Notes: generated by a model from the letters alone, not told the origin. DNA of 64,000 nt from Chloroflexota bacterium (GCA_028874195.1 JAPPLM010000044.1:1-64000); one strand, 5' to 3'; positions 1 to 64,000 are shown, counted from the first letter of the stretch. Numbers and translations are program-made.

Positions 1-80
1 GGACAGATAGGCGCGACATTGTGAACATAGACGAAGACGGCAAGCTGGTGCCAGCCAACCTGCCGCAGGATGGCGCATGA
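1..80 (+). CDS. C-terminal fragment of an unidentified protein
   Basis: An open frame entering from the left edge (codons in phase with position 3) runs about 25 codons and stops at TGA 78-80. The tail is acidic and polar (it contains VNIDEDGKLVPANLP) and has no family signature I can name. It lies 52 bases upstream of the DegT-family gene on the same strand, so the two could be cotranscribed. Too little is visible to assign a function. Confidence 0.5.
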   Translation, partial: TDRRDIVNIDEDGKLVPANLPQDGA

Positions 81-132
81 TGAAGACTTATAGTCTGTCT
101 ACCTCCATGTCTGCTGGGTTGAGGAAACTAAC

Positions 133-1419
133 ATGTTAGGCGCACAGGAAGACCTTGCTATTGTTGGAGGCCCACCGGCTTTGGCTGAGGACGCAATCCA
201 GCCGTGGCCGCAGGTGGCGGCGGCGGACAAAGCAGCCGTGATGGGTGTGCTGGAGCGCGGCGTGCTGTGGGGCGCGGCGGCGCCGGAAGCGACGGCGCTG
301 CAAGAGGAATGGGCGGCATACGTGGGTGCGCAACACTGTTTGGTGACGAACAGCGGCACGGCAGCCCTGCACATGGCCGTGGCCGCGGCGGGTGTGCAGC
401 CGGGTGACGAGGTTATAACCACGCCCATGTCCTGGTCGTCTACGGCTACGTGCATTCTCCACCACAACGCCATTCCGGTCTTTGCCGACATCGATCCCGC
501 AACCTACACACTGGACCCGCAACAGGTCGAGGCCAAGATCACGCCGCGCACCCGTGCTATCTTGCCGGTGCATCTTTACGGCCTGCCGGCCGACATGGAC
601 GGCATCATGGCGATGGCGAAGAAGCATGGCTTGCAGGTGATCGAGGACTGCTGCCAGGCGCAGGCGGCTACCTATAATGGACGCATGGTCGGCACGCTCG
701 GGCACGTGGGCGCGTTCAGCTTCAACGGCAACAAGAACCTGCCCGGCGGCGAAGGCGGCGCGCTGGTGACCGATGATGAGGAAGCCTGGGACATGGCCGC
801 CCGGGTGCAGCAGTTCGGCGAACGGCGGCGCAGCGACGGCGAGCGCGAGTACAACGTCTACGGCATGGGCTGGATGTATCGCGGCACCGAGATGACCAAC
901 GCCTTCATCCGCTCGCAACTGACGCGCATCGACGAGATCACGGCGCACATTCAGGCGAATGCCGCCTATCTGAACAAACACCTTGCAGGCATTCCCGGAC
1001 TGCGCTTGCCGCACGTCCCGTCCGACCGCACCCACGTCTACTTCCGCTACGTAGCGGAGTTCGCGCCGGAAGAGGCAGGACTGGATGTAGATGCGGGACC
1101 TGCCAGCGAAAAGATCCGTGAGGCGCTGCGGGCGGAAGGCGTTGGCCTCGGCCGCGCGGAGTTCCTGCTGCCGCGCATGACGCTCTTTCAGGAGCAAGAG
1201 GGCTACGGGCGAGGGTGTCCCTGGGCTTGCCGCTACGATGGCGCGATCGAGTATCGTCCGGAGGACTATCCGCATGCGTCAAACGCGGTAGATAGAATCA
1301 TTCCGCTGATGGGCCTCACGCCGCCCAATGATGAGTCATTGATGGCTGGCTACGTGCGGGCGATCGAGAAGGTGTTCGGGCAGCTTGAGCGGGTAGTCAT
1401 GTTGGACGAGTCGAATTAA
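133..1419 (+). CDS. DegT/DnrJ/EryC1/StrS family PLP-dependent aminotransferase
   Basis: A 428-residue protein of the sugar aminotransferase/dehydratase family (aspartate aminotransferase fold type I). The PLP-binding lysine is K201, in the motif SFNGNKNLPGGEGG. Upstream are the usual NSGTAALHMA cofactor-phosphate region and the DIDPATYTLDP and VIEDCCQAQ segments. Members transfer an amino group to keto-sugars or act on related cyclic polyols; the substrate cannot be read from sequence. The ATG at 133 follows GAGG at 121-124, 8 bases away. A second, divergent member of the family lies at 58874-60205. The oxidoreductase cluster just downstream on the other strand suggests sugar or inositol-like metabolism, which is an inference. 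Confidence 0.9.
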   Translation: MLGAQEDLAIVGGPPALAEDAIQPWPQVAAADKAAVMGVLERGVLWGAAAPEATALQEEWAAYVGAQHCLVTNSGTAALHMAVAAAGVQPGDEVITTPMSWSSTATCILHHNAIPVFADIDPATYTLDPQQVEAKITPRTRAILPVHLYGLPADMDGIMAMAKKHGLQVIEDCCQAQAATYNGRMVGTLGHVGAFSFNGNKNLPGGEGGALVTDDEEAWDMAARVQQFGERRRSDGEREYNVYGMGWMYRGTEMTNAFIRSQLTRIDEITAHIQANAAYLNKHLAGIPGLRLPHVPSDRTHVYFRYVAEFAPEEAGLDVDAGPASEKIREALRAEGVGLGRAEFLLPRMTLFQEQEGYGRGCPWACRYDGAIEYRPEDYPHASNAVDRIIPLMGLTPPNDESLMAGYVRAIEKVFGQLERVVMLDESN

Positions 1420-1507
1420 TGCCGTGCTGTAGTGATGCTGCCCTCTTGGCGCTGACTGGCATCATTAGATTCCGGCCCCATACTCGATTCGAGGCAGGCT
1501 TTTCGCC

Positions 1508-1553
1508 GGAATCACCATTGCCTTGCCGAGGCCGCACAAGGGAACGAAGATGA
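1508..1553 (+). repeat. Dispersed repeat, copy 1
   Basis: A 46-base segment starting GGAATCACCATTGCCTTG and ending AGGGAACGAAGATGA. It is closely similar to 36955-36999, with a few substitutions and a one-base length difference. It is intergenic and has no coding character. Confidence 0.7.
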
Positions 1554-1568
1554 TGGCTGGCTTCCTGA

Positions 1569-1657
1569 CCGTCATTCCGGCGAAAGCGCGGTTGGGAAAC
1601 CGAGGAATCCAGGGTATGCGCGGCGAAGATGGATTCCCGCGTGCGCGGGAATGACGG
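1569..1657. repeat. Palindromic dispersed repeat with 10-bp terminal inverted repeats
   Basis: Bounded by CCGTCATTCC (1569-1578) and its exact complement GGAATGACGG (1648-1657). Inside is a second perfect hairpin, ATTCCCGCG (1633-1641) with CGCGGGAAT (1644-1652). This resembles the widespread GTCATTCC...GGAATGAC intergenic palindromes of many bacteria. It could fold as RNA or be a short non-autonomous mobile repeat. Confidence 0.65.
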
Positions 1658-1707
1658 AGCCCGTCGTGCTATTTTCATGGTAATGAAGGGTCTGGTTGCG
1701 CAGTTTT

Positions 1708-1731
1708 GCGGGGGACAAGCCCCCGCGCTAC
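1708..1731. repeat. GC-rich hairpin repeat, copy 1
   Basis: A 24-base unit of the form GCGGGGG-acaag-CCCCCGC-gctac, self-complementary around a 5-base loop. Near-identical copies occur at 10235-10258, 58775-58798 and 58814-58837, all intergenic. There is no T-tract, so it is not a classical terminator. Confidence 0.75.
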
Positions 1732-1806
1732 TGTATGTGCGCCGTGCTCATTAGATATTTAAAGGCATATTCGCACAGCGAATTGGCATAAGTAGGAGTT
1801 GCGACA

Positions 1807-2379
1807 TTGCTGAGACCAACGCTCATCTTCATTTCCGGCGCGCCGGGTACCGGCAAAAGCACGCTTGCCAATCGGCTAGCCATACAGTTTGCTCTACCCT
1901 GTCTCACCAAAGACGACATCAAGGAGCGGCTGTTCGATGCGTTGGGCTGGAGTGATCGCGCGTGGTCGCAGCGACTGGGAGCAGCGAGCATTACCGTCTT
2001 GTTCTATATGGCGGAACAGATGATGGTTGCGCGGTCATCCTTCGTCGTGGAGAATGCGTTCTGGGCAGAGGAGAGCCGACCACAGTGGTCCAAGCTCGTA
2101 CAGCAGTATCAATATGCACCCTTTGAAATTCACTGTGTTGCGCCATCTGAGGTTCTTGCCCGGCGGATTACCGAGCGTGGGCCAAGTCGTCATGCGGGAC
2201 ATGCTGACGATGCTGCCTGTGGCGCGCTAATGGACCAGATTGAGCGTGGCGTGTACGGTCCTATCTCTCTGTCTTCTGACGTGACAGTGCTAGACACTTC
2301 TGAGTTTGCGCGTGTGGACTACACTGCCATCGGAGAGATGGTTCGAGCGCGCTTGGAGGATCCTCAAGTCACGCAATGA
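1807..2379 (+). CDS. P-loop kinase-like protein (AAA_33 / zeta-toxin-like kinase fold)
   Basis: 190 residues. The Walker A motif GAPGTGKST lies at residues 11-19. It is followed by LTKDDIKERLFDALG, the acceptor or lid region typical of small-molecule kinases of the AAA_33/chloramphenicol phosphotransferase/zeta-like group, and by VVENAFW and ARRITERG segments that resemble later nucleotide-binding elements. The start is TTG with AGGAG at 1793-1797. The substrate is unknown. No antitoxin-like partner is adjacent, so a toxin role is not supported. It stands alone, convergent with the oxidoreductase cluster. Confidence 0.75.
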   Translation: MLRPTLIFISGAPGTGKSTLANRLAIQFALPCLTKDDIKERLFDALGWSDRAWSQRLGAASITVLFYMAEQMMVARSSFVVENAFWAEESRPQWSKLVQQYQYAPFEIHCVAPSEVLARRITERGPSRHAGHADDAACGALMDQIERGVYGPISLSSDVTVLDTSEFARVDYTAIGEMVRARLEDPQVTQ

Positions 2380-2464
2380 ACACTACGTTAGCTAAGGCGA
2401 AGCCGCCATTCAGCAAGTGGCTCTCTACTAAAGGTGAGTGGACGGCGATCGGGACGGGCGGCCG

Positions 2465-3463
2465 CTAAAGCTCTACAGGCTTGCCGCTGGCGGCTGAGCG
2501 CTGGGCCGCATCCACCACGCGCACGGCTTCGTACGCATGCTTTACCTTGACGGACGGCTCCGCGCCGGTGCGCAGACAGTCCACGAAGTGCTTCACCTCG
2601 TGGAAGATCGCGCCCACGTAGTCCGTGCCCAGTGTCGGGCCGTACCAGGTGTCGTGGGTCTCCACTTGCTCATTCCCAATCGTCATGCTGGTGGCGGGGG
2701 CGCAGTCGATGCGGATCATGCCCTTGGTGCCGACTGCGTCGAGGCGTGCATCCAACGCCCGGAAGTCTTGGGCGGGTAATGTCCATGCGTGCTCGAAGCT
2801 GGCAACTGCGCCGGAGGCGAATTTCACAAGGGTAAAGACCGCATCGTCGATGCCGAGTTCCGTCGCCAGCGCCTGGTGGGACTCCGCCGTAACTCGCACC
2901 ACCAGTTCGTCCACCATTGAGAGCACGTATTCGATGTCGTGAATGCCCAGGAATTGCAGCACGGTGGTGTTGCCCTCGAATTTCTCGGCGCTGGCGATGG
3001 GATTGTTGCGGCGGGCGTAGACGTGAATAACGTCGCCGATTGCGCCGCGCCGGTAGTCCTCCAACGGCATGGCATAGCGCGGGTCGAAATGGAGCGTGTG
3101 CCCCACCAGCAGCGTGATACCGGCCCGCTCCACGGCGGCGACCATGTCGTCAGCGTCGGCAACCTTGATAGCCAACGGCTTCTCAAGCAGGATGTGCTTG
3201 CCGGCTTCCGCCGCTGCGATCACGGCGTCACGATGATCCCAGTCCGGTAGGCAGATGCTCACGGCTTGAATGTCTTCGCACGCTAGGAGGTCGCGCCAGT
3301 CGGTGTAGACATCCGCGTTGGCCGGATCGGCGGCTGCGCGCGCAGCCTGAGCGTTCACATCGGCCACGGCGCGCAGTTGCACTTCGGGTAGCTGCCGATA
3401 GACGTTAGCGTGCCGCTGGCCCATCATTCCGGCGGCGATGACGCCAATGCCGATTTGTTCCAT
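2465..3463 (-). CDS. Gfo/Idh/MocA family oxidoreductase
   Basis: 332 residues from the chosen ATG at 3463, which has GGAG-rich sequence upstream; an in-frame extension to 3502 exists but lacks family similarity. The N-terminal Rossmann region GVIAAGMMGQRH (residues 7-18) binds NAD(P). EKP, containing the catalytic lysine of this family, is at 94-96 (GKHILLEKPLAIK). The C-terminal alpha/beta domain carries the usual HDIEYV segment. Members oxidise or reduce sugars, inositols or amino sugars; the substrate is not determinable here. It is the last gene of a minus-strand run of related oxidoreductases. Confidence 0.9.
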   Translation of the reverse strand: MEQIGIGVIAAGMMGQRHANVYRQLPEVQLRAVADVNAQAARAAADPANADVYTDWRDLLACEDIQAVSICLPDWDHRDAVIAAAEAGKHILLEKPLAIKVADADDMVAAVERAGITLLVGHTLHFDPRYAMPLEDYRRGAIGDVIHVYARRNNPIASAEKFEGNTTVLQFLGIHDIEYVLSMVDELVVRVTAESHQALATELGIDDAVFTLVKFASGAVASFEHAWTLPAQDFRALDARLDAVGTKGMIRIDCAPATSMTIGNEQVETHDTWYGPTLGTDYVGAIFHEVKHFVDCLRTGAEPSVKVKHAYEAVRVVDAAQRSAASGKPVEL

Positions 3464-3612
3464 TTCCCCGTCCTCTCCTTCAGATGAAGAAAGGGCGTAC
3501 ATTTACGCCCCATATGTATTCGAAAATTGTGTTCCCAATCTGCTGCCGTTTACAGAAAGCAATTACCTTTGCTTTACTTCAGTGCCATTCGGTCTGCCGC
3601 CGGTAGCCTAGC

Positions 3613-4644
3613 CTACATGTGCTCGGCTATCAAACTAGCGGGTTTCACTGGTTGGCCGGTCTCGATGGAGCGCTCGGCGGCTTCTATCATTGCAACCACT
3701 GCCAAGCCGTCGCGTGCGGGTATTGCCGGTTCACCGCCGTCCAGCACGCAGTCCACCATGTTGCGCATCGAATTACCCCATGATTCGTCCGTCTTGAAAT
3801 ACGACCACATCTTGGGTCTAATTGTCAGTTGGCGCGACTCGGTATCCAGCGTGAAACCCCGGCTGGAGCGGTCGAGCGTGACCTTGCCTGCGGTGCCATA
3901 GAGCGATAGGTACTGCTCGACGATGGCGGGATACCCTTCCGGCACGATCCAGGACGTCTCGAAGGTAATCGTGCAGTTTTCAAACTCCACCATGGCCTGA
4001 ACGAAGTCGTACGCATCCACGCCTTTCTGCGGCAGCAGGCGCTTCTCGCCGCGCGCATAGACACTTACGGCTTCCTGACCGATGATCCAGCGCATGTAGT
4101 CCATCGTATGGGGAAAGAGGAACCAGTGGGGCCCGGATTCACTGCCCCAGGAGAGCATCTGGGTGGGCACCCACACCGTGTCGGAGAGGCGCGAGAAGCC
4201 AAAGACCGGATCGCCGATTTCCCCGCTCTGTACGCAGTCGCGGAGTTCCTGTATATCGCTAACCCAGCGATTGCCTAGGCTCACGCTGAAGAGGCGGTTG
4301 TTACGTTCGGCGGCTTGCACCATTGCCACGGCGTCGGCGACGCTGGTGGCCAGCGGCTTCTCAACGAGGACGTGCTTGCCGGCTTCCAGCATGGTGACGA
4401 CCGCGTCGCGGTGGGCGAAATCGGGCGTAGCCACACTCACCAAGGCAACGTCGGAAGCGGCAATTGCATCCAGGTCTGGCGCGGCCTGGCATCCCAGGCG
4501 ATGTGCCACCGCTTGCGCGCGATCAGGGTTAGCGTCAAAGACGAAATCGAGGTCGGCGCGTTCATACGCCGCGTAGACATCGGCGTGCTGCTCGCCAATC
4601 AGGCCCACGCCGACAACGGCGGTGCGCAAGCGGTCACCAGCCAT
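3613..4644 (-). CDS. Gfo/Idh/MocA family oxidoreductase
   Basis: 343 residues with a canonical dinucleotide-binding loop GVGLIG (12-17) and EKP at 95-97 (HVLVEKPLAT). The C-terminal part shows HTMDYMRWIIG, the region that places the catalytic His/Asp in this family. The ATG is preceded by GGGGAG 6 bases upstream. A lipoprotein gene lies 21 bases upstream, so the two are probably cotranscribed. The genes in this cluster are clearly distinct from each other in sequence, so this is a family expansion rather than recent duplication. Confidence 0.92.
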   Translation of the reverse strand: MAGDRLRTAVVGVGLIGEQHADVYAAYERADLDFVFDANPDRAQAVAHRLGCQAAPDLDAIAASDVALVSVATPDFAHRDAVVTMLEAGKHVLVEKPLATSVADAVAMVQAAERNNRLFSVSLGNRWVSDIQELRDCVQSGEIGDPVFGFSRLSDTVWVPTQMLSWGSESGPHWFLFPHTMDYMRWIIGQEAVSVYARGEKRLLPQKGVDAYDFVQAMVEFENCTITFETSWIVPEGYPAIVEQYLSLYGTAGKVTLDRSSRGFTLDTESRQLTIRPKMWSYFKTDESWGNSMRNMVDCVLDGGEPAIPARDGLAVVAMIEAAERSIETGQPVKPASLIAEHM

Positions 4645-4665
4645 GGCGGTCTCCCCGAATTGCGG

Positions 4666-5046
4666 CTACTTGACCTCGAATTCCTCAGTCCACGAGATCT
4701 GGCCCTCTTCGGCAACTGCCGTGACCTCGATTATGTAGGTACCGGGCTCCAGCGCTTCGGGCACCGTCCAAGTCCAGCGCACGAAGCCATCCGCTCCTGC
4801 CGTCTGCGCCGTAAACTCCTCAATGGCAATTGTCTCTTCGCCCCGCATGAGGGCGGGCGTTACTTCGGCCCCTTCCTTAGAAGCTGCGTGGAGAATGGCC
4901 GTCCTGCCACGGTAGACAATCTCGGAGTACGTCAGAATGCGCAAAGGAATGAACTGTGCTTCTTCAGGGGGTTTCTCACCAATACCAAGTTGGCAAGCGC
5001 TGAGAAGCGTGCCACCCGCCGCTACCAGGAAGACTCGTCTTCGCAT
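4666..5046 (-). CDS. Small lipoprotein with predicted beta-sandwich domain
   Basis: 126 residues. An Arg-rich start (MRRRVFLVAAGG) leads into a lipobox LLSAC, with the modified cysteine at about residue 18. The mature part is acidic, rich in beta-type sequence, and ends with an Ig- or CARDB-like pattern (EPGTYIIEVTAVAEEGQ). It has a strong ribosome site, GGAGGG, 7 bases before the ATG. It sits between two oxidoreductase genes on the same strand. An envelope role, perhaps in sugar or ligand handling, is an inference. I recognise no named family. Confidence 0.75.
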   Translation of the reverse strand: MRRRVFLVAAGGTLLSACQLGIGEKPPEEAQFIPLRILTYSEIVYRGRTAILHAASKEGAEVTPALMRGEETIAIEEFTAQTAGADGFVRWTWTVPEALEPGTYIIEVTAVAEEGQISWTEEFEVK

Positions 5047-5106
5047 TATTTCCCTCCGCTCAAATGAGCCTTAATCAAGGGCTGTCCATCGCTAGGACCG
5101 ATGATA

Positions 5107-6138
5107 TCATCCATCGCGCAGTCGGATTGGTCGCCCTTCTTCAATGGACTGATAGGCTGCCAGAATGGCTTCCACTCCAGCGCGACCGTCTTCCCCTGTG
5201 ACCAACGGAGAGCGTCCAGCGATTATTGCCTCGCTAAAATCCTTAAGCAAATAGTAATTCATTGACTCTGATGTATCAATCGACGAGACGGTGCCGCTCT
5301 TGGTTTCAGTGCGCACGAGGGCCTGTCCCGTGATTTCAAACTCAATCATACCGCGCGTGCCGAGCAGGCGCAGGTAGACATTCCCCCACTTCGACCAGTT
5401 CTCCGGGCGGTTCCACGATGGGTCGGTGGAGGCGATAATGCCGCCTTCAAATGTTTCGACGAGGATCGCCACGTCGTCCACGGCGATGTGGGGCCGCTTG
5501 AGCGTGTCGCCTTCGGCGTAGACTTCCACCACCTCTTTTCCCGTGAACCAGCGCATCAAGTCAGTGACGTGCACGATGTGATCGCGTATCGTGCCGCCGC
5601 CGGAACGTTGGGGGTCGATGAACCAACCTTCCGTGAAGGGCCGCAGATGGTTCGTGCCGTGCATGGCGAGAATATCGCCGATCTCTCCCGCGTCCACGCG
5701 TTGCTTCGCCTGCCAGGCAACCGGCGCGAACCGGCAAGGATATGCGGTACCTAAGTATACACCGGCATCGCGGCAGGCGGCGATCATAGAATCCGCTTCT
5801 TCCAGCGTGATTGAGAGCGGTTTTTCGCAGAGCACGTGCTTGCCGGCTTGGGCGGCAGCGATGGTCATCTCTGCATGGTCCGCGTTTGCGGAGCAGATAG
5901 AGACCGCCTCGACCTCGTCAAGTTCCAGCAGTTCGTGGTAATCCGAGAACACCTTGACTTCCGGGGCTTCGGGGTGAGCGGCAAGCATCGCGTGCATGCG
6001 GTCGAGTTGCCCAGGGATCGTGTCCGAAGCAGCCACAAGCTGGGCGGACGGCAAATCAAGTAATGCCGATACATAGCCGTTTTGATGGCCGTGGTCGAAC
6101 GAAATAGCGCCGATGTTCAGCGAGCGTGTCGCGCTCAT
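5107..6138 (-). CDS. Gfo/Idh/MocA family oxidoreductase (variant nucleotide loop)
   Basis: 343 residues. The canonical GxGxxG loop is replaced by GAISFDHGHQNGY (residues 10-22), a variant seen in a subgroup of the family. EKP is retained at 105-107 (HVLCEKPLSI). The C-terminal half has DHIVHVTDLMRWFTG, matching the family's substrate-site helix. Its ATG overlaps the stop of the upstream gene (6135-7031) as ATGA, implying translational coupling and possibly a heteromeric complex with that degenerate paralogue. Confidence 0.88.
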   Translation of the reverse strand: MSATRSLNIGAISFDHGHQNGYVSALLDLPSAQLVAASDTIPGQLDRMHAMLAAHPEAPEVKVFSDYHELLELDEVEAVSICSANADHAEMTIAAAQAGKHVLCEKPLSITLEEADSMIAACRDAGVYLGTAYPCRFAPVAWQAKQRVDAGEIGDILAMHGTNHLRPFTEGWFIDPQRSGGGTIRDHIVHVTDLMRWFTGKEVVEVYAEGDTLKRPHIAVDDVAILVETFEGGIIASTDPSWNRPENWSKWGNVYLRLLGTRGMIEFEITGQALVRTETKSGTVSSIDTSESMNYYLLKDFSEAIIAGRSPLVTGEDGRAGVEAILAAYQSIEEGRPIRLRDG

Positions 6139-7031
6139 ATCGCCACCACCTCATTCCGCTCGATGCTCTCCATAGCGGCCCAATAGGCGCGGAGAATGGG
6201 AAGGGGGTCGGGGAGCTCCGAGGCTAATTCACCGTCCGTTTCCCATGATTCGATGTAGGCCGCCGCCATTTTTTCATAGGGAGATTGGTGGTACGCTTCC
6301 GTGAGCGTGATCCCACTTTCGGATGCTAGCCAGAAACTGCGGGCGTTGGAATCGTACTCCACCATACCATCGCGACCGGTTATTTCGATGACTTCCTTGC
6401 TGTAGGTGCTGGGATAGGCCGCGCTCATTTCTCCATAGTAGATAGCGCGGTTCTCGTATCTGCCATTGCAGAATACCGTGTCGGTATCAGCCGACTTCAG
6501 GGCCGCGGCTCTCGCATAGATGCGTTGGATTGGACCTCCCAGCAAGTATAGAGCTTCCACAAGCTGAAACGTGCTTTGCTGCCAGACTTGGGCGGGAGGA
6601 AAAACGCGAATATTGCGCACGGTGATGGTGTCGCCGATTCCCGATCGCGCGGACTGCGCGGCGGTCTCGTACTTGTGGGTGTAATGGACAGGCAACGCTA
6701 CGCGCATGGCGCCGCCGGCCGCCGCCAGAATCGCCTCCGCGTTCGCGTACGAGTCGCCGAATGGCGGATGGATCAGCGCGCGCCAACCGCCTTCCAAGGC
6801 GCGGCGGGCGGAAACTGCCCTGGCAGCGCAATCGCCGGCAATGTCCGCGATACCGCTGCTCGTATCCGGCCACTCATGGGCCACCGGCACGCCAAGAAAC
6901 GTGTTTCTTCCTTCGCTGGCTCCATCGGGTCTGAGGATAGTAATCGACTCCGCAGGCAGAAGCCGCTTATATGCTTCTAGCCGTTCGGCGAGGTTTTCTG
7001 CGCCGATGAGAATGACGGATTGTTCGGCCAT
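6135..7031 (-). CDS. Degenerate Gfo/Idh/MocA-like protein lacking the EKP motif
   Basis: 298 residues. The C-terminal region (LLGGPIQRIYARAAAL, then EITGRDGMVEYDS and a terminal IESWETDGE...YWAAMESIERNE stretch) aligns with the C-terminal domain of Gfo/Idh/MocA proteins. The N-terminal Rossmann part is eroded: there is no GxGxxG loop, and the place of EKP is taken by HPP (ALIHPPFGDSYANAEAIL). Without the catalytic lysine it is unlikely to be a normal dehydrogenase. It overlaps the following oxidoreductase by 4 bases (ATGA). It is probably a non-catalytic partner or an enzyme of altered chemistry; this is an inference. Confidence 0.7.
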   Translation of the reverse strand: MAEQSVILIGAENLAERLEAYKRLLPAESITILRPDGASEGRNTFLGVPVAHEWPDTSSGIADIAGDCAARAVSARRALEGGWRALIHPPFGDSYANAEAILAAAGGAMRVALPVHYTHKYETAAQSARSGIGDTITVRNIRVFPPAQVWQQSTFQLVEALYLLGGPIQRIYARAAALKSADTDTVFCNGRYENRAIYYGEMSAAYPSTYSKEVIEITGRDGMVEYDSNARSFWLASESGITLTEAYHQSPYEKMAAAYIESWETDGELASELPDPLPILRAYWAAMESIERNEVVAI

Positions 7032-7128
7032 TGACTGCTCTTCGTTGCTTTGGAGACCGGCCTTCGCCGGAAGGACGCTGCCTTGTGTTCTACGTCTCGC
7101 CCGATTTACGCGACCGTACGGCTCGGTC

Positions 7129-7722
7129 TCACGTCGGCAGCCAGCCGCGTTGGGCGGCGAATAGCAGGCTTGCCGTCAGAGTCGCCTCCGGATGCTTGCC
7201 GTCAAGCACTGCTTGCAGCAGGTCTCCTACGGGCACGAGTTCAACCTGAATAATCTCGAATGCGTCAGGCTTGGGAGCATGATAGTCAAGATTGGTGGCA
7301 AAGTAAAGACGCATCATCGTCGGCAATAAGGGGGTGCTGGGATGATAGGCGCCGAGCGGTCGTATCTGTCCGGCGCGGTATCCAGTCTCTTCCTCCAGTT
7401 CCCGTAGCGCTCCGGCTTCAGGATCTTCGCCGGGATCCAGGGCGCCCGCGGGCACTTCGAGTGTGGTGCGGCGTAACGGATGTCGGTATTGGCGGACAAG
7501 CACGGCCTCGCCGGAATCGGTCAGCGCCAGCACGGCGACCGCGTCCCGGCGAATGTCCAGATAGGTGTAGAGCATGCGCCTGCCGTCGGCTTCCGCTTCC
7601 AGCACGTCTTCCCGCACCGGAAAGCGGCCGTAATAGGCGACCTTCGATTCGATGAGTTTCCACCCCAGCGGCGGATGGGAACTGTCTTGCGTTTCCTTAC
7701 TCACGGTCTTTGTCTCTTGCAA
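7129..7722 (-). CDS. Nudix hydrolase, ADP-ribose pyrophosphatase type
   Basis: 197 residues. A full Nudix box is present, GALDPGEDPEAGALRELEEETGY in outline (G-x5-E-x7-REUxEExGU), preceded by EVPAG, which is typical of ADP-sugar pyrophosphatases of the NudF/YffH type. These cleave ADP-ribose or ADP-sugars to AMP plus sugar phosphate in the cytosol. The start overlaps the end of the recQ gene by 26 bases on the same strand, so translation of the two is probably linked. An ADP-ribosylglycohydrolase gene occurs elsewhere at 42453-43226. Confidence 0.9.
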   Translation of the reverse strand: MQETKTVSKETQDSSHPPLGWKLIESKVAYYGRFPVREDVLEAEADGRRMLYTYLDIRRDAVAVLALTDSGEAVLVRQYRHPLRRTTLEVPAGALDPGEDPEAGALRELEEETGYRAGQIRPLGAYHPSTPLLPTMMRLYFATNLDYHAPKPDAFEIIQVELVPVGDLLQAVLDGKHPEATLTASLLFAAQRGWLPT

Positions 7723-10114
7723 GAATATCGAATGTAGAAGAACTCAAGGCAATGTTGGTCGAGAGTTGGCGCAATCGCAGCCGCACCAGCCGCAATTCCT
7801 CGTAGGCGTAATCGTCACCCAGGCGCTCTTTGACGGGCTTTAGCAGACCGTCGTCACTCTCAGCGCTGAAGGCGTCCACGATCTGCGCGTACCGGTCCGT
7901 CGGCGGGAGCAGGTGTGTCAGGTCGAGAGCCTCATCCGTCTCTATGATGCGCTCCAGGTGCGCAATCACGGTGCCGGCCGAAAGGCCGCGCTTTGCGGCC
8001 ATCTCCGTCACACTCAGGCCGTGCCGCGCCAGTTCCAGGGTACGCGTCTCGGTTTCGCTGAGCGACAGACGGTAGCCGGGAGCGATCTTTGCTTGGCGCA
8101 GCCGCGATGCGACTGCGCCTGGTCGGCGGCCCAATGCCAACGCGATCTCCGATAGCGAGCGCCCGGCCTGGAACAGACTGGCAAGCCGCTCGTCCTCGTC
8201 CGGTTCCCATTGCGCGTAGGCGCGCGGATGCGTATTGCGGATCTGTGCAAAGGACGAACCGTTGGTCGCATGTCGACTCGTTGTCGCTGGGTTGGGAGAG
8301 CCGCCGCCGTGCTCTGCCACATTTTTGCGAATCACGGCGAGGAAGCGATCGCCGAACTGGCTCAGCTTAGTATTGCCCACGCCCTTGATTTGGAGCAGCG
8401 ATTCGTGATCGGTTGGCAGGTGAATAGTCATCTGCCGCAGCGACTCGTCGGAGAAAACGACGTACGCCGGCGCATTCAACGCCGTAGCGATTTCTTGACG
8501 CAGAGAGCGCAGTTTTTCAAAGAGAACGGCGTCGAGTTCCCCGGCTGCGTCTGCATGCGGCGGCGCTTGTCGGCGGAGCGCCAGGGATTCACGATTTGTG
8601 AGGAAGGCTCTGCCTTTGGTGGTGACGTACAGCGTCGGATATTCGCCGCTCGTTCTGCGCGCCAGTAGCTCCTTGTCGCTAAGCTGGTCCATAATGTCCT
8701 GCAACTCGTCCTTCGCTAGATCGCGTGCGATGCCGTGGACTGGCAGCGTGTCGTGGTGGAATTGCCGCACGCGCCGCGCTTGGCTGCCGCGCAGCACGTC
8801 GACGACGTGGTTGACCCCAAATCGTTCCCCTGTCCGTATCACGGCCGACAGGACCTTCTGCGCGATTTCGGTGCCGTCATAAGTATGGGCGGCGTCCTGT
8901 TCGTCCGGTTGCGCCGACGCGGTCAGGCAAACGTCGCAAGCGCCGCAGTTCTCTTCCTGCCACTTCTCGCCAAAGTAGCTGAGCAGAAACTCTCGGCGGC
9001 AGGTTCTTGCTTCACCGTAAGCGACCATCTGCGCAAGCTTTTCTTCGGCGTGGGTGCGCTCCGCGTCGTCCTCGATCTGGTTGATGAAATATTCTTGGTT
9101 TATCTTGTCGCCGTAGGAGTAGAAAAGCACGCACTCGCTGGGGTTGTTGTCACGTCCGGCGCGGCCGGTTTCCTGGTAGTAGCCCTCGATGGTCTTGGGC
9201 AGATCGTAGTGCACGACCAAGCGGACGTTTGGCTTGTCCACGCCCATGCCGAATGCGATCGTTGCCACAATGATCGGCACGTCGTTCCGCAGGAATCGTT
9301 CCTGGGTCTCTCGCCGCTCCTCGTCTTCCAGTCCCGCGTGGTACGGCAGGACCTTGAAGCCGCGTTCACAGAGATCGGCGGCAAGGCTTTCGGTATTCTT
9401 GCGCGAAAAGCGATAGATGATGGCGGAACCGCCGTGAAGTTCGCGCAGCAGTGCAACCAGGGTTTCGAAGCTCCGCCGCTTGGGCCTGACGCGATACGTC
9501 AGGTTGGGGCGATTGAAGCTGGCAATGAACCGGGCGGCGTGGGTCATGCCCAGTTGATCGAGGATGTCTTGCCGCACGCGCTCCGTCGCGGTGGCCGTGA
9601 GCGCAATCACCGGCACTGTTGGGAAGTTGTCGCGCAGTACCCGCAGTTCTCGATAGTCGGGGCGGAAGTTGTGTCCCCACTCGGAGATGCAGTGGGCCTC
9701 GTCGATGGCGATGAGGCTGAGTTTCAGGGCATGCAGGAAGTCGCGGAATTGCGGCGTCGCCACGCGCTCCGGCGCGACGTACAAGATGTCAAGACGGCCT
9801 TTGTAGGCAGCCTTCTGTACACGTTGATTGTGCGCCGTGCCCATGGCGCTGTTGATGCAATCGGCGGCGATGCCCCGCGCTTTCAAGCCGTCCACTTGGT
9901 CTTTCATCAGCGCGATCAACGGTGAAATGACGAGCGTCACGCCGTCCAGGCAGAGAGCGGGCAGTTGGTAGCAGAGCGACTTGCCGCTGCCGGTGGGCAT
10001 AAGTACCAGGGAGTCTTTGCCATCGAGAACACTTCTTATGACTTCTTCCTGCAAGGGTAAGAAGCTATCGTGCCCAAACGTTGACTTCAGGATGTCGGTA
10101 AGATCGCGTGCCAC
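7697..10114 (-). CDS. recQ: RecQ-family ATP-dependent DNA helicase with C-terminal HTH extension
   Basis: 805 residues, longer than the usual 600 or so. Walker A PTGSGKS lies at 40-46, DEAH at 138-141, and the RecQ aromatic-loop region AHCISEWGHNFRPDYREL follows. Later come the helicase C motif (HYDLPKTIEGYYQETGRAGRD), a zinc-binding cysteine cluster (CRREFL...NCGACDVC), a winged helix, and an HRDC domain at roughly 520-595 (LLQIKGVGNTKL). After that come a SANT-like segment (YAQWEPDEDERLASLF) and an HTH-like region (LSVTEMAAKRGLSAGTVIAHLE). It unwinds DNA 3' to 5' in recombination and repair. The start codon is GTG. It overlaps the downstream Nudix gene. Confidence 0.93.
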   Translation of the reverse strand: MARDLTDILKSTFGHDSFLPLQEEVIRSVLDGKDSLVLMPTGSGKSLCYQLPALCLDGVTLVISPLIALMKDQVDGLKARGIAADCINSAMGTAHNQRVQKAAYKGRLDILYVAPERVATPQFRDFLHALKLSLIAIDEAHCISEWGHNFRPDYRELRVLRDNFPTVPVIALTATATERVRQDILDQLGMTHAARFIASFNRPNLTYRVRPKRRSFETLVALLRELHGGSAIIYRFSRKNTESLAADLCERGFKVLPYHAGLEDEERRETQERFLRNDVPIIVATIAFGMGVDKPNVRLVVHYDLPKTIEGYYQETGRAGRDNNPSECVLFYSYGDKINQEYFINQIEDDAERTHAEEKLAQMVAYGEARTCRREFLLSYFGEKWQEENCGACDVCLTASAQPDEQDAAHTYDGTEIAQKVLSAVIRTGERFGVNHVVDVLRGSQARRVRQFHHDTLPVHGIARDLAKDELQDIMDQLSDKELLARRTSGEYPTLYVTTKGRAFLTNRESLALRRQAPPHADAAGELDAVLFEKLRSLRQEIATALNAPAYVVFSDESLRQMTIHLPTDHESLLQIKGVGNTKLSQFGDRFLAVIRKNVAEHGGGSPNPATTSRHATNGSSFAQIRNTHPRAYAQWEPDEDERLASLFQAGRSLSEIALALGRRPGAVASRLRQAKIAPGYRLSLSETETRTLELARHGLSVTEMAAKRGLSAGTVIAHLERIIETDEALDLTHLLPPTDRYAQIVDAFSAESDDGLLKPVKERLGDDYAYEELRLVRLRLRQLSTNIALSSSTFDILARDKDRE

Positions 10115-10234
10115 TCTAGGCTGCCTTTGCGCTACTGGTATTGAGGTGCCTTCTTCTCTTCCCTAAAAACGTCCCGCTGCGCTTACCGGTACCAAACACC
10201 TACCCGAGACCGTGTCTACTTTTGGCGCTAAGAG

Positions 10235-10258
10235 GCGGGGGACAAGCCCCCGCGCTAC
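10235..10258. repeat. GC-rich hairpin repeat, copy 2
   Basis: Same 24-base unit as at 1708-1731, identical over the self-complementary GCGGGGG/CCCCCGC arms and the trailing gctac. It lies 10 bases before the MITE-like element. Confidence 0.75.
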
Positions 10259-10267
10259 GGCATGTTA

Positions 10268-10423
10268 GAACTCGTCTCATAAATACATTGTCCGTGCAGA
10301 TCCGCCCTTCGACAGGCTCAGGGCGAACGAAAAAAGCGAACAATCCGTTCGTGCTGAGTGGGCTTCGCAAAGCCCTTGTCGAAGCACGCATCGGCATGTC
10401 TAGCCGATTTATGAGGCAGCTTC
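10268..10423. mobile_element. MITE-like element, copy A (TA-flanked)
   Basis: 156 bases bounded by inverted repeats GAACTCGTCTCATAAAT (10268-10284) and ATTTATGAGGCAGCTTC (10407-10423), each flanked outside by TA, the target duplication typical of Tc1/mariner-IS630 elements. The interior has an imperfect inverted core: CTTCGACAGGCTCAGGGCG (from 10307) facing a segment ending CCCTTGTCGAAGC. It has no transposase, so it is non-autonomous. Related copies lie at 47132-47308 and 50403-50555. Confidence 0.75.
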
Positions 10424-10474
10424 TAGTGAAATTCAATCTTGCATCGTCAGTGCGCTTTACCCAAGTCCGCGTGC

Positions 10475-11188
10475 TTAGTGTCGCAGGAACTCATGGTCGT
10501 GTAGCTCATGCAGCGAGCGAATGCGTGAGGGGTCTGTGTTGCTGCGTTCCGCGTGGCGATCGATCAGGACCGCGTGCATGCCGACGGCTTCGGCCGGTTC
10601 GATGTCAAGTTGGACGATGTCACCGATGAAGAGCACCTGATCGGCAGGCATGTCGGCCTGTGCGAGAGCCATTCTGAATATCTCTGGGTCCGGTTTTTCA
10701 ACGCCCACACAGCCCGAGAGCACCTGCGTAGGAAAATAGCGGCTAATGCCCAGGTATTCGACGAGCTCAGCGCCCCAGGCCTCCCAATTGGAAATCAGCG
10801 CTAGAGTATACCCTTCCCCTGCCAAGCGCTCCAAGACCGGTATGACGTCCGGATAGAGCCCATAGCCCTGGGGTTGGCTCAATCTTCCATAGATGCGCAG
10901 AACGATGTCTCCGCGCTCGGCAGAGGATATCCCTAGCTCGGCCAGCACACTATCGTAGTAGTGAGTCCAGAAGGCGTATGAGCGTTCATGGGTCAGCGTC
11001 CATCCGCTATTGCGGGGATCTTCGAACTGGGGGGCGCGGCTATCCAGGGCATGCGCAACCTCGTGATGCGGGAGAGGATGCCCAAAGTCCGCGAGCGTTT
11101 GCACGATTTGCTCGGTAACGGATGGATTGGCCGTAGTGAGCGTGCCGCCAAGATCGAAGAAGATACCTTTTGATGTGTTTTGTTTCAT
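10475..11188 (-). CDS. HAD-superfamily hydrolase
   Basis: About 237 residues from the ATG at 11188, which has GGAGA 7 bases upstream; a longer in-frame start at 11230 is less likely. Motif I is FFDLGGTLT, with D-to-G at the second Asp position (DLGGT rather than DxDGT), as in many YjjG/HAD-IA phosphatases. Motif II is LALISNWEAWG. Motif III/IV is EKPDPEIF with FIGDIVQLDIEPAEAVG. It probably dephosphorylates small phosphorylated metabolites. It is divergent from pyrE, with about 290 bases between the two starts. Confidence 0.85.
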   Translation of the reverse strand: MKQNTSKGIFFDLGGTLTTANPSVTEQIVQTLADFGHPLPHHEVAHALDSRAPQFEDPRNSGWTLTHERSYAFWTHYYDSVLAELGISSAERGDIVLRIYGRLSQPQGYGLYPDVIPVLERLAGEGYTLALISNWEAWGAELVEYLGISRYFPTQVLSGCVGVEKPDPEIFRMALAQADMPADQVLFIGDIVQLDIEPAEAVGMHAVLIDRHAERSNTDPSRIRSLHELHDHEFLRH

Positions 11189-11481
11189 GAGTCTCCACAG
11201 AGTGAGAGTAAGTCGGGCGGTTCGGCGCACTCTTGGGACTGGCTGTATTGTCCGTGGCTGCGACAGGATGTGTCAACCGATTTCCATCGTGGCTCCAGAT
11301 CCTTGCGACGATGAGGCTACTAGTGACCGTGATCGCGTATTTGAATCTTGGGCGCCCTACGTGCGCTTCCTGCGGCGATCTGACCTCCAGTCTCTTGCAA
11401 AGGACATGCTCTGGTCAGAGTCACCGCCGCTCGCTAGAATCGAGGGTGTCACACACTGAGCCAAAGAAGAGGTGGAAACCT

Positions 11482-12045
11482 GTGGATGCCGAGCGAGAGC
11501 GCCTGCGCCAGTTGCTGCAAGCGGAAGCGGTAAAGGTCGGAGACTTCATACTTAGTTCCGGCAAGCGGGCGAACTATTACATTGACTGCCGCCTTGTGAC
11601 ATTGTCCGCGGAGGGCGCGCACCTGACGGGCCAAGTGATGTTGCGGGCGTTGGGCGATCCCTTGCCGGATGCCGTTGCCGGCATGTCGGTTGCTGCGGAC
11701 CCGGTGGTGACCGCCGTCGCCATCGCCAGTTTCACGGCAGATACGCCGCTTGCCGCCCTGATCGTGCGCAGCCAGGCGAAAGAGCACGGCACGGGCAAAC
11801 AGGTGGAAGGCCCTCTGCGGCCGGGCATGCGGGTGGTGATCTTGGAAGATACGGTCACGACCGGCGGCTCAGTGTTGCGCGCCGCGGAGGCGGTCAAGGA
11901 AGCGGGGGGTGTGGTGACCGGCATTTGGACGCTTGTCGATCGTTTGCAGGGGGGCGCTGCCGCTATTGCAGCGGCCGGCTACGCATATGGGCATGTATTT
12001 ACGATCGAGGACTTGGGAGTTGAGCCAACGCTGCACGAAAGCTAG
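11482..12045 (+). CDS. pyrE: Orotate phosphoribosyltransferase
   Basis: 187 residues from GTG 11482, with a GAGGTGG ribosome site just upstream; an open in-frame extension reaches 11233 but is not protein-like. Key elements: FILSSGKRANYYIDCR (orotate/ribose site), AADPVVTAVAIAS, the KEHGTG loop, and the PRPP-binding motif VVILEDTVTTGGSVLRA. It converts orotate and PRPP to OMP in pyrimidine synthesis. No other pyr gene is adjacent. Confidence 0.93.
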   Translation: MDAERERLRQLLQAEAVKVGDFILSSGKRANYYIDCRLVTLSAEGAHLTGQVMLRALGDPLPDAVAGMSVAADPVVTAVAIASFTADTPLAALIVRSQAKEHGTGKQVEGPLRPGMRVVILEDTVTTGGSVLRAAEAVKEAGGVVTGIWTLVDRLQGGAAAIAAAGYAYGHVFTIEDLGVEPTLHES

Positions 12046-12128
12046 TGTTGGAGTGCGACCATACGAGTCCTGACTAGCTCCGGTCTTAGGTTTCTGTGCA
12101 GGCTCCCTGCGTCACACGAAAGGCGTTT

Positions 12129-12186
12129 CCGTTCGTGCTGAGTGGGCTTCGTGAAGCCCAGGCTTCGCGAAGCCCTTGTCGAAGCA
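12129..12186. repeat. Degenerate MITE core
   Basis: CCGTTCGTGCTGAGTGGGC at its left end and CCCTTGTCGAAGCA at its right end match the internal core of the elements at 10268-10423, 47132-47308 and 50403-50555. It carries an extra internal duplication (cttcgtgaagcccagg then cttcgcgaagccc). The TA-flanked terminal repeats are missing. Confidence 0.6.
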
Positions 12187-12283
12187 TGAACGGAGAGAAT
12201 AGGGTGCGGAGTTGCTACCCGCTACCTCCGCCGTTCACCCTTCGACGATGCTCAGGGCGAACGGCTTGGTCACGCTATTTTCA
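12186..12283 (+). repeat. 98-bp dispersed repeat, copy 1
   Basis: Begins ATGAACGGAGAGAATAGGG and ends CACGCTATTTTCA. It is identical to 36996-37093 apart from one visible substitution (GAGAAT versus GAGATT). It contains CTTCGACGATGCTCAGGGCG, one arm of the MITE core. The near-identity suggests recent spread. Confidence 0.85.
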
Positions 12284-12371
12284 GAGTAAGACAAGCCCAA
12301 GTAGATCGGAATCATTGGGCAAGAATCAAGAACCAACTTGGGAGTACATCTCCCAAGACCAAGGAATTTGT

Positions 12372-13766
12372 GTGGACCTTGAGGATACCATCGCCGCCGT
12401 GGCCACGCCGCCGGGTGAAGGCGCCATCGGAATCGTGCGGCTGAGCGGCAGTCAGGCTTTTGCTATTGGCAAACGCTGCTTTCGACGGCAGCAGCCCGGC
12501 AAGTGGCAGAGCCACCGGTCGTACGTCGGTCTCGTGTTCGATCCGGCCAACAACGAGCGTGTGGACCAAGTGTTGTGCACTTATATGCGGCGGCCCCACT
12601 CGTACACGGGTGAAGACGTGGTTGAGTTTTCCTGCCACGGCAGCCCCGCCGTGCTGCGCCGGATGCTTGCCTTGCTCGTTGCGCAAGGCGCGCGCTTGGC
12701 CGGGCCCGGCGAGTTTACGCTGCGCGCCTTTCTCAATGGCAAGCTCGACCTGGCCCAGGCCGAGGCGGTCATGGACGTGGTACGGACGCGTACGGGCAAG
12801 GGACTGTCTTTTGCGCTGGACCAACTGGATGGCCGCCTGTCCCGTCACATCCAGCAGTCGCGACAGCGGGTGCTCGGACTGCTGGCGCGTCTGGAAGCCA
12901 ATATCGACTTCAGCGAGGATGACGTGCCGGCGGTCCCCGCGCATGAGGTGGAAGCGTCCCTCGCGGCTGCGCTTGCTAACGTGGATCAACTTTTGGCAAC
13001 AGCCCGGAGCGGCGCGCTTATACGTGATGGTGTGCCTGCCGTACTCGTTGGTCGCCCCAACGTTGGCAAGTCGAGCCTGCTCAATGCTTTCCTGTCAAGC
13101 GACCGGGCGATCGTCACGGATATCCCGGGAACGACGCGGGACGTGCTGGAGGAGACCGTTGACGTTGACGGCATACCCCTCGTGCTGGCGGATACGGCGG
13201 GCATAGCCGACACGCATGACGTGGTGGAGCAGATTGGCGTCGAGCGCAGCCGGGCGTCGCTGGCCGCCGCTCGCTTGATAATCCTGGTCTTGGATAGCAG
13301 TATGCCGCTGCAACCGGAAGACCACGACGTGATTGGGGAAGTGAACAGCGCCCTGGCTATAAATACAGACCAACGGGCCATCATCGCCTTGAATAAGGCG
13401 GACAAGGCACGGGTCCTTTTTCCCAACGACGTACAACACTTGCTGAATGACTCTCCGGTCGTGCAGACCTCGGCAGTCACCAGTGACGGCTTGGAGGCGT
13501 TGCGCGTGGACATCAGCGAAATCCTGTTGCAGGGCGGGTTGCCTGCCGAAAGTGCGGTCGTAACCTCGCTCCGGCATCAAGAGGTCTTGCAGGAAGCGCA
13601 AACGGCGCTCACAGAGGCGCGCCAAGCTGTGGCCGACGATCTCCCCGCGGACTTTGTTTGCATCGGTCTGCGGGCCGCGGTCAATGCGTTCGGTGAACTG
13701 ACCGGCGAGAGTGCGACGGAAGATCTCCTCGACCGCATCTTCGGCGAGTTCTGCATCGGAAAGTAA
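12372..13766 (+). CDS. mnmE: tRNA uridine-5-carboxymethylaminomethyl modification GTPase MnmE
   Basis: 464 residues from GTG 12372; translation upstream of this crosses repeats and is not conserved sequence. N-terminal folate-binding/dimerisation domain (DTIAAVATPPGEGAIGIVRLSG). G domain: G1 GRPNVGKSS, G2/G3 TDIPGTTRD and DTAG, G4 NKAD. The C-terminal motif CIGK carries the catalytic cysteine. With MnmG it modifies the wobble uridine of several tRNAs. The length matches the family (about 450). MnmG is not in the window. Confidence 0.95.
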   Translation: MDLEDTIAAVATPPGEGAIGIVRLSGSQAFAIGKRCFRRQQPGKWQSHRSYVGLVFDPANNERVDQVLCTYMRRPHSYTGEDVVEFSCHGSPAVLRRMLALLVAQGARLAGPGEFTLRAFLNGKLDLAQAEAVMDVVRTRTGKGLSFALDQLDGRLSRHIQQSRQRVLGLLARLEANIDFSEDDVPAVPAHEVEASLAAALANVDQLLATARSGALIRDGVPAVLVGRPNVGKSSLLNAFLSSDRAIVTDIPGTTRDVLEETVDVDGIPLVLADTAGIADTHDVVEQIGVERSRASLAAARLIILVLDSSMPLQPEDHDVIGEVNSALAINTDQRAIIALNKADKARVLFPNDVQHLLNDSPVVQTSAVTSDGLEALRVDISEILLQGGLPAESAVVTSLRHQEVLQEAQTALTEARQAVADDLPADFVCIGLRAAVNAFGELTGESATEDLLDRIFGEFCIGK

Positions 13767-13779
13767 ATGAAAAGCTCGC

Positions 13780-14187
13780 TCAGGGTTCCTGTCGGCGCTT
13801 TTCACGGGAAGTGTTGATGCGGTTCCGCCACTGCTGCACGACATTCCAGACCAGGAGGGCGCTCGCGCCGCCGATAACATCCACCGCCACGTCCTGCCAC
13901 GTAGCGCTCCTGCCCGGCACAAAGGACTGGTGAAATTCGTCGCTCAGCGCGTACATGACGACAATGATGAACGCCAACGGCTGAATCATCGGGTGGCGAA
14001 AGCGTGAGTAGATCGCGCGGTACCAGAGCGCCGCCAGCACGGCGTATTCCACAAAATGCGCGCCGTACTTCAACAACGAATCGAGAAGGCTATGCGTAAG
14101 CGACGGCAGCGTAGGTTGCGCGGAACCGTAGAAGATGAGGGCCATCCAGAGGAGTGGAGGCACCCAGTAGAAGAGAAAGCTGCGCAT
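13780..14187 (-). CDS. VanZ-like membrane protein
   Basis: About 135 residues from the ATG at 14187 (a TTG at 14247 would add 20 unlikely residues). It has four hydrophobic segments, beginning FLFYWVPPLLWMALIFYGSA, with the VanZ family pattern of a conserved His/Glu in HFVEYAVLAALWYRA and DEFHQSFVPGRSATWQDVAVDVIGG near the end. VanZ-like proteins are integral membrane proteins of unclear role, common in genomes without glycopeptide resistance. It is convergent with mnmE (13 bases between stops). Confidence 0.85.
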   Translation of the reverse strand: MRSFLFYWVPPLLWMALIFYGSAQPTLPSLTHSLLDSLLKYGAHFVEYAVLAALWYRAIYSRFRHPMIQPLAFIIVVMYALSDEFHQSFVPGRSATWQDVAVDVIGGASALLVWNVVQQWRNRINTSREKRRQEP

Positions 14188-14296
14188 GGGGAAGGGCTTC
14201 TCAGGTAGAACTCCAGTACAGACGCTGGGGTGCACATAATCCGGCAATTGCGGGTACCGGCAAGCGGGTCACGCTGCAAGAGCGCCGGGGATGTGC

Positions 14297-14941
14297 CTAC
14301 GTGATGGACGTTTCTTCCGGTTCCGGTAGCAGAGCGATTTGGTCCGGCTGGGCGCGGCTGCGCTTCCACTGCTGGTACTCGGCAATTTCCTCGGCAATAC
14401 TGTCGATGTCTTCGAAGCGGCGGTAGACCGAGGCGAAACGCACGTAGGCCACTTCATCGAGGACGCGCAGGCGCTGCATCACTCTATCGCCGATGACCGT
14501 GGACTCCACCTCGGGTTCGCCTAATTCGAGCAAGTCGCGTTCGATGCCGTCAACGATGTGTCCGACCTGCTCCGAACTTACCGGACGCTTCCAGCAAGCC
14601 GTGCTTATCTTGTCACGCAACTTGCCCCGGTTGAACTCCTCGCGCCGGCCGTCCCGCTTGACGACCGTGAGCGGCACCGGGTCAACCCGCTCCGTCGTCG
14701 TGAACTCTCTGCCACAGCGCAGGCACTCGCGGAATCGTCGCGATCCGGCCTTGAGCAGTTGGTACGAAGCGACGCGAGACTCAATAGACTCGCAGTGCGG
14801 GCATGCGAGCACTTCCAAGCGCTCATAGGTGGTGTAGCGGTGGCCGCAATTGCCGCATTCACGGCGGCGGCGGATGCTCATTTCTTCCGGTCGACTATCA
14901 ACTACGCGGGTGTCATGCTTGGCGCACTGTGGGCAACGCAT
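14297..14941 (-). CDS. nrdR: NrdR-like transcriptional repressor with two tandem zinc ribbons
   Basis: 214 residues from ATG 14941, which lies 6 bases after GGAGGT (14948-14953); the ATG at 14947 abuts that site and is too close. The first zinc ribbon has C3, C6, C29 and C32 (CPQC...CGNC) with the NrdR signature VVDSRP and RRRREC. A second ribbon follows with C47, C50, C73 and C76 (CPHC...CLRC) and REFTTTERV. The ATP-cone spans about 90-180 and ends DEVAYVRFASVYRRFED. Standard NrdR (about 150 residues) has one ribbon. It normally represses ribonucleotide reductase genes in response to dATP/ATP. The C-terminal 30 residues are an acidic extension. Confidence 0.92.
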   Translation of the reverse strand: MRCPQCAKHDTRVVDSRPEEMSIRRRRECGNCGHRYTTYERLEVLACPHCESIESRVASYQLLKAGSRRFRECLRCGREFTTTERVDPVPLTVVKRDGRREEFNRGKLRDKISTACWKRPVSSEQVGHIVDGIERDLLELGEPEVESTVIGDRVMQRLRVLDEVAYVRFASVYRRFEDIDSIAEEIAEYQQWKRSRAQPDQIALLPEPEETSIT

Positions 14942-15028
14942 GCGCATACCTCCGTAGGCGTCTATCGATTCGTCAGAGCGAGCGGGCGCAACTGTGACCG
15001 GCTACAACGTGCCTCGGTACTGGACACC

Positions 15029-15057
15029 ACTATAGCACAGGATGTAGTTTCCATAAA
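15029..15057 (-). promoter_or_regulatory. Putative nrdR promoter
   Basis: On the minus strand, a -10 TATAGT (plus-strand 15029-15034) preceded by TGC gives an extended -10. A -35-like TTTATG (15052-15057) lies 17 bases upstream. This places transcription about 90 bases before the nrdR start. The match is by eye and moderate. Confidence 0.4.
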
Positions 15058-15079
15058 GGTAAAGCGAATCTAGATATTG

Positions 15080-15838
15080 TTAGTGGAGCGGTGAGAGAAT
15101 GTAGTCGGGGTTTTCCGTCAATATCTCGCGCGAAACGTCGACGTTCTCTTGGGCATCGATGACGTACGTTCTACTCTCCCCAATCATGGCGCGTTGCAGG
15201 AGGCCGCGCTCAAGGAATATCTGCTCCATGTTGCCGAGGTGACGTCTGATGCCGCGGTCGAAACAATCGTAGCGGCGGGCGGTAGCGGTGTGTCTGCGGC
15301 CGTCCCTGTCTTCCACGATGGCGTCCTTGATCGTCGCAAAGCCCAAATAGGCGGGGCACGCGATCTCTTCCGCGCAATGGAAGACGGAATTGCTGCCGAG
15401 CGACGCGCCAAAGAAGACGACCTTTCCGCCAAGCTCGTACAGGCGGAAGTAGGGTGAATCCGGCCCGCAAGGCGTATCCCGATGCTCGGCGGTGAGATAA
15501 GCAGCCTGCGACCCTATGGCCGCGGCGGAAGAAACGGGGTGGCCGCTCCGAACAGCCTCTTTGCGTTGGCGCAGCGTCTCGGTGATGCGTCCTGTGGAAG
15601 ACGGCGTCTTGCCGACGGAAAACAGATGCGGCCAAGACTTGAGAATTGAGAAGGTCAAGGTAGGCACGAGTACCGTGCCGCTGTCTCCCACGGTCTCCAG
15701 GAGCGCGTCGATGACGGCATCGGCACCGCCCTCCACGTAGCCGAAGCTGCGCAACGAACTGTGGACGAGCAGCAGGTCGCCGGATACCACTCCAAGCTCG
15801 TGAAGTCCTGCGCGGATCTGATGCTTGTCAACATTCAT
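15080..15838 (-). CDS. AAC(3)-family N-acetyltransferase
   Basis: 252 residues of the antibiotic_NAT fold: DLLLVHSSLRSFGYVEGGADAVIDALLE at the start, TVLVPTLTFS, then SVGKTPSSTGRITETLR and HPVSSAAAIG, and FFGASLGSNSVFHCAEEIA. These match aminoglycoside 3-N-acetyltransferase relatives that use acetyl-CoA. Many chromosomal members act on unknown amines, so resistance should not be assumed. A strong GGAGGGAGAGG site precedes the ATG. The upstream gap is shared with the divergent FtsH-like gene. Confidence 0.85.
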   Translation of the reverse strand: MNVDKHQIRAGLHELGVVSGDLLLVHSSLRSFGYVEGGADAVIDALLETVGDSGTVLVPTLTFSILKSWPHLFSVGKTPSSTGRITETLRQRKEAVRSGHPVSSAAAIGSQAAYLTAEHRDTPCGPDSPYFRLYELGGKVVFFGASLGSNSVFHCAEEIACPAYLGFATIKDAIVEDRDGRRHTATARRYDCFDRGIRRHLGNMEQIFLERGLLQRAMIGESRTYVIDAQENVDVSREILTENPDYILSPLH

Positions 15839-16152
15839 GAGTCACCTCTCCCTCCAAGGAAAGGCTGCCGAAAGCCGCTTCTGTAACGGCCATTCATGCG
15901 CAAGCGTGGTCCGCAAACGTAGTCGGATACGAGAAATGTAATGTTTCTTACCGTAAACGTAAGACTCTTAGGCAATTCTTAAGATTGTCTAGAGCCTTGG
16001 GACTATTGCCATAATACCCCATGCTATAATGAGTAGCAGTTCGCAGAGGGATCTTTGGTGGGAATTGGAGCCACAGCGTCTTGCGCATTGCAGCGCATGG
16101 TACAGTATCAGTAACCTATTCTCCCCTTTAGTATGGAAGGCACGGTGAAGCT
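15839..16152. other. Divergent promoter region
   Basis: 314 bases between the acetyltransferase (minus) and the FtsH-like gene (plus). It is AT-richer than its surroundings, with an inverted repeat CTTAC-N7-GTAAG at 15947-15963, a CTTAAG palindrome near 15978-15983 and an extended -10 at 16022-16030. It is a plausible regulatory zone and holds no gene. Confidence 0.6.
16022..16030 (+). promoter_or_regulatory. Extended -10 promoter element of the FtsH-like gene
   Basis: TGCTATAAT, a consensus -10 hexamer with the TGN extension, lies 123 bases before the ATG at 16153. No good -35 is found at 17 bases, which extended -10 promoters tolerate. It implies a 5' leader of about 115 bases. Confidence 0.5.
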
Positions 16153-17970
16153 ATGATAGGCGGGGTCCTGGGGTTCATCGGTCGTCACTGGCGCGGCATC
16201 CTGTTGTGGGTGCTGGTAGCGATCGGCTTTTGGTGGTCTGTTGCCACGTTTGGCGCAGGGAACGTCCTGCAGGTTCTATTTCTCATCTTCGCCACGCTCT
16301 TCCAGCTTGCCTTTGCGATCCTCTTTGTCCTCATACAGTTCGTGGCGCTCTTCTGGTTCCTCGGCCGCGGACGCGTCTATTGGATCATGCCCGGTGGTGA
16401 GACCGGGATTTCCTTTAAGGACTACCGTGGCAACGAGCAAGTCTTGGAAGTATCGGCGCGGATTGTGACCCTGCTGCGCGGTGTGCGTGATTTCAAGCGC
16501 ATGGGCGGCGAGGTTTCACGCGGCTTGCTGCTGATTGGGCCGCCAGGCACCGGTAAGACGTACCTGGCGCAAGCCATTGCCACTGAGGCCGGGGTGCCGT
16601 TTGCGTATGCGTCCGCGCCCGGCTTTCAAAACATGTTCATGGGCGTGGGCAACCTGCGCATCATGATGCTCTATGGCAAGGCGCGACGGCTCGCGCGGAA
16701 GTATGGTTCCGCTATCATCTTCATTGATGAGATTGATGCCGTCGGTACTGCTCGAACGTCTCAGATGGGCGGCGGCATGGGCGCGATGGGCGGCATGTTC
16801 GGCGGCGGTATGGGCATGCTCAACACGCTGCTGCTCGAGATGGACCCGCCCAACGTCGACACGAGTTGGAAGGCGCGTATTTTGCGCCGCCTCGGTCTCC
16901 GCCGAGGCAAAGCCGTGCAACCGGTAGTGCTCACGATTGGCGCAACGAACATCGCTGAAGTGTTGGACCAGGCGCTGCTTCGTCCGGGACGCTTCGACCG
17001 CAAGATTACGATTGACGCGCCGGATTTCGACGGTCGCAAAGACGTCATTCAATACTACATGGACAAGGTTCGTCACGATCCCGATATCGACATCGACAGG
17101 ATCGCTGCCGACACGGTGGGCTACACGCCGGTCAGCATCAAATACCTCATTAACGAAGCTGCGGTCGTCGCGCACTTCGAGGGTCGCGACTATGTTTCGT
17201 ATACAGACTTCAGCGAGGCGCGAGAGACGAATGAGTGGGGCTTGCGCCAGCCGATCCGCAGCATGAACGAGAAGGAACGGCGGCGGTTGGCATACCATGA
17301 GACCGGGCACGCCATTGCGATGGCGTTGCTGCAGCCGGAGAACAAGCTCTATAAGGTCACGATCATCCGCTATGGTCGTGCCCTGGGTCTCGCCGCCAGT
17401 ACGCCACTGGAAGAGCGCTACACGCAGTCCCGTGAAGAGGTGCTCTCGGAAATCAAGGTTGCGCTTGCCAGCCGCGCCGCTGAGGAACTCTTCTTGGGCA
17501 CCGGGCTCACCGGTGTCACGTCCGACCTGCAACAGGCGACGCGTCTCGCGATGGGATACTTCGGCTTTTACGGCATGGGCAACAGCTTCTATTCGTATCT
17601 CGCCATGCCCACCGGATTGGGCGGCATCGACCCGGATACCAAACGCCGCATAGAGGCCTTGCTGGACGAGCAATATCGTGAAGTGAAGCAACTCTTGGCC
17701 GAGTATGCCGATGAAGTGCACATCATTTCTGAACGGCTGCTGGAAGAGTTGGAACTGCACGGTGAGGAGGTCAAAGAGGTCCTCGAATCACGGCGACCGC
17801 AGCGCGAGCCTGTGGGGGTCGCCGCTCTGACCGGCTACTCGAGCGGTCTGGCGTTGGGCCAGCAAAGCAACGGCCCGTCGGACTCCCCGGGGCCAAACGG
17901 CAATCCGGTCGATCCTGCTGATAATCAAGTGGAGTCAAGCGAGGAAGCGGACGAGAAATCTGATTCCTAA
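16153..17970 (+). CDS. FtsH-like membrane AAA+ zinc metalloprotease, divergent
   Basis: 605 residues. Two N-terminal membrane segments (about 9-27 and 37-65) lead into an AAA+ module with Walker A GPPGTGKT (129-136), Walker B IIFIDEID (188-195) and the sensor/arginine region RPGRFDRKI. Within the AAA domain is a Met/Gly-rich insertion (about residues 204-223, QMGGGMGAMGGMFGGGMGML) and a basic insert (RILRRLGLRRGKA). The peptidase motif is HETGH (382-386), where FtsH has HEAGH, with TSDLQQAT as the probable third-ligand region. It ends in an acidic, disordered tail. FtsH degrades membrane and regulatory proteins; this divergent form is probably a second, specialised copy. A terminator follows. 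Confidence 0.88.
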   Translation: MIGGVLGFIGRHWRGILLWVLVAIGFWWSVATFGAGNVLQVLFLIFATLFQLAFAILFVLIQFVALFWFLGRGRVYWIMPGGETGISFKDYRGNEQVLEVSARIVTLLRGVRDFKRMGGEVSRGLLLIGPPGTGKTYLAQAIATEAGVPFAYASAPGFQNMFMGVGNLRIMMLYGKARRLARKYGSAIIFIDEIDAVGTARTSQMGGGMGAMGGMFGGGMGMLNTLLLEMDPPNVDTSWKARILRRLGLRRGKAVQPVVLTIGATNIAEVLDQALLRPGRFDRKITIDAPDFDGRKDVIQYYMDKVRHDPDIDIDRIAADTVGYTPVSIKYLINEAAVVAHFEGRDYVSYTDFSEARETNEWGLRQPIRSMNEKERRRLAYHETGHAIAMALLQPENKLYKVTIIRYGRALGLAASTPLEERYTQSREEVLSEIKVALASRAAEELFLGTGLTGVTSDLQQATRLAMGYFGFYGMGNSFYSYLAMPTGLGGIDPDTKRRIEALLDEQYREVKQLLAEYADEVHIISERLLEELELHGEEVKEVLESRRPQREPVGVAALTGYSSGLALGQQSNGPSDSPGPNGNPVDPADNQVESSEEADEKSDS

Positions 17971-18026
17971 GAGCAGAATTGGGAAAGGCTGATTACGCTT
18001 GGCTCATGGCGACTTAGTCCAAGATG

Positions 18027-18076
18027 GCGCACTATCAGCGTGCTGCGCATAGCATGAGGATAGTGCGCTCTTTTTC
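18027..18076 (+). terminator. Rho-independent terminator after the FtsH-like gene
   Basis: Perfect 10-bp stem GCGCACTATC (18027-18036) with GATAGTGCGC (18059-18068). A nested stem, CGTGCT with AGCATG, lies in the loop, and the stem is followed by CTCTTTTTCTCC. Placed about 55 bases after the protease stop, it should separate it from the UPF0182 gene. Confidence 0.85.
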
Positions 18077-18146
18077 TCCAATCGTCTATACAGAATCTAG
18101 TGAAACATCGTAGCAACGCTACGCGACGTAAACTGTGAGGATGTCC

Positions 18147-21059
18147 ATGCAGCGCAACACCGTGATTGGTGCAGTATTTGTCGGTATCGTCGTACTTATC
18201 GCGCTGGTGCTCGTTGTACCGAATATTCTTGCCGACTGGCTCTGGTACCAGAGCCTCGAGCGCACCGATGTCTTTTCCAGAATCATTACACTGCAAATAG
18301 GCCTCTTCGCCGCCGGCTTGGTCGTCTTTGGCGTCCTGTACTTTGGCAACATGACCTTAGTACGCAAGATCGTGGCACGTCAGGCGTACAACACCGGTGA
18401 AGACTTTCTCTCCAATTCAGCACGGCGGACCGAGCACGTATCGCGGGTCATTTCCGGCATTGTCGGTGTGATTGCCTCTGTACTCTTTGGCCTGCTGGCC
18501 TCCGGGCAGTGGAACACGGTACTCCGCGCCCAGAACCTTGTCGAATTTGGAATCGCCGATCCTCTATTCAATAGAGACCTCTCGTTCTTCGTCTTTACGC
18601 TGCCGCTGCTGGAGTTCGTACAGGGCTGGCTGTTCAGAGCGGTTGTGTTGGTGCTGGTGGTAGCGGTATTCGCGTATGGTTTCCGCCTTGTGCTGCCGTA
18701 CATGATCTCGCCGGAAGACGATGAGGGGGAGCGACGCGAAATCCCCAAGAGCCTGGTCGCGGGGCCGCCTATTCGCATTCACCTCTCCGTACTCGGCTTC
18801 CTGTTGATGGTGTTAGTGGGTTGGGCGCATTGGCTGAGCTTGCATACCCTTGAGTTCTCTACGCGGGGCGCAGCCTACGGGGCCAGCTACATCGACGCGA
18901 ACATCATGCAGCCGGTGCAACAAGTGCTGATCGTGTTGGCGGTAGTGGCCGCAGTAGGCCTTGTTATTGGCGCTGTCTTCAATCTGCAGTGGGTGCCCAT
19001 AGGCGGTTTCGGTCTGTGGCTGCTTGTGCTGGTCGTAGGTGGGTGGGCCTATCCCGGCCTGGCGCACCGGCTGGAAGTGCAACCGAATGAGCTGGAGCGC
19101 GAGCGTCCCTACATCGAGAACAACATTGCGTTTACCCGCGAGGCGTACGGCCTCAACCGCATCGTGGAAATGGAGCACCCCGGCGAGCCCGCGGTAACGC
19201 AAGAAGAGTTGGTGGGTAATCCTCTGACGGTCCGCAATTTCCGCCTGTGGGATCCCGAACCGCTGCTGATCACCTATAACCAGGTGCAGAGCATCCGCCT
19301 CTACTACGATATTCTCGATGCGGACGTAGACCGTTATTACGTGGACGGCGAGTATCGCCAAGTCATGGTTGGCGCGCGGGAACTTTCACCGGAGAAGTTG
19401 CCGGGCTCGGCGCAGACGTGGGTCAACCGCCGGCTGCAATTTACCCATGGCTACGGTGTGGTAATGAGCCCGGTGAACGAGGTCTCGCCGGAGGGATTGC
19501 CGTCGTTTTTCCTCAAGGACGTACCGCCTACCGGAATCATGGATATCGAACGACCGGAAATCTACTATGGCGAGAAGACGTTTGACTACGTAATCGTCAA
19601 CGCGCGAATTGCGGAGATTGACTATCCCCGTGGTGAAGACAATGCACGCTCGTTATACCAGTCTCGCACGGGAGTGGGCGTAGGCACGTATCTGCGTAAG
19701 CTGCTCTACGCCTGGTACCTCAAGGACGTGAACATCCTGCTCTCCGATGAACTAACGCCCGACAGCCAGATTCTTTACCGACGTCAGGTACGAGAGCGTG
19801 TGGCAACGGTCGCGCCGTTCCTCGTCATCGACCAAGACCCCTACATCGTGGTTGCCGACGGCCAACTCTTCTGGATCGTCGATGCCTATACGTTCACCGA
19901 CCGCTACCCGTATTCGCAGCCGCTGGCCGGCGCTTTCAACTACATTCGCAACAGCGTCAAGGCAACCGTCAATGCCTACGACGGCACGGTGCGTCTGTAC
20001 GCGGTGGAGGAAGACGAACCGATCCTGCAGGCGTACTCGCAGGCCTTCCCGGACCTCTTCCAGCCTTTGAGCGAAATGCCGCCGTCAATCCTCCAGCATA
20101 TTCGCTATCCGGCGTTTCTCTTCCAGGTCCAGGTAGAGCTTTATTCTCTCTACCATATGCAGAAACCGGATATCTTCTACAATCGCGAGGACGCGTTCTC
20201 GCGGCCGCGTGAGCTTTATGGTGGCGGCCAGGTTCCCGTGCGGCCGTACTACGTCATCATGCGGCTTCCCGATTTCCCACGCGAAGAATTTATCCTCATC
20301 ATGCCGTATACGCCGATACAGAAGGATAATATGGTGGCGTGGCTGGCCGCGCGGTCCGATCCCGAGGGCTACGGCTCGCTCTTCGCCTTCAAGTATCCCA
20401 AGGATAAGCTCATCTTCGGACCGATGCAGATCGAAGCGCGCGCCGACCAGGACACCACAATTTCTCAGCAGTTTACCCTCTGGGGGCAGGGTGGTTCGCG
20501 CGTGATTCGCGGGAATCTCCTGGTTGTACCCATCGGCCAATCGAATTTGTACGTAGAGCCAATCTATCTTCAGTCCGAACAGGGCCAGTTGCCTGAACTC
20601 AAGCGCGTGATCATCGCCAATGGCTCCAACATCGTGATGGCCGAGTCGGTCCTGCAAGGACTGCAACAGTTGTTTGGCGAGGGAGTGGAAGGAATCTTTT
20701 CCGGCACTATCGCGGCCACTGGAGGCAGCGGTACGCAGAGCGGTTCGGGCACCACGACAGCCGTTACGCCCACGCCTGCGCCTGTGATCTTGCCGACGCC
20801 AACCACGGCGCCGCAGCCGACGGCGCAACCTCAGGTGACGCCTCAGGCTGGGACAACGCCAACGCCAAGCCAACTGACGCCACCGGCGGCTACGACGCCT
20901 GGCCCCGTCAATTCTGTTCAGGAATTGCTTGACGCGCTCAAGCGGCAAAACGAGTTGATACAGCAGCAGCTTGAGTTGAATCAGCAACTCTTGGATGAGC
21001 TGCAAAACCAGATTACGGACGAGAATCAAGATGAGAGTGGAAGTGAGAGTGAGGAGTAA
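18147..21059 (+). CDS. UPF0182 family large membrane protein
   Basis: About 970 residues. ATG 18147 was chosen because GAGG lies 6 bases upstream; GTG 18135 and ATG 18141 are in-frame alternatives. About seven hydrophobic segments occupy the first third. A long extracytoplasmic-type region follows, with features of the family such as ERPYIENNIAFTREAYGL, NFRLWDPEPLL and YYGEKTFDYVIVNAR. The end is unusual: a Pro/Thr/Gln-rich linker (about residues 865-915), then a Gln/Leu helix of coiled-coil type (ELLDALKRQNELIQQQLELN) and an acidic tail. UPF0182 proteins occur in actinobacteria, cyanobacteria and Chloroflexota, and their function is unknown. Confidence 0.93.
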   Translation: MQRNTVIGAVFVGIVVLIALVLVVPNILADWLWYQSLERTDVFSRIITLQIGLFAAGLVVFGVLYFGNMTLVRKIVARQAYNTGEDFLSNSARRTEHVSRVISGIVGVIASVLFGLLASGQWNTVLRAQNLVEFGIADPLFNRDLSFFVFTLPLLEFVQGWLFRAVVLVLVVAVFAYGFRLVLPYMISPEDDEGERREIPKSLVAGPPIRIHLSVLGFLLMVLVGWAHWLSLHTLEFSTRGAAYGASYIDANIMQPVQQVLIVLAVVAAVGLVIGAVFNLQWVPIGGFGLWLLVLVVGGWAYPGLAHRLEVQPNELERERPYIENNIAFTREAYGLNRIVEMEHPGEPAVTQEELVGNPLTVRNFRLWDPEPLLITYNQVQSIRLYYDILDADVDRYYVDGEYRQVMVGARELSPEKLPGSAQTWVNRRLQFTHGYGVVMSPVNEVSPEGLPSFFLKDVPPTGIMDIERPEIYYGEKTFDYVIVNARIAEIDYPRGEDNARSLYQSRTGVGVGTYLRKLLYAWYLKDVNILLSDELTPDSQILYRRQVRERVATVAPFLVIDQDPYIVVADGQLFWIVDAYTFTDRYPYSQPLAGAFNYIRNSVKATVNAYDGTVRLYAVEEDEPILQAYSQAFPDLFQPLSEMPPSILQHIRYPAFLFQVQVELYSLYHMQKPDIFYNREDAFSRPRELYGGGQVPVRPYYVIMRLPDFPREEFILIMPYTPIQKDNMVAWLAARSDPEGYGSLFAFKYPKDKLIFGPMQIEARADQDTTISQQFTLWGQGGSRVIRGNLLVVPIGQSNLYVEPIYLQSEQGQLPELKRVIIANGSNIVMAESVLQGLQQLFGEGVEGIFSGTIAATGGSGTQSGSGTTTAVTPTPAPVILPTPTTAPQPTAQPQVTPQAGTTPTPSQLTPPAATTPGPVNSVQELLDALKRQNELIQQQLELNQQLLDELQNQITDENQDESGSESEE

Positions 21060-21226
21060 CCCTCTTTGCCCTGGTAGTCAATGGTTTAAGTACGAAGTAC
21101 ATAGGATTGGGCGGCTGAGACAGGTGGAAGTGCCCCCACTTTGACTGGCATTGACGTGTGTACGTGTCCGTTTAAGGTTCCAATTTGGCGAACGGCGCTC
21201 AGATAGGTGACGAGATTGGATTCGCG

Positions 21227-21478
21227 GTGACCAAAGCACGCATATACGTGACATACAAGCCGACCGTCCTTGACCCGCAGGGCAATGCTATCCAGACAGC
21301 GCTCCACCACCTTGGATTTGCAGACGTAGAATCCGTGCGCATGGGCAAGTACCTAGAAGTCGAACTGCATACGGATGATACGTCCCGGGCTCAGGAGGAG
21401 GTGGAGGCTATGTGCCAACAGTTGCTGGCCAACCCCGTGATCGAAAGCTACCGCTTCGACTTGGAGACGGCGCAGTGA
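21227..21478 (+). CDS. purS: Phosphoribosylformylglycinamidine synthase subunit PurS
   Basis: 83 residues from GTG 21227, matching the usual length of about 80; TTG 21185 in frame with AAGG upstream would add 14 residues. ARIYVTYKPTVLDPQGNAIQ and GFADVESVRMGKYLEVEL are typical of PurS, the small scaffold that joins PurQ and PurL in FGAM synthetase. Its TGA overlaps the GTG of purQ (GTGA), so the two are translationally coupled. First gene of the purine operon. Confidence 0.9.
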   Translation: MTKARIYVTYKPTVLDPQGNAIQTALHHLGFADVESVRMGKYLEVELHTDDTSRAQEEVEAMCQQLLANPVIESYRFDLETAQ

Positions 21479-22182
21479 AGCTTGGCATTGTGCAGTTTCC
21501 CGGTTCCAACTGTGATCATGATTGCCTCCATGTTGTCCGCTCTGTGCTGCAGGTCGAAGCGGACCTGATTTGGCACGAGGCGACGCAGGTCGCAGGCTAT
21601 GACGCACTCGTGTTGCCGGGCGGCTTCTCCTATGGCGACTACCTGCGGTCTGGGTCTATCGCTCGCTTCTCCCCCGTCATGCGCGCGGTAACGGATTTTG
21701 CGGAAGCCGGTGGGCTCGTGCTCGGCATTTGCAACGGCTTTCAGATACTCACCGAGGCAGGGCTCTTGCCGGGCGCGCTGCTTAGGAATAGCGCGCTCGA
21801 GTTCCGCTGCGGTTGGGTGCACCTGCGCGTAGAGAGCACGGCGTCGCCATTCATGGCGTCTTATGGCCACGGCCAGGTCCTGCGGATGCCGGTCGCCCAC
21901 GGCGACGGCAACTATGTAGCCGATCCGGACGTGCTTAGCCGCATGCGTGACAACGGCCAGGTTACGCTACGTTACTGCGATGCCGAGGGAAACGTTACGC
22001 CAACAGCAAACCCCAACGGTTCCGTGGACAACATCGCCGGAGTGTGCAATGAGTCCGGCAATGTTTTCGCCCTGATGCCGCACCCGGAACGATGCGCTGA
22101 GCCGGAATTGGGCGGCGTGGACGGCTTAGGCATTTGGCAGGCAATGGTACTGGCGCTCACATCTGCGCCTCTGCGCGTGTGA
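21475..22182 (+). CDS. purQ: Phosphoribosylformylglycinamidine synthase subunit PurQ (glutaminase)
   Basis: 235 residues from GTG 21475. It begins KLGIVQFPGSNCDHD. Class I glutamine amidotransferase triad: the nucleophile in GLVLGICNGFQIL and a His/Glu in MPHPERCAEPELGG. It supplies ammonia from glutamine to PurL for the conversion of FGAR to FGAM. It is coupled by a 4-base overlap to purS and lies 130 bases upstream of purL. Confidence 0.95.
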   Translation: MKLGIVQFPGSNCDHDCLHVVRSVLQVEADLIWHEATQVAGYDALVLPGGFSYGDYLRSGSIARFSPVMRAVTDFAEAGGLVLGICNGFQILTEAGLLPGALLRNSALEFRCGWVHLRVESTASPFMASYGHGQVLRMPVAHGDGNYVADPDVLSRMRDNGQVTLRYCDAEGNVTPTANPNGSVDNIAGVCNESGNVFALMPHPERCAEPELGGVDGLGIWQAMVLALTSAPLRV

Positions 22183-22312
22183 GTTCGCTTGCCCCCCATG
22201 CCACCGATTCACTCTTGCGGATGTGGACATCCTGTGCCTGTGTCTTGATAATCTTAGTCGCAATTACACTTGGGCGCTTTGCTAGTTTCGCGGTTTCTCA
22301 GCGAGGGATAGC

Positions 22313-24523
22313 GTGACTCGAACAGACACTGCCGTATCAGATGCCGACTTGCGAGAAGTCTCGCTCACGCGCAGCGAATATGAGCGCATCTGCAATCAGC
22401 TAGGCCGCGCGCCCAACCGCGTTGAGTTGGGCATGTTCGGCGCCATGTGGAGCGAGCACTGCGGCTACAAGAACTCGCGTCCGCTGCTGAAACTGCTGCC
22501 CACCGACGGCAAGCACGTCCTCATTGGCGCAGGTGAAGAAAACGCCGGCGCCGTGGACATCGGTCACGGACTTGCCGTGGTCTTCAAGGTCGAGAGCCAC
22601 AACCACCCCAGCGCGGTAGAGCCGTTCCAGGGCGCGGCCACCGGGATCGGCGGCATCGTGCGCGATATCTTTACCATGGGCGCGCGCCCCATTGCCCTGC
22701 TCAACTCCTTGCGTTTCGGAAACCTCGACGACGCGCGTAACCGCTATTTGTTCAACGGCGTCGTCAGCGGCATCAGCCATTATGGAAACTGCGTGGGTAT
22801 TCCGGACGTAGGCGGCGAAGTAAATTTCGCGTCGTGCTATGCCGGCAACCCGCTCGTCAACGCCATGTGCGTTGGTATTATTCCGCAGGAGAAGCTCATT
22901 CGCGCGCGGGCGCGCGGCACTGGCAATACGTTGATGCTGGTGGGCGCGGCGACCGGCCGGGACGGGATTCACGGCGCGTCGTTCGCTTCCTTGGATGACC
23001 CCGAACTCTCACACCGCGGCGTGGTGCAGGTGGGCGATCCTTTCATGGAGAAGCTCCTTATCGAAGCGTGTCTCGAACTCGGGGAAACCGACTACCTGGT
23101 GGGATTGCAGGACCTCGGCGCGGCCGGATTGACTAGCTCCTCCGTGGAAGCGGCGCACAAGGGCGAGAGCGGCGTGGATATCGACGTCAGTCGCGTCCCC
23201 TGCCGTGAAGAGGCAATGACCCCCTATGAGATCATGTTGAGCGAGAGCCAGGAACGCATGCTCGCGATTGTGCGCCAGGGCGCAGAGGAGGATGTGGCAG
23301 CGATCTTCTCGCGCTGGGGGCTGCACTCGACAGTAATCGGTCGCGTTACAAGCGATGGTATGGTGCGTGTGCGCAACGGCACGGAGGTCGCGGCGGAGAT
23401 TCCGGCGCACCTTCTCGCAGATGCTCCAACTTATGTAAGAAATGGCACCGCTCCGGACTACTTGCAAGAAACACACGCGTTTCAGCCGGAGTCTTTGCCG
23501 GAACTACAAGACTATAATAAAGCCCTCCTCGCGCTGCTTGCCAGCCCCAACATCGCCAGCAAAGAGTGCGTCTTCCGTCAATATGACTACAGCGTCCAGG
23601 TCAACACGGTACAGGGGCCCGGTGGCGATGCGGCGGTGCTCCGCGTAAAGGGCACGCCGGCAGGGCTTGCCGTCACGATAGACGGCAATGGGCAGTACTG
23701 TTATCTCGATCCGTTTGGAGGCGGCGCTATTGCCGTGGCGGAGGCGGCGCGGAATCTCGCCTGTGTGGGCGCCGAGCCGCTTGCCCTTACCAACTGCCTC
23801 AATTTCGGCAACCCGGAAAAGACCGACGTCTATTACCAGTTGCAGGGCGTGATACGGGGCATGGCGGCGGCGTGCGAGGCGCTGAGTGTGCCGGTGGTGA
23901 GCGGAAATGTCAGCCTGTATAACGAAACGCGCGGCCAGCCGATCTATCCCACCCCAATGGTCGGCATGCTCGGCAAGCTGGAGTCTCTCCAACCGAGCAC
24001 GACCCTGGCTTTCCAGCGGGAGGGAGACATTATCGCATTGCTCGGCCCTCAAACCGACCATTGCGGCGGTAGCGAGTACGTGGCACAGATTCACGGCGTT
24101 GTTACGGGTCGTGCGCCGTCCATTGATCTCGACATGGAAGTGCGCGTGCAGTCCGTCTGCCGACAGATTATTCGCGCCGGCCTGATTAGCAGCGCGCATG
24201 ACTGTTCTCAAGGCGGCCTGGCCGTTGCGCTCGCTGAGAGCGCCATCGCGGGTGGCGTCGGGTTTCAGGTGGATATCCCAGGCGAGGGGCGCGTGGACAG
24301 TCTCTTGTTTGGCGAGGGGCAGTCACGCATTGTTGTCAGCCTGCCTGAAGAGAATCTGGCCGCAGTGCGTGCTTTAGCCGGAGATCAGGGCGTACCGTGC
24401 ACGGTTATTGGGAGCGTCCAGGGCGATGCGGTCGTGCTGGGCGACAAGGTGTCTATGCCACTGGCATCTGCGCAACGGGCGTGGCAGAATGGAGTGGCGG
24501 AGGCACTGGCCGAGACAGGGTGA
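22313..24523 (+). CDS. purL: Phosphoribosylformylglycinamidine synthase subunit PurL
   Basis: 736 residues, the short (PurS/PurQ-dependent) form. GTG start with GAGGG upstream. Signature segments: MFGAMWSEHCGYKNSRPLL near residue 45, VFKVESHNHPSAVEPFQGAATGIGGIVRD, GLQDLGAAGLTSSSVE in the middle, and SAHDCSQGGLAVALAESA towards the end. It catalyses ATP-dependent amidation of FGAR with ammonia channelled from PurQ. Confidence 0.96.
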   Translation: MTRTDTAVSDADLREVSLTRSEYERICNQLGRAPNRVELGMFGAMWSEHCGYKNSRPLLKLLPTDGKHVLIGAGEENAGAVDIGHGLAVVFKVESHNHPSAVEPFQGAATGIGGIVRDIFTMGARPIALLNSLRFGNLDDARNRYLFNGVVSGISHYGNCVGIPDVGGEVNFASCYAGNPLVNAMCVGIIPQEKLIRARARGTGNTLMLVGAATGRDGIHGASFASLDDPELSHRGVVQVGDPFMEKLLIEACLELGETDYLVGLQDLGAAGLTSSSVEAAHKGESGVDIDVSRVPCREEAMTPYEIMLSESQERMLAIVRQGAEEDVAAIFSRWGLHSTVIGRVTSDGMVRVRNGTEVAAEIPAHLLADAPTYVRNGTAPDYLQETHAFQPESLPELQDYNKALLALLASPNIASKECVFRQYDYSVQVNTVQGPGGDAAVLRVKGTPAGLAVTIDGNGQYCYLDPFGGGAIAVAEAARNLACVGAEPLALTNCLNFGNPEKTDVYYQLQGVIRGMAAACEALSVPVVSGNVSLYNETRGQPIYPTPMVGMLGKLESLQPSTTLAFQREGDIIALLGPQTDHCGGSEYVAQIHGVVTGRAPSIDLDMEVRVQSVCRQIIRAGLISSAHDCSQGGLAVALAESAIAGGVGFQVDIPGEGRVDSLLFGEGQSRIVVSLPEENLAAVRALAGDQGVPCTVIGSVQGDAVVLGDKVSMPLASAQRAWQNGVAEALAETG

Positions 24524-24549
24524 CAGGCACGCAGATTCGGAGGGGGGCT

Positions 24550-26013
24550 GTGCGCGCTATGGATCGAATACCCGCTACCGCCGACACTGATTCCCCGCGT
24601 GAGGCGTGCGGCGTCTTTGGCATTTACGGCCGTGAACTGGACGTTGCGAAACTCACGTACTTCGGCTTGCACGCGCTCCAGCATCGCGGCCAGGAGAGCG
24701 CCGGCATTGCCAGCGCCGACGGCAAACAGATGCAGGTCTACCGCCGCATGGGCCTCGTCTCCCACGTATTCTCCGAAGAAATACTCGAAGACTTGCAGGG
24801 CATCTTGGCAATCGGGCATACGCGCTACTCCACCAAAGGCTCGAGCAGAGAAGACAACTCTCAACCCATATACGTAAAAGGCCCGCTCGGACCGTTCGCT
24901 CTGGCCCACAACGGTAATCTTGTAAACGCCGATCAGTTGCTCGGTGATCTTGAGGAATTTGGCATACGCCCAAAGTCTTCAACGGATAGCGAGGTCGCGG
25001 CGTGGCTTATCGCGCTCGCGCCGGGGAGTTCGTGGCCTGAAAAGCTACAACACACTCTTCCCCGGTTGGTTGGTTCGTACACTTTTGTAATGGCTACCAA
25101 AGACCATGTACTGGCGGCACGGGATCCTTTGGGGAATCGGCCGCTTTGCCTGGGAAACGCCGATGGGTCATGGGTAGTTGCATCCGAAAGTTGCGCGCTG
25201 AATACGGTTGGCGCGGAGTTCGTGCGCGAGATAGAGCCCGGAGAGTTGATTTCGGTCGGGGAGGAAGGGCTGCGGTCGTACCGCATTCAACCAGTCACCA
25301 AGCGGGCGGTCTGCATGTTCGAGTTCATGTATCTTGCGCGACCGGACTCATACATCGAGGACACGTTGCTCTACCACTCGCGTCGGCAGATGGGCCGGCA
25401 GCTCGCGCGTGAACGCCCAACATCGGGCGCGGACTTAGTGATGGGCGTGCCGGAGTGCGCGATTGCCGCCGCGCAGGGATACGCTGAAGAGAGCGGGCTC
25501 CCGCTGCGCGACGGCTTGGTGCGCAACCGCTACATTCACCGGACGTTCATCCAGCCCACCGACCAACTGCGGCGCGAGGGTGTGCTCTTGAAGTACAATC
25601 CCATGCCGGAGGTGCTGGAGGGACAGCGTGTCGTTGTAGTTGACGATTCCATCGTACGCGGCACGAACACGCTGCCGATTGTCAAGATGCTGCGTCAGGC
25701 GGGCGCCACAGAGGTGCATGTGCGCATCGCCGCCCCGCCGATCCGGCATCCTTGTTTCTTAGGCGTTGATATGCCGACCCGGGGCGAAATCATCGCTTCA
25801 GCCTTCAATTCGCAAGAAGAAGCCGAACTGGCTGTTGGGAATGCCATACAGGCGGATAGCCTGGGGTACTTGAGCATCGAGGGCATCGTGGAGGCAGTCA
25901 ATCTCCCGTACAATCGCTTCTGCCTCGCATGCTTCAATGGCGATTACCCCGTGCCGGTGCAGATGGAGTTCGACAAGCTCTCCCTCGAGCAACTCCGAGC
26001 GCCGGTATCATGA
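24550..26013 (+). CDS. purF: Amidophosphoribosyltransferase
   Basis: About 487 residues from GTG 24550, 6 bases after GGAGG; ATG 24559 is an equally reasonable start. A short propeptide (DRIPATADTDSPREA) precedes the catalytic cysteine in ACGVFGIYG, so self-cleavage is expected. The glutaminase half has HALQHRGQESAGI and GHTRYSTKG. The PRPP site is VVVVDDSIVRGTN. Four cysteines typical of the 4Fe-4S form are visible: CMFEFMYLARPDS, HPCFLGVDMPTR and CLACFNGDYPV. It commits PRPP to purine synthesis and is fed back on by nucleotides in this family. Confidence 0.95.
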   Translation: MRAMDRIPATADTDSPREACGVFGIYGRELDVAKLTYFGLHALQHRGQESAGIASADGKQMQVYRRMGLVSHVFSEEILEDLQGILAIGHTRYSTKGSSREDNSQPIYVKGPLGPFALAHNGNLVNADQLLGDLEEFGIRPKSSTDSEVAAWLIALAPGSSWPEKLQHTLPRLVGSYTFVMATKDHVLAARDPLGNRPLCLGNADGSWVVASESCALNTVGAEFVREIEPGELISVGEEGLRSYRIQPVTKRAVCMFEFMYLARPDSYIEDTLLYHSRRQMGRQLARERPTSGADLVMGVPECAIAAAQGYAEESGLPLRDGLVRNRYIHRTFIQPTDQLRREGVLLKYNPMPEVLEGQRVVVVDDSIVRGTNTLPIVKMLRQAGATEVHVRIAAPPIRHPCFLGVDMPTRGEIIASAFNSQEEAELAVGNAIQADSLGYLSIEGIVEAVNLPYNRFCLACFNGDYPVPVQMEFDKLSLEQLRAPVS

Positions 26014-26191
26014 CGGCGGCTGCGGCTACGCGGCTGCTGTGCAGAGTGAGGAATTGGCGTAGCATACCTCCGAAATCCGTCTGCATGAAAGTCGCCTCTT
26101 GCGTGTGTAGGTACGATGGATCGCTCATTTCCGGCTGCGGCTCGGATGCGTCTTTCCGCCGGACAGCTTGGTGATTGGCTGGCCTGATACT

Positions 26192-27223
26192 ATGCGTGAC
26201 ACAGGGCACCTTCCTTCGACCTACCGGCAGGCCGGTGTAGACATCGACGCCGGGGCTGAGGCCGTCCGCCTCTTCAAGAAGCAGGTGGAGGCCACCCACG
26301 GGCCGGAGGTGCTCACCGGCATCGGCAGCTTTGGCGGTCTCTTTCAGTTTCCCACGCACTACACTGAACCGGTACTCGTGGCGAGCACCGATAGCGTAGG
26401 CAGCAAAGTGAAGCTCGCGGCGCTGCTGGAGCGCTACGATACGGTCGGGCAGGATATCGTCAACCACTGCGTCAACGACATCCTTACCTTGGGCGCGCGG
26501 CCGCTTTTCTTTCTCGACTACGTTGGGGTTGGCAGGCTGGTGCCTGAAGTCATGCGCGATGTTGTCTCCGGCGCGGCGGAGGCCTGCAAAGAAGCCGGGT
26601 GCGCGTTGCTGGGCGGTGAATTGGCGGAGATGCCCGATCTCTACGCCGGAAGCGACTTCGACTTTGCCGGGACAATCGTCGGTGTTGTGGAACGAGACCG
26701 GATCGTTAGCGGGGAGAACATTGAGCCGGGAGATGTCGTGTTGGCTTTCCCCAGCAACGGCTTGCATACGAATGGGTATTCGCTGGCGCGCCGTGTCTTT
26801 GCCGAGGACTCGCTGGAGGTGATGGTACCGGCGCTGGGAGCAACACTGGCGGATGCCTTACTGGCGGTGCATACATGCTATCTGCACCCTGTACAGCGCT
26901 TGCTCTCCGAGCTCGACGTAAAGGGAATGGCGCATATTACGGGCGGCGGACTTTGGGACAACATTCCACGGGTCCTGCCGCAGGATACCCAGGTTTCCTT
27001 GCAGTGGGGGACATGGCCGGTGCCGCCGATTTTCCCGCTCATTCAGGAGCGTGGGGGAGTAGCATTTGATGAGATGTGCCGTGTCTTCAATATGGGCGTC
27101 GGATACGTGGTGATCTGCGGTGAGGACGATGCAGTGGAAGCCTTGAGTCTCGAACCGTCGCTTTGCCGCGTTGGCAATGTTGAGGACTATTCAGGCGATC
27201 CACGTGTGGTTATCGAGCGGTGA
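26192..27223 (+). CDS. purM: Phosphoribosylformylglycinamidine cyclo-ligase
   Basis: 343 residues from ATG 26192 (in-frame TTG 26168 and GTG 26171 lie just upstream; no start has a strong ribosome site). YRQAGVDIDAGAEAVRLFKK opens the protein. STDSVGSKVKLA, CVNDILTLGARPLFFLDY and GCALLGGELAEMPDLY are diagnostic of the ATP-grasp-like PurM fold, as is GLHTNGYSLARRV. It makes AIR from FGAM. Confidence 0.94.
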   Translation: MRDTGHLPSTYRQAGVDIDAGAEAVRLFKKQVEATHGPEVLTGIGSFGGLFQFPTHYTEPVLVASTDSVGSKVKLAALLERYDTVGQDIVNHCVNDILTLGARPLFFLDYVGVGRLVPEVMRDVVSGAAEACKEAGCALLGGELAEMPDLYAGSDFDFAGTIVGVVERDRIVSGENIEPGDVVLAFPSNGLHTNGYSLARRVFAEDSLEVMVPALGATLADALLAVHTCYLHPVQRLLSELDVKGMAHITGGGLWDNIPRVLPQDTQVSLQWGTWPVPPIFPLIQERGGVAFDEMCRVFNMGVGYVVICGEDDAVEALSLEPSLCRVGNVEDYSGDPRVVIER

Positions 27224-27255
27224 TACTGTAGCAGCAGAGAGGCAACCGGTCGCAA

Positions 27256-27918
27256 TTGGTGGTAGAGACGACCCTACGCATTGCGGTACTGATATCGGGA
27301 CGAGGCAGCAATATGCAGGCGCTCATCGACGCGATCGATGAAGGACGCCTGAACGCCGAGATTGTCGTTGTCATGTGCAACCACAAGAACGCGCCGGGCA
27401 TTGAGAGGGCGCGCGCGGCTGGTATTGCTAGCTACGTTTTCGTGCGGCGCGATTATGCCTCACGAATGGCTCAGCACGACGCAATGTTGGCTTGCGCACA
27501 GGAGCATGGCGCGGAACTGATCGTGCTCGGCGGCTTTGATCGTATTCTTTCGTCGGCGTGGGTGGAGGCTTATCCGAATCGAATCATCAACATTCACCCG
27601 TCGTTGCTGCCGGCCTTTGCGGGTGGGATGAATCCCAAACCGCAGCAGGATGCCCTGGAAGCAGGCGTGAAGATTGCGGGGTGCACTATACACATTGCCA
27701 CTGCTGACGTGGACGCCGGCCCTATCATTGCTCAAGCCGCCGTGCCCGTGCTCATGGATGATACCGTTGAGACCCTTGCGAATCGCATCTTGGCGCAAGA
27801 ACATCGGCTGCTGCCTCAGGTCGTGCAATGGTTTGCGGAAGGCAGAGCACACGTCGAAAATGACAGTGTGCAGATTGTAGGCGCGATTCCATCTCGCTGG
27901 TGGAGTGACGCGGAGTGA
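27256..27918 (+). CDS. purN: Phosphoribosylglycinamide formyltransferase
   Basis: 220 residues; TTG 27256, with GTG 27259 immediately after it as an alternative start. LRIAVLISGRGSNMQALIDAI is the N-terminal signature. The catalytic Asn and His lie in NIHPSLLPAF and the Asp in DVDAGPIIAQAAV. It uses 10-formyl-tetrahydrofolate to formylate GAR. Its stop overlaps the next gene's GTG (GTGA), tying it to the folate-linked gene downstream. Confidence 0.93.
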   Translation: MVVETTLRIAVLISGRGSNMQALIDAIDEGRLNAEIVVVMCNHKNAPGIERARAAGIASYVFVRRDYASRMAQHDAMLACAQEHGAELIVLGGFDRILSSAWVEAYPNRIINIHPSLLPAFAGGMNPKPQQDALEAGVKIAGCTIHIATADVDAGPIIAQAAVPVLMDDTVETLANRILAQEHRLLPQVVQWFAEGRAHVENDSVQIVGAIPSRWWSDAE

Positions 27919-28556
27919 GCGACACGCAAGGGGAAAAGAGCGTAGTGATTACTGAGCGGAGCATTCATGCGTACTTAGAAGACCTGGCTGCCCGCGAACC
28001 GACCCCCGGGGGCGGCAGTGTGGCTGCGCTGGTTGGAGCCCTTGCCGCGGGTCTGGCTGCCATGGTTGCCAACTTCACGCAGGGCAGAAAGAAGTATGCC
28101 GCAGTCGCTCCCGAGGTCGAGCAGCGGCTCACCCAGTTGGACCAATCTCTGCAAACCCTAGAGAAGCTGGTACAGAAAGACATCGACGCGTACGGCGCCG
28201 TGGGAGTTGGCTTTGCCATGCCACGCGGCACCGCTGCCGAGCGCGCCGCGCGTTCGGCGCACATTCAACAGGCTTCGGTGCAGGCTACCGAGGTACTCTT
28301 TGCAATTGCCGACGCGTGTATGGACGTTGGCGATCATGCCTTGTGGCTGGCAAAGCATGGGAATGCAAATCTCGTACCCGACGCAATCATGGCAGCGCTT
28401 CTGACGGAGGCGGCATTGCAAGGGACGGTGGTCACGATTCAGTCAAGTCTGGGCTTCATCAAGGATGCGTATGTGGTTGAGACGATGCGCGAGCGTCTTG
28501 CGGCCTATGATAGCGTAGCAGAGGCGCGTAAAGAGGCTTTGTCACTTACGCGGTAG
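27915..28556 (+). CDS. Cyclodeaminase/cyclohydrolase family protein (FTCD C-terminal domain type)
   Basis: 213 residues of the formimidoyltetrahydrofolate cyclodeaminase fold: AREPTPGGGSVAALVGALAAGLAAMVANFT near the start, then a long helical body. Stand-alone members (FchA-like) act on formimino- or methenyl-tetrahydrofolate. The position between purN and folD supports a role in one-carbon folate interconversion. It starts with GTG overlapping purN by 4 bases. The exact reaction cannot be fixed from sequence. Confidence 0.87.
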   Translation: MSDTQGEKSVVITERSIHAYLEDLAAREPTPGGGSVAALVGALAAGLAAMVANFTQGRKKYAAVAPEVEQRLTQLDQSLQTLEKLVQKDIDAYGAVGVGFAMPRGTAAERAARSAHIQQASVQATEVLFAIADACMDVGDHALWLAKHGNANLVPDAIMAALLTEAALQGTVVTIQSSLGFIKDAYVVETMRERLAAYDSVAEARKEALSLTR

Positions 28557-28687
28557 CATGGGGCCAGCGGACACTCAATTGGGTTAGGTGAGACTTTACT
28601 GGCCGAAACGGCATTCAGCAGTGCTCGTTGCGTTCATCGGGGTCAACTGGGACAGGTGCAGAGCAACACAGAAGGGGTTGGATTGAA

Positions 28688-30864
<2,177 letters not shown>

Positions 30865-31127
30865 CCGCGCTGCCCCCAATGTGCCATGATTTGCGGATGT
30901 GTGTAGGCGAGGTGTGAGGAGAGGAACGCGGGGCCCGACTTGGTGCTCCGATAGCGAGATTCTCTCGCCAGGTTTCCGCTGCCCGCTTGCGCAAGCACCG
31001 CTCTGAAGTTTTCCTTCTCTGCGACAAGACCACCTACGCTACAATGGTCGTTGTGTTGGGCGTGCAGAGATTGCCCTGTCTGTGCTTGCATTAGCGATTA
31101 TAGAGTTCGGAGACGTTATCAGACTCA

Positions 31128-31904
31128 ATGGACACGAACACACTGCGTGAACTGTTAGCGGAATTGCAGCACGGCTCGATAGACATCGAGCAGGTGGTGC
31201 GCCGCATTCGCTTGGCTCCTTACGAGGACCTCGGCTTTGCCAAGGTTGACGCGCAGCGCCAATTGCGGGTCGGCTTTCCGGAGGTAATCTTTTGTCCCGG
31301 CAAGACTGCCGAACAGGTCACCGCCATTGCAGAGGAGTTGTTGGCCCACGATCAGACCGTGCTCGCCACGCGCGCGACACCGGAGCTTTACGCGGCAGTG
31401 CAAGCGCGCGTCCCGGCTGCCGAGTACCATGAAGCTGCTCGCGCTATCGTCGTTCGCCGCGAGATGCGGCAACTTGCACAGGGCCGGGTCGCAGTAGTCG
31501 CGGCAGGTACCGCCGACTTGCCGGTGGCGGCGGAGGCTAGCTTAACGGCGGAACTTATGGGCTGCCATGTGGATCGGTTGACAGACGTGGGTGTAGCCGG
31601 ACTGCACCGGCTGCTGTTGAACCTCGAAACCGTGCAGCAGGCGCGCGCCGTGGTCGCCGTGGCCGGCATGGAGGGCGCGCTGCCGAGCGTACTTGCCGGT
31701 CTCATCGATCGTCCCGTAATAGCCGTGCCGACGAGCGTCGGTTACGGCGCCTCGCTTGGCGGTCTGACGCCTCTCCTTACTATGCTCAATAGCTGCGCCG
31801 CCGGGCTGGCTGTGGTCAACATCGACAATGGGTTCGGCGCCGGGTACATGGCCGGTCTGATTTGCCGCATGGCGGAGAACGACAGCGCGCGGGAGAAGCA
31901 ATGA
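31128..31904 (+). CDS. larB: Nickel pincer cofactor biosynthesis protein LarB
   Basis: 258 residues. The C-terminal half resembles the AIR carboxylase/PurE fold (VAAGTADLPVAAEASLTAELMG, then RAVVAVAGMEGALPSVLAGLIDRPVIAVPTSVGYGAS). The N-terminal half has GFPEVIFCPGKT, which is diagnostic of LarB. LarB carboxylates and hydrolyses nicotinic acid adenine dinucleotide to make the pincer precursor used by lactate racemase and related LarA enzymes. Its stop overlaps the larC ATG (ATGA). Confidence 0.94.
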   Translation: MDTNTLRELLAELQHGSIDIEQVVRRIRLAPYEDLGFAKVDAQRQLRVGFPEVIFCPGKTAEQVTAIAEELLAHDQTVLATRATPELYAAVQARVPAAEYHEAARAIVVRREMRQLAQGRVAVVAAGTADLPVAAEASLTAELMGCHVDRLTDVGVAGLHRLLLNLETVQQARAVVAVAGMEGALPSVLAGLIDRPVIAVPTSVGYGASLGGLTPLLTMLNSCAAGLAVVNIDNGFGAGYMAGLICRMAENDSAREKQ

Positions 31905-33067
31905 GAGTCGCGTACTTCGACTGCTTCGCCGGCGCTTCCGGCGACATGCTGCTTGGCGCTCTGGTGGACGGCGGGTGGGCGCTGGACGACCTTAAGGCGA
32001 CGTTCGCCAAGATCCCGCTCGGCGGCTATGCGGTTCGCGCAGAAGAGGTGCGCAAGGGTCTGCTCCGCGCCTTGCAGGTGCACATCGACATTGATGAAGA
32101 AGAACACAGCGTAGAACGAAATCTCGACGACATTGTGCAACTGCTCACAGCAAGCAGCCTGGATCAGGACATTGTCGCTACGAGCAAGAGGTTGTTTGTC
32201 CGGTTGGCGGAAGTCGAGGGCCGCATGCACGGCGTGGCGCCGGAAGCCGTGCACTTCCATGAAGTCGGCGCGGTTGATTCTATTCTCGATGTGGTCGGCG
32301 TGGTCGCGGGACTGAACGCGCTTGGCATCGAGCGCGTCGTCTGTTCCCCCGTAAATGTTGGCGGCAGCCCGCCCATTCAGACCCGCCACGGCTGGTGGCC
32401 GATTCCGGGACCGGCGACGCTCGACCTGATGAAGGGCAGACCCATCTACGCCGTGCCGGACATGGGCGAGACGCTCACGCCCACCGGCGCGCTGTTGCTG
32501 AGCGAGTTGGCGGACGAGTTTGGCCCGATCCCGGCCATGCACGTGGAACGTGTGGGTTACGGCGCCGGCATGCGTGATAGCGCCATTCCCAATGTATTGC
32601 GGCTCATCATTGGCGAGGACTCCACTGCAGACGCGCAGGGCACGGCAACCGTCATCGAAACGACAATCGATGACATGAACCCGCAGTTATACGGACACGT
32701 AACCGCACAGTTGCTCGCAGCCGGCGCGCTGGACGTGACGTTGGCCCCGGTGCAAATGAAGAAAGGCAGGCCCGGTCACGTGCTCAGTGTGCTGACAGAG
32801 GCCGCAGACCACGCGCCGCTGCTGGACGTGATCTTTCGCGAGACGACGACTATCGGCGTGCGGCTGCATCGCGTCGAACGCATCAAGCTGGAGCGGCAGG
32901 TCGAGCACGTGGAAACGCCATGGGGATCGGTGCGCAGAAAAGTGGCCCACTGGCGCGGCAAGGTTGTGAATCGTAGTCCTGAGTACGATGACTGCGTGCG
33001 GGTCGCAACGGCGGCACAGGTGCCGGTCAAGCAGGTCATGGATTACGCGCGTGCGGCCTCCGTGTAG
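31901..33067 (+). CDS. larC: Nickel insertion protein LarC, unsplit form
   Basis: 388 residues from ATG 31901, overlapping larB by 4 bases. YFDCFAGASGDMLLGALVDGG starts the protein; HFHEVGAVDSILDVVG, SPVNVGGSPPIQTRHG and TPTGALLLSELAD follow, and ETTIDDMNPQLYG opens the C-terminal CTP-dependent cyclometallase half. In some lactobacilli larC needs a ribosomal frameshift; here it is one continuous frame. No larE or larA is adjacent, so the cofactor's user is encoded elsewhere. Confidence 0.94.
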   Translation: MRVAYFDCFAGASGDMLLGALVDGGWALDDLKATFAKIPLGGYAVRAEEVRKGLLRALQVHIDIDEEEHSVERNLDDIVQLLTASSLDQDIVATSKRLFVRLAEVEGRMHGVAPEAVHFHEVGAVDSILDVVGVVAGLNALGIERVVCSPVNVGGSPPIQTRHGWWPIPGPATLDLMKGRPIYAVPDMGETLTPTGALLLSELADEFGPIPAMHVERVGYGAGMRDSAIPNVLRLIIGEDSTADAQGTATVIETTIDDMNPQLYGHVTAQLLAAGALDVTLAPVQMKKGRPGHVLSVLTEAADHAPLLDVIFRETTTIGVRLHRVERIKLERQVEHVETPWGSVRRKVAHWRGKVVNRSPEYDDCVRVATAAQVPVKQVMDYARAASV

Positions 33068-33177
33068 TGCGCTCACTTGCTTGTTGTATGGGGCTGCTAT
33101 CATAGATTATGAGGGGTGTGTGAGATAGAGGGCTGGAGTGTTGAGACAAGGGATTCAATCGGGAAGAAGAGGTGCTG

Positions 33178-33681
33178 ATGATGGGGTCTTCTGAGGTGCG
33201 GCCGGAGCAGATGTCGACGGGCAATGACGTTTCGGAAGACGTCTCCAAAGAAGCAGTAGACAACGGCGATCATGACGCTGCCGGAGACGCAGCGGACGTG
33301 GACGAGCGTTTTCAGATCACGAACAGTCTTGTGCGGCACGTGGTTGCAGACGACATCGATATGCAGAATACCGCTGCCGGGGTCGTGCAAGCGGAGGCCG
33401 CCTCCTTGCAACAGGGGCTCACCGGCATCGCTGCCGGCCACGAGGTCAGCGTGACGGAAGGCGCCACGTGGCTGGTGCTCGGCGGCAGCGTGGATACCAA
33501 CTACTCAGTGTCGCAATGGATTGTCGGCGGCCAGATCGAGGCGGAGCAGGTGGCAAGCGTGGTGGTAGTTGGCGGTCGCGTCAATGGGAACGTGAACACT
33601 CTCCTCGATACCCGCGGCGCCGCGATTTGCGGTCTGGTCATTGGGCTTTGCTACATCCTCTTCCGTCTCATCCGCCGCTGA
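33178..33681 (+). CDS. Membrane-anchored hypothetical protein with bactofilin-like middle
   Basis: About 167 residues. ATG 33178 was chosen because AGAGG lies 6 bases upstream; GTG 33172 is possible. An acidic, Asp/Glu-rich N-terminus of about 45 residues precedes a Val/Gly-rich region with short beta-like periodicity (EVSVTEGATWLVLGGSV, IVGGQIEAEQ, VVVVGGRVNGNV). It ends with one hydrophobic segment and a basic tail (LVIGLCYILFRLIRR). The repeated short strands recall polymer-forming bactofilin-like sequences, but I cannot confirm the family. It precedes the metallo-hydrolase gene by 28 bases. Confidence 0.65.
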   Translation: MMGSSEVRPEQMSTGNDVSEDVSKEAVDNGDHDAAGDAADVDERFQITNSLVRHVVADDIDMQNTAAGVVQAEAASLQQGLTGIAAGHEVSVTEGATWLVLGGSVDTNYSVSQWIVGGQIEAEQVASVVVVGGRVNGNVNTLLDTRGAAICGLVIGLCYILFRLIRR

Positions 33682-33709
33682 CTGCTGCCGCACGGAATGC
33701 GGGTATCAA

Positions 33710-34489
33710 ATGCAACTCACGGACACCGTCCATCTCGTCGGCAGCGGCCAGAATGGCTTTAGCCTCACCGACCCCCTGGATTGTCACGTCTATCTGCTGG
33801 ATGGCGGTTCAGAGCTGGCCCTTATCGATACCGGTGTGGGCCGGGATGTGCCGGCCATAGTCGCAGAGATCGAGGCGGCGGGTTTCGACCCTGGCGACAT
33901 TGCAAAGATATTCATCACGCACCTGCACCTCGATCACTCCGGCGGCGCGGCGGAATTGCAAAAGCTATCTGGCGCTGAAATCATCGCCTCTCAGGACGTA
34001 GCGGGTTGGCTGGAAAGCGGTGACGAAGAGGCCGCGAGCCTGGTTGCCGCGCGGCAGACGGGCATGTATCCGTTGGAAAACCGCTTGCGGCCGGTGGCGT
34101 CCGCGACCGGAGTCTCAGATGGCGACGTGATCCATGTGGGATCGCTCGCTGTGACGGTAGTGAAGGCAGACGGCCATAGCCGCGGTCACCTGGCGTTTCT
34201 GGTAGACGACTGCGCGGAACGCGACGACTGCGCGGAACGCGAAGATGGCGCCCACCGCGCGCTCTTCAGCGGCGATGCCCTCTTCTTTGGGGGCCGCATC
34301 CTGCTGCAAAACATCTGGGATTGCTCGCTTGAGGAGTCCATTGCCACCGTAAAGCGCTTTGCGGAACTGGAGTTCACGCAATTCTTCCCCGGCCACGTGA
34401 GCTTCTCGCTGCAAGACGGCAAGCGCCACGTCGACGCCGCCATGGCGCACATCATTCAGCTTCTCCCACCGCCCCAGCTTGTGACCTAG
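33710..34489 (+). CDS. Metallo-beta-lactamase-fold hydrolase
   Basis: 259 residues from ATG 33710. The metal-binding motif THLHLDHSGG lies near residue 73. DTGVGRDVPA, ADGHSRGHLAF, LFSGDALFFGG and FPGHVSFS supply the remaining conserved elements. The substrate is unknown; it resembles glyoxalase II-like/quinoprotein-relay MBL hydrolases. An 18-base tandem duplication at 34205-34240 adds a second DDCAER in frame, in a loop before the Asp ligand. A thioredoxin-fold gene follows. Confidence 0.88.
   Translation: MQLTDTVHLVGSGQNGFSLTDPLDCHVYLLDGGSELALIDTGVGRDVPAIVAEIEAAGFDPGDIAKIFITHLHLDHSGGAAELQKLSGAEIIASQDVAGWLESGDEEAASLVAARQTGMYPLENRLRPVASATGVSDGDVIHVGSLAVTVVKADGHSRGHLAFLVDDCAERDDCAEREDGAHRALFSGDALFFGGRILLQNIWDCSLEESIATVKRFAELEFTQFFPGHVSFSLQDGKRHVDAAMAHIIQLLPPPQLVT
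34205..34240 (+). repeat. In-frame 18-bp tandem duplication in the MBL gene
   Basis: GACGACTGCGCGGAACGC occurs twice back to back (34205-34222 and 34223-34240) without mismatch, encoding DDCAER twice. Being a multiple of three, it leaves the reading frame intact. Confidence 0.9.
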
Positions 34490-34526
34490 CCCGAAGGACT
34501 GGGGATAAGCCATTCTCAGTGGAACT

Positions 34527-34913
34527 GTGGACTTGGAAACGCTGGTTGGCCAGCGCCTGCTGGTGCTCTTCGTCCATCCCACCTGCCCGCCCTGCAAGGA
34601 GTTCTTCACAAGCCTCAACGGAGAGGTGGAACAAATAGCAAAACAAGGCGTGAGGATGGTGCTGGTGAGCGGCGGCAGCCGGGAACAGAACCGGGAGATG
34701 GTTGAAGAATACAAGCTCTCGTGCCCGCTGGTGATCCAGCAGGAGCACGAGATCGCTGACCTCTACGGCAGTAGCTGGACGCCGTTCGGCTTTGTCGTGG
34801 ATGAGGAAGGAAACGTAGCCGGAAAGGGGGTGGTGAATGATGTGCATGTGCTAGGCGAACTGCTCGCTCGAGATGCGACGGTCGGCGGTTCGCCAAAGTC
34901 TGAGAGCGCGTGA
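34527..34913 (+). CDS. Thioredoxin-fold protein with CPPC motif
   Basis: 128 residues from GTG 34527. VLFVHPTCPPCKEFF places a CPPC redox pair at C20 and C23 in the first strand-helix of a thioredoxin fold. SSWTPFGFVVDEEGNVAGKG carries the cis-Pro-like TPFGFV segment and the beta-hairpin of TlpA/redoxin proteins. There is no signal peptide, so it should act in the cytosol unless the start is wrong. The following gene encodes an exported cysteine-rich protein, making a thiol-disulfide link plausible, though not shown. Confidence 0.78.
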   Translation: MDLETLVGQRLLVLFVHPTCPPCKEFFTSLNGEVEQIAKQGVRMVLVSGGSREQNREMVEEYKLSCPLVIQQEHEIADLYGSSWTPFGFVVDEEGNVAGKGVVNDVHVLGELLARDATVGGSPKSESA

Positions 34914-35019
34914 TCCTGTCACGCGCAGCGCGTTACTTCGTAACCCGCTGCGAATTACGCAGTAACACGCAGTAGTCGCATCACAGACGCAATGCATGCA
35001 ACGCATGGGAGGAAAACCC

Positions 35020-35349
35020 ATGGACAAGCTGTTTGCGAAGACGAGCGAGAGCCTGGCGAAAGCCGGCATGAACCGGCGCGGCTTCCTGGGCAGGCTGGTA
35101 CGCGCCACCACCGGCGCTGCCGTTCTCACCGGTCTCGCTGCCGTAGCAGTGGCCGCGGATACCCATTGCTCGGGACCCTATTTCTGCGAGACCAGTAGCT
35201 ATCTCATCCCAGGGAGTTGCAGCCACCACAAGTGCCCTAGCAACAAGAAGTCGAGGTTGCTGATTCGAGAAGGAGTGCATTGCCTCTCCGGTGAGACCTG
35301 CTACCCGAAGTACTCTTTCTACGACTGCAACGGCGGGTCATGCCCGTAA
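35020..35349 (+). CDS. Tat-exported cysteine-rich small protein
   Basis: 109 residues from ATG 35020, which follows GGGAGGA by 6 bases. A twin-arginine signal (NRRGFLG, residues 18-24) is followed by a small hydrophobic stretch and a likely cleavage near AVAVAA. The mature part is only about 60 residues and has eight cysteines (in HCSGPYFC, SCSHHKC, HCLSGETC, DCNGGSC). An even number of regularly spaced Cys implies disulfides or a bound metal. There is no Trp, so it is not a tryptophylquinone subunit. I do not recognise a family. Confidence 0.75.
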   Translation: MDKLFAKTSESLAKAGMNRRGFLGRLVRATTGAAVLTGLAAVAVAADTHCSGPYFCETSSYLIPGSCSHHKCPSNKKSRLLIREGVHCLSGETCYPKYSFYDCNGGSCP

Positions 35350-35408
35350 GGTGGATTCTTGCAACCAGCTCTGTAAGCGGCACAAACCGTTAAGGATGTA
35401 AGAGTCGC

Positions 35409-35447
35409 AGCACCTGTGCAGGGATGAGGATTCCTTGCACAGGTGCT
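35409..35447. terminator. Long perfect hairpin, probable terminator
   Basis: AGCACCTGTGCA (35409-35420) pairs exactly with TGCACAGGTGCT (35436-35447). The stem may extend three to four more pairs inwards (GGGA with TCCT). It is followed by CACTATTTGTT, a weak U-tract. It lies between the cysteine-rich gene and the solute-binding gene and probably ends transcription of the former, though a leader RNA structure is possible. Confidence 0.65.
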
Positions 35448-35522
35448 CACTATTTGTTGACCGAGTGCAGCGCAGGCGACTGTACAACAGGTTTGCAGAT
35501 GCTGAAGCGAAGGAGATGCATC

Positions 35523-36797
35523 ATGTTTACACGACGTGCGCTGCTTGCACAGGCAGCCTTTCTTGCCGCCGGCTGTAGCTTCCTCGATTCTTCCACTGAA
35601 GCGCCGCGCCCAAGGCAAGAGGCAAGCCTGAACTGGGCGGTTTCTGACTTCTTTGCCAGCCTTGCGGTCTCGCAGGGCATGTCTGCGCTTGAGAAATATC
35701 GGCGAGCAGTGGCAGAACTCGCGGAAGATGAAGACAATCCGCATGGTTTCGCGCGAGGTCGGTATAGCGTTGCGCTGCGGCGGATCGGCACATGGCCGGA
35801 TAGAGATGACTTTGCCGCGCTGTTAGACGACCTCGAAGCAGATCTCGTTACCGTGGGATCCTATGACGCGCAGGCTCTCGGCGAAAGCGGGGTATTATTG
35901 CCTCTGGATCGGTTCAGCGGCGCTGAGGGGCGTCCGTTTGACCAGGTGTTCTATCCGAATGTGTTGGCGCAATTCCAGCGCGGCGCGCTGTACGCCCTGC
36001 CGGTGGGCGTGCGCCCGCAGGTGCTCTACTACGACGCGGCGCGCTTCCGGCGGGAGGACGTGCCGCCACCGGATGGCTCCTGGAACTGGGAGGCCCTGAT
36101 CGCGAACGCGGCAAAGCTGACGGAGCGGCGAGCGGACGGCGCCGTGGCGCGGTGGGGGCTGGCGACACACAGCAATGGGCTTTGGTGGGCCCTGTGGCAG
36201 AACGAAGCGGACGTGGTAGACCTGGACACGCTGCAATGCCGCTTGCAGGAACCGGCGGCATTTGCAGCCCTGGAGTTCTTCCGTGACCTGGTGCATACTT
36301 ACCGTGTCTCGCCGCCGCTGTATCGAGATTTGGACACGCTAATATATGAGTGGGGTACGCCGCCGGCGATGGTTTACAACTTTCCACCAAAGCGCCCCTC
36401 CGCCGGCGAGTTTCGAATCGCAGCGATTCCGCGCGGCCAAGTGCGCGCCGTGCCGGTGTATGGAGAGCTCGGGATTGCGATTGCCGCGCGCACCGCGGAC
36501 CCGGATGCTTCGTACCGGGCGCTGCAGGGCCTGACAAACGTCATGCAACAGTACGTGAACGTGCCGGCGCAGAAAGAAGCGGTGGCGAACCTTGGGAATT
36601 ACCGCAAAGACCTGCGACCGGAAGAGGTGGCCGCGCTGCAACAGTCCATGGAACACGGCCACGGCTGGCCGCAAACAGGATTTCAGTATCGCGCCATGCG
36701 CTACCTGGTGGAAGCGCTCGTGGACGGTGAAGACGTGGCGAGTGTGGTCAACCAGGCTTGCTCAATCGTGCGCGAGTACCAGCAAAACGACGGTTGA
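35523..36797 (+). CDS. Extracellular solute-binding lipoprotein (family 1-like)
   Basis: 424 residues from ATG 35523, with AGGAG 7 bases upstream. A basic N-terminus and lipobox LAAGC mark a lipoprotein. The mature part looks like an ABC sugar-binding protein: ALPVGVRPQVLYYDAARFRREDVPPPDG, then SWNWEALIANAAKLTE and GVLLPLDRF, with YGELGIAIAARTADPDASYRALQ near the end. No permease or ATPase gene is next to it, so its transporter lies elsewhere or it is a sensor-type binding protein. Specificity unknown. Confidence 0.82.
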   Translation: MFTRRALLAQAAFLAAGCSFLDSSTEAPRPRQEASLNWAVSDFFASLAVSQGMSALEKYRRAVAELAEDEDNPHGFARGRYSVALRRIGTWPDRDDFAALLDDLEADLVTVGSYDAQALGESGVLLPLDRFSGAEGRPFDQVFYPNVLAQFQRGALYALPVGVRPQVLYYDAARFRREDVPPPDGSWNWEALIANAAKLTERRADGAVARWGLATHSNGLWWALWQNEADVVDLDTLQCRLQEPAAFAALEFFRDLVHTYRVSPPLYRDLDTLIYEWGTPPAMVYNFPPKRPSAGEFRIAAIPRGQVRAVPVYGELGIAIAARTADPDASYRALQGLTNVMQQYVNVPAQKEAVANLGNYRKDLRPEEVAALQQSMEHGHGWPQTGFQYRAMRYLVEALVDGEDVASVVNQACSIVREYQQNDG

Positions 36798-36954
36798 CAG
36801 CGCGGCTTATTGCGGCATCTTGGTGGATACGCATTGCTGGCAGCAAACCCTCGCTCAAGCTAGTGTTGCGCTGGAACCTGTTCGTTTCAAGACTGGCAAA
36901 AAAGGAATCAGGAGAAGATGGATTCCGCACCCCGGCACGGGGCGAGCTTGCGCG

Positions 36955-36999
36955 GGAATCACCATGTCCTTGTCAGGCCACACAAGGGAATGAAAATGA
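36955..36999 (+). repeat. Dispersed repeat, copy 2
   Basis: Counterpart of 1508-1553: both begin GGAATCACCAT and contain CACAAGGGAA followed by ATGA, with a handful of differences between them. It runs directly into the 98-bp repeat. Confidence 0.7.
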
Positions 37000-37093
37000 A
37001 CGGAGAGATTAGGGTGCGGAGTTGCTACCCGCTACCTCCGCCGTTCACCCTTCGACGATGCTCAGGGCGAACGGCTTGGTCACGCTATTTTCA
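36996..37093 (+). repeat. 98-bp dispersed repeat, copy 2
   Basis: Matches 12186-12283 over its whole length with one substitution visible. Here it is not preceded by the MITE core, which shows the 98-bp unit moves or is copied independently. Confidence 0.85.
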
Positions 37094-37207
37094 TAGCAAT
37101 GACGAATTGGAATCTCCAGTCTCGCGGGGGAAGGCCAGACATCTCGTCACGGGCGATTGACCTTAGAATGAACCTTTGGTCGTTATGCCCATTTGCGTCT
37201 TGGCACG

Positions 37208-38386
37208 TTACGGCCGGAACTCGCGGGCGATTTGGGCGTAGACATCGGCGCTTTGGACGACCTCTGTGAGGTCGATGTGTTCGTGGTCGGTGTGGGCGTA
37301 GCCGATGTCGCCGGGGCCATAGACGATGCAGGGCACATCTTGCTTGACTTGCAGCTTGCTGGCGTCGGTGCCGTAGGTGACGCCCTGCGGCTCTGGTGGG
37401 AGATCGTTTGCTTGGAGCGCGCGCATGGCGGCTTGTACGATTGGCTCATCTTCGGCGGTATCCAGGGGCCAGTCCGCGAGGTCGCGCGAGGCCACGCTGG
37501 GGTGCATGTCGGGCTTGGTTGCCGCCAGTTCCTCCATGGCCTCTTCGAATTCCCGGATCGACCCCTCTGAGGTCTCACCCGGAATGATGCGACGGTCAAC
37601 TACTATCTCGCAGGTCTCAGGTATGACGTTGGCGGCGTGGCCGCCGTGTATGATGCCGGTGGCCCAGGTGGGATACCCCACGAGCGGGTGCGAGCGCGCC
37701 GCAAAGCGCGGGTCCAAGGTGTTCCGCAGGTGCTGAATGACCTCGACCATCTGGTAGATGGCGTTGTTGCCTTTTTCGGGCTGGCTGCTGTGAGCCGGAC
37801 GGCCCTTGGTCTGCAACGTGAAGCGTACCGCGCCCTTGGTGGCGGTTACCAATTCCAGCTTGGTCGGTTCGCCAATGACTGCTGCAGTTACCTGGATTCC
37901 TTGCGTGATGAAGCCCTCGATGCCGCGAAAGCGGTACTCTTCATCGACGACACCGAGCAAGCCGATGTCATAGTCAAGCTCTTCCGGGCGCTTCGCCAGT
38001 TCTCGCAGCGCCAGGATCATGCCGGTCAGGCAGCCTTTGGCGTCGCAGGAGCCGCGTCCGTGCAGCGTGGTCCCCTCTAGCCGCGGCTCTATGGCCTCCG
38101 GCCCCCACGTGTCGATGCCGACCGTATCCATATGGCACTCGAAGAGCAGCATTCCCTTGGAGTTTGGGACTCGCAGGCGGCCGAAGACGTTCGGTCGGCC
38201 CGGCAGCACTTCGTGTTGCTGTGTCTCCATGCCAAGGTCTTGCAATTGCGCTTCCACAAATTTTGCCATCCCAGCCTCGCCGCCCGAGCCGTCGGCCATG
38301 AAGGCCGGATTCATGCTGGGAATGCTTACGAGTGAGGAGAGTAACTCCGCTGATTCTTGAACACGAGTTTCGCCGGCAACGCTCAT
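37208..38386 (-). CDS. M20-family metallopeptidase (ArgE/DapE-like)
   Basis: 392 residues. First metal motif FECHMDTVG, bridging Asp in HGRGSCDAKG, the catalytic Glu pair in GVVDEEYRFRG, then GEPTKLELVTATKG at the start of the dimerisation domain and GRPAHSSQPEKGNNA. A His near the C-terminus (YAHTDHEHIDL) completes the di-zinc site. Relatives deacylate N-acetylornithine or N-succinyl-diaminopimelate or hydrolyse dipeptides; which one applies cannot be told. The ATG is at 38386. The gene is convergent with the solute-binding lipoprotein. Confidence 0.9.
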   Translation of the reverse strand: MSVAGETRVQESAELLSSLVSIPSMNPAFMADGSGGEAGMAKFVEAQLQDLGMETQQHEVLPGRPNVFGRLRVPNSKGMLLFECHMDTVGIDTWGPEAIEPRLEGTTLHGRGSCDAKGCLTGMILALRELAKRPEELDYDIGLLGVVDEEYRFRGIEGFITQGIQVTAAVIGEPTKLELVTATKGAVRFTLQTKGRPAHSSQPEKGNNAIYQMVEVIQHLRNTLDPRFAARSHPLVGYPTWATGIIHGGHAANVIPETCEIVVDRRIIPGETSEGSIREFEEAMEELAATKPDMHPSVASRDLADWPLDTAEDEPIVQAAMRALQANDLPPEPQGVTYGTDASKLQVKQDVPCIVYGPGDIGYAHTDHEHIDLTEVVQSADVYAQIAREFRP

Positions 38387-38654
38387 TGAAGTCCCAATTC
38401 CTATTTGTTATGCGCTTGGTTCAGGTTCACGTCCCGCTCCATAGTAGCAGATTCGCTTGGGGCGAGAGCGACCTCAAAGTCCCCGGCAGGCGGCTGCGGC
38501 GGAAGCGACTGTTGGCTGCGTTTCGTAGAATAGGGGAGCATCCAGGATCACTCAGTGCTGAGTATAGGTGGGTGGCTTGGAACGCAACGGAACAAGTAGG
38601 AACCCCCCTCGACTACCTGCTGCAATAACGCAGCCAAACCTGTTGGCGTGGTTT

Positions 38655-40280
38655 CTAGTGCTCGCCGCGGGCTTCCAGGGTAATGAGGTCCAGCACGTCC
38701 TGGCTGGTGATCGTGCCCAGGAATTGCTCGGACTCTCGGTCTATGACCGGGAGAATCGTCAGCCCGTTCTCCGTCATGCGTTGCAGCACATCTTCCACCG
38801 GCTCATCGGGCCAGGCGTGTGGAGGTGTCGTGCGGCGCACCACGCTATCCAATTGCGTCTCAGACCATCGCTCCTTGGGTAAGTAGCGCAACATGCTCAA
38901 AGAGACAATGCCGGAACAGACTCCATTATTGACAACTACGTAGTCTTGCTGATGGGGCAAAATCCATTGATCGACGAAGTGGCGAACCGACAGTGCGGCG
39001 CTCGGGTAGGCGCGCGTGCGGTCGAGTATATCGTCCACGGTGATGTCATCCAGAGCGAATTGGGCCAGGGCAGTCGGCAAAGAGTCGGGCAATGTTGCCG
39101 TCTCTTTCGGTTTGGCGTGGGCGATGGCAAAGTTGATGACCCAGGGGCCCAAGAGGATGTAGGCGAACATAATCAGTACGAACAACGAGAATATATCCTC
39201 GCCAATGATGCCGGTCTCCAGCATCACCAAGAGGAGGGCGACCTCCGCCACTCCCTTGGCCATGAGCCCTGTGGCTAGGGCAAAGGGCATCTCCAACCGG
39301 GACACAAAGGCGCCGATAAGGGAACCGGCAAACTTGCCCAAGAGAGGAATTGCCACCAGCGCCGCTATCGTCACGACCGGCAGTTCGGTGAACGAGAGGC
39401 TGAGATGCAGCCCCGCCGAAGCGAAGAAGAGCGGCACAAAGAGTCCTTCGGCGGTGCTGCGCATGCCGGGCACGATATCGCGGCGCAATTGATAGGGTAG
39501 GCCTGAAAGCGCGGCGCCAAAGAGCAGCGCTCCCAGCGATCCATGCATGCCTACCGCCTCCGAGATCCCGACTACCGCGAGAAGTCCTCCGATAAGCAAC
39601 CCGAAAGAAAGCTGCGGCACGCGTATCGTGCGCTGCAGTATCATAATCAGCGGCGGCACGACATATCTGGAGAGAATCCACGTCACCAGGGTGAAGCCGA
39701 CAATCTTCGCCAGCAGGATGAGCACGCTCGGCACGTTGAATTCGGGCACATGCTCGCCGATAGTGAAGCCTATGAGCAACAGGGCAAGCAATTCGGCAAT
39801 GAGGACGGTGACGAATATCTGGATACCGATAGGTTTGCGGAGGTGGCCTTCGTCGGCCAGAACCTTGCTGACCAGGCCGAGACTGGAAAGCGAGAGGATG
39901 CCTGACAGAGCGAGCGCTTCGGTGAAGTCGAGGCCTAGCCCAAAGTCATAGAGAACATCGGATGTTACGGTCAGAGCCAAGAGGAGGGAGATGATAACCG
40001 AAAGGGTGGCCGCCACGAAGAAACGCCCGCGGATTGTGGCGATGAAGCCGGAAATGTCGATCTCATCTAAACCGATGAGAAAGAAGAAGAGGAAGATGCC
40101 AATGCCAAGGATGATATCCAGTTCGTTTGTTGGCTCAATGAAGCCGAAGGCGGGACCCAGCACTACTCCCGCTGCCGTATAGGCCACGATTGCATTCAGC
40201 CGGAAACGCCGGAAGACGCCTTCCAAGAGCTTGGCAACTACGATGAGCAGTCCGATGGAGAGGAGTACTTCAAAGTGCAT
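38655..40280 (-). CDS. CPA2-type cation:proton antiporter with CBS domains
   Basis: 541 residues. About twelve hydrophobic segments fill the first 390 residues, beginning MHFEVLLSIGLLIVVAKLLEGVF, with IFLFFFLIGLDEID and a GLLIGGLLAVVGISEAVGMHG segment typical of the KefB/NapA family. The last 130 residues form a CBS pair (VRHFVDQWILPHQ, then EDVLQRMTENGLTILPVIDRES) that could bind adenine nucleotides and gate transport. Likely Na+ or K+/H+ exchange at the cytoplasmic membrane. Confidence 0.9.
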   Translation of the reverse strand: MHFEVLLSIGLLIVVAKLLEGVFRRFRLNAIVAYTAAGVVLGPAFGFIEPTNELDIILGIGIFLFFFLIGLDEIDISGFIATIRGRFFVAATLSVIISLLLALTVTSDVLYDFGLGLDFTEALALSGILSLSSLGLVSKVLADEGHLRKPIGIQIFVTVLIAELLALLLIGFTIGEHVPEFNVPSVLILLAKIVGFTLVTWILSRYVVPPLIMILQRTIRVPQLSFGLLIGGLLAVVGISEAVGMHGSLGALLFGAALSGLPYQLRRDIVPGMRSTAEGLFVPLFFASAGLHLSLSFTELPVVTIAALVAIPLLGKFAGSLIGAFVSRLEMPFALATGLMAKGVAEVALLLVMLETGIIGEDIFSLFVLIMFAYILLGPWVINFAIAHAKPKETATLPDSLPTALAQFALDDITVDDILDRTRAYPSAALSVRHFVDQWILPHQQDYVVVNNGVCSGIVSLSMLRYLPKERWSETQLDSVVRRTTPPHAWPDEPVEDVLQRMTENGLTILPVIDRESEQFLGTITSQDVLDLITLEARGEH

Positions 40281-40510
40281 CGTAAACAGGTTTGTTATTG
40301 CTGCTCGTTTTCCAGCAACATAGTACTACAAATGCGTGTCAAGGGCATGTAGGTCTGATCGAGGGGGTTGGTTTCGCGGAGGAAGCAATGTGCCGGCCCG
40401 CGTAAGTTCGCGAAGTCCGGGAGCGATTGCGCTACAATGGAGCGCAAATGCGGAGCGCAATGCGCTTGCGTCAGTTGGCACATTTGGCGTCACATTCAGG
40501 GCAAGGATAG

Positions 40511-41563
40511 GTGGGTCTGGTGGAAGCTCGTCAACAGATTCTAAAGGTGGGAGTGGTGGGGCTGGGCGTCGGACGGAGATTCGTCGAGGCGTTCGCCGCG
40601 CATCCTCACGCGACGGTAACTGCCATCTGCGGTAAAGAGCCGGATGTACTCGCGGTGGTCAGCCAAGCGCATGCAATTCCGCGCTGTTACGCGGACTTCG
40701 CCGAGTTTGTGGCTGATCCGGATATTGGGCTCGTGGTCGTTGCGACACCCCACGCGCTCCACGCCGCCATGGCGGTACAGGCATTGCGCGCAGGCAAACA
40801 CGTGATCGTGGAAAAGCCGATGTGCATTTCGCTGCAAGAGTGCGAAACGATGATCCAGGCGGTGGAGGAGAGCGGCAAGCTGTTGGCGGTAGATCAGGTG
40901 CTTCGTTTCTATCCCTACTACCAGTCCATTAAGGAGCACGTGGAGCAAGGCGGCTTGGGGGACATCTACTATGCCGAGGCCGATTACCTGCACAACACCA
41001 CCCGGCTCATTCGCGAGCGCACCGTGTGGCGCGGTTCTGCCGAGCACTCGCACTATCCCATCCTCGGTGGTGGCTCGCATTCGTTGGATATGTTGCGTTG
41101 GCTGGTAGGCGAGGTTGACCGGGTATACTGCGAGGCTTCACGGCGTGCAATGCCGGACTTTCCCTTCCCGGATTGCATGATGGCAACGTTGCACTTCGCG
41201 AACGGCGCGGTGGGCAAGTGTACTACCTCGTACGGTCTGGTACGGGAGACGATGCACAATCTGGTGCTCTTTGGCACGGCAGGTTCAATCGAGCGCGCGC
41301 GCGGCCGGCAGGACCATGACAAACACTTTCGTGCTTCAGCAGAGCATGAATTCTCGGAGGAAGCGTGGCCTGTGCCATTTCAACCTCCTGGCGGCAAGCC
41401 GATTGCCGCCGTCGTTGACCACGTGTACGAGTGCATCACCAACGGCCGACAACCACTCACCAGTGTTTGGGAGGGGGCCAACACGGTCGCCGTGGCGCTC
41501 GCCGCAATTGAATCCTGGCAGACCGGCAAAGCGATCCGGCCGGCTCACTTCACGCCGGCATGA
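40511..41563 (+). CDS. Gfo/Idh/MocA family oxidoreductase
   Basis: 350 residues from GTG 40511 (AAGGA upstream). The loop GLGVGRR (17-23) is a variant of GxGxxG. EKP is at 101-103 (HVIVEKPMCISL), and GGGSHSLDMLRWLVG carries the family's catalytic His/Asp region. It overlaps the next gene, a transporter, as ATGA, and an ADP-ribosylglycohydrolase follows 17 bases after that, so the three form one transcription unit. This suggests uptake or release of the oxidoreductase's substrate. Confidence 0.92.
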   Translation: MGLVEARQQILKVGVVGLGVGRRFVEAFAAHPHATVTAICGKEPDVLAVVSQAHAIPRCYADFAEFVADPDIGLVVVATPHALHAAMAVQALRAGKHVIVEKPMCISLQECETMIQAVEESGKLLAVDQVLRFYPYYQSIKEHVEQGGLGDIYYAEADYLHNTTRLIRERTVWRGSAEHSHYPILGGGSHSLDMLRWLVGEVDRVYCEASRRAMPDFPFPDCMMATLHFANGAVGKCTTSYGLVRETMHNLVLFGTAGSIERARGRQDHDKHFRASAEHEFSEEAWPVPFQPPGGKPIAAVVDHVYECITNGRQPLTSVWEGANTVAVALAAIESWQTGKAIRPAHFTPA

Positions 41564-42435
41564 TATTCGTTGCCGGGCAAATCTTCGGCAATTTCGTTTT
41601 TGCCATGTCCCTGCGCTGGGCGCGGGGAAAGCAGTTTCACTACCTGACCGTAGGCGCTATTAACTACGGCGTAGCCGCAGTGATGGCAGTCGGGTGGTTG
41701 CTGCTGAGCGGTGCGCCAAGCCCGGACGTGCTCGTCATTCTCTTGGGTGTAGTCAATGGACTCCAATACCAATTGAGCCTTGTTGTGCTCTTTACGGTGG
41801 TAGAGCTCGTTGGCATCGGCATAACGTTCGGTATCGTGCGTCTCTCGGTTGCCTTGCCAACGCTGGCGTCAATCTTTTTATGGGGGGAGCAACCTGCAGC
41901 GCTTCAGGTAGTTGGTCTCGCAATCGCGTTTGTCGCGCTGCCGCTCCTGGGCGCGGACGCCCATCAGGCGGCGCGTCACCATCGCGGACGGTCCCTTTTG
42001 ACATGGGGCGTACTGCTGGCGGTACTAATTCTCTCAGGGACCGGGTTCATTGCCGCAAAGGCGTTCACGGTCTACAGCACACCGGCGTACCAGCCGCTGT
42101 ACACTGCTTCGCTTTTTGTGGCGGCCACAGTGGGCGCCTCCTTCATTTGGCCCATGCGCAGGCGCTTTCGTTTGCCTGAGTGGCGAGATGTCTCCATGCA
42201 GAACAACCTGCGCTTGGGGGTGTTGATGGGCGCGGCGAATATCTTTCAATTGGCTATGTTGCTGCTTGCGCTTGACGCTTTACCTGGGACAGTTGTCTTT
42301 CCACTGACGGCAACCGTGGGTTTGGCGACTACTATCCTTGGCGGCATGGTGCTCTTTGGTGAGCGGTTTGGGCGCTTGACTGCGGTTGGAATCGTGCTTA
42401 CTCTATTCGCAATTGTGTTCATTGGCGTGCAATAG
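41560..42435 (+). CDS. EamA/DMT-like membrane transporter
   Basis: 291 residues, almost entirely hydrophobic, with about ten membrane segments arranged as two similar halves. Each half ends with the EamA-like pattern (LPTLASIFLWGEQPAALQVVGLAIAF in the first, FPLTATVGLATTILGGMVLFGE in the second). The family exports or imports small metabolites. It starts inside the stop of the oxidoreductase gene. Substrate unknown, presumably related to the neighbouring enzyme. Confidence 0.85.
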   Translation: MIFVAGQIFGNFVFAMSLRWARGKQFHYLTVGAINYGVAAVMAVGWLLLSGAPSPDVLVILLGVVNGLQYQLSLVVLFTVVELVGIGITFGIVRLSVALPTLASIFLWGEQPAALQVVGLAIAFVALPLLGADAHQAARHHRGRSLLTWGVLLAVLILSGTGFIAAKAFTVYSTPAYQPLYTASLFVAATVGASFIWPMRRRFRLPEWRDVSMQNNLRLGVLMGAANIFQLAMLLLALDALPGTVVFPLTATVGLATTILGGMVLFGERFGRLTAVGIVLTLFAIVFIGVQ

Positions 42436-42452
42436 GGGGTTGGGAGATTGAA

Positions 42453-43226
42453 ATGATCGGAGCGATTGCGGGCGACGTGATTGGCTCGGTGCACGAATAC
42501 AACGCCATCAAGACAAAGGACTTTCTCCTGCTCGACCCCCAGTGCTTTTGCACTGATGACACAGTCTTGACGGTTGCCGTAGCAGACGCCTTGCTGAACA
42601 AACTCGACTTTGCCGCCACGCTCAAAGAGTACTACTGGCGCTATCCCGATGCCGGCTATGGCCTGAGATTCCATGACTGGGCGATGTCTGATTCGTCAGC
42701 GCCGTATAACAGTTTTGGCAATGGCTCGGCGATGCGGGTCAGTCCGGTGGCTTACGCCGCAAAGAGCCTCGATGATACGCTGGCGTTGGCAGAGTGGAGC
42801 GCTGCGGTAACACACAACCATCCCGAAGGCATACGCGGAGCGCAAGCCACGGCGGCCGCTATCTTTTTGGCGCGGACCGGCCACGAAAAGAGCGACATAA
42901 AGCGGCTTGTCGAATCCTGGAGCGGATACGACTTACAGCGAACACTCGATCAGATTCGACCCACGTACACCTTCGACGAATCGTGTCAGGGAACCGTTCC
43001 ACAGGCAATTACGGCGTTCCAGGAAGCGGTCGATTTTGCAGACGCTATCCGCAACGCAATTTCACTGGGCGGCGATGCCGACACGCTGGCTTGCATTACC
43101 GGTTCCATAGCGGAAGCCTACTTTGGCGGCGTGCCTGAGGACATACGCGAGTTCGCTCTTACGCGGCTTGATTGCGACCTGCTGGGAGTCGTAACGGAAT
43201 TTGAGCAACAGGTGATGGCACGTTAG
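42453..43226 (+). CDS. ADP-ribosylglycohydrolase family protein
   Basis: 257 residues with the Mg-dependent DraG/ARH motifs: MIGAIAGDVIGSVHE at the start, CTDDTVLTVAVADALL, GNGSAMRVSPVAYA and ISLGGDADTLACITGSIAEAYFG. It removes ADP-ribose from proteins, or cleaves related N-glycosidic bonds. It is third in an operon after the oxidoreductase and transporter. No DraT or ADP-ribosyltransferase is nearby. GGGAG lies 8 bases before the ATG. Confidence 0.93.
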   Translation: MIGAIAGDVIGSVHEYNAIKTKDFLLLDPQCFCTDDTVLTVAVADALLNKLDFAATLKEYYWRYPDAGYGLRFHDWAMSDSSAPYNSFGNGSAMRVSPVAYAAKSLDDTLALAEWSAAVTHNHPEGIRGAQATAAAIFLARTGHEKSDIKRLVESWSGYDLQRTLDQIRPTYTFDESCQGTVPQAITAFQEAVDFADAIRNAISLGGDADTLACITGSIAEAYFGGVPEDIREFALTRLDCDLLGVVTEFEQQVMAR

Positions 43227-43295
43227 CGGGATCCTCACCCTTGGTTAGAATGGGTTCGCCGCCTAACAAGCTATTCGGCGCGCTGTATAAGACGA

Positions 43296-43330
43296 AGACC
43301 TGCCTTCACTAGCGAGTGGAGGGCAGGTCT
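43296..43330. terminator. Hairpin between convergent genes
   Basis: AGACCTGCC (43296-43304) pairs with GGCAGGTCT (43322-43330), with further pairing of ACT and AGT across a short loop. It lies between the stop of the ADP-ribosylglycohydrolase gene and the stop of the convergent VanW gene. U-tracts are weak on both sides, so termination is likely but not certain. Confidence 0.6.
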
Positions 43331-43454
43331 CTTGGCATTTGGGCTCGGCTTGTTGCGACGGCTTAGAGACTAACGGGCGCCAGAGGTTGCGTTGCTATGA
43401 GGAGCCTGCCGAATGAGCTTTCCGCACGGAACGAATTTCTCAAGTCGAGTAGTT

Positions 43455-44969
43455 CTAGTATCTTCTGGTACCCACAGCCCAGCGTTCGCGCCAAGGAGTG
43501 AATTCGCTCCAAAACTCGTCAATTCGCGTGTTGTCCCCCTGCACCACTTGCCTGAGGATGCCTGTCTCCATGCCGTCCACTGCCCATTCCACCTGCAGGC
43601 GCACGCCTCTGGGCAGACTTGGGTCCAGCAAGTCCGGTAGAGGGGGCCCCGGAGCCTCGACGTTCTTCTTGATCGCGGGCAGCATCTCCACTGTGCGGTC
43701 GAGGTCTCTACCGCGCAGTGTGATCGTGAGCTTCATCGCTTGTTCGTCGACGCGCGCTTGGACCAGGATGGGATGCTCAGTGTCGTTGACGAATCTCAGG
43801 TCGAGCCAAGGGCTATAGATGGTTGCGTCGAATCCCGGCGGACTGCCGTCTTGCTCATAGTACATCACGCGATACGTGTGCGGATGGCGCTCCGCAATTG
43901 GTAGTCCTGCCCAGAACGCTGCGCGGAACACGGTGGTAGAGACCTGGCAGACACCTCCGCCAATGCCCCAGATGGTCTTGTCCCCCCAGATCACGAGACT
44001 TGTCTGAAAGCCGGACTTGCGCGAAATCGGTCCCAGCGCCTTCAGGAAAGAAAAAGCCTCACCAGGCTGGATGACGTAGCCGTGAATTTTGGATGCCGCG
44101 ATGACGATATTGTGCACACGCGAACGCGATGATCCGGCAAACTCTGAGGTGCCTTCGGCTATGACGTTCTCGAATTGTTTACCCACCTGCGCAGCCTTGA
44201 ATGCGATTGGCGCGGGGCGCTCATAGCGCATGTGCGGCAGCTTTGCCTCAAACGGCAGCAGGTTGAATTCTTTCAACAGGTCGCCGCCGAGGATAGTCGT
44301 GATGTCGCCTTTGCGCGCGATCCCGGGCACGTTCTCCGTCCAGTACTGGAGGGCAATGCGCTGAAAACGCTGGGTGATGAAGGGGCCGAACGCCTGCGGT
44401 TTCGACATGGGCAGACCGTAGAGTCTGAGCGCAGCCTCTTCGCCGCCCGCCCTAAAGTAGTGCCGCTTGATGGCGTTGTTCGTGAGCCAGCTCAGACGCG
44501 TTTGCTTGGCTTTTTCAAAGTCCCCATTGGAGCCGTCATCGGCAATAGACATGGGAATGCCGCGCGCGTACAGGAGGTCGTTCAGGCCGGCCTTTTCGAG
44601 AATCTCGAAGGTGTTGCCAAGAAGGACGCGCTGCAACTGTGGGTGGTACTGGAGAAGCGCACCTTGTGTGACCAGATAGATGAAGCCGGCTTCTTCATAG
44701 CGCCGTGAGGCCGGATAGCCAAGCGCGCGTACGCCGCCAAGCGCGCGAAACTCGCTATAGAACGCGGGCCCGCCGGGCTCATCCCAGATCAGGAAGCCTT
44801 GGTCGCTGCGGCCGCCGAAGCCGTTGGCTTGCCGATAGAAGTGTCCGCCGCTGATTGCTTGGTCCATAGAGTCAGCAGCGTACACTGGTATGAAGGGGAG
44901 AAGCAGACTGAGGGCAATACCTACAAAGAGAGAGGAAGCCAGTCTGCCAAGTTTAGAAGACACGGGCAT
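43455..44969 (-). CDS. Secreted VanW family protein
   Basis: About 504 residues from ATG 44969; a TTG at 45002 is possible. A signal peptide (LASSLFVGIALSLLLPFIPVYA) is followed by about 210 residues with repeated, LGFP-like short motifs (FRALGGVRALGYPASRRYEE, FEILEKAGLNDLLYARGIP). The VanW domain then shows VHNIVIAASKIHGYVIQPGEAFSF and GIGGGVCQVSTTVFRAAFWAGL. It ends with a G5-like region. It probably acts on the cell surface. Despite the name there is no glycopeptide-resistance cluster here. Confidence 0.88.
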   Translation of the reverse strand: MPVSSKLGRLASSLFVGIALSLLLPFIPVYAADSMDQAISGGHFYRQANGFGGRSDQGFLIWDEPGGPAFYSEFRALGGVRALGYPASRRYEEAGFIYLVTQGALLQYHPQLQRVLLGNTFEILEKAGLNDLLYARGIPMSIADDGSNGDFEKAKQTRLSWLTNNAIKRHYFRAGGEEAALRLYGLPMSKPQAFGPFITQRFQRIALQYWTENVPGIARKGDITTILGGDLLKEFNLLPFEAKLPHMRYERPAPIAFKAAQVGKQFENVIAEGTSEFAGSSRSRVHNIVIAASKIHGYVIQPGEAFSFLKALGPISRKSGFQTSLVIWGDKTIWGIGGGVCQVSTTVFRAAFWAGLPIAERHPHTYRVMYYEQDGSPPGFDATIYSPWLDLRFVNDTEHPILVQARVDEQAMKLTITLRGRDLDRTVEMLPAIKKNVEAPGPPLPDLLDPSLPRGVRLQVEWAVDGMETGILRQVVQGDNTRIDEFWSEFTPWRERWAVGTRRY

Positions 44970-45136
44970 ACGTCGTTGTTCCCGCTTAGGTGGATTGAGC
45001 AAACCGCCTATTTATGATACAGCACCGAGTTAGTCCCTGTAAACTGCTGGTCGGCAGAGATCGAAAGGAAGCCAATCTTTGGAGAACCCCATTCCCTTAG
45101 AAAAGTGGCTATCGCGGCTGTGCCCTACCTGGAGGC

Positions 45137-45973
45137 TTACTCTGCGAAACTCCAGAGGCGGAGGGCAGTCCCGCCAAGAACCCATTCCAGGTCGGCTTTA
45201 CTAAAGAAGGGCATCTCGTCACGGACGGCCGTGAGGCGCGGGAGATACCCGGCTTTATCGAGCAACATGGGCCAGTCGGTGCCCCACATGAGTCTCTCCG
45301 GGCCCCAGGCATCCTTCGCCAAGCGGAAGAATGGGTGCGTGTCGGTGAAGGGATACGCCGCGTTGCTGTAGTGCAGCATGCCCGAGACTTTAGCGTAGGT
45401 GCGGGGGTAGTCTGCGAGTTCCAGAAAGCGGCTGAAAACGGGATACGGCGGCTGTTCCGCGACATCGATGCGCCCCATGTGATCGAGCACAACGTCCACT
45501 TCAGGAAAGCGCTTTACCATCTCTTCGACCATAGGCGCATGGACAAGGTCCAGGAGTAAGCAGATTGGGATGCCGAGATCGGCAGCCTTGCGCCAGATTA
45601 GTTCGGTCTGTGCAGAGGTGAACCAACTGGCGCTATCGGGGCGCACCGCGTGGAGCCGCACGCCGTGGAAGTTGCGCTCCCGCACCCAGAATTCAAGCTG
45701 ATCCGGCGCTTGCTCATCGAGAGGATCGACCAGACAGACCCCGGCAAGCTGCCGCGGATAGCGGGCGATGCTATCCGCGAGATAGCTATTGTCCCAACCG
45801 TACGTGCTCGGCTGAACGAGCACGACGTGATCCACGCCCGCTTTTCCCGTTTCCTCCAGCAGCATTTCGGCGGTCGCGTCGGTGGTTGGCACCGGCACAT
45901 CGGGTAACGTGGGGGCAAAGGGGTAGTTGTTGTCTTGGGTCCAGATGTGGACGTGAGATTCGACAATTGGCAT
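45137..45973 (-). CDS. Amidohydrolase 2 family metal-dependent hydrolase
   Basis: 278 residues of the TIM-barrel amidohydrolase/lactonase group: HVHIWTQDNNYPFAP at the start, VVLVQPSTYGWDNSYLADSI, NFHGVRLHAVRPDS, VVLDHMGRI, and the late GTDWPMLL with the conserved Asp. Members hydrolyse sugar lactones or decarboxylate aromatic acids. It lies 24 bases downstream of an oxidoreductase on the same strand; dehydrogenase plus lactonase is a logical sugar-oxidation pair, which is an inference. Confidence 0.9.
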   Translation of the reverse strand: MPIVESHVHIWTQDNNYPFAPTLPDVPVPTTDATAEMLLEETGKAGVDHVVLVQPSTYGWDNSYLADSIARYPRQLAGVCLVDPLDEQAPDQLEFWVRERNFHGVRLHAVRPDSASWFTSAQTELIWRKAADLGIPICLLLDLVHAPMVEEMVKRFPEVDVVLDHMGRIDVAEQPPYPVFSRFLELADYPRTYAKVSGMLHYSNAAYPFTDTHPFFRLAKDAWGPERLMWGTDWPMLLDKAGYLPRLTAVRDEMPFFSKADLEWVLGGTALRLWSFAE

Positions 45974-45997
45974 TCGATTGGCTCGCCAGATGTTCGC

Positions 45998-47026
45998 TTA
46001 GCCGATCATGGGCAACGCCACGGGGCGTCCTTCCGCCGTCGAAATATCGGCGGCAAAGCACGCCTCATGCGTGTTTATCGAGTCGAAGATGTCCGCGTAG
46101 GAATCTTTGTCATTGAGGATGCAATCGACAATGTGGTCGATTTCGCCCTGGAACGGGTGATGGGCCACGTCACCGGAATCCGGCGGGACGGTGGGAATAT
46201 CCATGAAGCCGGTCAAACCGGGAAACGCTGACGTATAGATCTGGTTGTTGCGGGCCGTTCCTCCGTCACCTTGCAGCGACATATGGAAGACGTACGGCAT
46301 GTGGGCCTCCATCGTCGCGGTGACACGGCCAACCACACCGTCTTCCATCTGCAGCACCGCCGCGGTCGTGAGCGGGAAGTCAAAGCCCTTCTCTTCCAGG
46401 CGCACAGGCGTCGAATAAGCGGAGACAGACTCGACGTTCTTGCCGGTCAGCCAGCGGATGCAGTCCATGGCATGGCTGCCGCCGGAAAGCATCGCGCTGC
46501 CGACGTTCTTCTGATAGCGACCCCAGTGACCGGGCGGACGCAGGTAGCCCACTTCATGCATGTAATCGGCTTCAGCGTAGACAATGCGTCCAAAGTCGCC
46601 CGCCTCGCGCCGATGGTGGAGCGTTTGCACTAAGGGATTCCAGCGCAGCACAAAGCTCACCACGCTCTTTACGCCGGCTTTCCTTACCGCCGTAACCAGG
46701 CGCTCCAGTTGCTCTACTGAGATCGCTATGGGCTTCTCAATCACGAGATGCTTGTTGGCCTCGGCTGCCAAGGCTCCCTGCTCGGCGTGTGCGAAATTCG
46801 GCGTGCAAATCGAGACAATGTCTACGTCGGGATGGGCGAGCATCGCTTCATAGTCGGTATAAGGCTTCGCGTCCAGCCCAAACTCGTCGATGCTCGCTTG
46901 CGCGCGCGCCATGTCCCGGCTGCAGACCGCGACCATGCGCGTATGCGGATTGTTGTTGAATGCGCGAATGTGCTCGCTGGCTACCCACCCGGGGCCAACC
47001 AAGCCAACTCCCATTACGTCTGCCAT
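45998..47026 (-). CDS. Gfo/Idh/MocA family oxidoreductase
   Basis: 342 residues. Nucleotide loop GPGWVA (11-16), EKP at 97-99 (HLVIEKPIAISVEQ), and GGSHAMDCIRWLTG for the catalytic helix. It probably oxidises a sugar or polyol using NAD(P), with the adjacent amidohydrolase acting on the product. The upstream gap carries a MITE-like element, so its promoter lies within about 100 bases of the ATG. Confidence 0.92.
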   Translation of the reverse strand: MADVMGVGLVGPGWVASEHIRAFNNNPHTRMVAVCSRDMARAQASIDEFGLDAKPYTDYEAMLAHPDVDIVSICTPNFAHAEQGALAAEANKHLVIEKPIAISVEQLERLVTAVRKAGVKSVVSFVLRWNPLVQTLHHRREAGDFGRIVYAEADYMHEVGYLRPPGHWGRYQKNVGSAMLSGGSHAMDCIRWLTGKNVESVSAYSTPVRLEEKGFDFPLTTAAVLQMEDGVVGRVTATMEAHMPYVFHMSLQGDGGTARNNQIYTSAFPGLTGFMDIPTVPPDSGDVAHHPFQGEIDHIVDCILNDKDSYADIFDSINTHEACFAADISTAEGRPVALPMIG

Positions 47027-47457
47027 GCCGTGTCCTCCTCTTGTAGATAGTCGCTCTCACCGGCGCTGCGCTTGTCACGAAGGGCCGTGGGCTTTTTTCT
47101 CTTCATTGCCGTTTCATTTGAGCGTGGACTAGAAAGCATCTCATAAATCAGATTGACTTGCCAAATCATGCTTCGACAAGGGCTGCGCGAAGCCCACTCA
47201 GCACGAACGGATTTTGCTTTTCCGTTCGCCCCTGTATCAAGTACGGGGCAGGCTCTGAGCCTGTCGAAGGGCAGGTCGTACAGAGCAACGCATTTATGAG
47301 ATAAGCTCTAATTGTGCTTTCTCTTGGAGCGGCGCATAGAGGCGCAGCCTGACGCAACTCCAGCGAAGGCGAGTACGGCCGCCAAAGGGCTTCATGCCGT
47401 TGTTTCGCTTGGCGCTAGGGTACGCTACCAAACAACCGAATGCAAACGGTATACGGC
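47027..47457. other. Intergenic region containing MITE copy B
   Basis: 431 bases between the oxidoreductase (starting at 47026 on the minus strand) and the polyprenyl synthase (ending at 47458). Apart from the element at 47132-47308, I see no gene, RNA or clear terminator. Confidence 0.65.
47132..47308. mobile_element. MITE-like element, copy B (TA-flanked)
   Basis: 177 bases with ends GAAAGCATCTCATAAAT (47132-47148) and ATTTATGAGATAAGCTC (47292-47308), both flanked by TA. The core is in the opposite orientation to copy A: GCTTCGACAAGGGCTGCGC first, GCCTGTCGAAGGGC last. A small internal insertion (about 20 bases around 47235-47250) distinguishes it. It has no coding capacity. Confidence 0.78.
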
Positions 47458-48555
47458 TTAGGAGTCTCGCGCCAAGACGAAATCCGCCACGGTGTGCAGG
47501 AGTTGCCGGTAGGGTTGTCGGTGAACGTGTGCCAGGTTGCTGTGCGCTCGGTCAATGTACATCTGTGCGAGCGAACGAGCATACGCTACTCCGCCTAAGT
47601 CTTGCAACAGGCGCGTCGCGCTTTCGACTTGTGCGTCATGGGCGCTCCGGTTGCCGAGGGCAGCGAAGATCTCCCGGCGTTGGGCAGGAGAAGCGTTGCG
47701 CAATGCCTCCATTACAATCAGCGTGCGTTTGCCCTCCCGAATGTCCGCGCCAACCGGCTTGCCCGTGGCCGCCGAGTCACCAACAATGCCAAGCGCGTCA
47801 TCTTGCAGTTGGAAGGCTATCCCGCAATTGCGGGCAAAGGCTGCCAGCGCCGAGACCGCGGGATCGCCCGGACGCCAGGCGTCTAGGCCGATACAAGCGC
47901 CAGCGGTTGCGGCAAAGGCGTAGAGCACGCCGGTCTTCTTTTGCATCATGTCGAGGATATCCGCTTCAGAGACGGCATTGAGTTCCTGCAGGCTGAATTG
48001 CACGTCCAACGCCTCGCCATCGACAAGCTGCGCTTCCACCGGGCCGAATAGTTCCGCAATGAGATGAAGCACGAGAGTGGCAGCGACGCCGTATTCGGTT
48101 GCGCACTCTGTGAGCAGGGCAGCCGACCACCCCTGCTGGATGTCGCCGGCCAGCAAGGCTTGCGTGAGGCCGTAGTGAGCGGCGTCAGCAGAAGTCAGCC
48201 GCAATTCCTGTTGGGCGCGTGCGGCAAAGGCGGCGTGGACCGTCGGCCTGCCGCGGCGCCTGTTGTCCTGGTCGATGATGTCGTCATGCACCAAGGTCCA
48301 CACGTGGAAAAGCTCTACCGCGGCGGCGGCGGGGACCGCGGCCTCTTCCGCGCCACCGGTGGCGCCGCAGCAGAAGAGGAGGATGCCCGATCGCAGTCCT
48401 TTGCCCGGTTGCCGAACGTAATGGCCTACCGCCTCTCCGAGATGGAGGGACCGCAGCGCGTTACGGTTGAGCGCCGCTTGCAGGTAGTCGTAGACGCGCT
48501 CGCGGCGAGAGGAAAGCTCCGCGAGAAACTGGGCGCGGTCGGTCTCCGGGCTCAC
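47458..48555 (-). CDS. Polyprenyl (isoprenyl) diphosphate synthase
   Basis: 365 residues. First aspartate-rich motif DDIIDQDNRRRGRP, preceded by VELFHVWTLVH; second motif FQLQDDALGIVGDS; an early basic region GKGLRSGI. It condenses IPP with an allylic diphosphate to make a chain whose length cannot be predicted with confidence. The GTG start overlaps the galU stop (GTGA), so the two are cotranscribed, linking lipid-carrier and sugar-nucleotide synthesis. Confidence 0.92.
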   Translation of the reverse strand: MSPETDRAQFLAELSSRRERVYDYLQAALNRNALRSLHLGEAVGHYVRQPGKGLRSGILLFCCGATGGAEEAAVPAAAAVELFHVWTLVHDDIIDQDNRRRGRPTVHAAFAARAQQELRLTSADAAHYGLTQALLAGDIQQGWSAALLTECATEYGVAATLVLHLIAELFGPVEAQLVDGEALDVQFSLQELNAVSEADILDMMQKKTGVLYAFAATAGACIGLDAWRPGDPAVSALAAFARNCGIAFQLQDDALGIVGDSAATGKPVGADIREGKRTLIVMEALRNASPAQRREIFAALGNRSAHDAQVESATRLLQDLGGVAYARSLAQMYIDRAHSNLAHVHRQPYRQLLHTVADFVLARDS

Positions 48556-49436
48556 GTTGCGGCGTCCAATTCGTCGAGATCAAGGCTACGCAGGTATTCG
48601 AGTAGACCTGGCCTCAGGTCGGGCCGCTTCAACGCAAGGTCGATAGAAGCGGACAAATAGCCTACTTTGTCACCCATGTCGTAGCGCTTGCCCGTGAATT
48701 CGCAGGAGTGGACGGGGTTCTCTTGCGCAAGCAGGTTGATGGCGTCAGTTATCTGAATTTCACCACCGGTTCCTGCAGGGATCCGGTCGATGTATTCAAA
48801 GATTGTCGGGGTAAAGACGTAACGGCCCACGATGGCCAGATTAGACGGCGCTTCGTCTGCCGGCGGTTTCTCAATGAGGCTGCGCAGCCGCTGTACGCCT
48901 GCCGCCGCGTGCGTGCCTTCCACGATGCCGTACCGATCGACATGGGCCTGCGGTACAGGCATAACGGCAACGACCTCTCCTCCGTACGCGTCATGCACGT
49001 CAATGAGTTGCTTGATGGCGGGTGGGTCGCTGTCGATAACGTCATCGGGGAGAAAGACGGCAAACGGTTCATCGCCGACGACGCTGCGGGCCGTGCGCAC
49101 GGCGTCACCGGTGCCAAGGGGCGCGTGCTGGCGCACGCTAATGACCGTTGCCATTTCCTTGAGTCCTTGCAGTTCTGCCAGTTCCTTGTGCTTGCCTCGC
49201 GCGGCGAGGCTCTCTTCGAGACGGTAGGCAGTATCGAAAAAGTCCTCAACTGCTTGGTTGCCGGCAGCCGTGACGAGGATAACTTGCTCGATGCCGGCCG
49301 CCACGGCTTCTTCTACTACGTACTGGATCGCCGGTTTGTCGGCAAGCGGCAGCATTACCTTGGGAATCGATTTAGCTGCAGGAAGGGTGCGGGTACCCAA
49401 TCCGGCAACCAGGAATACTCCCTTACGTACGCTCAT
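48552..49436 (-). CDS. galU: UTP--glucose-1-phosphate uridylyltransferase
   Basis: 294 residues. VFLVAGLGTRTLPAAKSIPKVMLPLADKPAIQYVVEEA gives the nucleotide-binding start (G-x-G-T-R and the PK loop). QHAPLGTGDAVRTAR, FAVFLPDDVID, SLIEKPPADEAPSNLAIVGRYVF and GGEIQITDAI follow in family order. It makes UDP-glucose for envelope glycans and trehalose/glycogen-related pathways. First gene of the two-gene minus-strand unit. Confidence 0.95.
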   Translation of the reverse strand: MSVRKGVFLVAGLGTRTLPAAKSIPKVMLPLADKPAIQYVVEEAVAAGIEQVILVTAAGNQAVEDFFDTAYRLEESLAARGKHKELAELQGLKEMATVISVRQHAPLGTGDAVRTARSVVGDEPFAVFLPDDVIDSDPPAIKQLIDVHDAYGGEVVAVMPVPQAHVDRYGIVEGTHAAAGVQRLRSLIEKPPADEAPSNLAIVGRYVFTPTIFEYIDRIPAGTGGEIQITDAINLLAQENPVHSCEFTGKRYDMGDKVGYLSASIDLALKRPDLRPGLLEYLRSLDLDELDAAT

Positions 49437-49829
49437 GGGATTGACCCTGCACAGAAAGCAGTGCTTCTAGACGAAGATTGCAGCAACGAGAGATATGTGA
49501 CCGTCTGTGAAGCGAACCGCCCCGTGCATCCCCCAACCTGCAAATGTACTCTGGATGGTTGACAGAGCGCGAGCGCACCGCAAACAAGCAATGCGCGCAC
49601 GAGCAGCGCTTATAGTAGACGGTCTATTTTCACAGCGATTATACTTTTCACATGTGTCACGTGACAAGAGACGCTTCTGGATGTTAACAGGGTAACCATG
49701 CTTTGGTCTCCGTTCTTGCATTTGCCAATGGGAGACCCGAAGCATCGCAAAAATCGGGAAGCAGTCTTGGGTGTGCGTGGGAATTGCACTCATCTCGATG
49801 TGATCAATTGACTCTGCTGGGCGAACTTC
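49437..49829. other. Divergent intergenic region between galU and thpR
   Basis: 393 bases upstream of both genes, hence regulatory. It contains overlapping palindromes at 49649-49666 and AT-rich tracts around 49620-49650. No convincing gene or RNA. Confidence 0.6.
49649..49666. promoter_or_regulatory. Overlapping palindromes, possible operator
   Basis: CACATGTG (49649-49656) overlaps the perfect 12-bp palindrome TGTCACGTGACA (49655-49666). The site lies in the divergent galU/thpR gap. The TGTCAC/GTGACA arms resemble half-sites of dimeric regulators, but no specific factor can be named. Confidence 0.45.
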
Positions 49830-50417
49830 GTGGATACTGAACGACTATTCCTTGCAATTGCCTTGCCGGAGAGCGCCCGGAGTTGCATGGCGGAGCGAGT
49901 GTGTGCCGTAGCGGAACGCGCCGCAAAGGTGCGCTGGGTGCCCGTGGAAAACATCCACATAACGCTTAAGTTCTTCGGAGATACGCCAGCAGAGCGAAAA
50001 GCGGTTATCGAAGACGCTATGGAACGCGTGGTAGCGAAAGTGCAGCCCTTTGACCTCGAGATTGCGGGCGTGAAGATCGTGCGCAGGGGCAGGAGGCCCC
50101 AGATGGTCTGGGCAACCGTGGCAGATAGCGGTGGCGAGTTGCGGCAGTTACATGGCAGGACTGAGCGGTTGCTTGAACAGGGCGGTTTTGCGCGTGAGCG
50201 ACGGCCGCTCTCGCCCCATATTACCCTCGCCCGCGTGCGGGACGGTATCGCTCCGTGGGAACAGCAGAAGCTCGAAGAATGGGCGGAGACACAGCGTGAT
50301 CTTGCGCCAGTCCCATTCCGCGTTGAGGATGTCGTTCTCATGCAGAGTGAGTTGAAACCGCAGGGAGCGGAGTATACCGTTCGCAGGCGCTTCAAATTGC
50401 AAGAAGTCATCTCATAA
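49830..50417 (+). CDS. thpR: RNA 2',3'-cyclic phosphodiesterase (2'-5' RNA ligase family)
   Basis: 195 residues from GTG 49830. The two HxT motifs of the 2H phosphoesterase fold are ENIHITLKFFGD and SPHITLARV. It opens 2',3'-cyclic phosphates on RNA ends or related nucleotides. Its last four sense codons and stop (GAA GTC ATC TCA TAA) coincide with the left end of a MITE-like element (50403 onward), so the C-terminus may have been altered by insertion. Confidence 0.92.
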   Translation: MDTERLFLAIALPESARSCMAERVCAVAERAAKVRWVPVENIHITLKFFGDTPAERKAVIEDAMERVVAKVQPFDLEIAGVKIVRRGRRPQMVWATVADSGGELRQLHGRTERLLEQGGFARERRPLSPHITLARVRDGIAPWEQQKLEEWAETQRDLAPVPFRVEDVVLMQSELKPQGAEYTVRRRFKLQEVIS

Positions 50418-50555
50418 TGCGGATCGATGTGCCAACTCGTGCTTCGACAAGGGCTTCGCGCAGCCCTCAGCACGAACGAATTGTTCGCTTTTCCGTTCGC
50501 CCTGAGCCTGTCGAAGGGCGGATTTGCACAGAGGATGTATTCATGAGATGAGTTC
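50403..50555. mobile_element. MITE-like element, copy C
   Basis: 153 bases. Left end GAAGTCATCTCATAA (50403-50417), right end ATTCATGAGATGAGTTC (50539-50555), followed by TA; the left outer dinucleotide is AA rather than TA. Core arms GCTTCGACAAGGGCTTCGC and GCCTGTCGAAGGGC match copy B. The left end overlaps the thpR stop. Confidence 0.75.
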
Positions 50556-50675
50556 TAGAAAAGTAAGTGGGATACTGACGCGCTGCTGCAATCGCACCCG
50601 ACAGGCGCGCTGGCTGGGTTCGAGGATGGCGACAGCGCTAAAGTTTATTTCAGCCAAAGTGTACGGATAAGAGCA

Positions 50676-51197
50676 ATGGCGGTTGTATATCTCGGTCTCG
50701 GAAGCAATTGCGGAGACCGCTTGGCCAATCTGCGAGCCGGGGCACAGCGATTGCACGCAGAAATCACCATTACCCAGGTTTCTTCCGTCTACGAGACTGA
50801 ACCCGTGGGTCACGCGGAGCAGCCGTGGTTTCTCAATGCCGTGCTCGAAGGGTACACGGAGTTGGGTCCGGACGCCCTGCTGCAGTTTGCCCTAGGCATT
50901 GAGAAAGCACTGGGCCGGGAGCGGTCGTTTCCCAACGCGCCGCGCACGCTAGACATCGACATTCTGCTCTACGGAGAATTGAAGATCGCGTCACCAACCC
51001 TCACCATTCCCCATCCACGCCTTACCGAACGCGGCTTCACGCTCTGTCCTTTGACTGAGATCGCACCCCACCTGGAACACCCGGTCACGGGCGACTCCAT
51101 GGAGAGCATCCTCGCAACGGCGGTCGGACTAGAGGAGACCCGCCACTTCGCGGACCAGAATTGGTATGCCGAAGCGGCGCCGGAAATGCTCTCTTGA
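50676..51197 (+). CDS. folK: 2-amino-4-hydroxy-6-hydroxymethyldihydropteridine diphosphokinase
   Basis: 173 residues. VYLGLGSNCGDRLANLRAG, SVYETEPVGHAEQPWFLNAV, LGRERSFPNAPRTLDIDILLYG and IPHPRLTERGFTLCPL are diagnostic of HPPK. It transfers pyrophosphate from ATP to hydroxymethyldihydropterin in folate synthesis. FolP and folB are not adjacent. It lies just downstream of a MITE copy, which may influence its transcription. Confidence 0.95.
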   Translation: MAVVYLGLGSNCGDRLANLRAGAQRLHAEITITQVSSVYETEPVGHAEQPWFLNAVLEGYTELGPDALLQFALGIEKALGRERSFPNAPRTLDIDILLYGELKIASPTLTIPHPRLTERGFTLCPLTEIAPHLEHPVTGDSMESILATAVGLEETRHFADQNWYAEAAPEMLS

Positions 51198-51288
51198 AGT
51201 CAACGAGAGATGCGTAGGGGCAAAATAGCGCGCCTTATGCATGTGCCCGCGTGTTGATTGGCACAGGCGATCCGCTGCATCAAGCGTC

Positions 51289-51666
51289 TTACCTCTCCAG
51301 CAACTCGATCTCGTACCCGTCGGGGTCGTCGATGAAGGCCATCTTTCTGCCGTCGGCGAAAATCTCACGCCAGCCGTCCGGCCAAATCTCTATACCCTTG
51401 GCCTCCAATTCGCCGCAAAACGTGATAAGGTCAGGCACGCCAATGGCAAAGTGCATGAGGTCCTCGGGCACGTTGAGGTCGTAATCGTCGGAGTAGGTGA
51501 GTTCCAAGGTGTGCAAATTGCCGGGTAGCTCCAGATGAGCAATCTGGTTCCCGTCGGGCGAGCGTTCGCTCCGGCTTAACACCTTGAAGCCAAGATGCTC
51601 GCAATAGAAGCTGATCGAATTATCCAAGTCGCTCACACGTACACGCGTATGCAAGAAAACCGCCAT
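51289..51666 (-). CDS. VOC superfamily protein (glyoxalase I-like)
   Basis: 125 residues with the two beta-alpha-beta-beta-beta modules of the vicinal oxygen chelate fold: HTRVRVSDLDNSISFYCEHLGFKVL, then DLMHFAIGVPDLITFCGELEAKG and IDDPDGYEIELLER. The placement of His5-like, Glu and late His/Glu ligands fits lactoylglutathione lyase-type enzymes, but substrate is not assigned. GGGAG precedes the ATG. It is convergent with folK. Confidence 0.85.
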   Translation of the reverse strand: MAVFLHTRVRVSDLDNSISFYCEHLGFKVLSRSERSPDGNQIAHLELPGNLHTLELTYSDDYDLNVPEDLMHFAIGVPDLITFCGELEAKGIEIWPDGWREIFADGRKMAFIDDPDGYEIELLER

Positions 51667-51926
51667 GATCTACTCCCTTCCGATGCCATTGTGATGCGCA
51701 TGGGTTGTGCTAGCGGACACACGAGCAGTTGTTTCCGCTACATTCTCTCTTTCATGATCACATACTGTCTGACTGTGATTCTTGAGAACTCTTCAAGAGT
51801 ACGAAAGTCCACTAGCAACTGTTCACTCTACCAACGAGCCTTCCCTTTGCGTTTCTTGTTGGTTGGCAAAAGACTTTGCATAAATTGAGGGCTATCGGAT
51901 AGCTTGCTAAACCGTAATGTCTGTTG

Positions 51927-52376
51927 TCACAGGATTGACGCTTCCCGGTTCTGGCTAGATTTCTTTGGTCTCGTCATTACACAGTGGACTTCCCCATAAA
52001 GGTCGCCAGTGAGCACTTCCAAAGATTCGTGCTCCAAATCCTCAAAAGTGCCACATTTGCTTGTCCACCACCCACTTGGAAGCTGTCTAGCTGCGTGTGT
52101 CCACTCCCCGTTCTTGGCAAAAAGAGCTACTCTGTCAACTGCAGGCTCTGTTTCTAAGCCCACCACACCCTGATGATAACCCAAGGACTCAAACACCTTG
52201 ATGAGAGAGTCTATCTTGGGGCTACGCCCGACCGGCCAATAGTAGCCAACAGCGTGCGACCACCAACGCGTCGTATCCTCAGCCGCCCACGCTATGCAGT
52301 TATAGGCAACATCCTGTGGACTAGTGATGTTGTGGTTGTTCCCTGTCAATTTGGGCAAGTATTCAGACAAGCTCAA
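51927..52376 (-). CDS. DUF7689-like protein coupled to the R-M gene
   Basis: 149 residues from TTG 52376, which overlaps the upstream stop as TTGA and sits 10 bases after GGAGG; upstream in-frame sequence duplicates the R-M coding region and is rejected. Conserved-looking elements: YNCIAWAAEDTTRWWS (Cys27), YYWPVG, FESLGYHQG, EWTHAARQLPSGWWTSK (His94) and DLEH (113-116). The Cys...His arrangement recalls papain-like/NlpC-P60-type folds, but catalysis is not shown. I recall this pattern from DUF7689 proteins, often paired with a small WFWALxAITG protein. It is AT-richer than the flanking genes. Confidence 0.75.
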   Translation of the reverse strand: MSLSEYLPKLTGNNHNITSPQDVAYNCIAWAAEDTTRWWSHAVGYYWPVGRSPKIDSLIKVFESLGYHQGVVGLETEPAVDRVALFAKNGEWTHAARQLPSGWWTSKCGTFEDLEHESLEVLTGDLYGEVHCVMTRPKKSSQNREASIL

Positions 52377-55018
52377 TCTACGTAACCCTCCTCTCGGCCC
52401 CATTCCAGCCAAGCCTCCGTCATCCTCCCCAACTCGCCTTGTGCATTCTGTGGCACTGGGTCTTCGCCGGTAATAGCGTTCAATGCCCAGAACCAGTGAT
52501 CCGGATTGCGCTTTAGTTCTCGAAGAATAAAGGGCACAGCAGGCTTCCCTAGCCCAATAATCCGTTGATATGCCATGTGCAAGGCCATCTGGTGAGTGTC
52601 GCCGGGTTCCCGCGACTCTCGCCACTCTGCTGCTAGGCGATAGAATAGCTCAAATGTACTGGATGTAGGCTGAAGACGTGGTTGTTTCTTGCCTTTGACC
52701 CTGTCACTGAATTGAAACCACAAATCACTAATGTCATCCTCAATCTCTTCAAGAATGGAATTCGCGAGTCTTCTAGTCTCTTCGATTTCCTCGTACTTTC
52801 GGCGGAAATCTTGCTGAGCACTGAGGGGTGGAATAGGGATTCGGATATCTTTGAAAAGACTCTTGGGTATACTCCGCCGTCTGTCGACTGAACCGTGCAT
52901 CATAGAGCGATAGACTAGACGCATCTCGGCGCTTCGCAGCACTAACTCCATAAAAGTCAGATCAAGTTCAATGTCACTTGATCGAATCCTCCATATCGTG
53001 TAAGCAGGACTCACCGCAGCAAACTCATACTTCGTCTGGAACCCAAGCACGCCTTCGTCAATTGGAAAGCCAACAACCATTTCGTTTCTATAAACCTTCT
53101 TATAGTTCGATATATCTGTGCTCGCTACGCGTTTCTTAAACTTCTCCGATTGATCGACGAGACCGTGCTCACTTGTTATAGACATCACAGGTGCATTCGT
53201 AGATTCTCCTATGAGGTTTTTGTCGGGCTCCTCCAGTAGGTCGCCCAAACGAACCATCGGATATCTTGAACTTGTCCGTTGACTTGAGGTTAGTCTGTAA
53301 GGCGCGGCGTGCAACACATAGTCATTTACACGGACTCTGTCAGCATCTACGGCGTCTATACCCAACTGTTGCAAGTAAACTATCCCTTGCTCTTCCAACC
53401 GGTTTTCGGACAAGACTAACTCAAGATCGTTGCCGCCACCTAGTGGCCTACGGCGCTTATCGAGCGTGTATCCATCGTTGCGGACATCGAATACCCAGTA
53501 CCTATTGGCCTTGGTGGGTTTCTTTGCATCTGTGAAGTAGAGAATACTGGTTTTTGACCTGTTGTAAGGCTCAAACGCTCCTCGCGGCAGGGAAACTATA
53601 CTCTTTAGTGTTGCGTTCTCAAACAGGAGTTGTCGGACTTGCCGGTAAGCGGCTGAGTTGGTGTTGGACAGGAACCCATCGGGAACAATCAGTGCCATCC
53701 GTCCATCGGGCCTCAACGCTCTGAAACAGTGCTGTGGTCCGATGATGTCGCCATTCCTGCTGGGGACCTCGTAACGGTCTCCGTACCTCGTCTTCTGGGC
53801 GAACGGCATATTCGTGATAACAATGTCGTACTTGCTGTCCACCGGCGTAGCCAAGCTGTCCTGGCGAATTATGTTATTGTGTCCGTCCCCCGCTAGGATC
53901 ATGTTCATCTTGGCTATGCTCGCAGTCTTGGTAAGATCTGCCCCAAATACGGTATCTTGTCGGAGACGGCGTAGGTTCCCCTCGTTCCTCGGCATTGTGT
54001 CCATGAGGTATTTGTAAGCGACTGTCAGCATCCCTCCTGTACCACAAAAAGGATCATATACCGTTTCACCAATCTGCGGACGAACCAGTCGAACCATAGT
54101 CTTAACAATATGGCGAGGTGTAAAAATCTCACCTAAATCAGATGGGCTACTTGCACTGTATGAACGAATGAAGTACTCAAAAGCATCACCTTTGATGTCC
54201 GCGTTGATATCTGTTAGTTGTAAATCGCTCAGCCTGTTGATGATCGCCCTTAAGTTATCGGGATGGCTAATCTGGAGCGGTTGGAAGATGTTCTCATCTT
54301 GATATGCGTGACCAAACCATTTCAGGACTGTATCGCTAACGTAACTGAGTAACTCCTGACCTCTCTTGTAGCGAAATGCATCCCAACGGTAGTCCATGTC
54401 AATCGTAGACCGCTCTCCACGCTCTTCTTTGCCGTCTTCTATCTCACTGAGAACCTTGATGAACAGAATGTTAGCAAACTCTGTGAACCGTTCAATTCCT
54501 TGATGTAACCCCTCTTCGCGGAGAAGGTCATTCACGGTCGAGAATATCGAGATGAGATCGCTTCTCGACTGAACTACTTTCTTGTCCAGCGTAGACACAT
54601 CGTTAGTTTGAAGGAACCTAAGAGCTAGTGTTTCACGAATCAACTCGTCCAGATCTTCGCCATTTAGCTTAAGAGGTTGGTTTAGTTTGGTGTGAAGGGT
54701 CTTTGTGAATACACCATCGGTGGCAAATACGAGCGGAGCGTCAAGTCGCGAGGCGTACCAATGACCTTGGTTAATCGCCTCTTGCATATTCTGCCCCGGC
54801 TTCTTAGCTTCGATGACGGCGATAGGCTGGTCTGAATGGCTCCTATAGAGGGTATAGTCGGGCCTGCGACCCTCAAGGCGGCCCCTTTGTTCTTCAGTGC
54901 GGACACGTTGAAGGTAGACGTTTCGGTCTCTTGAGCGTGGATCGCTATTCCAGCCAAGGTTCCTTAGCTGGTTGTCAATCAGGATTTCAGTATCACGTTC
55001 GACCGCAAGTGTGGACAT
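52373..55018 (-). CDS. Single-chain restriction-modification protein: nuclease, N6-methylase, specificity and extra C-terminal domain
   Basis: 881 residues. Domain order: an HsdR_N-like PD-(D/E)xK nuclease region (RRPDYTLY with D54; AVIEAKK with E70 and K72); a helical linker of the HsdM_N type; an N6-adenine methylase with motif I DPFCGTGGML (322-331) and motif IV NMPF (403-406, a variant of NPPF); one HsdS-like target-recognition unit (about 580-770, with IPIPPLSAQQDF and a coiled-coil helix); and a separate domain of about 95 residues (787-881) with HMAYQRIIGLGKPAVPFILREL and HWFWALNAITGEDPVP. There is no DEAD/SF2 motor, so it resembles Type IIG or related single-polypeptide enzymes. The C-terminal domain is not a standard part of such enzymes. 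Confidence 0.88.
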   Translation of the reverse strand: MSTLAVERDTEILIDNQLRNLGWNSDPRSRDRNVYLQRVRTEEQRGRLEGRRPDYTLYRSHSDQPIAVIEAKKPGQNMQEAINQGHWYASRLDAPLVFATDGVFTKTLHTKLNQPLKLNGEDLDELIRETLALRFLQTNDVSTLDKKVVQSRSDLISIFSTVNDLLREEGLHQGIERFTEFANILFIKVLSEIEDGKEERGERSTIDMDYRWDAFRYKRGQELLSYVSDTVLKWFGHAYQDENIFQPLQISHPDNLRAIINRLSDLQLTDINADIKGDAFEYFIRSYSASSPSDLGEIFTPRHIVKTMVRLVRPQIGETVYDPFCGTGGMLTVAYKYLMDTMPRNEGNLRRLRQDTVFGADLTKTASIAKMNMILAGDGHNNIIRQDSLATPVDSKYDIVITNMPFAQKTRYGDRYEVPSRNGDIIGPQHCFRALRPDGRMALIVPDGFLSNTNSAAYRQVRQLLFENATLKSIVSLPRGAFEPYNRSKTSILYFTDAKKPTKANRYWVFDVRNDGYTLDKRRRPLGGGNDLELVLSENRLEEQGIVYLQQLGIDAVDADRVRVNDYVLHAAPYRLTSSQRTSSRYPMVRLGDLLEEPDKNLIGESTNAPVMSITSEHGLVDQSEKFKKRVASTDISNYKKVYRNEMVVGFPIDEGVLGFQTKYEFAAVSPAYTIWRIRSSDIELDLTFMELVLRSAEMRLVYRSMMHGSVDRRRSIPKSLFKDIRIPIPPLSAQQDFRRKYEEIEETRRLANSILEEIEDDISDLWFQFSDRVKGKKQPRLQPTSSTFELFYRLAAEWRESREPGDTHQMALHMAYQRIIGLGKPAVPFILRELKRNPDHWFWALNAITGEDPVPQNAQGELGRMTEAWLEWGREEGYVD

Positions 55019-55377
55019 TTGACTGCACTTCCTCTAAGTACACAATTGGGCGGTCATGAGGCCGTACACTCTTTCCGATTATGCTTTCCGGTGGCCCGAA
55101 TCAGAATAAACTTCGAATTCACCAACTAAAGCTGAGCGCAGTTACCAGAGAATGAGTTGCCAAGCGCACTGTGGCAAAATCCAAATACGCAATAGAATCA
55201 TAAAACTGACGCACCACAATAGTCTCTTACATACTTTGCCCGAACGTCCGTGATTGCTCTTGACTAGAGTTATGGTATCAGCCCAAAAGGGGTAGGACAA
55301 CCTTCTATCAGACAGAATTGGCGTTGGTTTCGGGATGGGAACGCCTATGCGCACAGGCTGCGCACGCGCGCAAACAG
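55019..55377. other. Intergenic region at the upstream edge of the R-M locus
   Basis: 359 bases, AT-richer than the core genome, between the R-M gene start and the hemW stop. I see no convincing gene, direct repeat or tRNA that would mark an insertion site. A short minus-strand open frame at 55142-55354 has no protein-like features. Confidence 0.55.
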
Positions 55378-56574
55378 CTAGAACGGCGCAGTGGCGGCGG
55401 TGTTCAGTCTAGCCTCTAGCGCAGTGATAAGCTGCACACAGACTTCGTTGGCGAGGAAGTAGCCTTGCGGTGTGAGGCGAATACTGGTCTCGTCCACAGA
55501 CACCAAACCGGCGCGGGCGAGCTCTGCCAACTCCCGGTTAAAGAGCATTGCCGGGTCGGCCCCAAAGCGTGCTGCGAACTCCTGACGCACGATGCCTTGC
55601 TGCAACAGTCGCAGATTGAGGAATACGCTCTCTTCCATTGCCGTCGCGCGTGAGATATTCTCTGAGCGCAAGACGGTCGAATCTCCGCTGAGGGCGCGTT
55701 CGATGTATGCGCGGGGTTTGCGTATCTCTTCCGTGCGTTTCCCGTGCAGGTAGCCGTGCGCGCCGGCGCCTAGTCCCAGGTACGGCTCATAGCGCCAGTA
55801 GATTTGGTTGTGCAGCCCTTCTCTGCCCGGCAGCGCCCAGTTAGAAAGCTCATAGTGTTCATAGCCGACGGCTGCCAATCGCTCCCGCGCATGCGCGTAC
55901 ATGTCGGCGGCAATGTCGTCGCCAGGGAGCTTTATGCGGCCGCTACCTACCCAGCGAGCGTAGGGCGTGGTCGGCTCCACGGTGAGGCAGTAGAGCGACA
56001 GGTGTTCCGGCGCGAGTGCGAGGACCTGTTCAACATCGTGCTGCCAGTCAGCAAGGGACTGATTGGGCAATGCGTACATCAGATCGAGGCTGACGTTCTC
56101 GAACCCGGCTGATTGAGCCAAGCGCAGGGCGCGCCTCGCCTGCGCGGCATCATGATCGCGCCCCAGCACCTTCAGGAGGCGGTCGCTGAAGCTCTGTACG
56201 CCGAACGAGAGGCGGTTGACCCCGGCAGCGCGAAAGCCGGCAAAACGCGCGGCATCGGCGGTGACCGGATTGGCTTCGAGCGTGATTTCGCAATCGGCCG
56301 TAAACGGCAACACCGCATTGACCGCTTCGATGAGCCGCACTACGTGTGACGGCTTCAGCAGTGATGGTGTGCCGCCGCCAAAGTACACCGTACGCGCAGA
56401 CTGGAAGCCGCTGGCTGCTCCCTCACGAGCAATAACGCGGCATAACGCCTCAACGTACGCGGGAATGAGCGACTGCATGCCGGCGTACGTGTTAAAATCG
56501 CAGTACGGACACCGCACGCGGCAGAAGGGGATGTGCAAATAGACGGCGAGCGCGTTCTTGACTTTCACACCCAT
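55378..56574 (-). CDS. hemW: HemW-type radical SAM protein
   Basis: 398 residues from ATG 56574. LAVYLHIPFCRVRCPYCDFN carries the CxxxCxxC cluster (C18, C22, C25). YFGGGTPSLL, NRLSFGVQSFSD and SLDLMYALPNQSLADW are conserved in HemN/HemW relatives, and the HemN_C-like region follows. HemW is now seen as a heme chaperone rather than coproporphyrinogen oxidase; the short form here fits HemW. Its 5' end overlaps the divergent amidohydrolase by 42 bases. Confidence 0.9.
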   Translation of the reverse strand: MGVKVKNALAVYLHIPFCRVRCPYCDFNTYAGMQSLIPAYVEALCRVIAREGAASGFQSARTVYFGGGTPSLLKPSHVVRLIEAVNAVLPFTADCEITLEANPVTADAARFAGFRAAGVNRLSFGVQSFSDRLLKVLGRDHDAAQARRALRLAQSAGFENVSLDLMYALPNQSLADWQHDVEQVLALAPEHLSLYCLTVEPTTPYARWVGSGRIKLPGDDIAADMYAHARERLAAVGYEHYELSNWALPGREGLHNQIYWRYEPYLGLGAGAHGYLHGKRTEEIRKPRAYIERALSGDSTVLRSENISRATAMEESVFLNLRLLQQGIVRQEFAARFGADPAMLFNRELAELARAGLVSVDETSIRLTPQGYFLANEVCVQLITALEARLNTAATAPF

Positions 56575-57384
56575 GTCTTTCCCGCTGAAATCGTCCAAGC
56601 GCGTGAGCGCTATTTCTCCAATGAGCCCTGGTTTGAAGCGCTGTACGCCGCCCCGCGGAGCCGTCTGGCAACCGCCGCAGACCTCGCGCAAGCGATGACG
56701 CGAGACGACATTGCGGCCGCAGTAGCGCTCAATTTTGGCTGGCGCGATCCAGGACTCTGCCGCGAAACGAACGATTCTATTCTAGAAGCTCTGCGGCCGC
56801 ATCGCCAGATTGTCCCCTTTTGCGCAATTGTGCCGGGCGACCCGGGCGCTGCCCAGGAGATCGAGCGGTGCGCCGCACTGGGCTTTCGCGGGGTCGGCGA
56901 GCTCAACGCCGACGGACAGGGATTTGACATAACTGATGAGCGCACGATGCGGCCCATTATCGAAGCATGCCGGGATCACGGCATAATCCTGCTGCTGCAT
57001 GCCAGCGAGCCGGTCGGTCATGGCTATCCCGGCAAGGGAACGACCACGCCGGAGAAACTGATTCGCTTCTTGGCAATGGCGCGGGACGTGACGGTTGTAC
57101 TGGCCCATTGGGGCGGGGGGTTGCTCTTCTACGAACTAATGCCGGAGATTGAATCGGTGACGCAGAGTGCCTACTACGATACAGCAGCCACGCCGTATCT
57201 CTATGCGCCGCAAGTCTACGAAATTGGGTCCCGGCTTTGTGCGTCCCGCCTGCTCTTTGGCAGCGATTTTCCCCTCATGCCGCAGCGCCGTGCCCTTCAG
57301 CACGTAGATAAGGCACAACTCAGCGCCGCAAAGCGCCGCGCCTTGCTTTGGGAGAACGGGGCGCGGCTATTGCGGTTGGACTGA
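56533..57384 (+). CDS. Amidohydrolase 2 family metal-dependent hydrolase
   Basis: 283 residues from GTG 56533. The metal motif FHTHVFP (H12, H14) opens the barrel. ILLLHASEPVGHGYPGKG, VVLAHWGGGLLFYE and LLFGSDFPLM complete the metal site. It probably hydrolyses or decarboxylates a cyclic or aromatic acid; substrate unknown. The ribosome site AAGGGG is very close to the GTG, and the 5' end is antisense to hemW. It cannot start later without losing its metal-binding histidines. Confidence 0.88.
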   Translation: MQIDGERVLDFHTHVFPAEIVQARERYFSNEPWFEALYAAPRSRLATAADLAQAMTRDDIAAAVALNFGWRDPGLCRETNDSILEALRPHRQIVPFCAIVPGDPGAAQEIERCAALGFRGVGELNADGQGFDITDERTMRPIIEACRDHGIILLLHASEPVGHGYPGKGTTTPEKLIRFLAMARDVTVVLAHWGGGLLFYELMPEIESVTQSAYYDTAATPYLYAPQVYEIGSRLCASRLLFGSDFPLMPQRRALQHVDKAQLSAAKRRALLWENGARLLRLD

Positions 57385-57480
57385 AGTTCCCAAATTCCGT
57401 GTGGGTGTGGCGCTATACTGTGATTCCTCGTTGCAGAGCGCCAGACTGATGTGACCGAACCCAGAGAGAGCGGTTGAACA

Positions 57481-58656
57481 TTGCCGGAAGAAACCTTGCC
57501 GGAGTCGGAGGAGGCGTCAAGAGGGGTTGAATCTTCTACGGTTGCGACCGAGGGAGACACTCTGCAGAGTGACACGCAGCCATCGAGCCCACGTTTCCAC
57601 GAGCTCGATGCCCTGCGGGCGGTGGCGATGCTCTTGGGCATCGTGCTGCATGCCTTCCTCTTCTTGATCCCCGACGCGTGGCCGATTCAGCATCCCAATC
57701 CGCCCGGAGAGATCTACTGGAATGCGTTGAATGTAATTCACGGTTTCCGCATGCCGGTCTTCTTTCTGCTCAGTGGTTTCTTTACCGCCATGCTCTGGGA
57801 GCGGCGTGGGCTGCGCCAACTCGCTCTGCACCGCGCAAAGCGGGTAGCGTTGCCCCTCGCCCTGTGCTGTGTCACCGTGATTCCGGTCAACATGTGGGCT
57901 TACATAGGTGGCGACTTTGAAATTTCCTCCTGGCTGTTTTATTGGCTTTACGGCTTTCATCACCTATGGTTTCTCTGGATACTCCTCTGGCTGTGCGCCG
58001 CATTCCTCGTGCTTGCGCGGTTGGGTGTACAGTTTTCCCATCCGGTGCTGTGGTGGCTCTTAGTGCCCTTGGTGGCGGCGCCACAGTTGCTCATGCATGA
58101 CTTCATTGTTGGCCCCGATACGTCCGACGGGCTGGTCTCACATCCGCTCGTAGTGGGCTACTACGCCTGCTTCTTCTTTTTCGGCGCATTCTTCTATCGG
58201 CGGCGCTTCACAATGCGGCGATGGTGGTCGCTGGCACTGCTGCCGGCGGTGCTGCTAGCATTCCCAGCCGCCCTATTACTGCTCTATGCCTCTGTGGAAG
58301 CCGCGTGGCTGGGGACTTTGTCCGGGGTTTTCCAGGTCTTTTACACCTGGCTGATGTGCTTTGGATTAATCGGACTATTCCGCTTGATTGCCTCGCGGGA
58401 AAGGTATTGGGTGCGGTACGTGTCGGACTCATCTTACTGGCTCTACCTGTGGCACCTGCCGCTTATCGTCTTCGCCCAGCGGCTGGTGCTGACTTGGCCG
58501 ATGAATGCGCATCTGAAGTTCTCATTAATCTGCATCACCGTGACCGCCCTGCTGCTTGTGAGCTATCAGCTTGGCGTGCGCTATACCCCTATTGGCACAA
58601 TGCTCAATGGCAAGCGAGAGCGGCCAGGGCATGCGCCGTTAGTTGCGAGGGAGTGA
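57481..58656 (+). CDS. Acyltransferase 3 family membrane protein (MdoC/OpgC-like)
   Basis: 391 residues from TTG 57481. A polar N-terminus of about 35 residues is followed by FHELDALRAVAMLLGIVLHAF, the family's first membrane segment with its catalytic His, and by GFRMPVFFLLSGFFTAMLWERRG. In all about ten hydrophobic segments. SDSSYWLYLWHLPLIVFAQ is near the end. Members transfer acyl or succinyl groups to glucans, sugars or lipids at the membrane. Target unknown. Confidence 0.88.
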   Translation: MPEETLPESEEASRGVESSTVATEGDTLQSDTQPSSPRFHELDALRAVAMLLGIVLHAFLFLIPDAWPIQHPNPPGEIYWNALNVIHGFRMPVFFLLSGFFTAMLWERRGLRQLALHRAKRVALPLALCCVTVIPVNMWAYIGGDFEISSWLFYWLYGFHHLWFLWILLWLCAAFLVLARLGVQFSHPVLWWLLVPLVAAPQLLMHDFIVGPDTSDGLVSHPLVVGYYACFFFFGAFFYRRRFTMRRWWSLALLPAVLLAFPAALLLLYASVEAAWLGTLSGVFQVFYTWLMCFGLIGLFRLIASRERYWVRYVSDSSYWLYLWHLPLIVFAQRLVLTWPMNAHLKFSLICITVTALLLVSYQLGVRYTPIGTMLNGKRERPGHAPLVARE

Positions 58657-58774
58657 CGCTGGGTCAGGGCGACCGCTGGCTTCAAAGGGTGTTGCACATT
58701 TAATGACACAAGAAGGGTCTAAGAACGGCTTGATTCGCCTAAGTCGATGGCGTCGTCACAAGGTCGGTCAAAGA

Positions 58775-58798
58775 GCGGGGGACAAGCCCCCGGGCTAC
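58775..58798. repeat. GC-rich hairpin repeat, copy 3
   Basis: As 1708-1731 but ending GGGCTAC instead of GCGCTAC. It lies 15 bases before copy 4, making a tandem pair downstream of the acyltransferase. Confidence 0.75.
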
Positions 58799-58813
58799 AA
58801 GGAGCCCCAAGAG

Positions 58814-58837
58814 GCGGGGGACAAGCCCCCGCGCTAC
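58814..58837. repeat. GC-rich hairpin repeat, copy 4
   Basis: Identical arms GCGGGGG/CCCCCGC with gctac trailing, adjacent to copy 3. Located between the convergent acyltransferase and aminotransferase genes. Confidence 0.75.
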
Positions 58838-58873
58838 ATCAATACAGGGGAATTGCGCAGGTGGGAATTTCCC

Positions 58874-60205
58874 CTAGCGGGCCTCCGCCAGCGCCCCGCT
58901 CAGTTGGTCGGCATTGACGGCAACTTTGGCAAACGCCGCGACGTACTGCTCGATGAGATCATCTGCCGGACGGGTGAAGCTCGGCACGCGGATTGAGTTG
59001 TAAGGTATCTCGGGGTCCTCGGTGACCGGCAAGACGACGCTCCTGTAGTCGATTCTTGTAACGTTCGGCCCCAGGACTTCCCAGAGAACGTCCCCGGTGC
59101 CGTGTTCGTTGCCTTGGAACACCGGATGCTTGTGGAGCATATGAGTGAGACCGTTCGCGTGCGGTGTGAGGGTGGCTTTCTGCGCGGGTGACGAGACCTG
59201 CGCGCCCTCGGCTTGCAGCACTTCCAGCAGCCGCTCGCGGGAAATTCCGCCGAGTTTGTCGGGATCGAACATGAAGCGACCGCTCTGGTAGGGCGAAGGG
59301 AAGTAGTCCGGGTAGTCCGGCGCGGAGAAGCCATCGATTTCCGCGACTGCTTCTCCCAGCTTGTCCGTGTTCGCGTGCCGTACGTCGAGGCGCTGTTTCC
59401 AATACTTCATCTGGACGCTGCCAATTGCCGCCGAAAGGGTCGCCATGCGGTACTTTTCGCCGAAGCTGAACCCGGTCATGGCGCGCCACTTGGGATTGGG
59501 CAGTTCGCGCAAGCGTTCGTAGTGTCCTAGGCACGCGGCGCGCTGGTAGACTTCCGTGTCGTTGGTCATGAAGACGCCGCCCTCGCCGGCCGACGTGCTC
59601 TTGCCGTGTTGGAAGCTGATGGCTGCGGCGTCGCCGATGCTCCCGCACATGCGGCCGCGGTGTGTCGCTCCTTGGGAAATGCAGTTATCTTCGACCACCC
59701 GCAATGAGTGCCGGCCGGCGATATCCATGATGGCATCCATGTCCGCCGGACAGCCGGGCCAGTGCACCACCATGATGGCTTTCGTACGGGGCGAGACCTT
59801 GCGCTCTACGTCCTCTGGGTCGAGGGTGAGTGTGACCGGATCGATGTCGGCAAAGACCGGGACGGCGCCAGTGCCAACTATCGGCAGGCAGTTGAAGGGG
59901 TGGATGGCGGACTGTGATATGACTTCATCACCTTTCGCAACGCCGACGCCAAAGAGCGCTGCCCGCAGCGATGCCGTGCCTGATGAGTGGGCCAAGGCAT
60001 GCTTGACGCCCCAGGTGTCAGCTACCCGTTGTTCCAACTCCGTAATGGGTCCCGGGCCACCGAACTGGCTGGCGAGGGCATGGTTGCGGATGAGGTCCGA
60101 AACTACCTCGACTTCTTCCTCGGTGTAGATCGGCCACTGGGTGTAGTAACTGTGGTCGATTGTGACAGCGGGCTCGCCGCCCAGAATCGCTGGCTGTGCT
60201 GACAT
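58874..60205 (-). CDS. DegT/DnrJ/EryC1/StrS family PLP-dependent aminotransferase
   Basis: 443 residues from ATG 60205, with GAGGAG close upstream. PLP lysine K202 in SFQHGKSTSAGEGGV. HALAHSSGTASLRAALFGVGV, FADIDPVTLTLDPEDVE and VVEDNCISQGA match the family. It shares its order of motifs with the protein at 133-1419 but is clearly divergent from it. It is followed upstream by a TIM-barrel isomerase on the same strand (about 100 bases away), consistent with a cyclitol or amino-sugar pathway; that is an inference. Confidence 0.92.
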   Translation of the reverse strand: MSAQPAILGGEPAVTIDHSYYTQWPIYTEEEVEVVSDLIRNHALASQFGGPGPITELEQRVADTWGVKHALAHSSGTASLRAALFGVGVAKGDEVISQSAIHPFNCLPIVGTGAVPVFADIDPVTLTLDPEDVERKVSPRTKAIMVVHWPGCPADMDAIMDIAGRHSLRVVEDNCISQGATHRGRMCGSIGDAAAISFQHGKSTSAGEGGVFMTNDTEVYQRAACLGHYERLRELPNPKWRAMTGFSFGEKYRMATLSAAIGSVQMKYWKQRLDVRHANTDKLGEAVAEIDGFSAPDYPDYFPSPYQSGRFMFDPDKLGGISRERLLEVLQAEGAQVSSPAQKATLTPHANGLTHMLHKHPVFQGNEHGTGDVLWEVLGPNVTRIDYRSVVLPVTEDPEIPYNSIRVPSFTRPADDLIEQYVAAFAKVAVNADQLSGALAEAR

Positions 60206-60305
60206 TCTCACTCCTCGCTTGGTACTCGAACGATATCCGGCCGTACGATCTCCTTATGCTACGTTGGACAAGGACCGTGCAGGCTACCGGCGCGAAGTGA
60301 CCCGG

Positions 60306-61166
60306 CTACGCGCCATGGGGAATACCCAACTCTGCGCAGACCCCCTTGACATAAGCAAAGTCCGCTTTGGTTTGCTCGATCAATTCGTCGTGGGATAGGC
60401 TCTTCCACGAGGCGGCGCCTTGGTATTCGCTGTGGAATGAGGCGTAGCCGTTGTAGCCGATCTGCTTCAAGTAACCGAATGCTTCAGGATATGGCGTAAA
60501 GCCGCGATCGACAGGCACGAGCCTCCGGTGCCACTTGTGTTTTCCGGTCTTCTCATCCTCTTCCCAGAACTGGCCCATGTTCTTCAGCGCGAGCATGACC
60601 AGCCTATCCGATACCAAGTCTAACCCTTGAATCCAGCCCCCGTAGCTGCCTTCTACGCCCATGTGTCCAAAGTCACCGTATACGCCGATGGCCTGTGGAT
60701 CAAAGTCTTCGATGAGCGGATAAACAAGCGTCGCTACGGCGGACATAAAGGGTCCCGAATGGATATGCATACCGCCGCAGACGTCGTACTTGTGGCAGAG
60801 GCGCTCAATACTGCGGACCGCTTCATGTGTCTCGGCAAGCTGGCGCTTCAGATTGCCAAAGCCGTCGTACTTGTGGTAGCCGAGCTTGAACTGCGTGATG
60901 CCCAAGTCGCTGGCAGTCGCCAGGATGTCCTCGGCGTGGGGCGCTTCCGCGCTAAAGATATTTGTCGTAATCCAGCCGATTTCCAGCCCCCGGTCGCGCA
61001 TGGCCTTGGCGGCTTTGGGGAGATCGGTCTTGACGTTTTCCGGCAGCACGTGGCCGGGGCTGCGCACGGTTAAGTCCACGCCGTCCAGGCCAATACCGGC
61101 AATCGTATCCGCCAACTCCTCGTAGCTGAGATGCTCGAGGTGCTTGGAGAACATGATGAACTTCAT
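60306..61166 (-). CDS. Sugar phosphate isomerase/epimerase (AP endonuclease 2-like TIM barrel)
   Basis: 286 residues from ATG 61166, with AAGGAG 10 bases upstream; upstream in-frame sequence is not protein-like. IGLDGVDLTVRSPGHVLPE, FKLGYHKYDGFGNLK, GGMHIHSGPFMS, GVYGDFGHMGVEG and NGYASFHSEYQG hold the metal-binding His, Asp and Glu residues of the xylose isomerase-like barrel. Relatives include inosose dehydratase and hydroxypyruvate isomerase. Substrate not determinable. It is divergent from the ArgD-like gene. Confidence 0.88.
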   Translation of the reverse strand: MKFIMFSKHLEHLSYEELADTIAGIGLDGVDLTVRSPGHVLPENVKTDLPKAAKAMRDRGLEIGWITTNIFSAEAPHAEDILATASDLGITQFKLGYHKYDGFGNLKRQLAETHEAVRSIERLCHKYDVCGGMHIHSGPFMSAVATLVYPLIEDFDPQAIGVYGDFGHMGVEGSYGGWIQGLDLVSDRLVMLALKNMGQFWEEDEKTGKHKWHRRLVPVDRGFTPYPEAFGYLKQIGYNGYASFHSEYQGAASWKSLSHDELIEQTKADFAYVKGVCAELGIPHGA

Positions 61167-61364
61167 TGGGTGAGAACTCCTTGACAGGGAGGGAAGAAAT
61201 AACTGCTGCGCGCTAGTGTAGCGGTTTTGCCAGGGGCTGTCCATTGGCATGGCATTTTTCGCCGGAGCTCTCTGTCGCCTGGAACCACACGGTTCAAAAC
61301 CGCCCAATACTGCGCTATACTAGGGAAACAGCGTTTTCAGCATTGCAGGAAGGAAGGGAAGAGC

Positions 61365-62552
61365 ATGACCGACTGGCCTGCCAAAGAGAAGCAATACTAC
61401 ATGAACACATTCAACCGCTTGCCGGTTACCTTGGTATCCGGCGATGGCTCCTGGGTGTGGGATGATCGTGGCAGGCGTTACCTCGACTTCTTGCAGGGCA
61501 TTGCCGTGAACGTGTTGGGGCACGCCCATCCGGTACAAGTCAAAGCGATTGCGCAGCAAGCTACTACCTTGCTCCATACATCCTCGCTCTTCCATGTGCC
61601 GCGGCAGTATGAACTGGCTGAACTGCTCGTGGAGAATTCCGCGCTGGATCGGGTCTTCTTCGTCAATAGCGGTTCGGAAGCGCTGGAAACCACCATCAAA
61701 ATCGTTAGGAAATACGGCAAGCTTAACCGCGATGGCGCTTATGAGATCATCGTGATGACCAACGCCTTTCACGGGCGCACCATCGCCTCCGTGGCTGCGA
61801 CGGCGAATCCGCACTACCAAGAGGATTTCGTGCCGATGCCGGAGGGCTTCGTGCGCGTGCCGTTCAACGATCTCGCGGCGGCACAGGCAGCGGTGGGCCC
61901 GAAAACGGCCGGAGTCTTAATTGAGCTTATCCAGGGTGAAGGCGGCGTGTACGAAGCCGACCAGGACTATGTGCAAGGGCTGCGCGCGCTGTGCGACGAG
62001 CACAACTTGCTGCTGGCGCTGGACGAAGTGCAGACTGGTATCGGCCGCACGGGACGTTTTTTTGCCTATGAACACTACGGTATTCAACCGGATGTGATGG
62101 CCCTGGCCAAGGCGCTCGGCGGCGGACTGCCGATAGGCGCGTGTATGGTCAATGAACGCGCTGCCGTCTTTGTGCCAGGCGACCATGGCTCTACCTTTGG
62201 CGGCAATCCTTTCATTTGTGCTGGCGCCGCCGCCGTGGTAGGTCATGTTATTGAGAATCAGCTCTGGCAGAATGCCGCGCGCCAGGGCGAACGCATCAAG
62301 GCGGGACTGTCGGACATCACCGCCCGTCACGGTAATGCGATCACGAACATTCGCGGCAAGGGTCTGCTGCTCGCGTTCGATCTGGGTGAAGAGCGGGCAG
62401 AAAAGTTTCTCGCCCACGCGTTGGAATGCGGCCTTATCGTAAACCGCGTGGCGCCGCCCAGCATCCGCATGGCTCCGGCCTTGACGCTGACCGATGCGGA
62501 GGCAGACGAGGGCTTGGCGCGGATTGAGAAGACCCTGGGCGGGATTTTGTAG
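61365..62552 (+). CDS. argD: Class III aminotransferase, probable acetylornithine aminotransferase
   Basis: 395 residues from ATG 61365, with a strong GGAAGGAAGGGA site. FLQGIAVNVLGHAHPVQVKAI, FFVNSGSEALETTIKI, NAFHGRTIASVA, LIQGEGGVYEAD and LLALDEVQTGIGRTGRFFAYEHYG precede the PLP lysine in ALAKALGGGLPIGA. The size and motif set match ArgD, and argG lies 500 bases downstream, supporting arginine synthesis. Other ornithine- or succinyl-amino-acid substrates remain possible. Confidence 0.88.
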   Translation: MTDWPAKEKQYYMNTFNRLPVTLVSGDGSWVWDDRGRRYLDFLQGIAVNVLGHAHPVQVKAIAQQATTLLHTSSLFHVPRQYELAELLVENSALDRVFFVNSGSEALETTIKIVRKYGKLNRDGAYEIIVMTNAFHGRTIASVAATANPHYQEDFVPMPEGFVRVPFNDLAAAQAAVGPKTAGVLIELIQGEGGVYEADQDYVQGLRALCDEHNLLLALDEVQTGIGRTGRFFAYEHYGIQPDVMALAKALGGGLPIGACMVNERAAVFVPGDHGSTFGGNPFICAGAAAVVGHVIENQLWQNAARQGERIKAGLSDITARHGNAITNIRGKGLLLAFDLGEERAEKFLAHALECGLIVNRVAPPSIRMAPALTLTDAEADEGLARIEKTLGGIL

Positions 62553-62613
62553 TAGCGTTCTCTTGGATGACACAGTGCTTTGGATCCTGCCAGTAAGCGG
62601 AAGGGACAAAAGC

Positions 62614-62691
62614 ATGGCAGTGTTTGACACCCACAAGGCAATCAAGACGCTCATCGGCGCAGGCTTCAGTGAGATGAAAGCTGAACCATGA
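62614..62691 (+). pseudogene. N-terminal piece of a split coiled-coil protein
   Basis: ATG 62614, with AAGGGA upstream, encodes 25 residues (FDTHKAIKTLIGAGFSEMKAEP) and stops at TGA 62689-62691. The FDT...AGFSE pattern is the usual N-terminus of small bacterial coiled-coil membrane proteins (DUF1640-like), whose remainder is found in the next frame. A one-base loss near 62686 would explain the split. A functional overlap (ATGA) with reinitiation is the alternative. Confidence 0.55.
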
Positions 62692-62945
62692 TTGACGCTA
62701 TGGGCGAGTCTCACGACGCGCTTGCTACCAAAGCGGATATAGCCGCAGTTAAATCGGAAATAGCTGCTGTGAAAGCGGATGTAGATGCCGTGCGCTCCGA
62801 CGTGAAGGCGCTGGAGAATGCCGTGAACGAGCGCGCGACCAAAGCCGAACTGCGCGAACAAGAACTACGTATCCGGTTGCATCTGTACGCGGTTGCGATT
62901 GTCGTCATCGGTGTCTTGGCCGCGCTTGAGTTGTTGTCCCGTTAG
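62688..62945 (+). CDS. Small coiled-coil protein with C-terminal membrane anchor
   Basis: 85 residues. Heptad-like A/V/K repeats (ALATKADIAAVKSEIAAVKADVDAVRSDVKALENAV) form a coiled coil, and one membrane helix ends it (LYAVAIVVIGVLAALELL). The family resembles DUF1640/CCDC90-type bacterial proteins. The missing N-terminal residues occur in another frame immediately upstream (62614-62691), overlapping by ATGA. It lies between argD and argG; a role there is not suggested by its sequence. Confidence 0.7.
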   Translation: MIDAMGESHDALATKADIAAVKSEIAAVKADVDAVRSDVKALENAVNERATKAELREQELRIRLHLYAVAIVVIGVLAALELLSR

Positions 62946-63063
62946 GCGATATGCCTGCTTGGTATCTTCCAAGAAATGGAACAGATGCAGAGTTGCCTTT
63001 GTTCCGCTTCATTGATTTCGAGCCTAGTACTCAATTGACACGTGCAAAGAGGAGAATTCCACT

Positions 63064-64000
63064 ATGGCTACAGTCGTCCTGGCCTACTCAGGCGGCCTGG
63101 ACACCAGCGTTTGCATTCGCTGGCTGCAAGAGCATTACGCTATGGACGTGGTCACGCTGACCATCGACCTCGGCCACGAGCCGGACCTGGATGCAATTCA
63201 AGATAAGGCGATTCAGACAGGTGCGCGCACGGCATACGTCGTAGATGCGCGGGATATTTTCATTGCGCACTTCATCTGGCCCGCGCTAAAGGCCGGCGCG
63301 GTGTATGAGAACGCCTACTATCTGGCGACGGCACTGGGTCGTCCGCTCATCGCAAAGCTGCTTGTGGACGTAGCTCGCAAGGAGGGCGCCGAGGCGGTAG
63401 CACACGGCTCCACCGGCAAGGGCAACGACCAGGTGCGTTTCGACGTGTCTGTGCACGCCCTCGCGCCGGAGTTGCAGGTGATCGCGCCGGTGCGCGAATG
63501 GGGCTTGACCCGCGACCAGGAGGAGGCCTACGCCAAAGAGCACGGCATTCCCGTGCCGGAAGGGTCACGGCAGCCATACAGTCTCGATCAGAACTTATGG
63601 GGACGCAGCATCGAATCAGGCCCGTTGGAAGACCCCTGGGTGGAACCGCCTGAGGATGCCTACGAGTGGACCGTCGCGCCGGAGAACGCGCCGGATACGC
63701 CCGCCTATGTGGAAATCGCCTTTGAAGAAGGCATACCTGTATCCTTGAACGGCCAGGAAAAGAACGGCGTCGATCTCATTCAAGAACTCAATGATTTAGG
63801 TGGCGCCCACGGCGTGGGCCGTGTGGACCACGTGGAGAACCGCGTGGTTGGCATCAAGTCGCGCGAAATCTATGAATGCCCTGCGGGCACAATCCTCTTC
63901 AAGGCCCATGAAGCCTTGGAGCAAATGACGCTTGCCCGCGATCAATCGCACTTCAAGCGCGTCGTGGCCGAGGAGATTTCACGCCTCGTCTACGGCGGCC
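63064..64000 (+). CDS. argG: Argininosuccinate synthase, truncated by the window end
   Basis: 312 codons are visible from ATG 63064 (GAGGAG upstream); the usual length is about 400. VVLAYSGGLDTSVCIRWLQEHY is the ATP-pyrophosphatase loop. VAHGSTGKGNDQVRFDVS, SLDQNLWGRSIESGPLEDP and VGRVDHVENRVVGIKSREIYECP are diagnostic. It joins citrulline and aspartate using ATP. No stop occurs before 64000. It follows the ArgD-like gene, forming part of an arginine cluster. Confidence 0.95.
   Translation, partial: MATVVLAYSGGLDTSVCIRWLQEHYAMDVVTLTIDLGHEPDLDAIQDKAIQTGARTAYVVDARDIFIAHFIWPALKAGAVYENAYYLATALGRPLIAKLLVDVARKEGAEAVAHGSTGKGNDQVRFDVSVHALAPELQVIAPVREWGLTRDQEEAYAKEHGIPVPEGSRQPYSLDQNLWGRSIESGPLEDPWVEPPEDAYEWTVAPENAPDTPAYVEIAFEEGIPVSLNGQEKNGVDLIQELNDLGGAHGVGRVDHVENRVVGIKSREIYECPAGTILFKAHEALEQMTLARDQSHFKRVVAEEISRLVYGG

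Follow-up and report, generated by a model that had tools for sequence, protein, structure and literature searches.

Why would a restriction-modification (R-M) enzyme end in a domain that elsewhere forms a small protein of its own, and why would its stop codon overlap the start of a gene for a protein of family DUF7689? This question is raised by a two-gene locus in a stretch of 64,000 nucleotides from a Chloroflexota bacterium (GCA_028874195.1, JAPPLM010000044.1:1-64000), here called the window. We refer to the C-terminal domain as W and to the DUF7689 protein as D. A preliminary description of this DNA had reported an 881-residue enzyme and a coupled partner, and we find both open reading frames where it had put them, on the minus strand. 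The features of the locus are as follows.

52373..55018, minus strand: single-chain R-M enzyme of 881 aa, consisting of a PD-(D/E)XK nuclease, an N6-adenine methylase, one specificity (TRD) part and the C-terminal W
54569..55018, minus strand: HSDR_N-type nuclease part, residues 1-150, with D54, E70 and K72 (Pfam HSDR_N, 1.8e-9)
53264..54568, minus strand: N6-adenine methylase part, residues ~151-585 (Pfam N6_Mtase, 5.5e-44)
52682..53263, minus strand: specificity (target recognition) part, residues ~586-779 (PADLOC Specificity_I, 3.1e-26 over 589-779)
52376..52660, minus strand: W domain, residues 787-881, a helical add-on common to stand-alone WFWALxAITG proteins
52373..52376, minus strand: overlap of the W stop codon and the D start codon, TTGA, 4 bases
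51927..52376, minus strand: D, a DUF7689 protein of 149 aa (Pfam PF24738, 8.7e-34)
55022..55037, minus strand: purine-rich stretch AGAGGAAG shortly 5' of the enzyme ATG, read directly from the sequence and a possible candidate for the ribosome-binding site

The 881-residue chain has type IIG-like features, with nuclease, N6-methylase and specificity parts all present, and these three parts, which the preliminary description had named, are matched by HSDR_N, N6_Mtase and the PADLOC specificity model, respectively. The nuclease residues D54, E70 and K72 are at the positions given there, and they are also kept in an orthologue from a second Chloroflexota genome (L025) and in two homologues that lack W. 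The methylase motifs DPFCGTGG and NMPF are found at residues 322 and 403, and HWFWALNAITGEDPVP begins at residue 841, within W. The enzyme is predicted to methylate and cut DNA at a defined site. The overlap of its stop with the TTG start of D, also noted earlier, is borne out by the sequence, and the corresponding overlap in L025 is GTGA. Translation of the enzyme and D is likely coupled through this stop/start overlap.

W could simply be a routine part of type IIG or type I-like enzymes, a condition under which the preliminary description would have withdrawn its idea of a novel system. In the profile searches that it had suggested for W and the partner, the partner is identified as DUF7689, and residues 787-881 have zero matches among Pfam, NCBIfam or PADLOC models. 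By querying plasmid records with residues 1-786, we found a homologue of 755 aa on an Acinetobacter baumannii plasmid (42.5% identity over 96% of the query) and one of 752 aa on a Geobacillus subterraneus plasmid (34% identity), both without W. The two proteins cover 96-97% of the R-M part and both stop where W would start. Because the same type of enzyme exists without W (755 and 752 aa), W is, on this comparison of sequences, a separate add-on domain of the window enzyme, in agreement with the separate domain at 787-881 that had been described. The W-less homologues, full-length and yet ending before W, rule out W as a routine enzyme part; most W loci contain no R-M enzyme at all, we found nothing that speaks for this reading, and we assign it practically no chance of being correct. 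Neither W nor D has a match in plasmid records (tblastn, E 0.01).

When a genome collection was scanned with W, 80 loci were obtained (131 confirmed candidates), the majority from cyanobacteria and planctomycetes, and in most of the loci a stand-alone W is followed immediately by D. The pairing of a small WFWAL protein with a DUF7689 protein, put forward in the preliminary description, is thus real in the fetched genome loci. Independent searches with D gave loci in which W stands intact and immediately 5' of D at 53 of the 53 assessable D places, a few of these being near-duplicates; in addition, one D place is truncated where its contig stops, and one match was false. W and D are a near-obligate pair of two adjacent or overlapping genes, with the presumed antitoxin first. 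D is present in 3 of 400 genomes of the phylum of the window and in 17 of 292 of the cyanobacterial phylum, and W is present in 14 of 392 genomes of the planctomycete phylum (two of them weak matches) and in 4 of 198 from the phylum to which a Nitrospira sp. belongs. When IMG/VR was searched, the D query matched five contigs and the W query none. W-D pairs are found on five IMG/VR contigs classed as viral (L105-L109), with D broken in L109, and phages or prophages may be vehicles of the pair.

The decay of the pair appears to have a direction. W is intact and the D behind it broken or missing in 5 of the loci found with D and in about 26 of those found with W, the latter count being biased by the use of W in the search, and the reverse, a broken W beside an intact D, occurs zero times among either set of loci. 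Decay of D with W left intact is what is expected if W inhibits D.

The orthologous locus L025 carries the same enzyme (77% identical), with W and an overlapping D. For the window and L025, dN/dS is <0.06 in W, <0.07 in the enzyme parts and 0.10 in D, and synonymous change has reached or almost reached saturation. Low ratios over (near-)saturated synonymous sites indicate that W and D are both under purifying selection, as judged from this pair of sequences. The GC content of the locus is 0.496 as against 0.59 for the window, that of the L025 locus is 0.483 as against 0.68 for its flanks, and the genes flanking the two loci are unrelated. DUF7689 is absent from all five genus mates searched, and one of these, G117, lacks the locus and has ~1.1 kb between the two flanking genes. 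Given the odd GC content, the differing neighbors and the absence in genus mates, the two-gene unit behaves as a horizontally acquired module. We found no tRNA, convincing repeats, or promoter or terminator signals at the ends of the inserted unit.

W is also joined to other restriction enzymes. In locus L091, a 986-residue protein with HSDR_N_2, N6_Mtase and specificity parts ends in W and is followed by D; outside W, its only match to the window enzyme is a distant one in the methylase (25%). In L192 (2-7874), from the search of the planctomycete phylum, a ResIII protein with terminal W lies beside an AAA_21 protein and an N6/N4 methylase. The L192 genes form a type III-like R-M cluster, and its contig ends inside W, so that any D gene would lie beyond it. 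In L159 (2600-6536), from the search of the cyanobacterial phylum, a ResIII/DEAD helicase with terminal W is followed by D; the helicase gene is split by one stop, and its second half bears W. W has apparently been joined three separate times to unrelated restriction enzymes (window and L025, L091, L192), and the fusions in window/L025, L091, L192 and L159 are best read as independent joins.

These fusions bear on whether the one in the window is incidental, that is, a chance read-through which joined a neighboring W-D pair to an R-M gene without functional coupling. Only a single lineage of the window type is known (two genomes), and few of all W loci contain a fusion, as an incidental event would have it. 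However, the fusion has been retained in two genomes that have diverged to 77% identity and saturated synonymous change with the W ratio still that low, and other restriction enzymes have been joined to W independently. W is recognizable in 80 loci and the dN/dS of the L025 unit is about 0.1 or less; for these reasons we do not regard the unit as a product of chance, and an incidental fusion seems to us very improbable.

If R-M enzymes are one kind of carrier of W, the others suggest what W may do. In L144, a SocA_Panacea domain (Pfam, 2e-23) is N-terminal to W, and in L140 a DUF433 domain (Pfam, 2.8e-22) takes this place, each with an intact D behind. These two are the only antitoxin-domain fusions above Pfam cut-offs, and they are by far the best matches when 70 N-terminally extended W proteins and 11 upstream proteins are scanned together. 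Panacea domains neutralize many toxins by direct binding, as shown experimentally (PMC8832971), and a role as antitoxins of PIN toxins has been predicted for DUF433 proteins (PMC2701414). A Phd_YefM match at the N-terminus of the W protein of L112, where D is intact, is below the cut-off (6.6e-4), and an N-terminal RHH_1 match in one W protein (0.002) is below or near it. Several N-termini of W proteins had looked RHH-, AF2212- or HigA/XRE-like by eye; profile searches gave no confirmation of these readings, and tblastn of the RHH-, AF2212- and XRE-like N-termini against plasmids gave no match. Short N-terminal profiles did give strong PDB matches, to designed or repeat proteins, and we attach no meaning to them. 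In most stand-alone W proteins a DNA-binding part cannot be recognized. An antitoxin-type domain is absent from most stand-alone pairs and from the window copy, where the R-M chain fills that place.

Other proteins lie upstream of W. An unnamed family of ~240 aa with the motif KIPEQYKSG is found directly 5' of W in L077, L080, L081, L095, L101 and L106, and in L050 a sequence resembling it is fused to W. A protein of ~95 aa lies 5' of W in L027 (7352-8697) and in L105 (4191-5429); the two are alike by eye and match no family.

D itself is matched by PF24738 with 117.2 bits against a curated cut-off of 22.6 (E = 8.7e-34), and DUF7689 is the sole Pfam family matched, with no match to an NlpC/P60 profile. 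Across 40 aligned D sequences, C27 and H94, which had been singled out in the preliminary description, are invariant, and so is H116, which had not been mentioned. In the structure model of D (pLDDT 92.7), C27 opens a helix, H94 is in strand 91-98 and H116 is the last residue of strand 113-116, so that the modeled C27-H94-H116 on helix, strand and strand follow the NlpC/P60 order of catalytic Cys, His and polar residue. The top fold matches of this model in the PDB are mostly of NlpC/P60 type and weak (2hbw, the best, at E 0.077; CwlO, LytE, RipD), as is the best viral match found with Foldseek (E 3.2e-3). D is probably a cysteine hydrolase with a Cys27-His94-His116 center, as the model suggests, and it appears by eye to be cytoplasmic, with no evident signal peptide. 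W is modeled as an all-helical domain and has no PDB match in Foldseek, and sequence searches of the PDB with W or D gave no meaningful match. We found no open-access paper that mentions DUF7689, a family of unknown function, and the reading proposed below is its first functional proposal.

A hydrolase-like D next to W could also be a processing enzyme, a cysteine protease or amidase, that switches the fusion partner of W on or off, with W as the adaptor; D would, for example, cleave the R-M chain or a fused repressor. The conserved Cys-His-His and the protease-like predicted fold fit such a role, as do the many unrelated proteins that bear W and the fact that D is never seen without W. However, W and its fused partner often outlast D, which is then missing or broken; this would be odd for a needed regulator, and the two best-matched fusion partners of W are antitoxin families. 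We consider this reading rather unlikely.

We therefore return to W as an inhibitor of D. What we observe is the architecture of the locus, the overlap, the near-obligate pairing, the repeated grafting of W, purifying selection and horizontal movement. We think it probable, while well short of certain, that W-D is an undescribed type II toxin-antitoxin-like cassette whose W is carried here by an R-M enzyme, which holds D until the enzyme is inhibited or lost. D would be the harmful partner, presumably a cysteine-hydrolase effector, and W would bind and neutralize it. The usual carrier of W would be a small DNA-binding antitoxin or another small protein, and the release of D would be governed by whichever protein carries W. 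In the window, W would have been grafted onto the C-terminus of the R-M enzyme, and translation would pass from the enzyme directly to D through the overlap. An intact enzyme, present in the cell, would keep D silent. Inhibition, unfolding or degradation of the enzyme by a phage product, or loss of the unit, would free D, which would outlive the enzyme and stop the cell. The unit would then be a restriction system with a built-in backup for abortive infection or addiction. In this scheme the toxicity of D, its neutralization by W, the trigger and the substrate of D are what we infer. A broader version, in which W is a portable lock, repeatedly grafted onto restriction enzymes that each guard a linked papain-like toxin, as a general integrity-guard design, is conceivable and we put it forward more tentatively, as something slightly short of an even prospect. 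If true, restriction and abortive infection would be joined in one design, with a new class of toxin.

The operons that hold W-D behind a gene of family TIGR04255 allow another view of the cassette. In about a dozen operons a TIGR04255 gene is followed by W-D (L102, 7000-8713; L031, 6866-8706; and others). In 21 genomes searched for TIGR04255, the position of W-D is elsewhere filled by another recurrent protein with a motif around LTQSCDL, and proteins with such a motif (QGDYLPGCLVP...LTQSCDL-like) are seen in L221, L222, L227, L229, L232 and L236. W-D looks like one of several exchangeable effector-like cassettes behind TIGR04255 genes. It could accordingly be imagined as an effector cassette that serves conflict systems in general: a sensor fused or linked to W, here the R-M chain, would activate D on infection. 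The exchange of W-D for another effector-like protein at the same position and the fusions of W to a helicase and to restriction enzymes are in line with this. Bare fusions to antitoxin domains (DUF433, Panacea) are, however, hard to read as infection sensing, and the loss of D with W retained fits an inhibitor. Activation by a sensor is to our minds quite improbable.

Under the preferred reading, W as antitoxin and D as toxin, the connection with defense still has to be located. The preliminary description had proposed a role in defense or self/non-self recognition and had made its idea depend on an enrichment of the pair near defense genes. We tested the neighborhoods in a limited form, with PADLOC on 20 loci, comparing 144 neighbor proteins with 148 control proteins (the neighbor output came without a per-protein match list), and such an enrichment was not borne out: scattered matches occur among the control proteins too, and this test does not show a general enrichment of defense genes around stand-alone W-D pairs. 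The sole clear R-M signal is that of three cytosine methylases in related cyanobacterial loci. In two of the loci, L052 and L100, D is lost or a remnant and a DNA cytosine methylase is directly behind W (at about 5081 and 8340, respectively). In L037, which is related to these loci, D is retained. Of the proposed role, the part that stands is the joining of W to restriction enzymes, and the part that does not is a clear enrichment of defense genes around the stand-alone pair. Because the neighbor test gave no convincing enrichment, the link of W-D to restriction and defense rests on fusions and not on neighborhoods, and because W is elsewhere fused to recognized antitoxin domains, we sharpen the proposed role to that of a toxin-antitoxin-like module.

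Several known systems resemble parts of this locus. In the order of its parts (nuclease, N6-methylase, a single specificity part) the window enzyme agrees with type IIG enzymes, and no translocase was found in the chain; it differs from them in the extra W and the coupled D gene. In the MADS defense system, MAD2 is a methylase and MAD5 a specificity protein; the fusion partner of W in L091 resembles both (1.1e-86 and 8.2e-27), and the match of the window enzyme to MAD2 is weaker (2.7e-32). Membership in MADS is rejected, as the MAD2 scores are 111.9 (window) and 291.6 (L091) bits against a cut-off of 720, and no other MADS genes adjoin the window enzyme. D shares with NlpC/P60 and papain-like hydrolases a Cys at the start of a helix followed by a His and a polar residue on strands, but it has no match to their sequence profiles and its fold scores are weak. 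With type II toxin-antitoxin systems such as PanAT and DUF433-PIN, W-D shares two small overlapping genes with the antitoxin side first, modular antitoxin N-termini and a patchy distribution, whereas W would be a different neutralizing domain, with no fold match in the PDB, and D matches only DUF7689.

The proposed holding of D is closest to the logic of PrrC/EcoprrI, which it would follow by analogy. PrrC, an RNase, contains an ABC NTPase domain and associates with a normal Hsd complex. D matches DUF7689 alone and neither an ABC NTPase nor an anticodon nuclease. In EcoprrI, a type Ic R-M complex keeps the anticodon nuclease latent, and a coupling of immunity with suicide systems was proposed in a hypothesis paper of 2012 (PMC3506569). 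In both cases a harmful protein, as we propose D to be, is encoded with an R-M system and would be silent until restriction fails. In the locus described here, however, the presumed toxin is a cysteine-hydrolase-like protein, and it would be held by a dedicated extra domain that is common to a free-standing gene pair. The locus and its relatives offer a concrete architecture for the coupling of immunity and suicide, in which a part that antitoxins carry elsewhere is covalently attached to restriction enzymes. With the partner gene behind the W-bearing restriction enzyme, the coupling hypothesis becomes testable with two genes.
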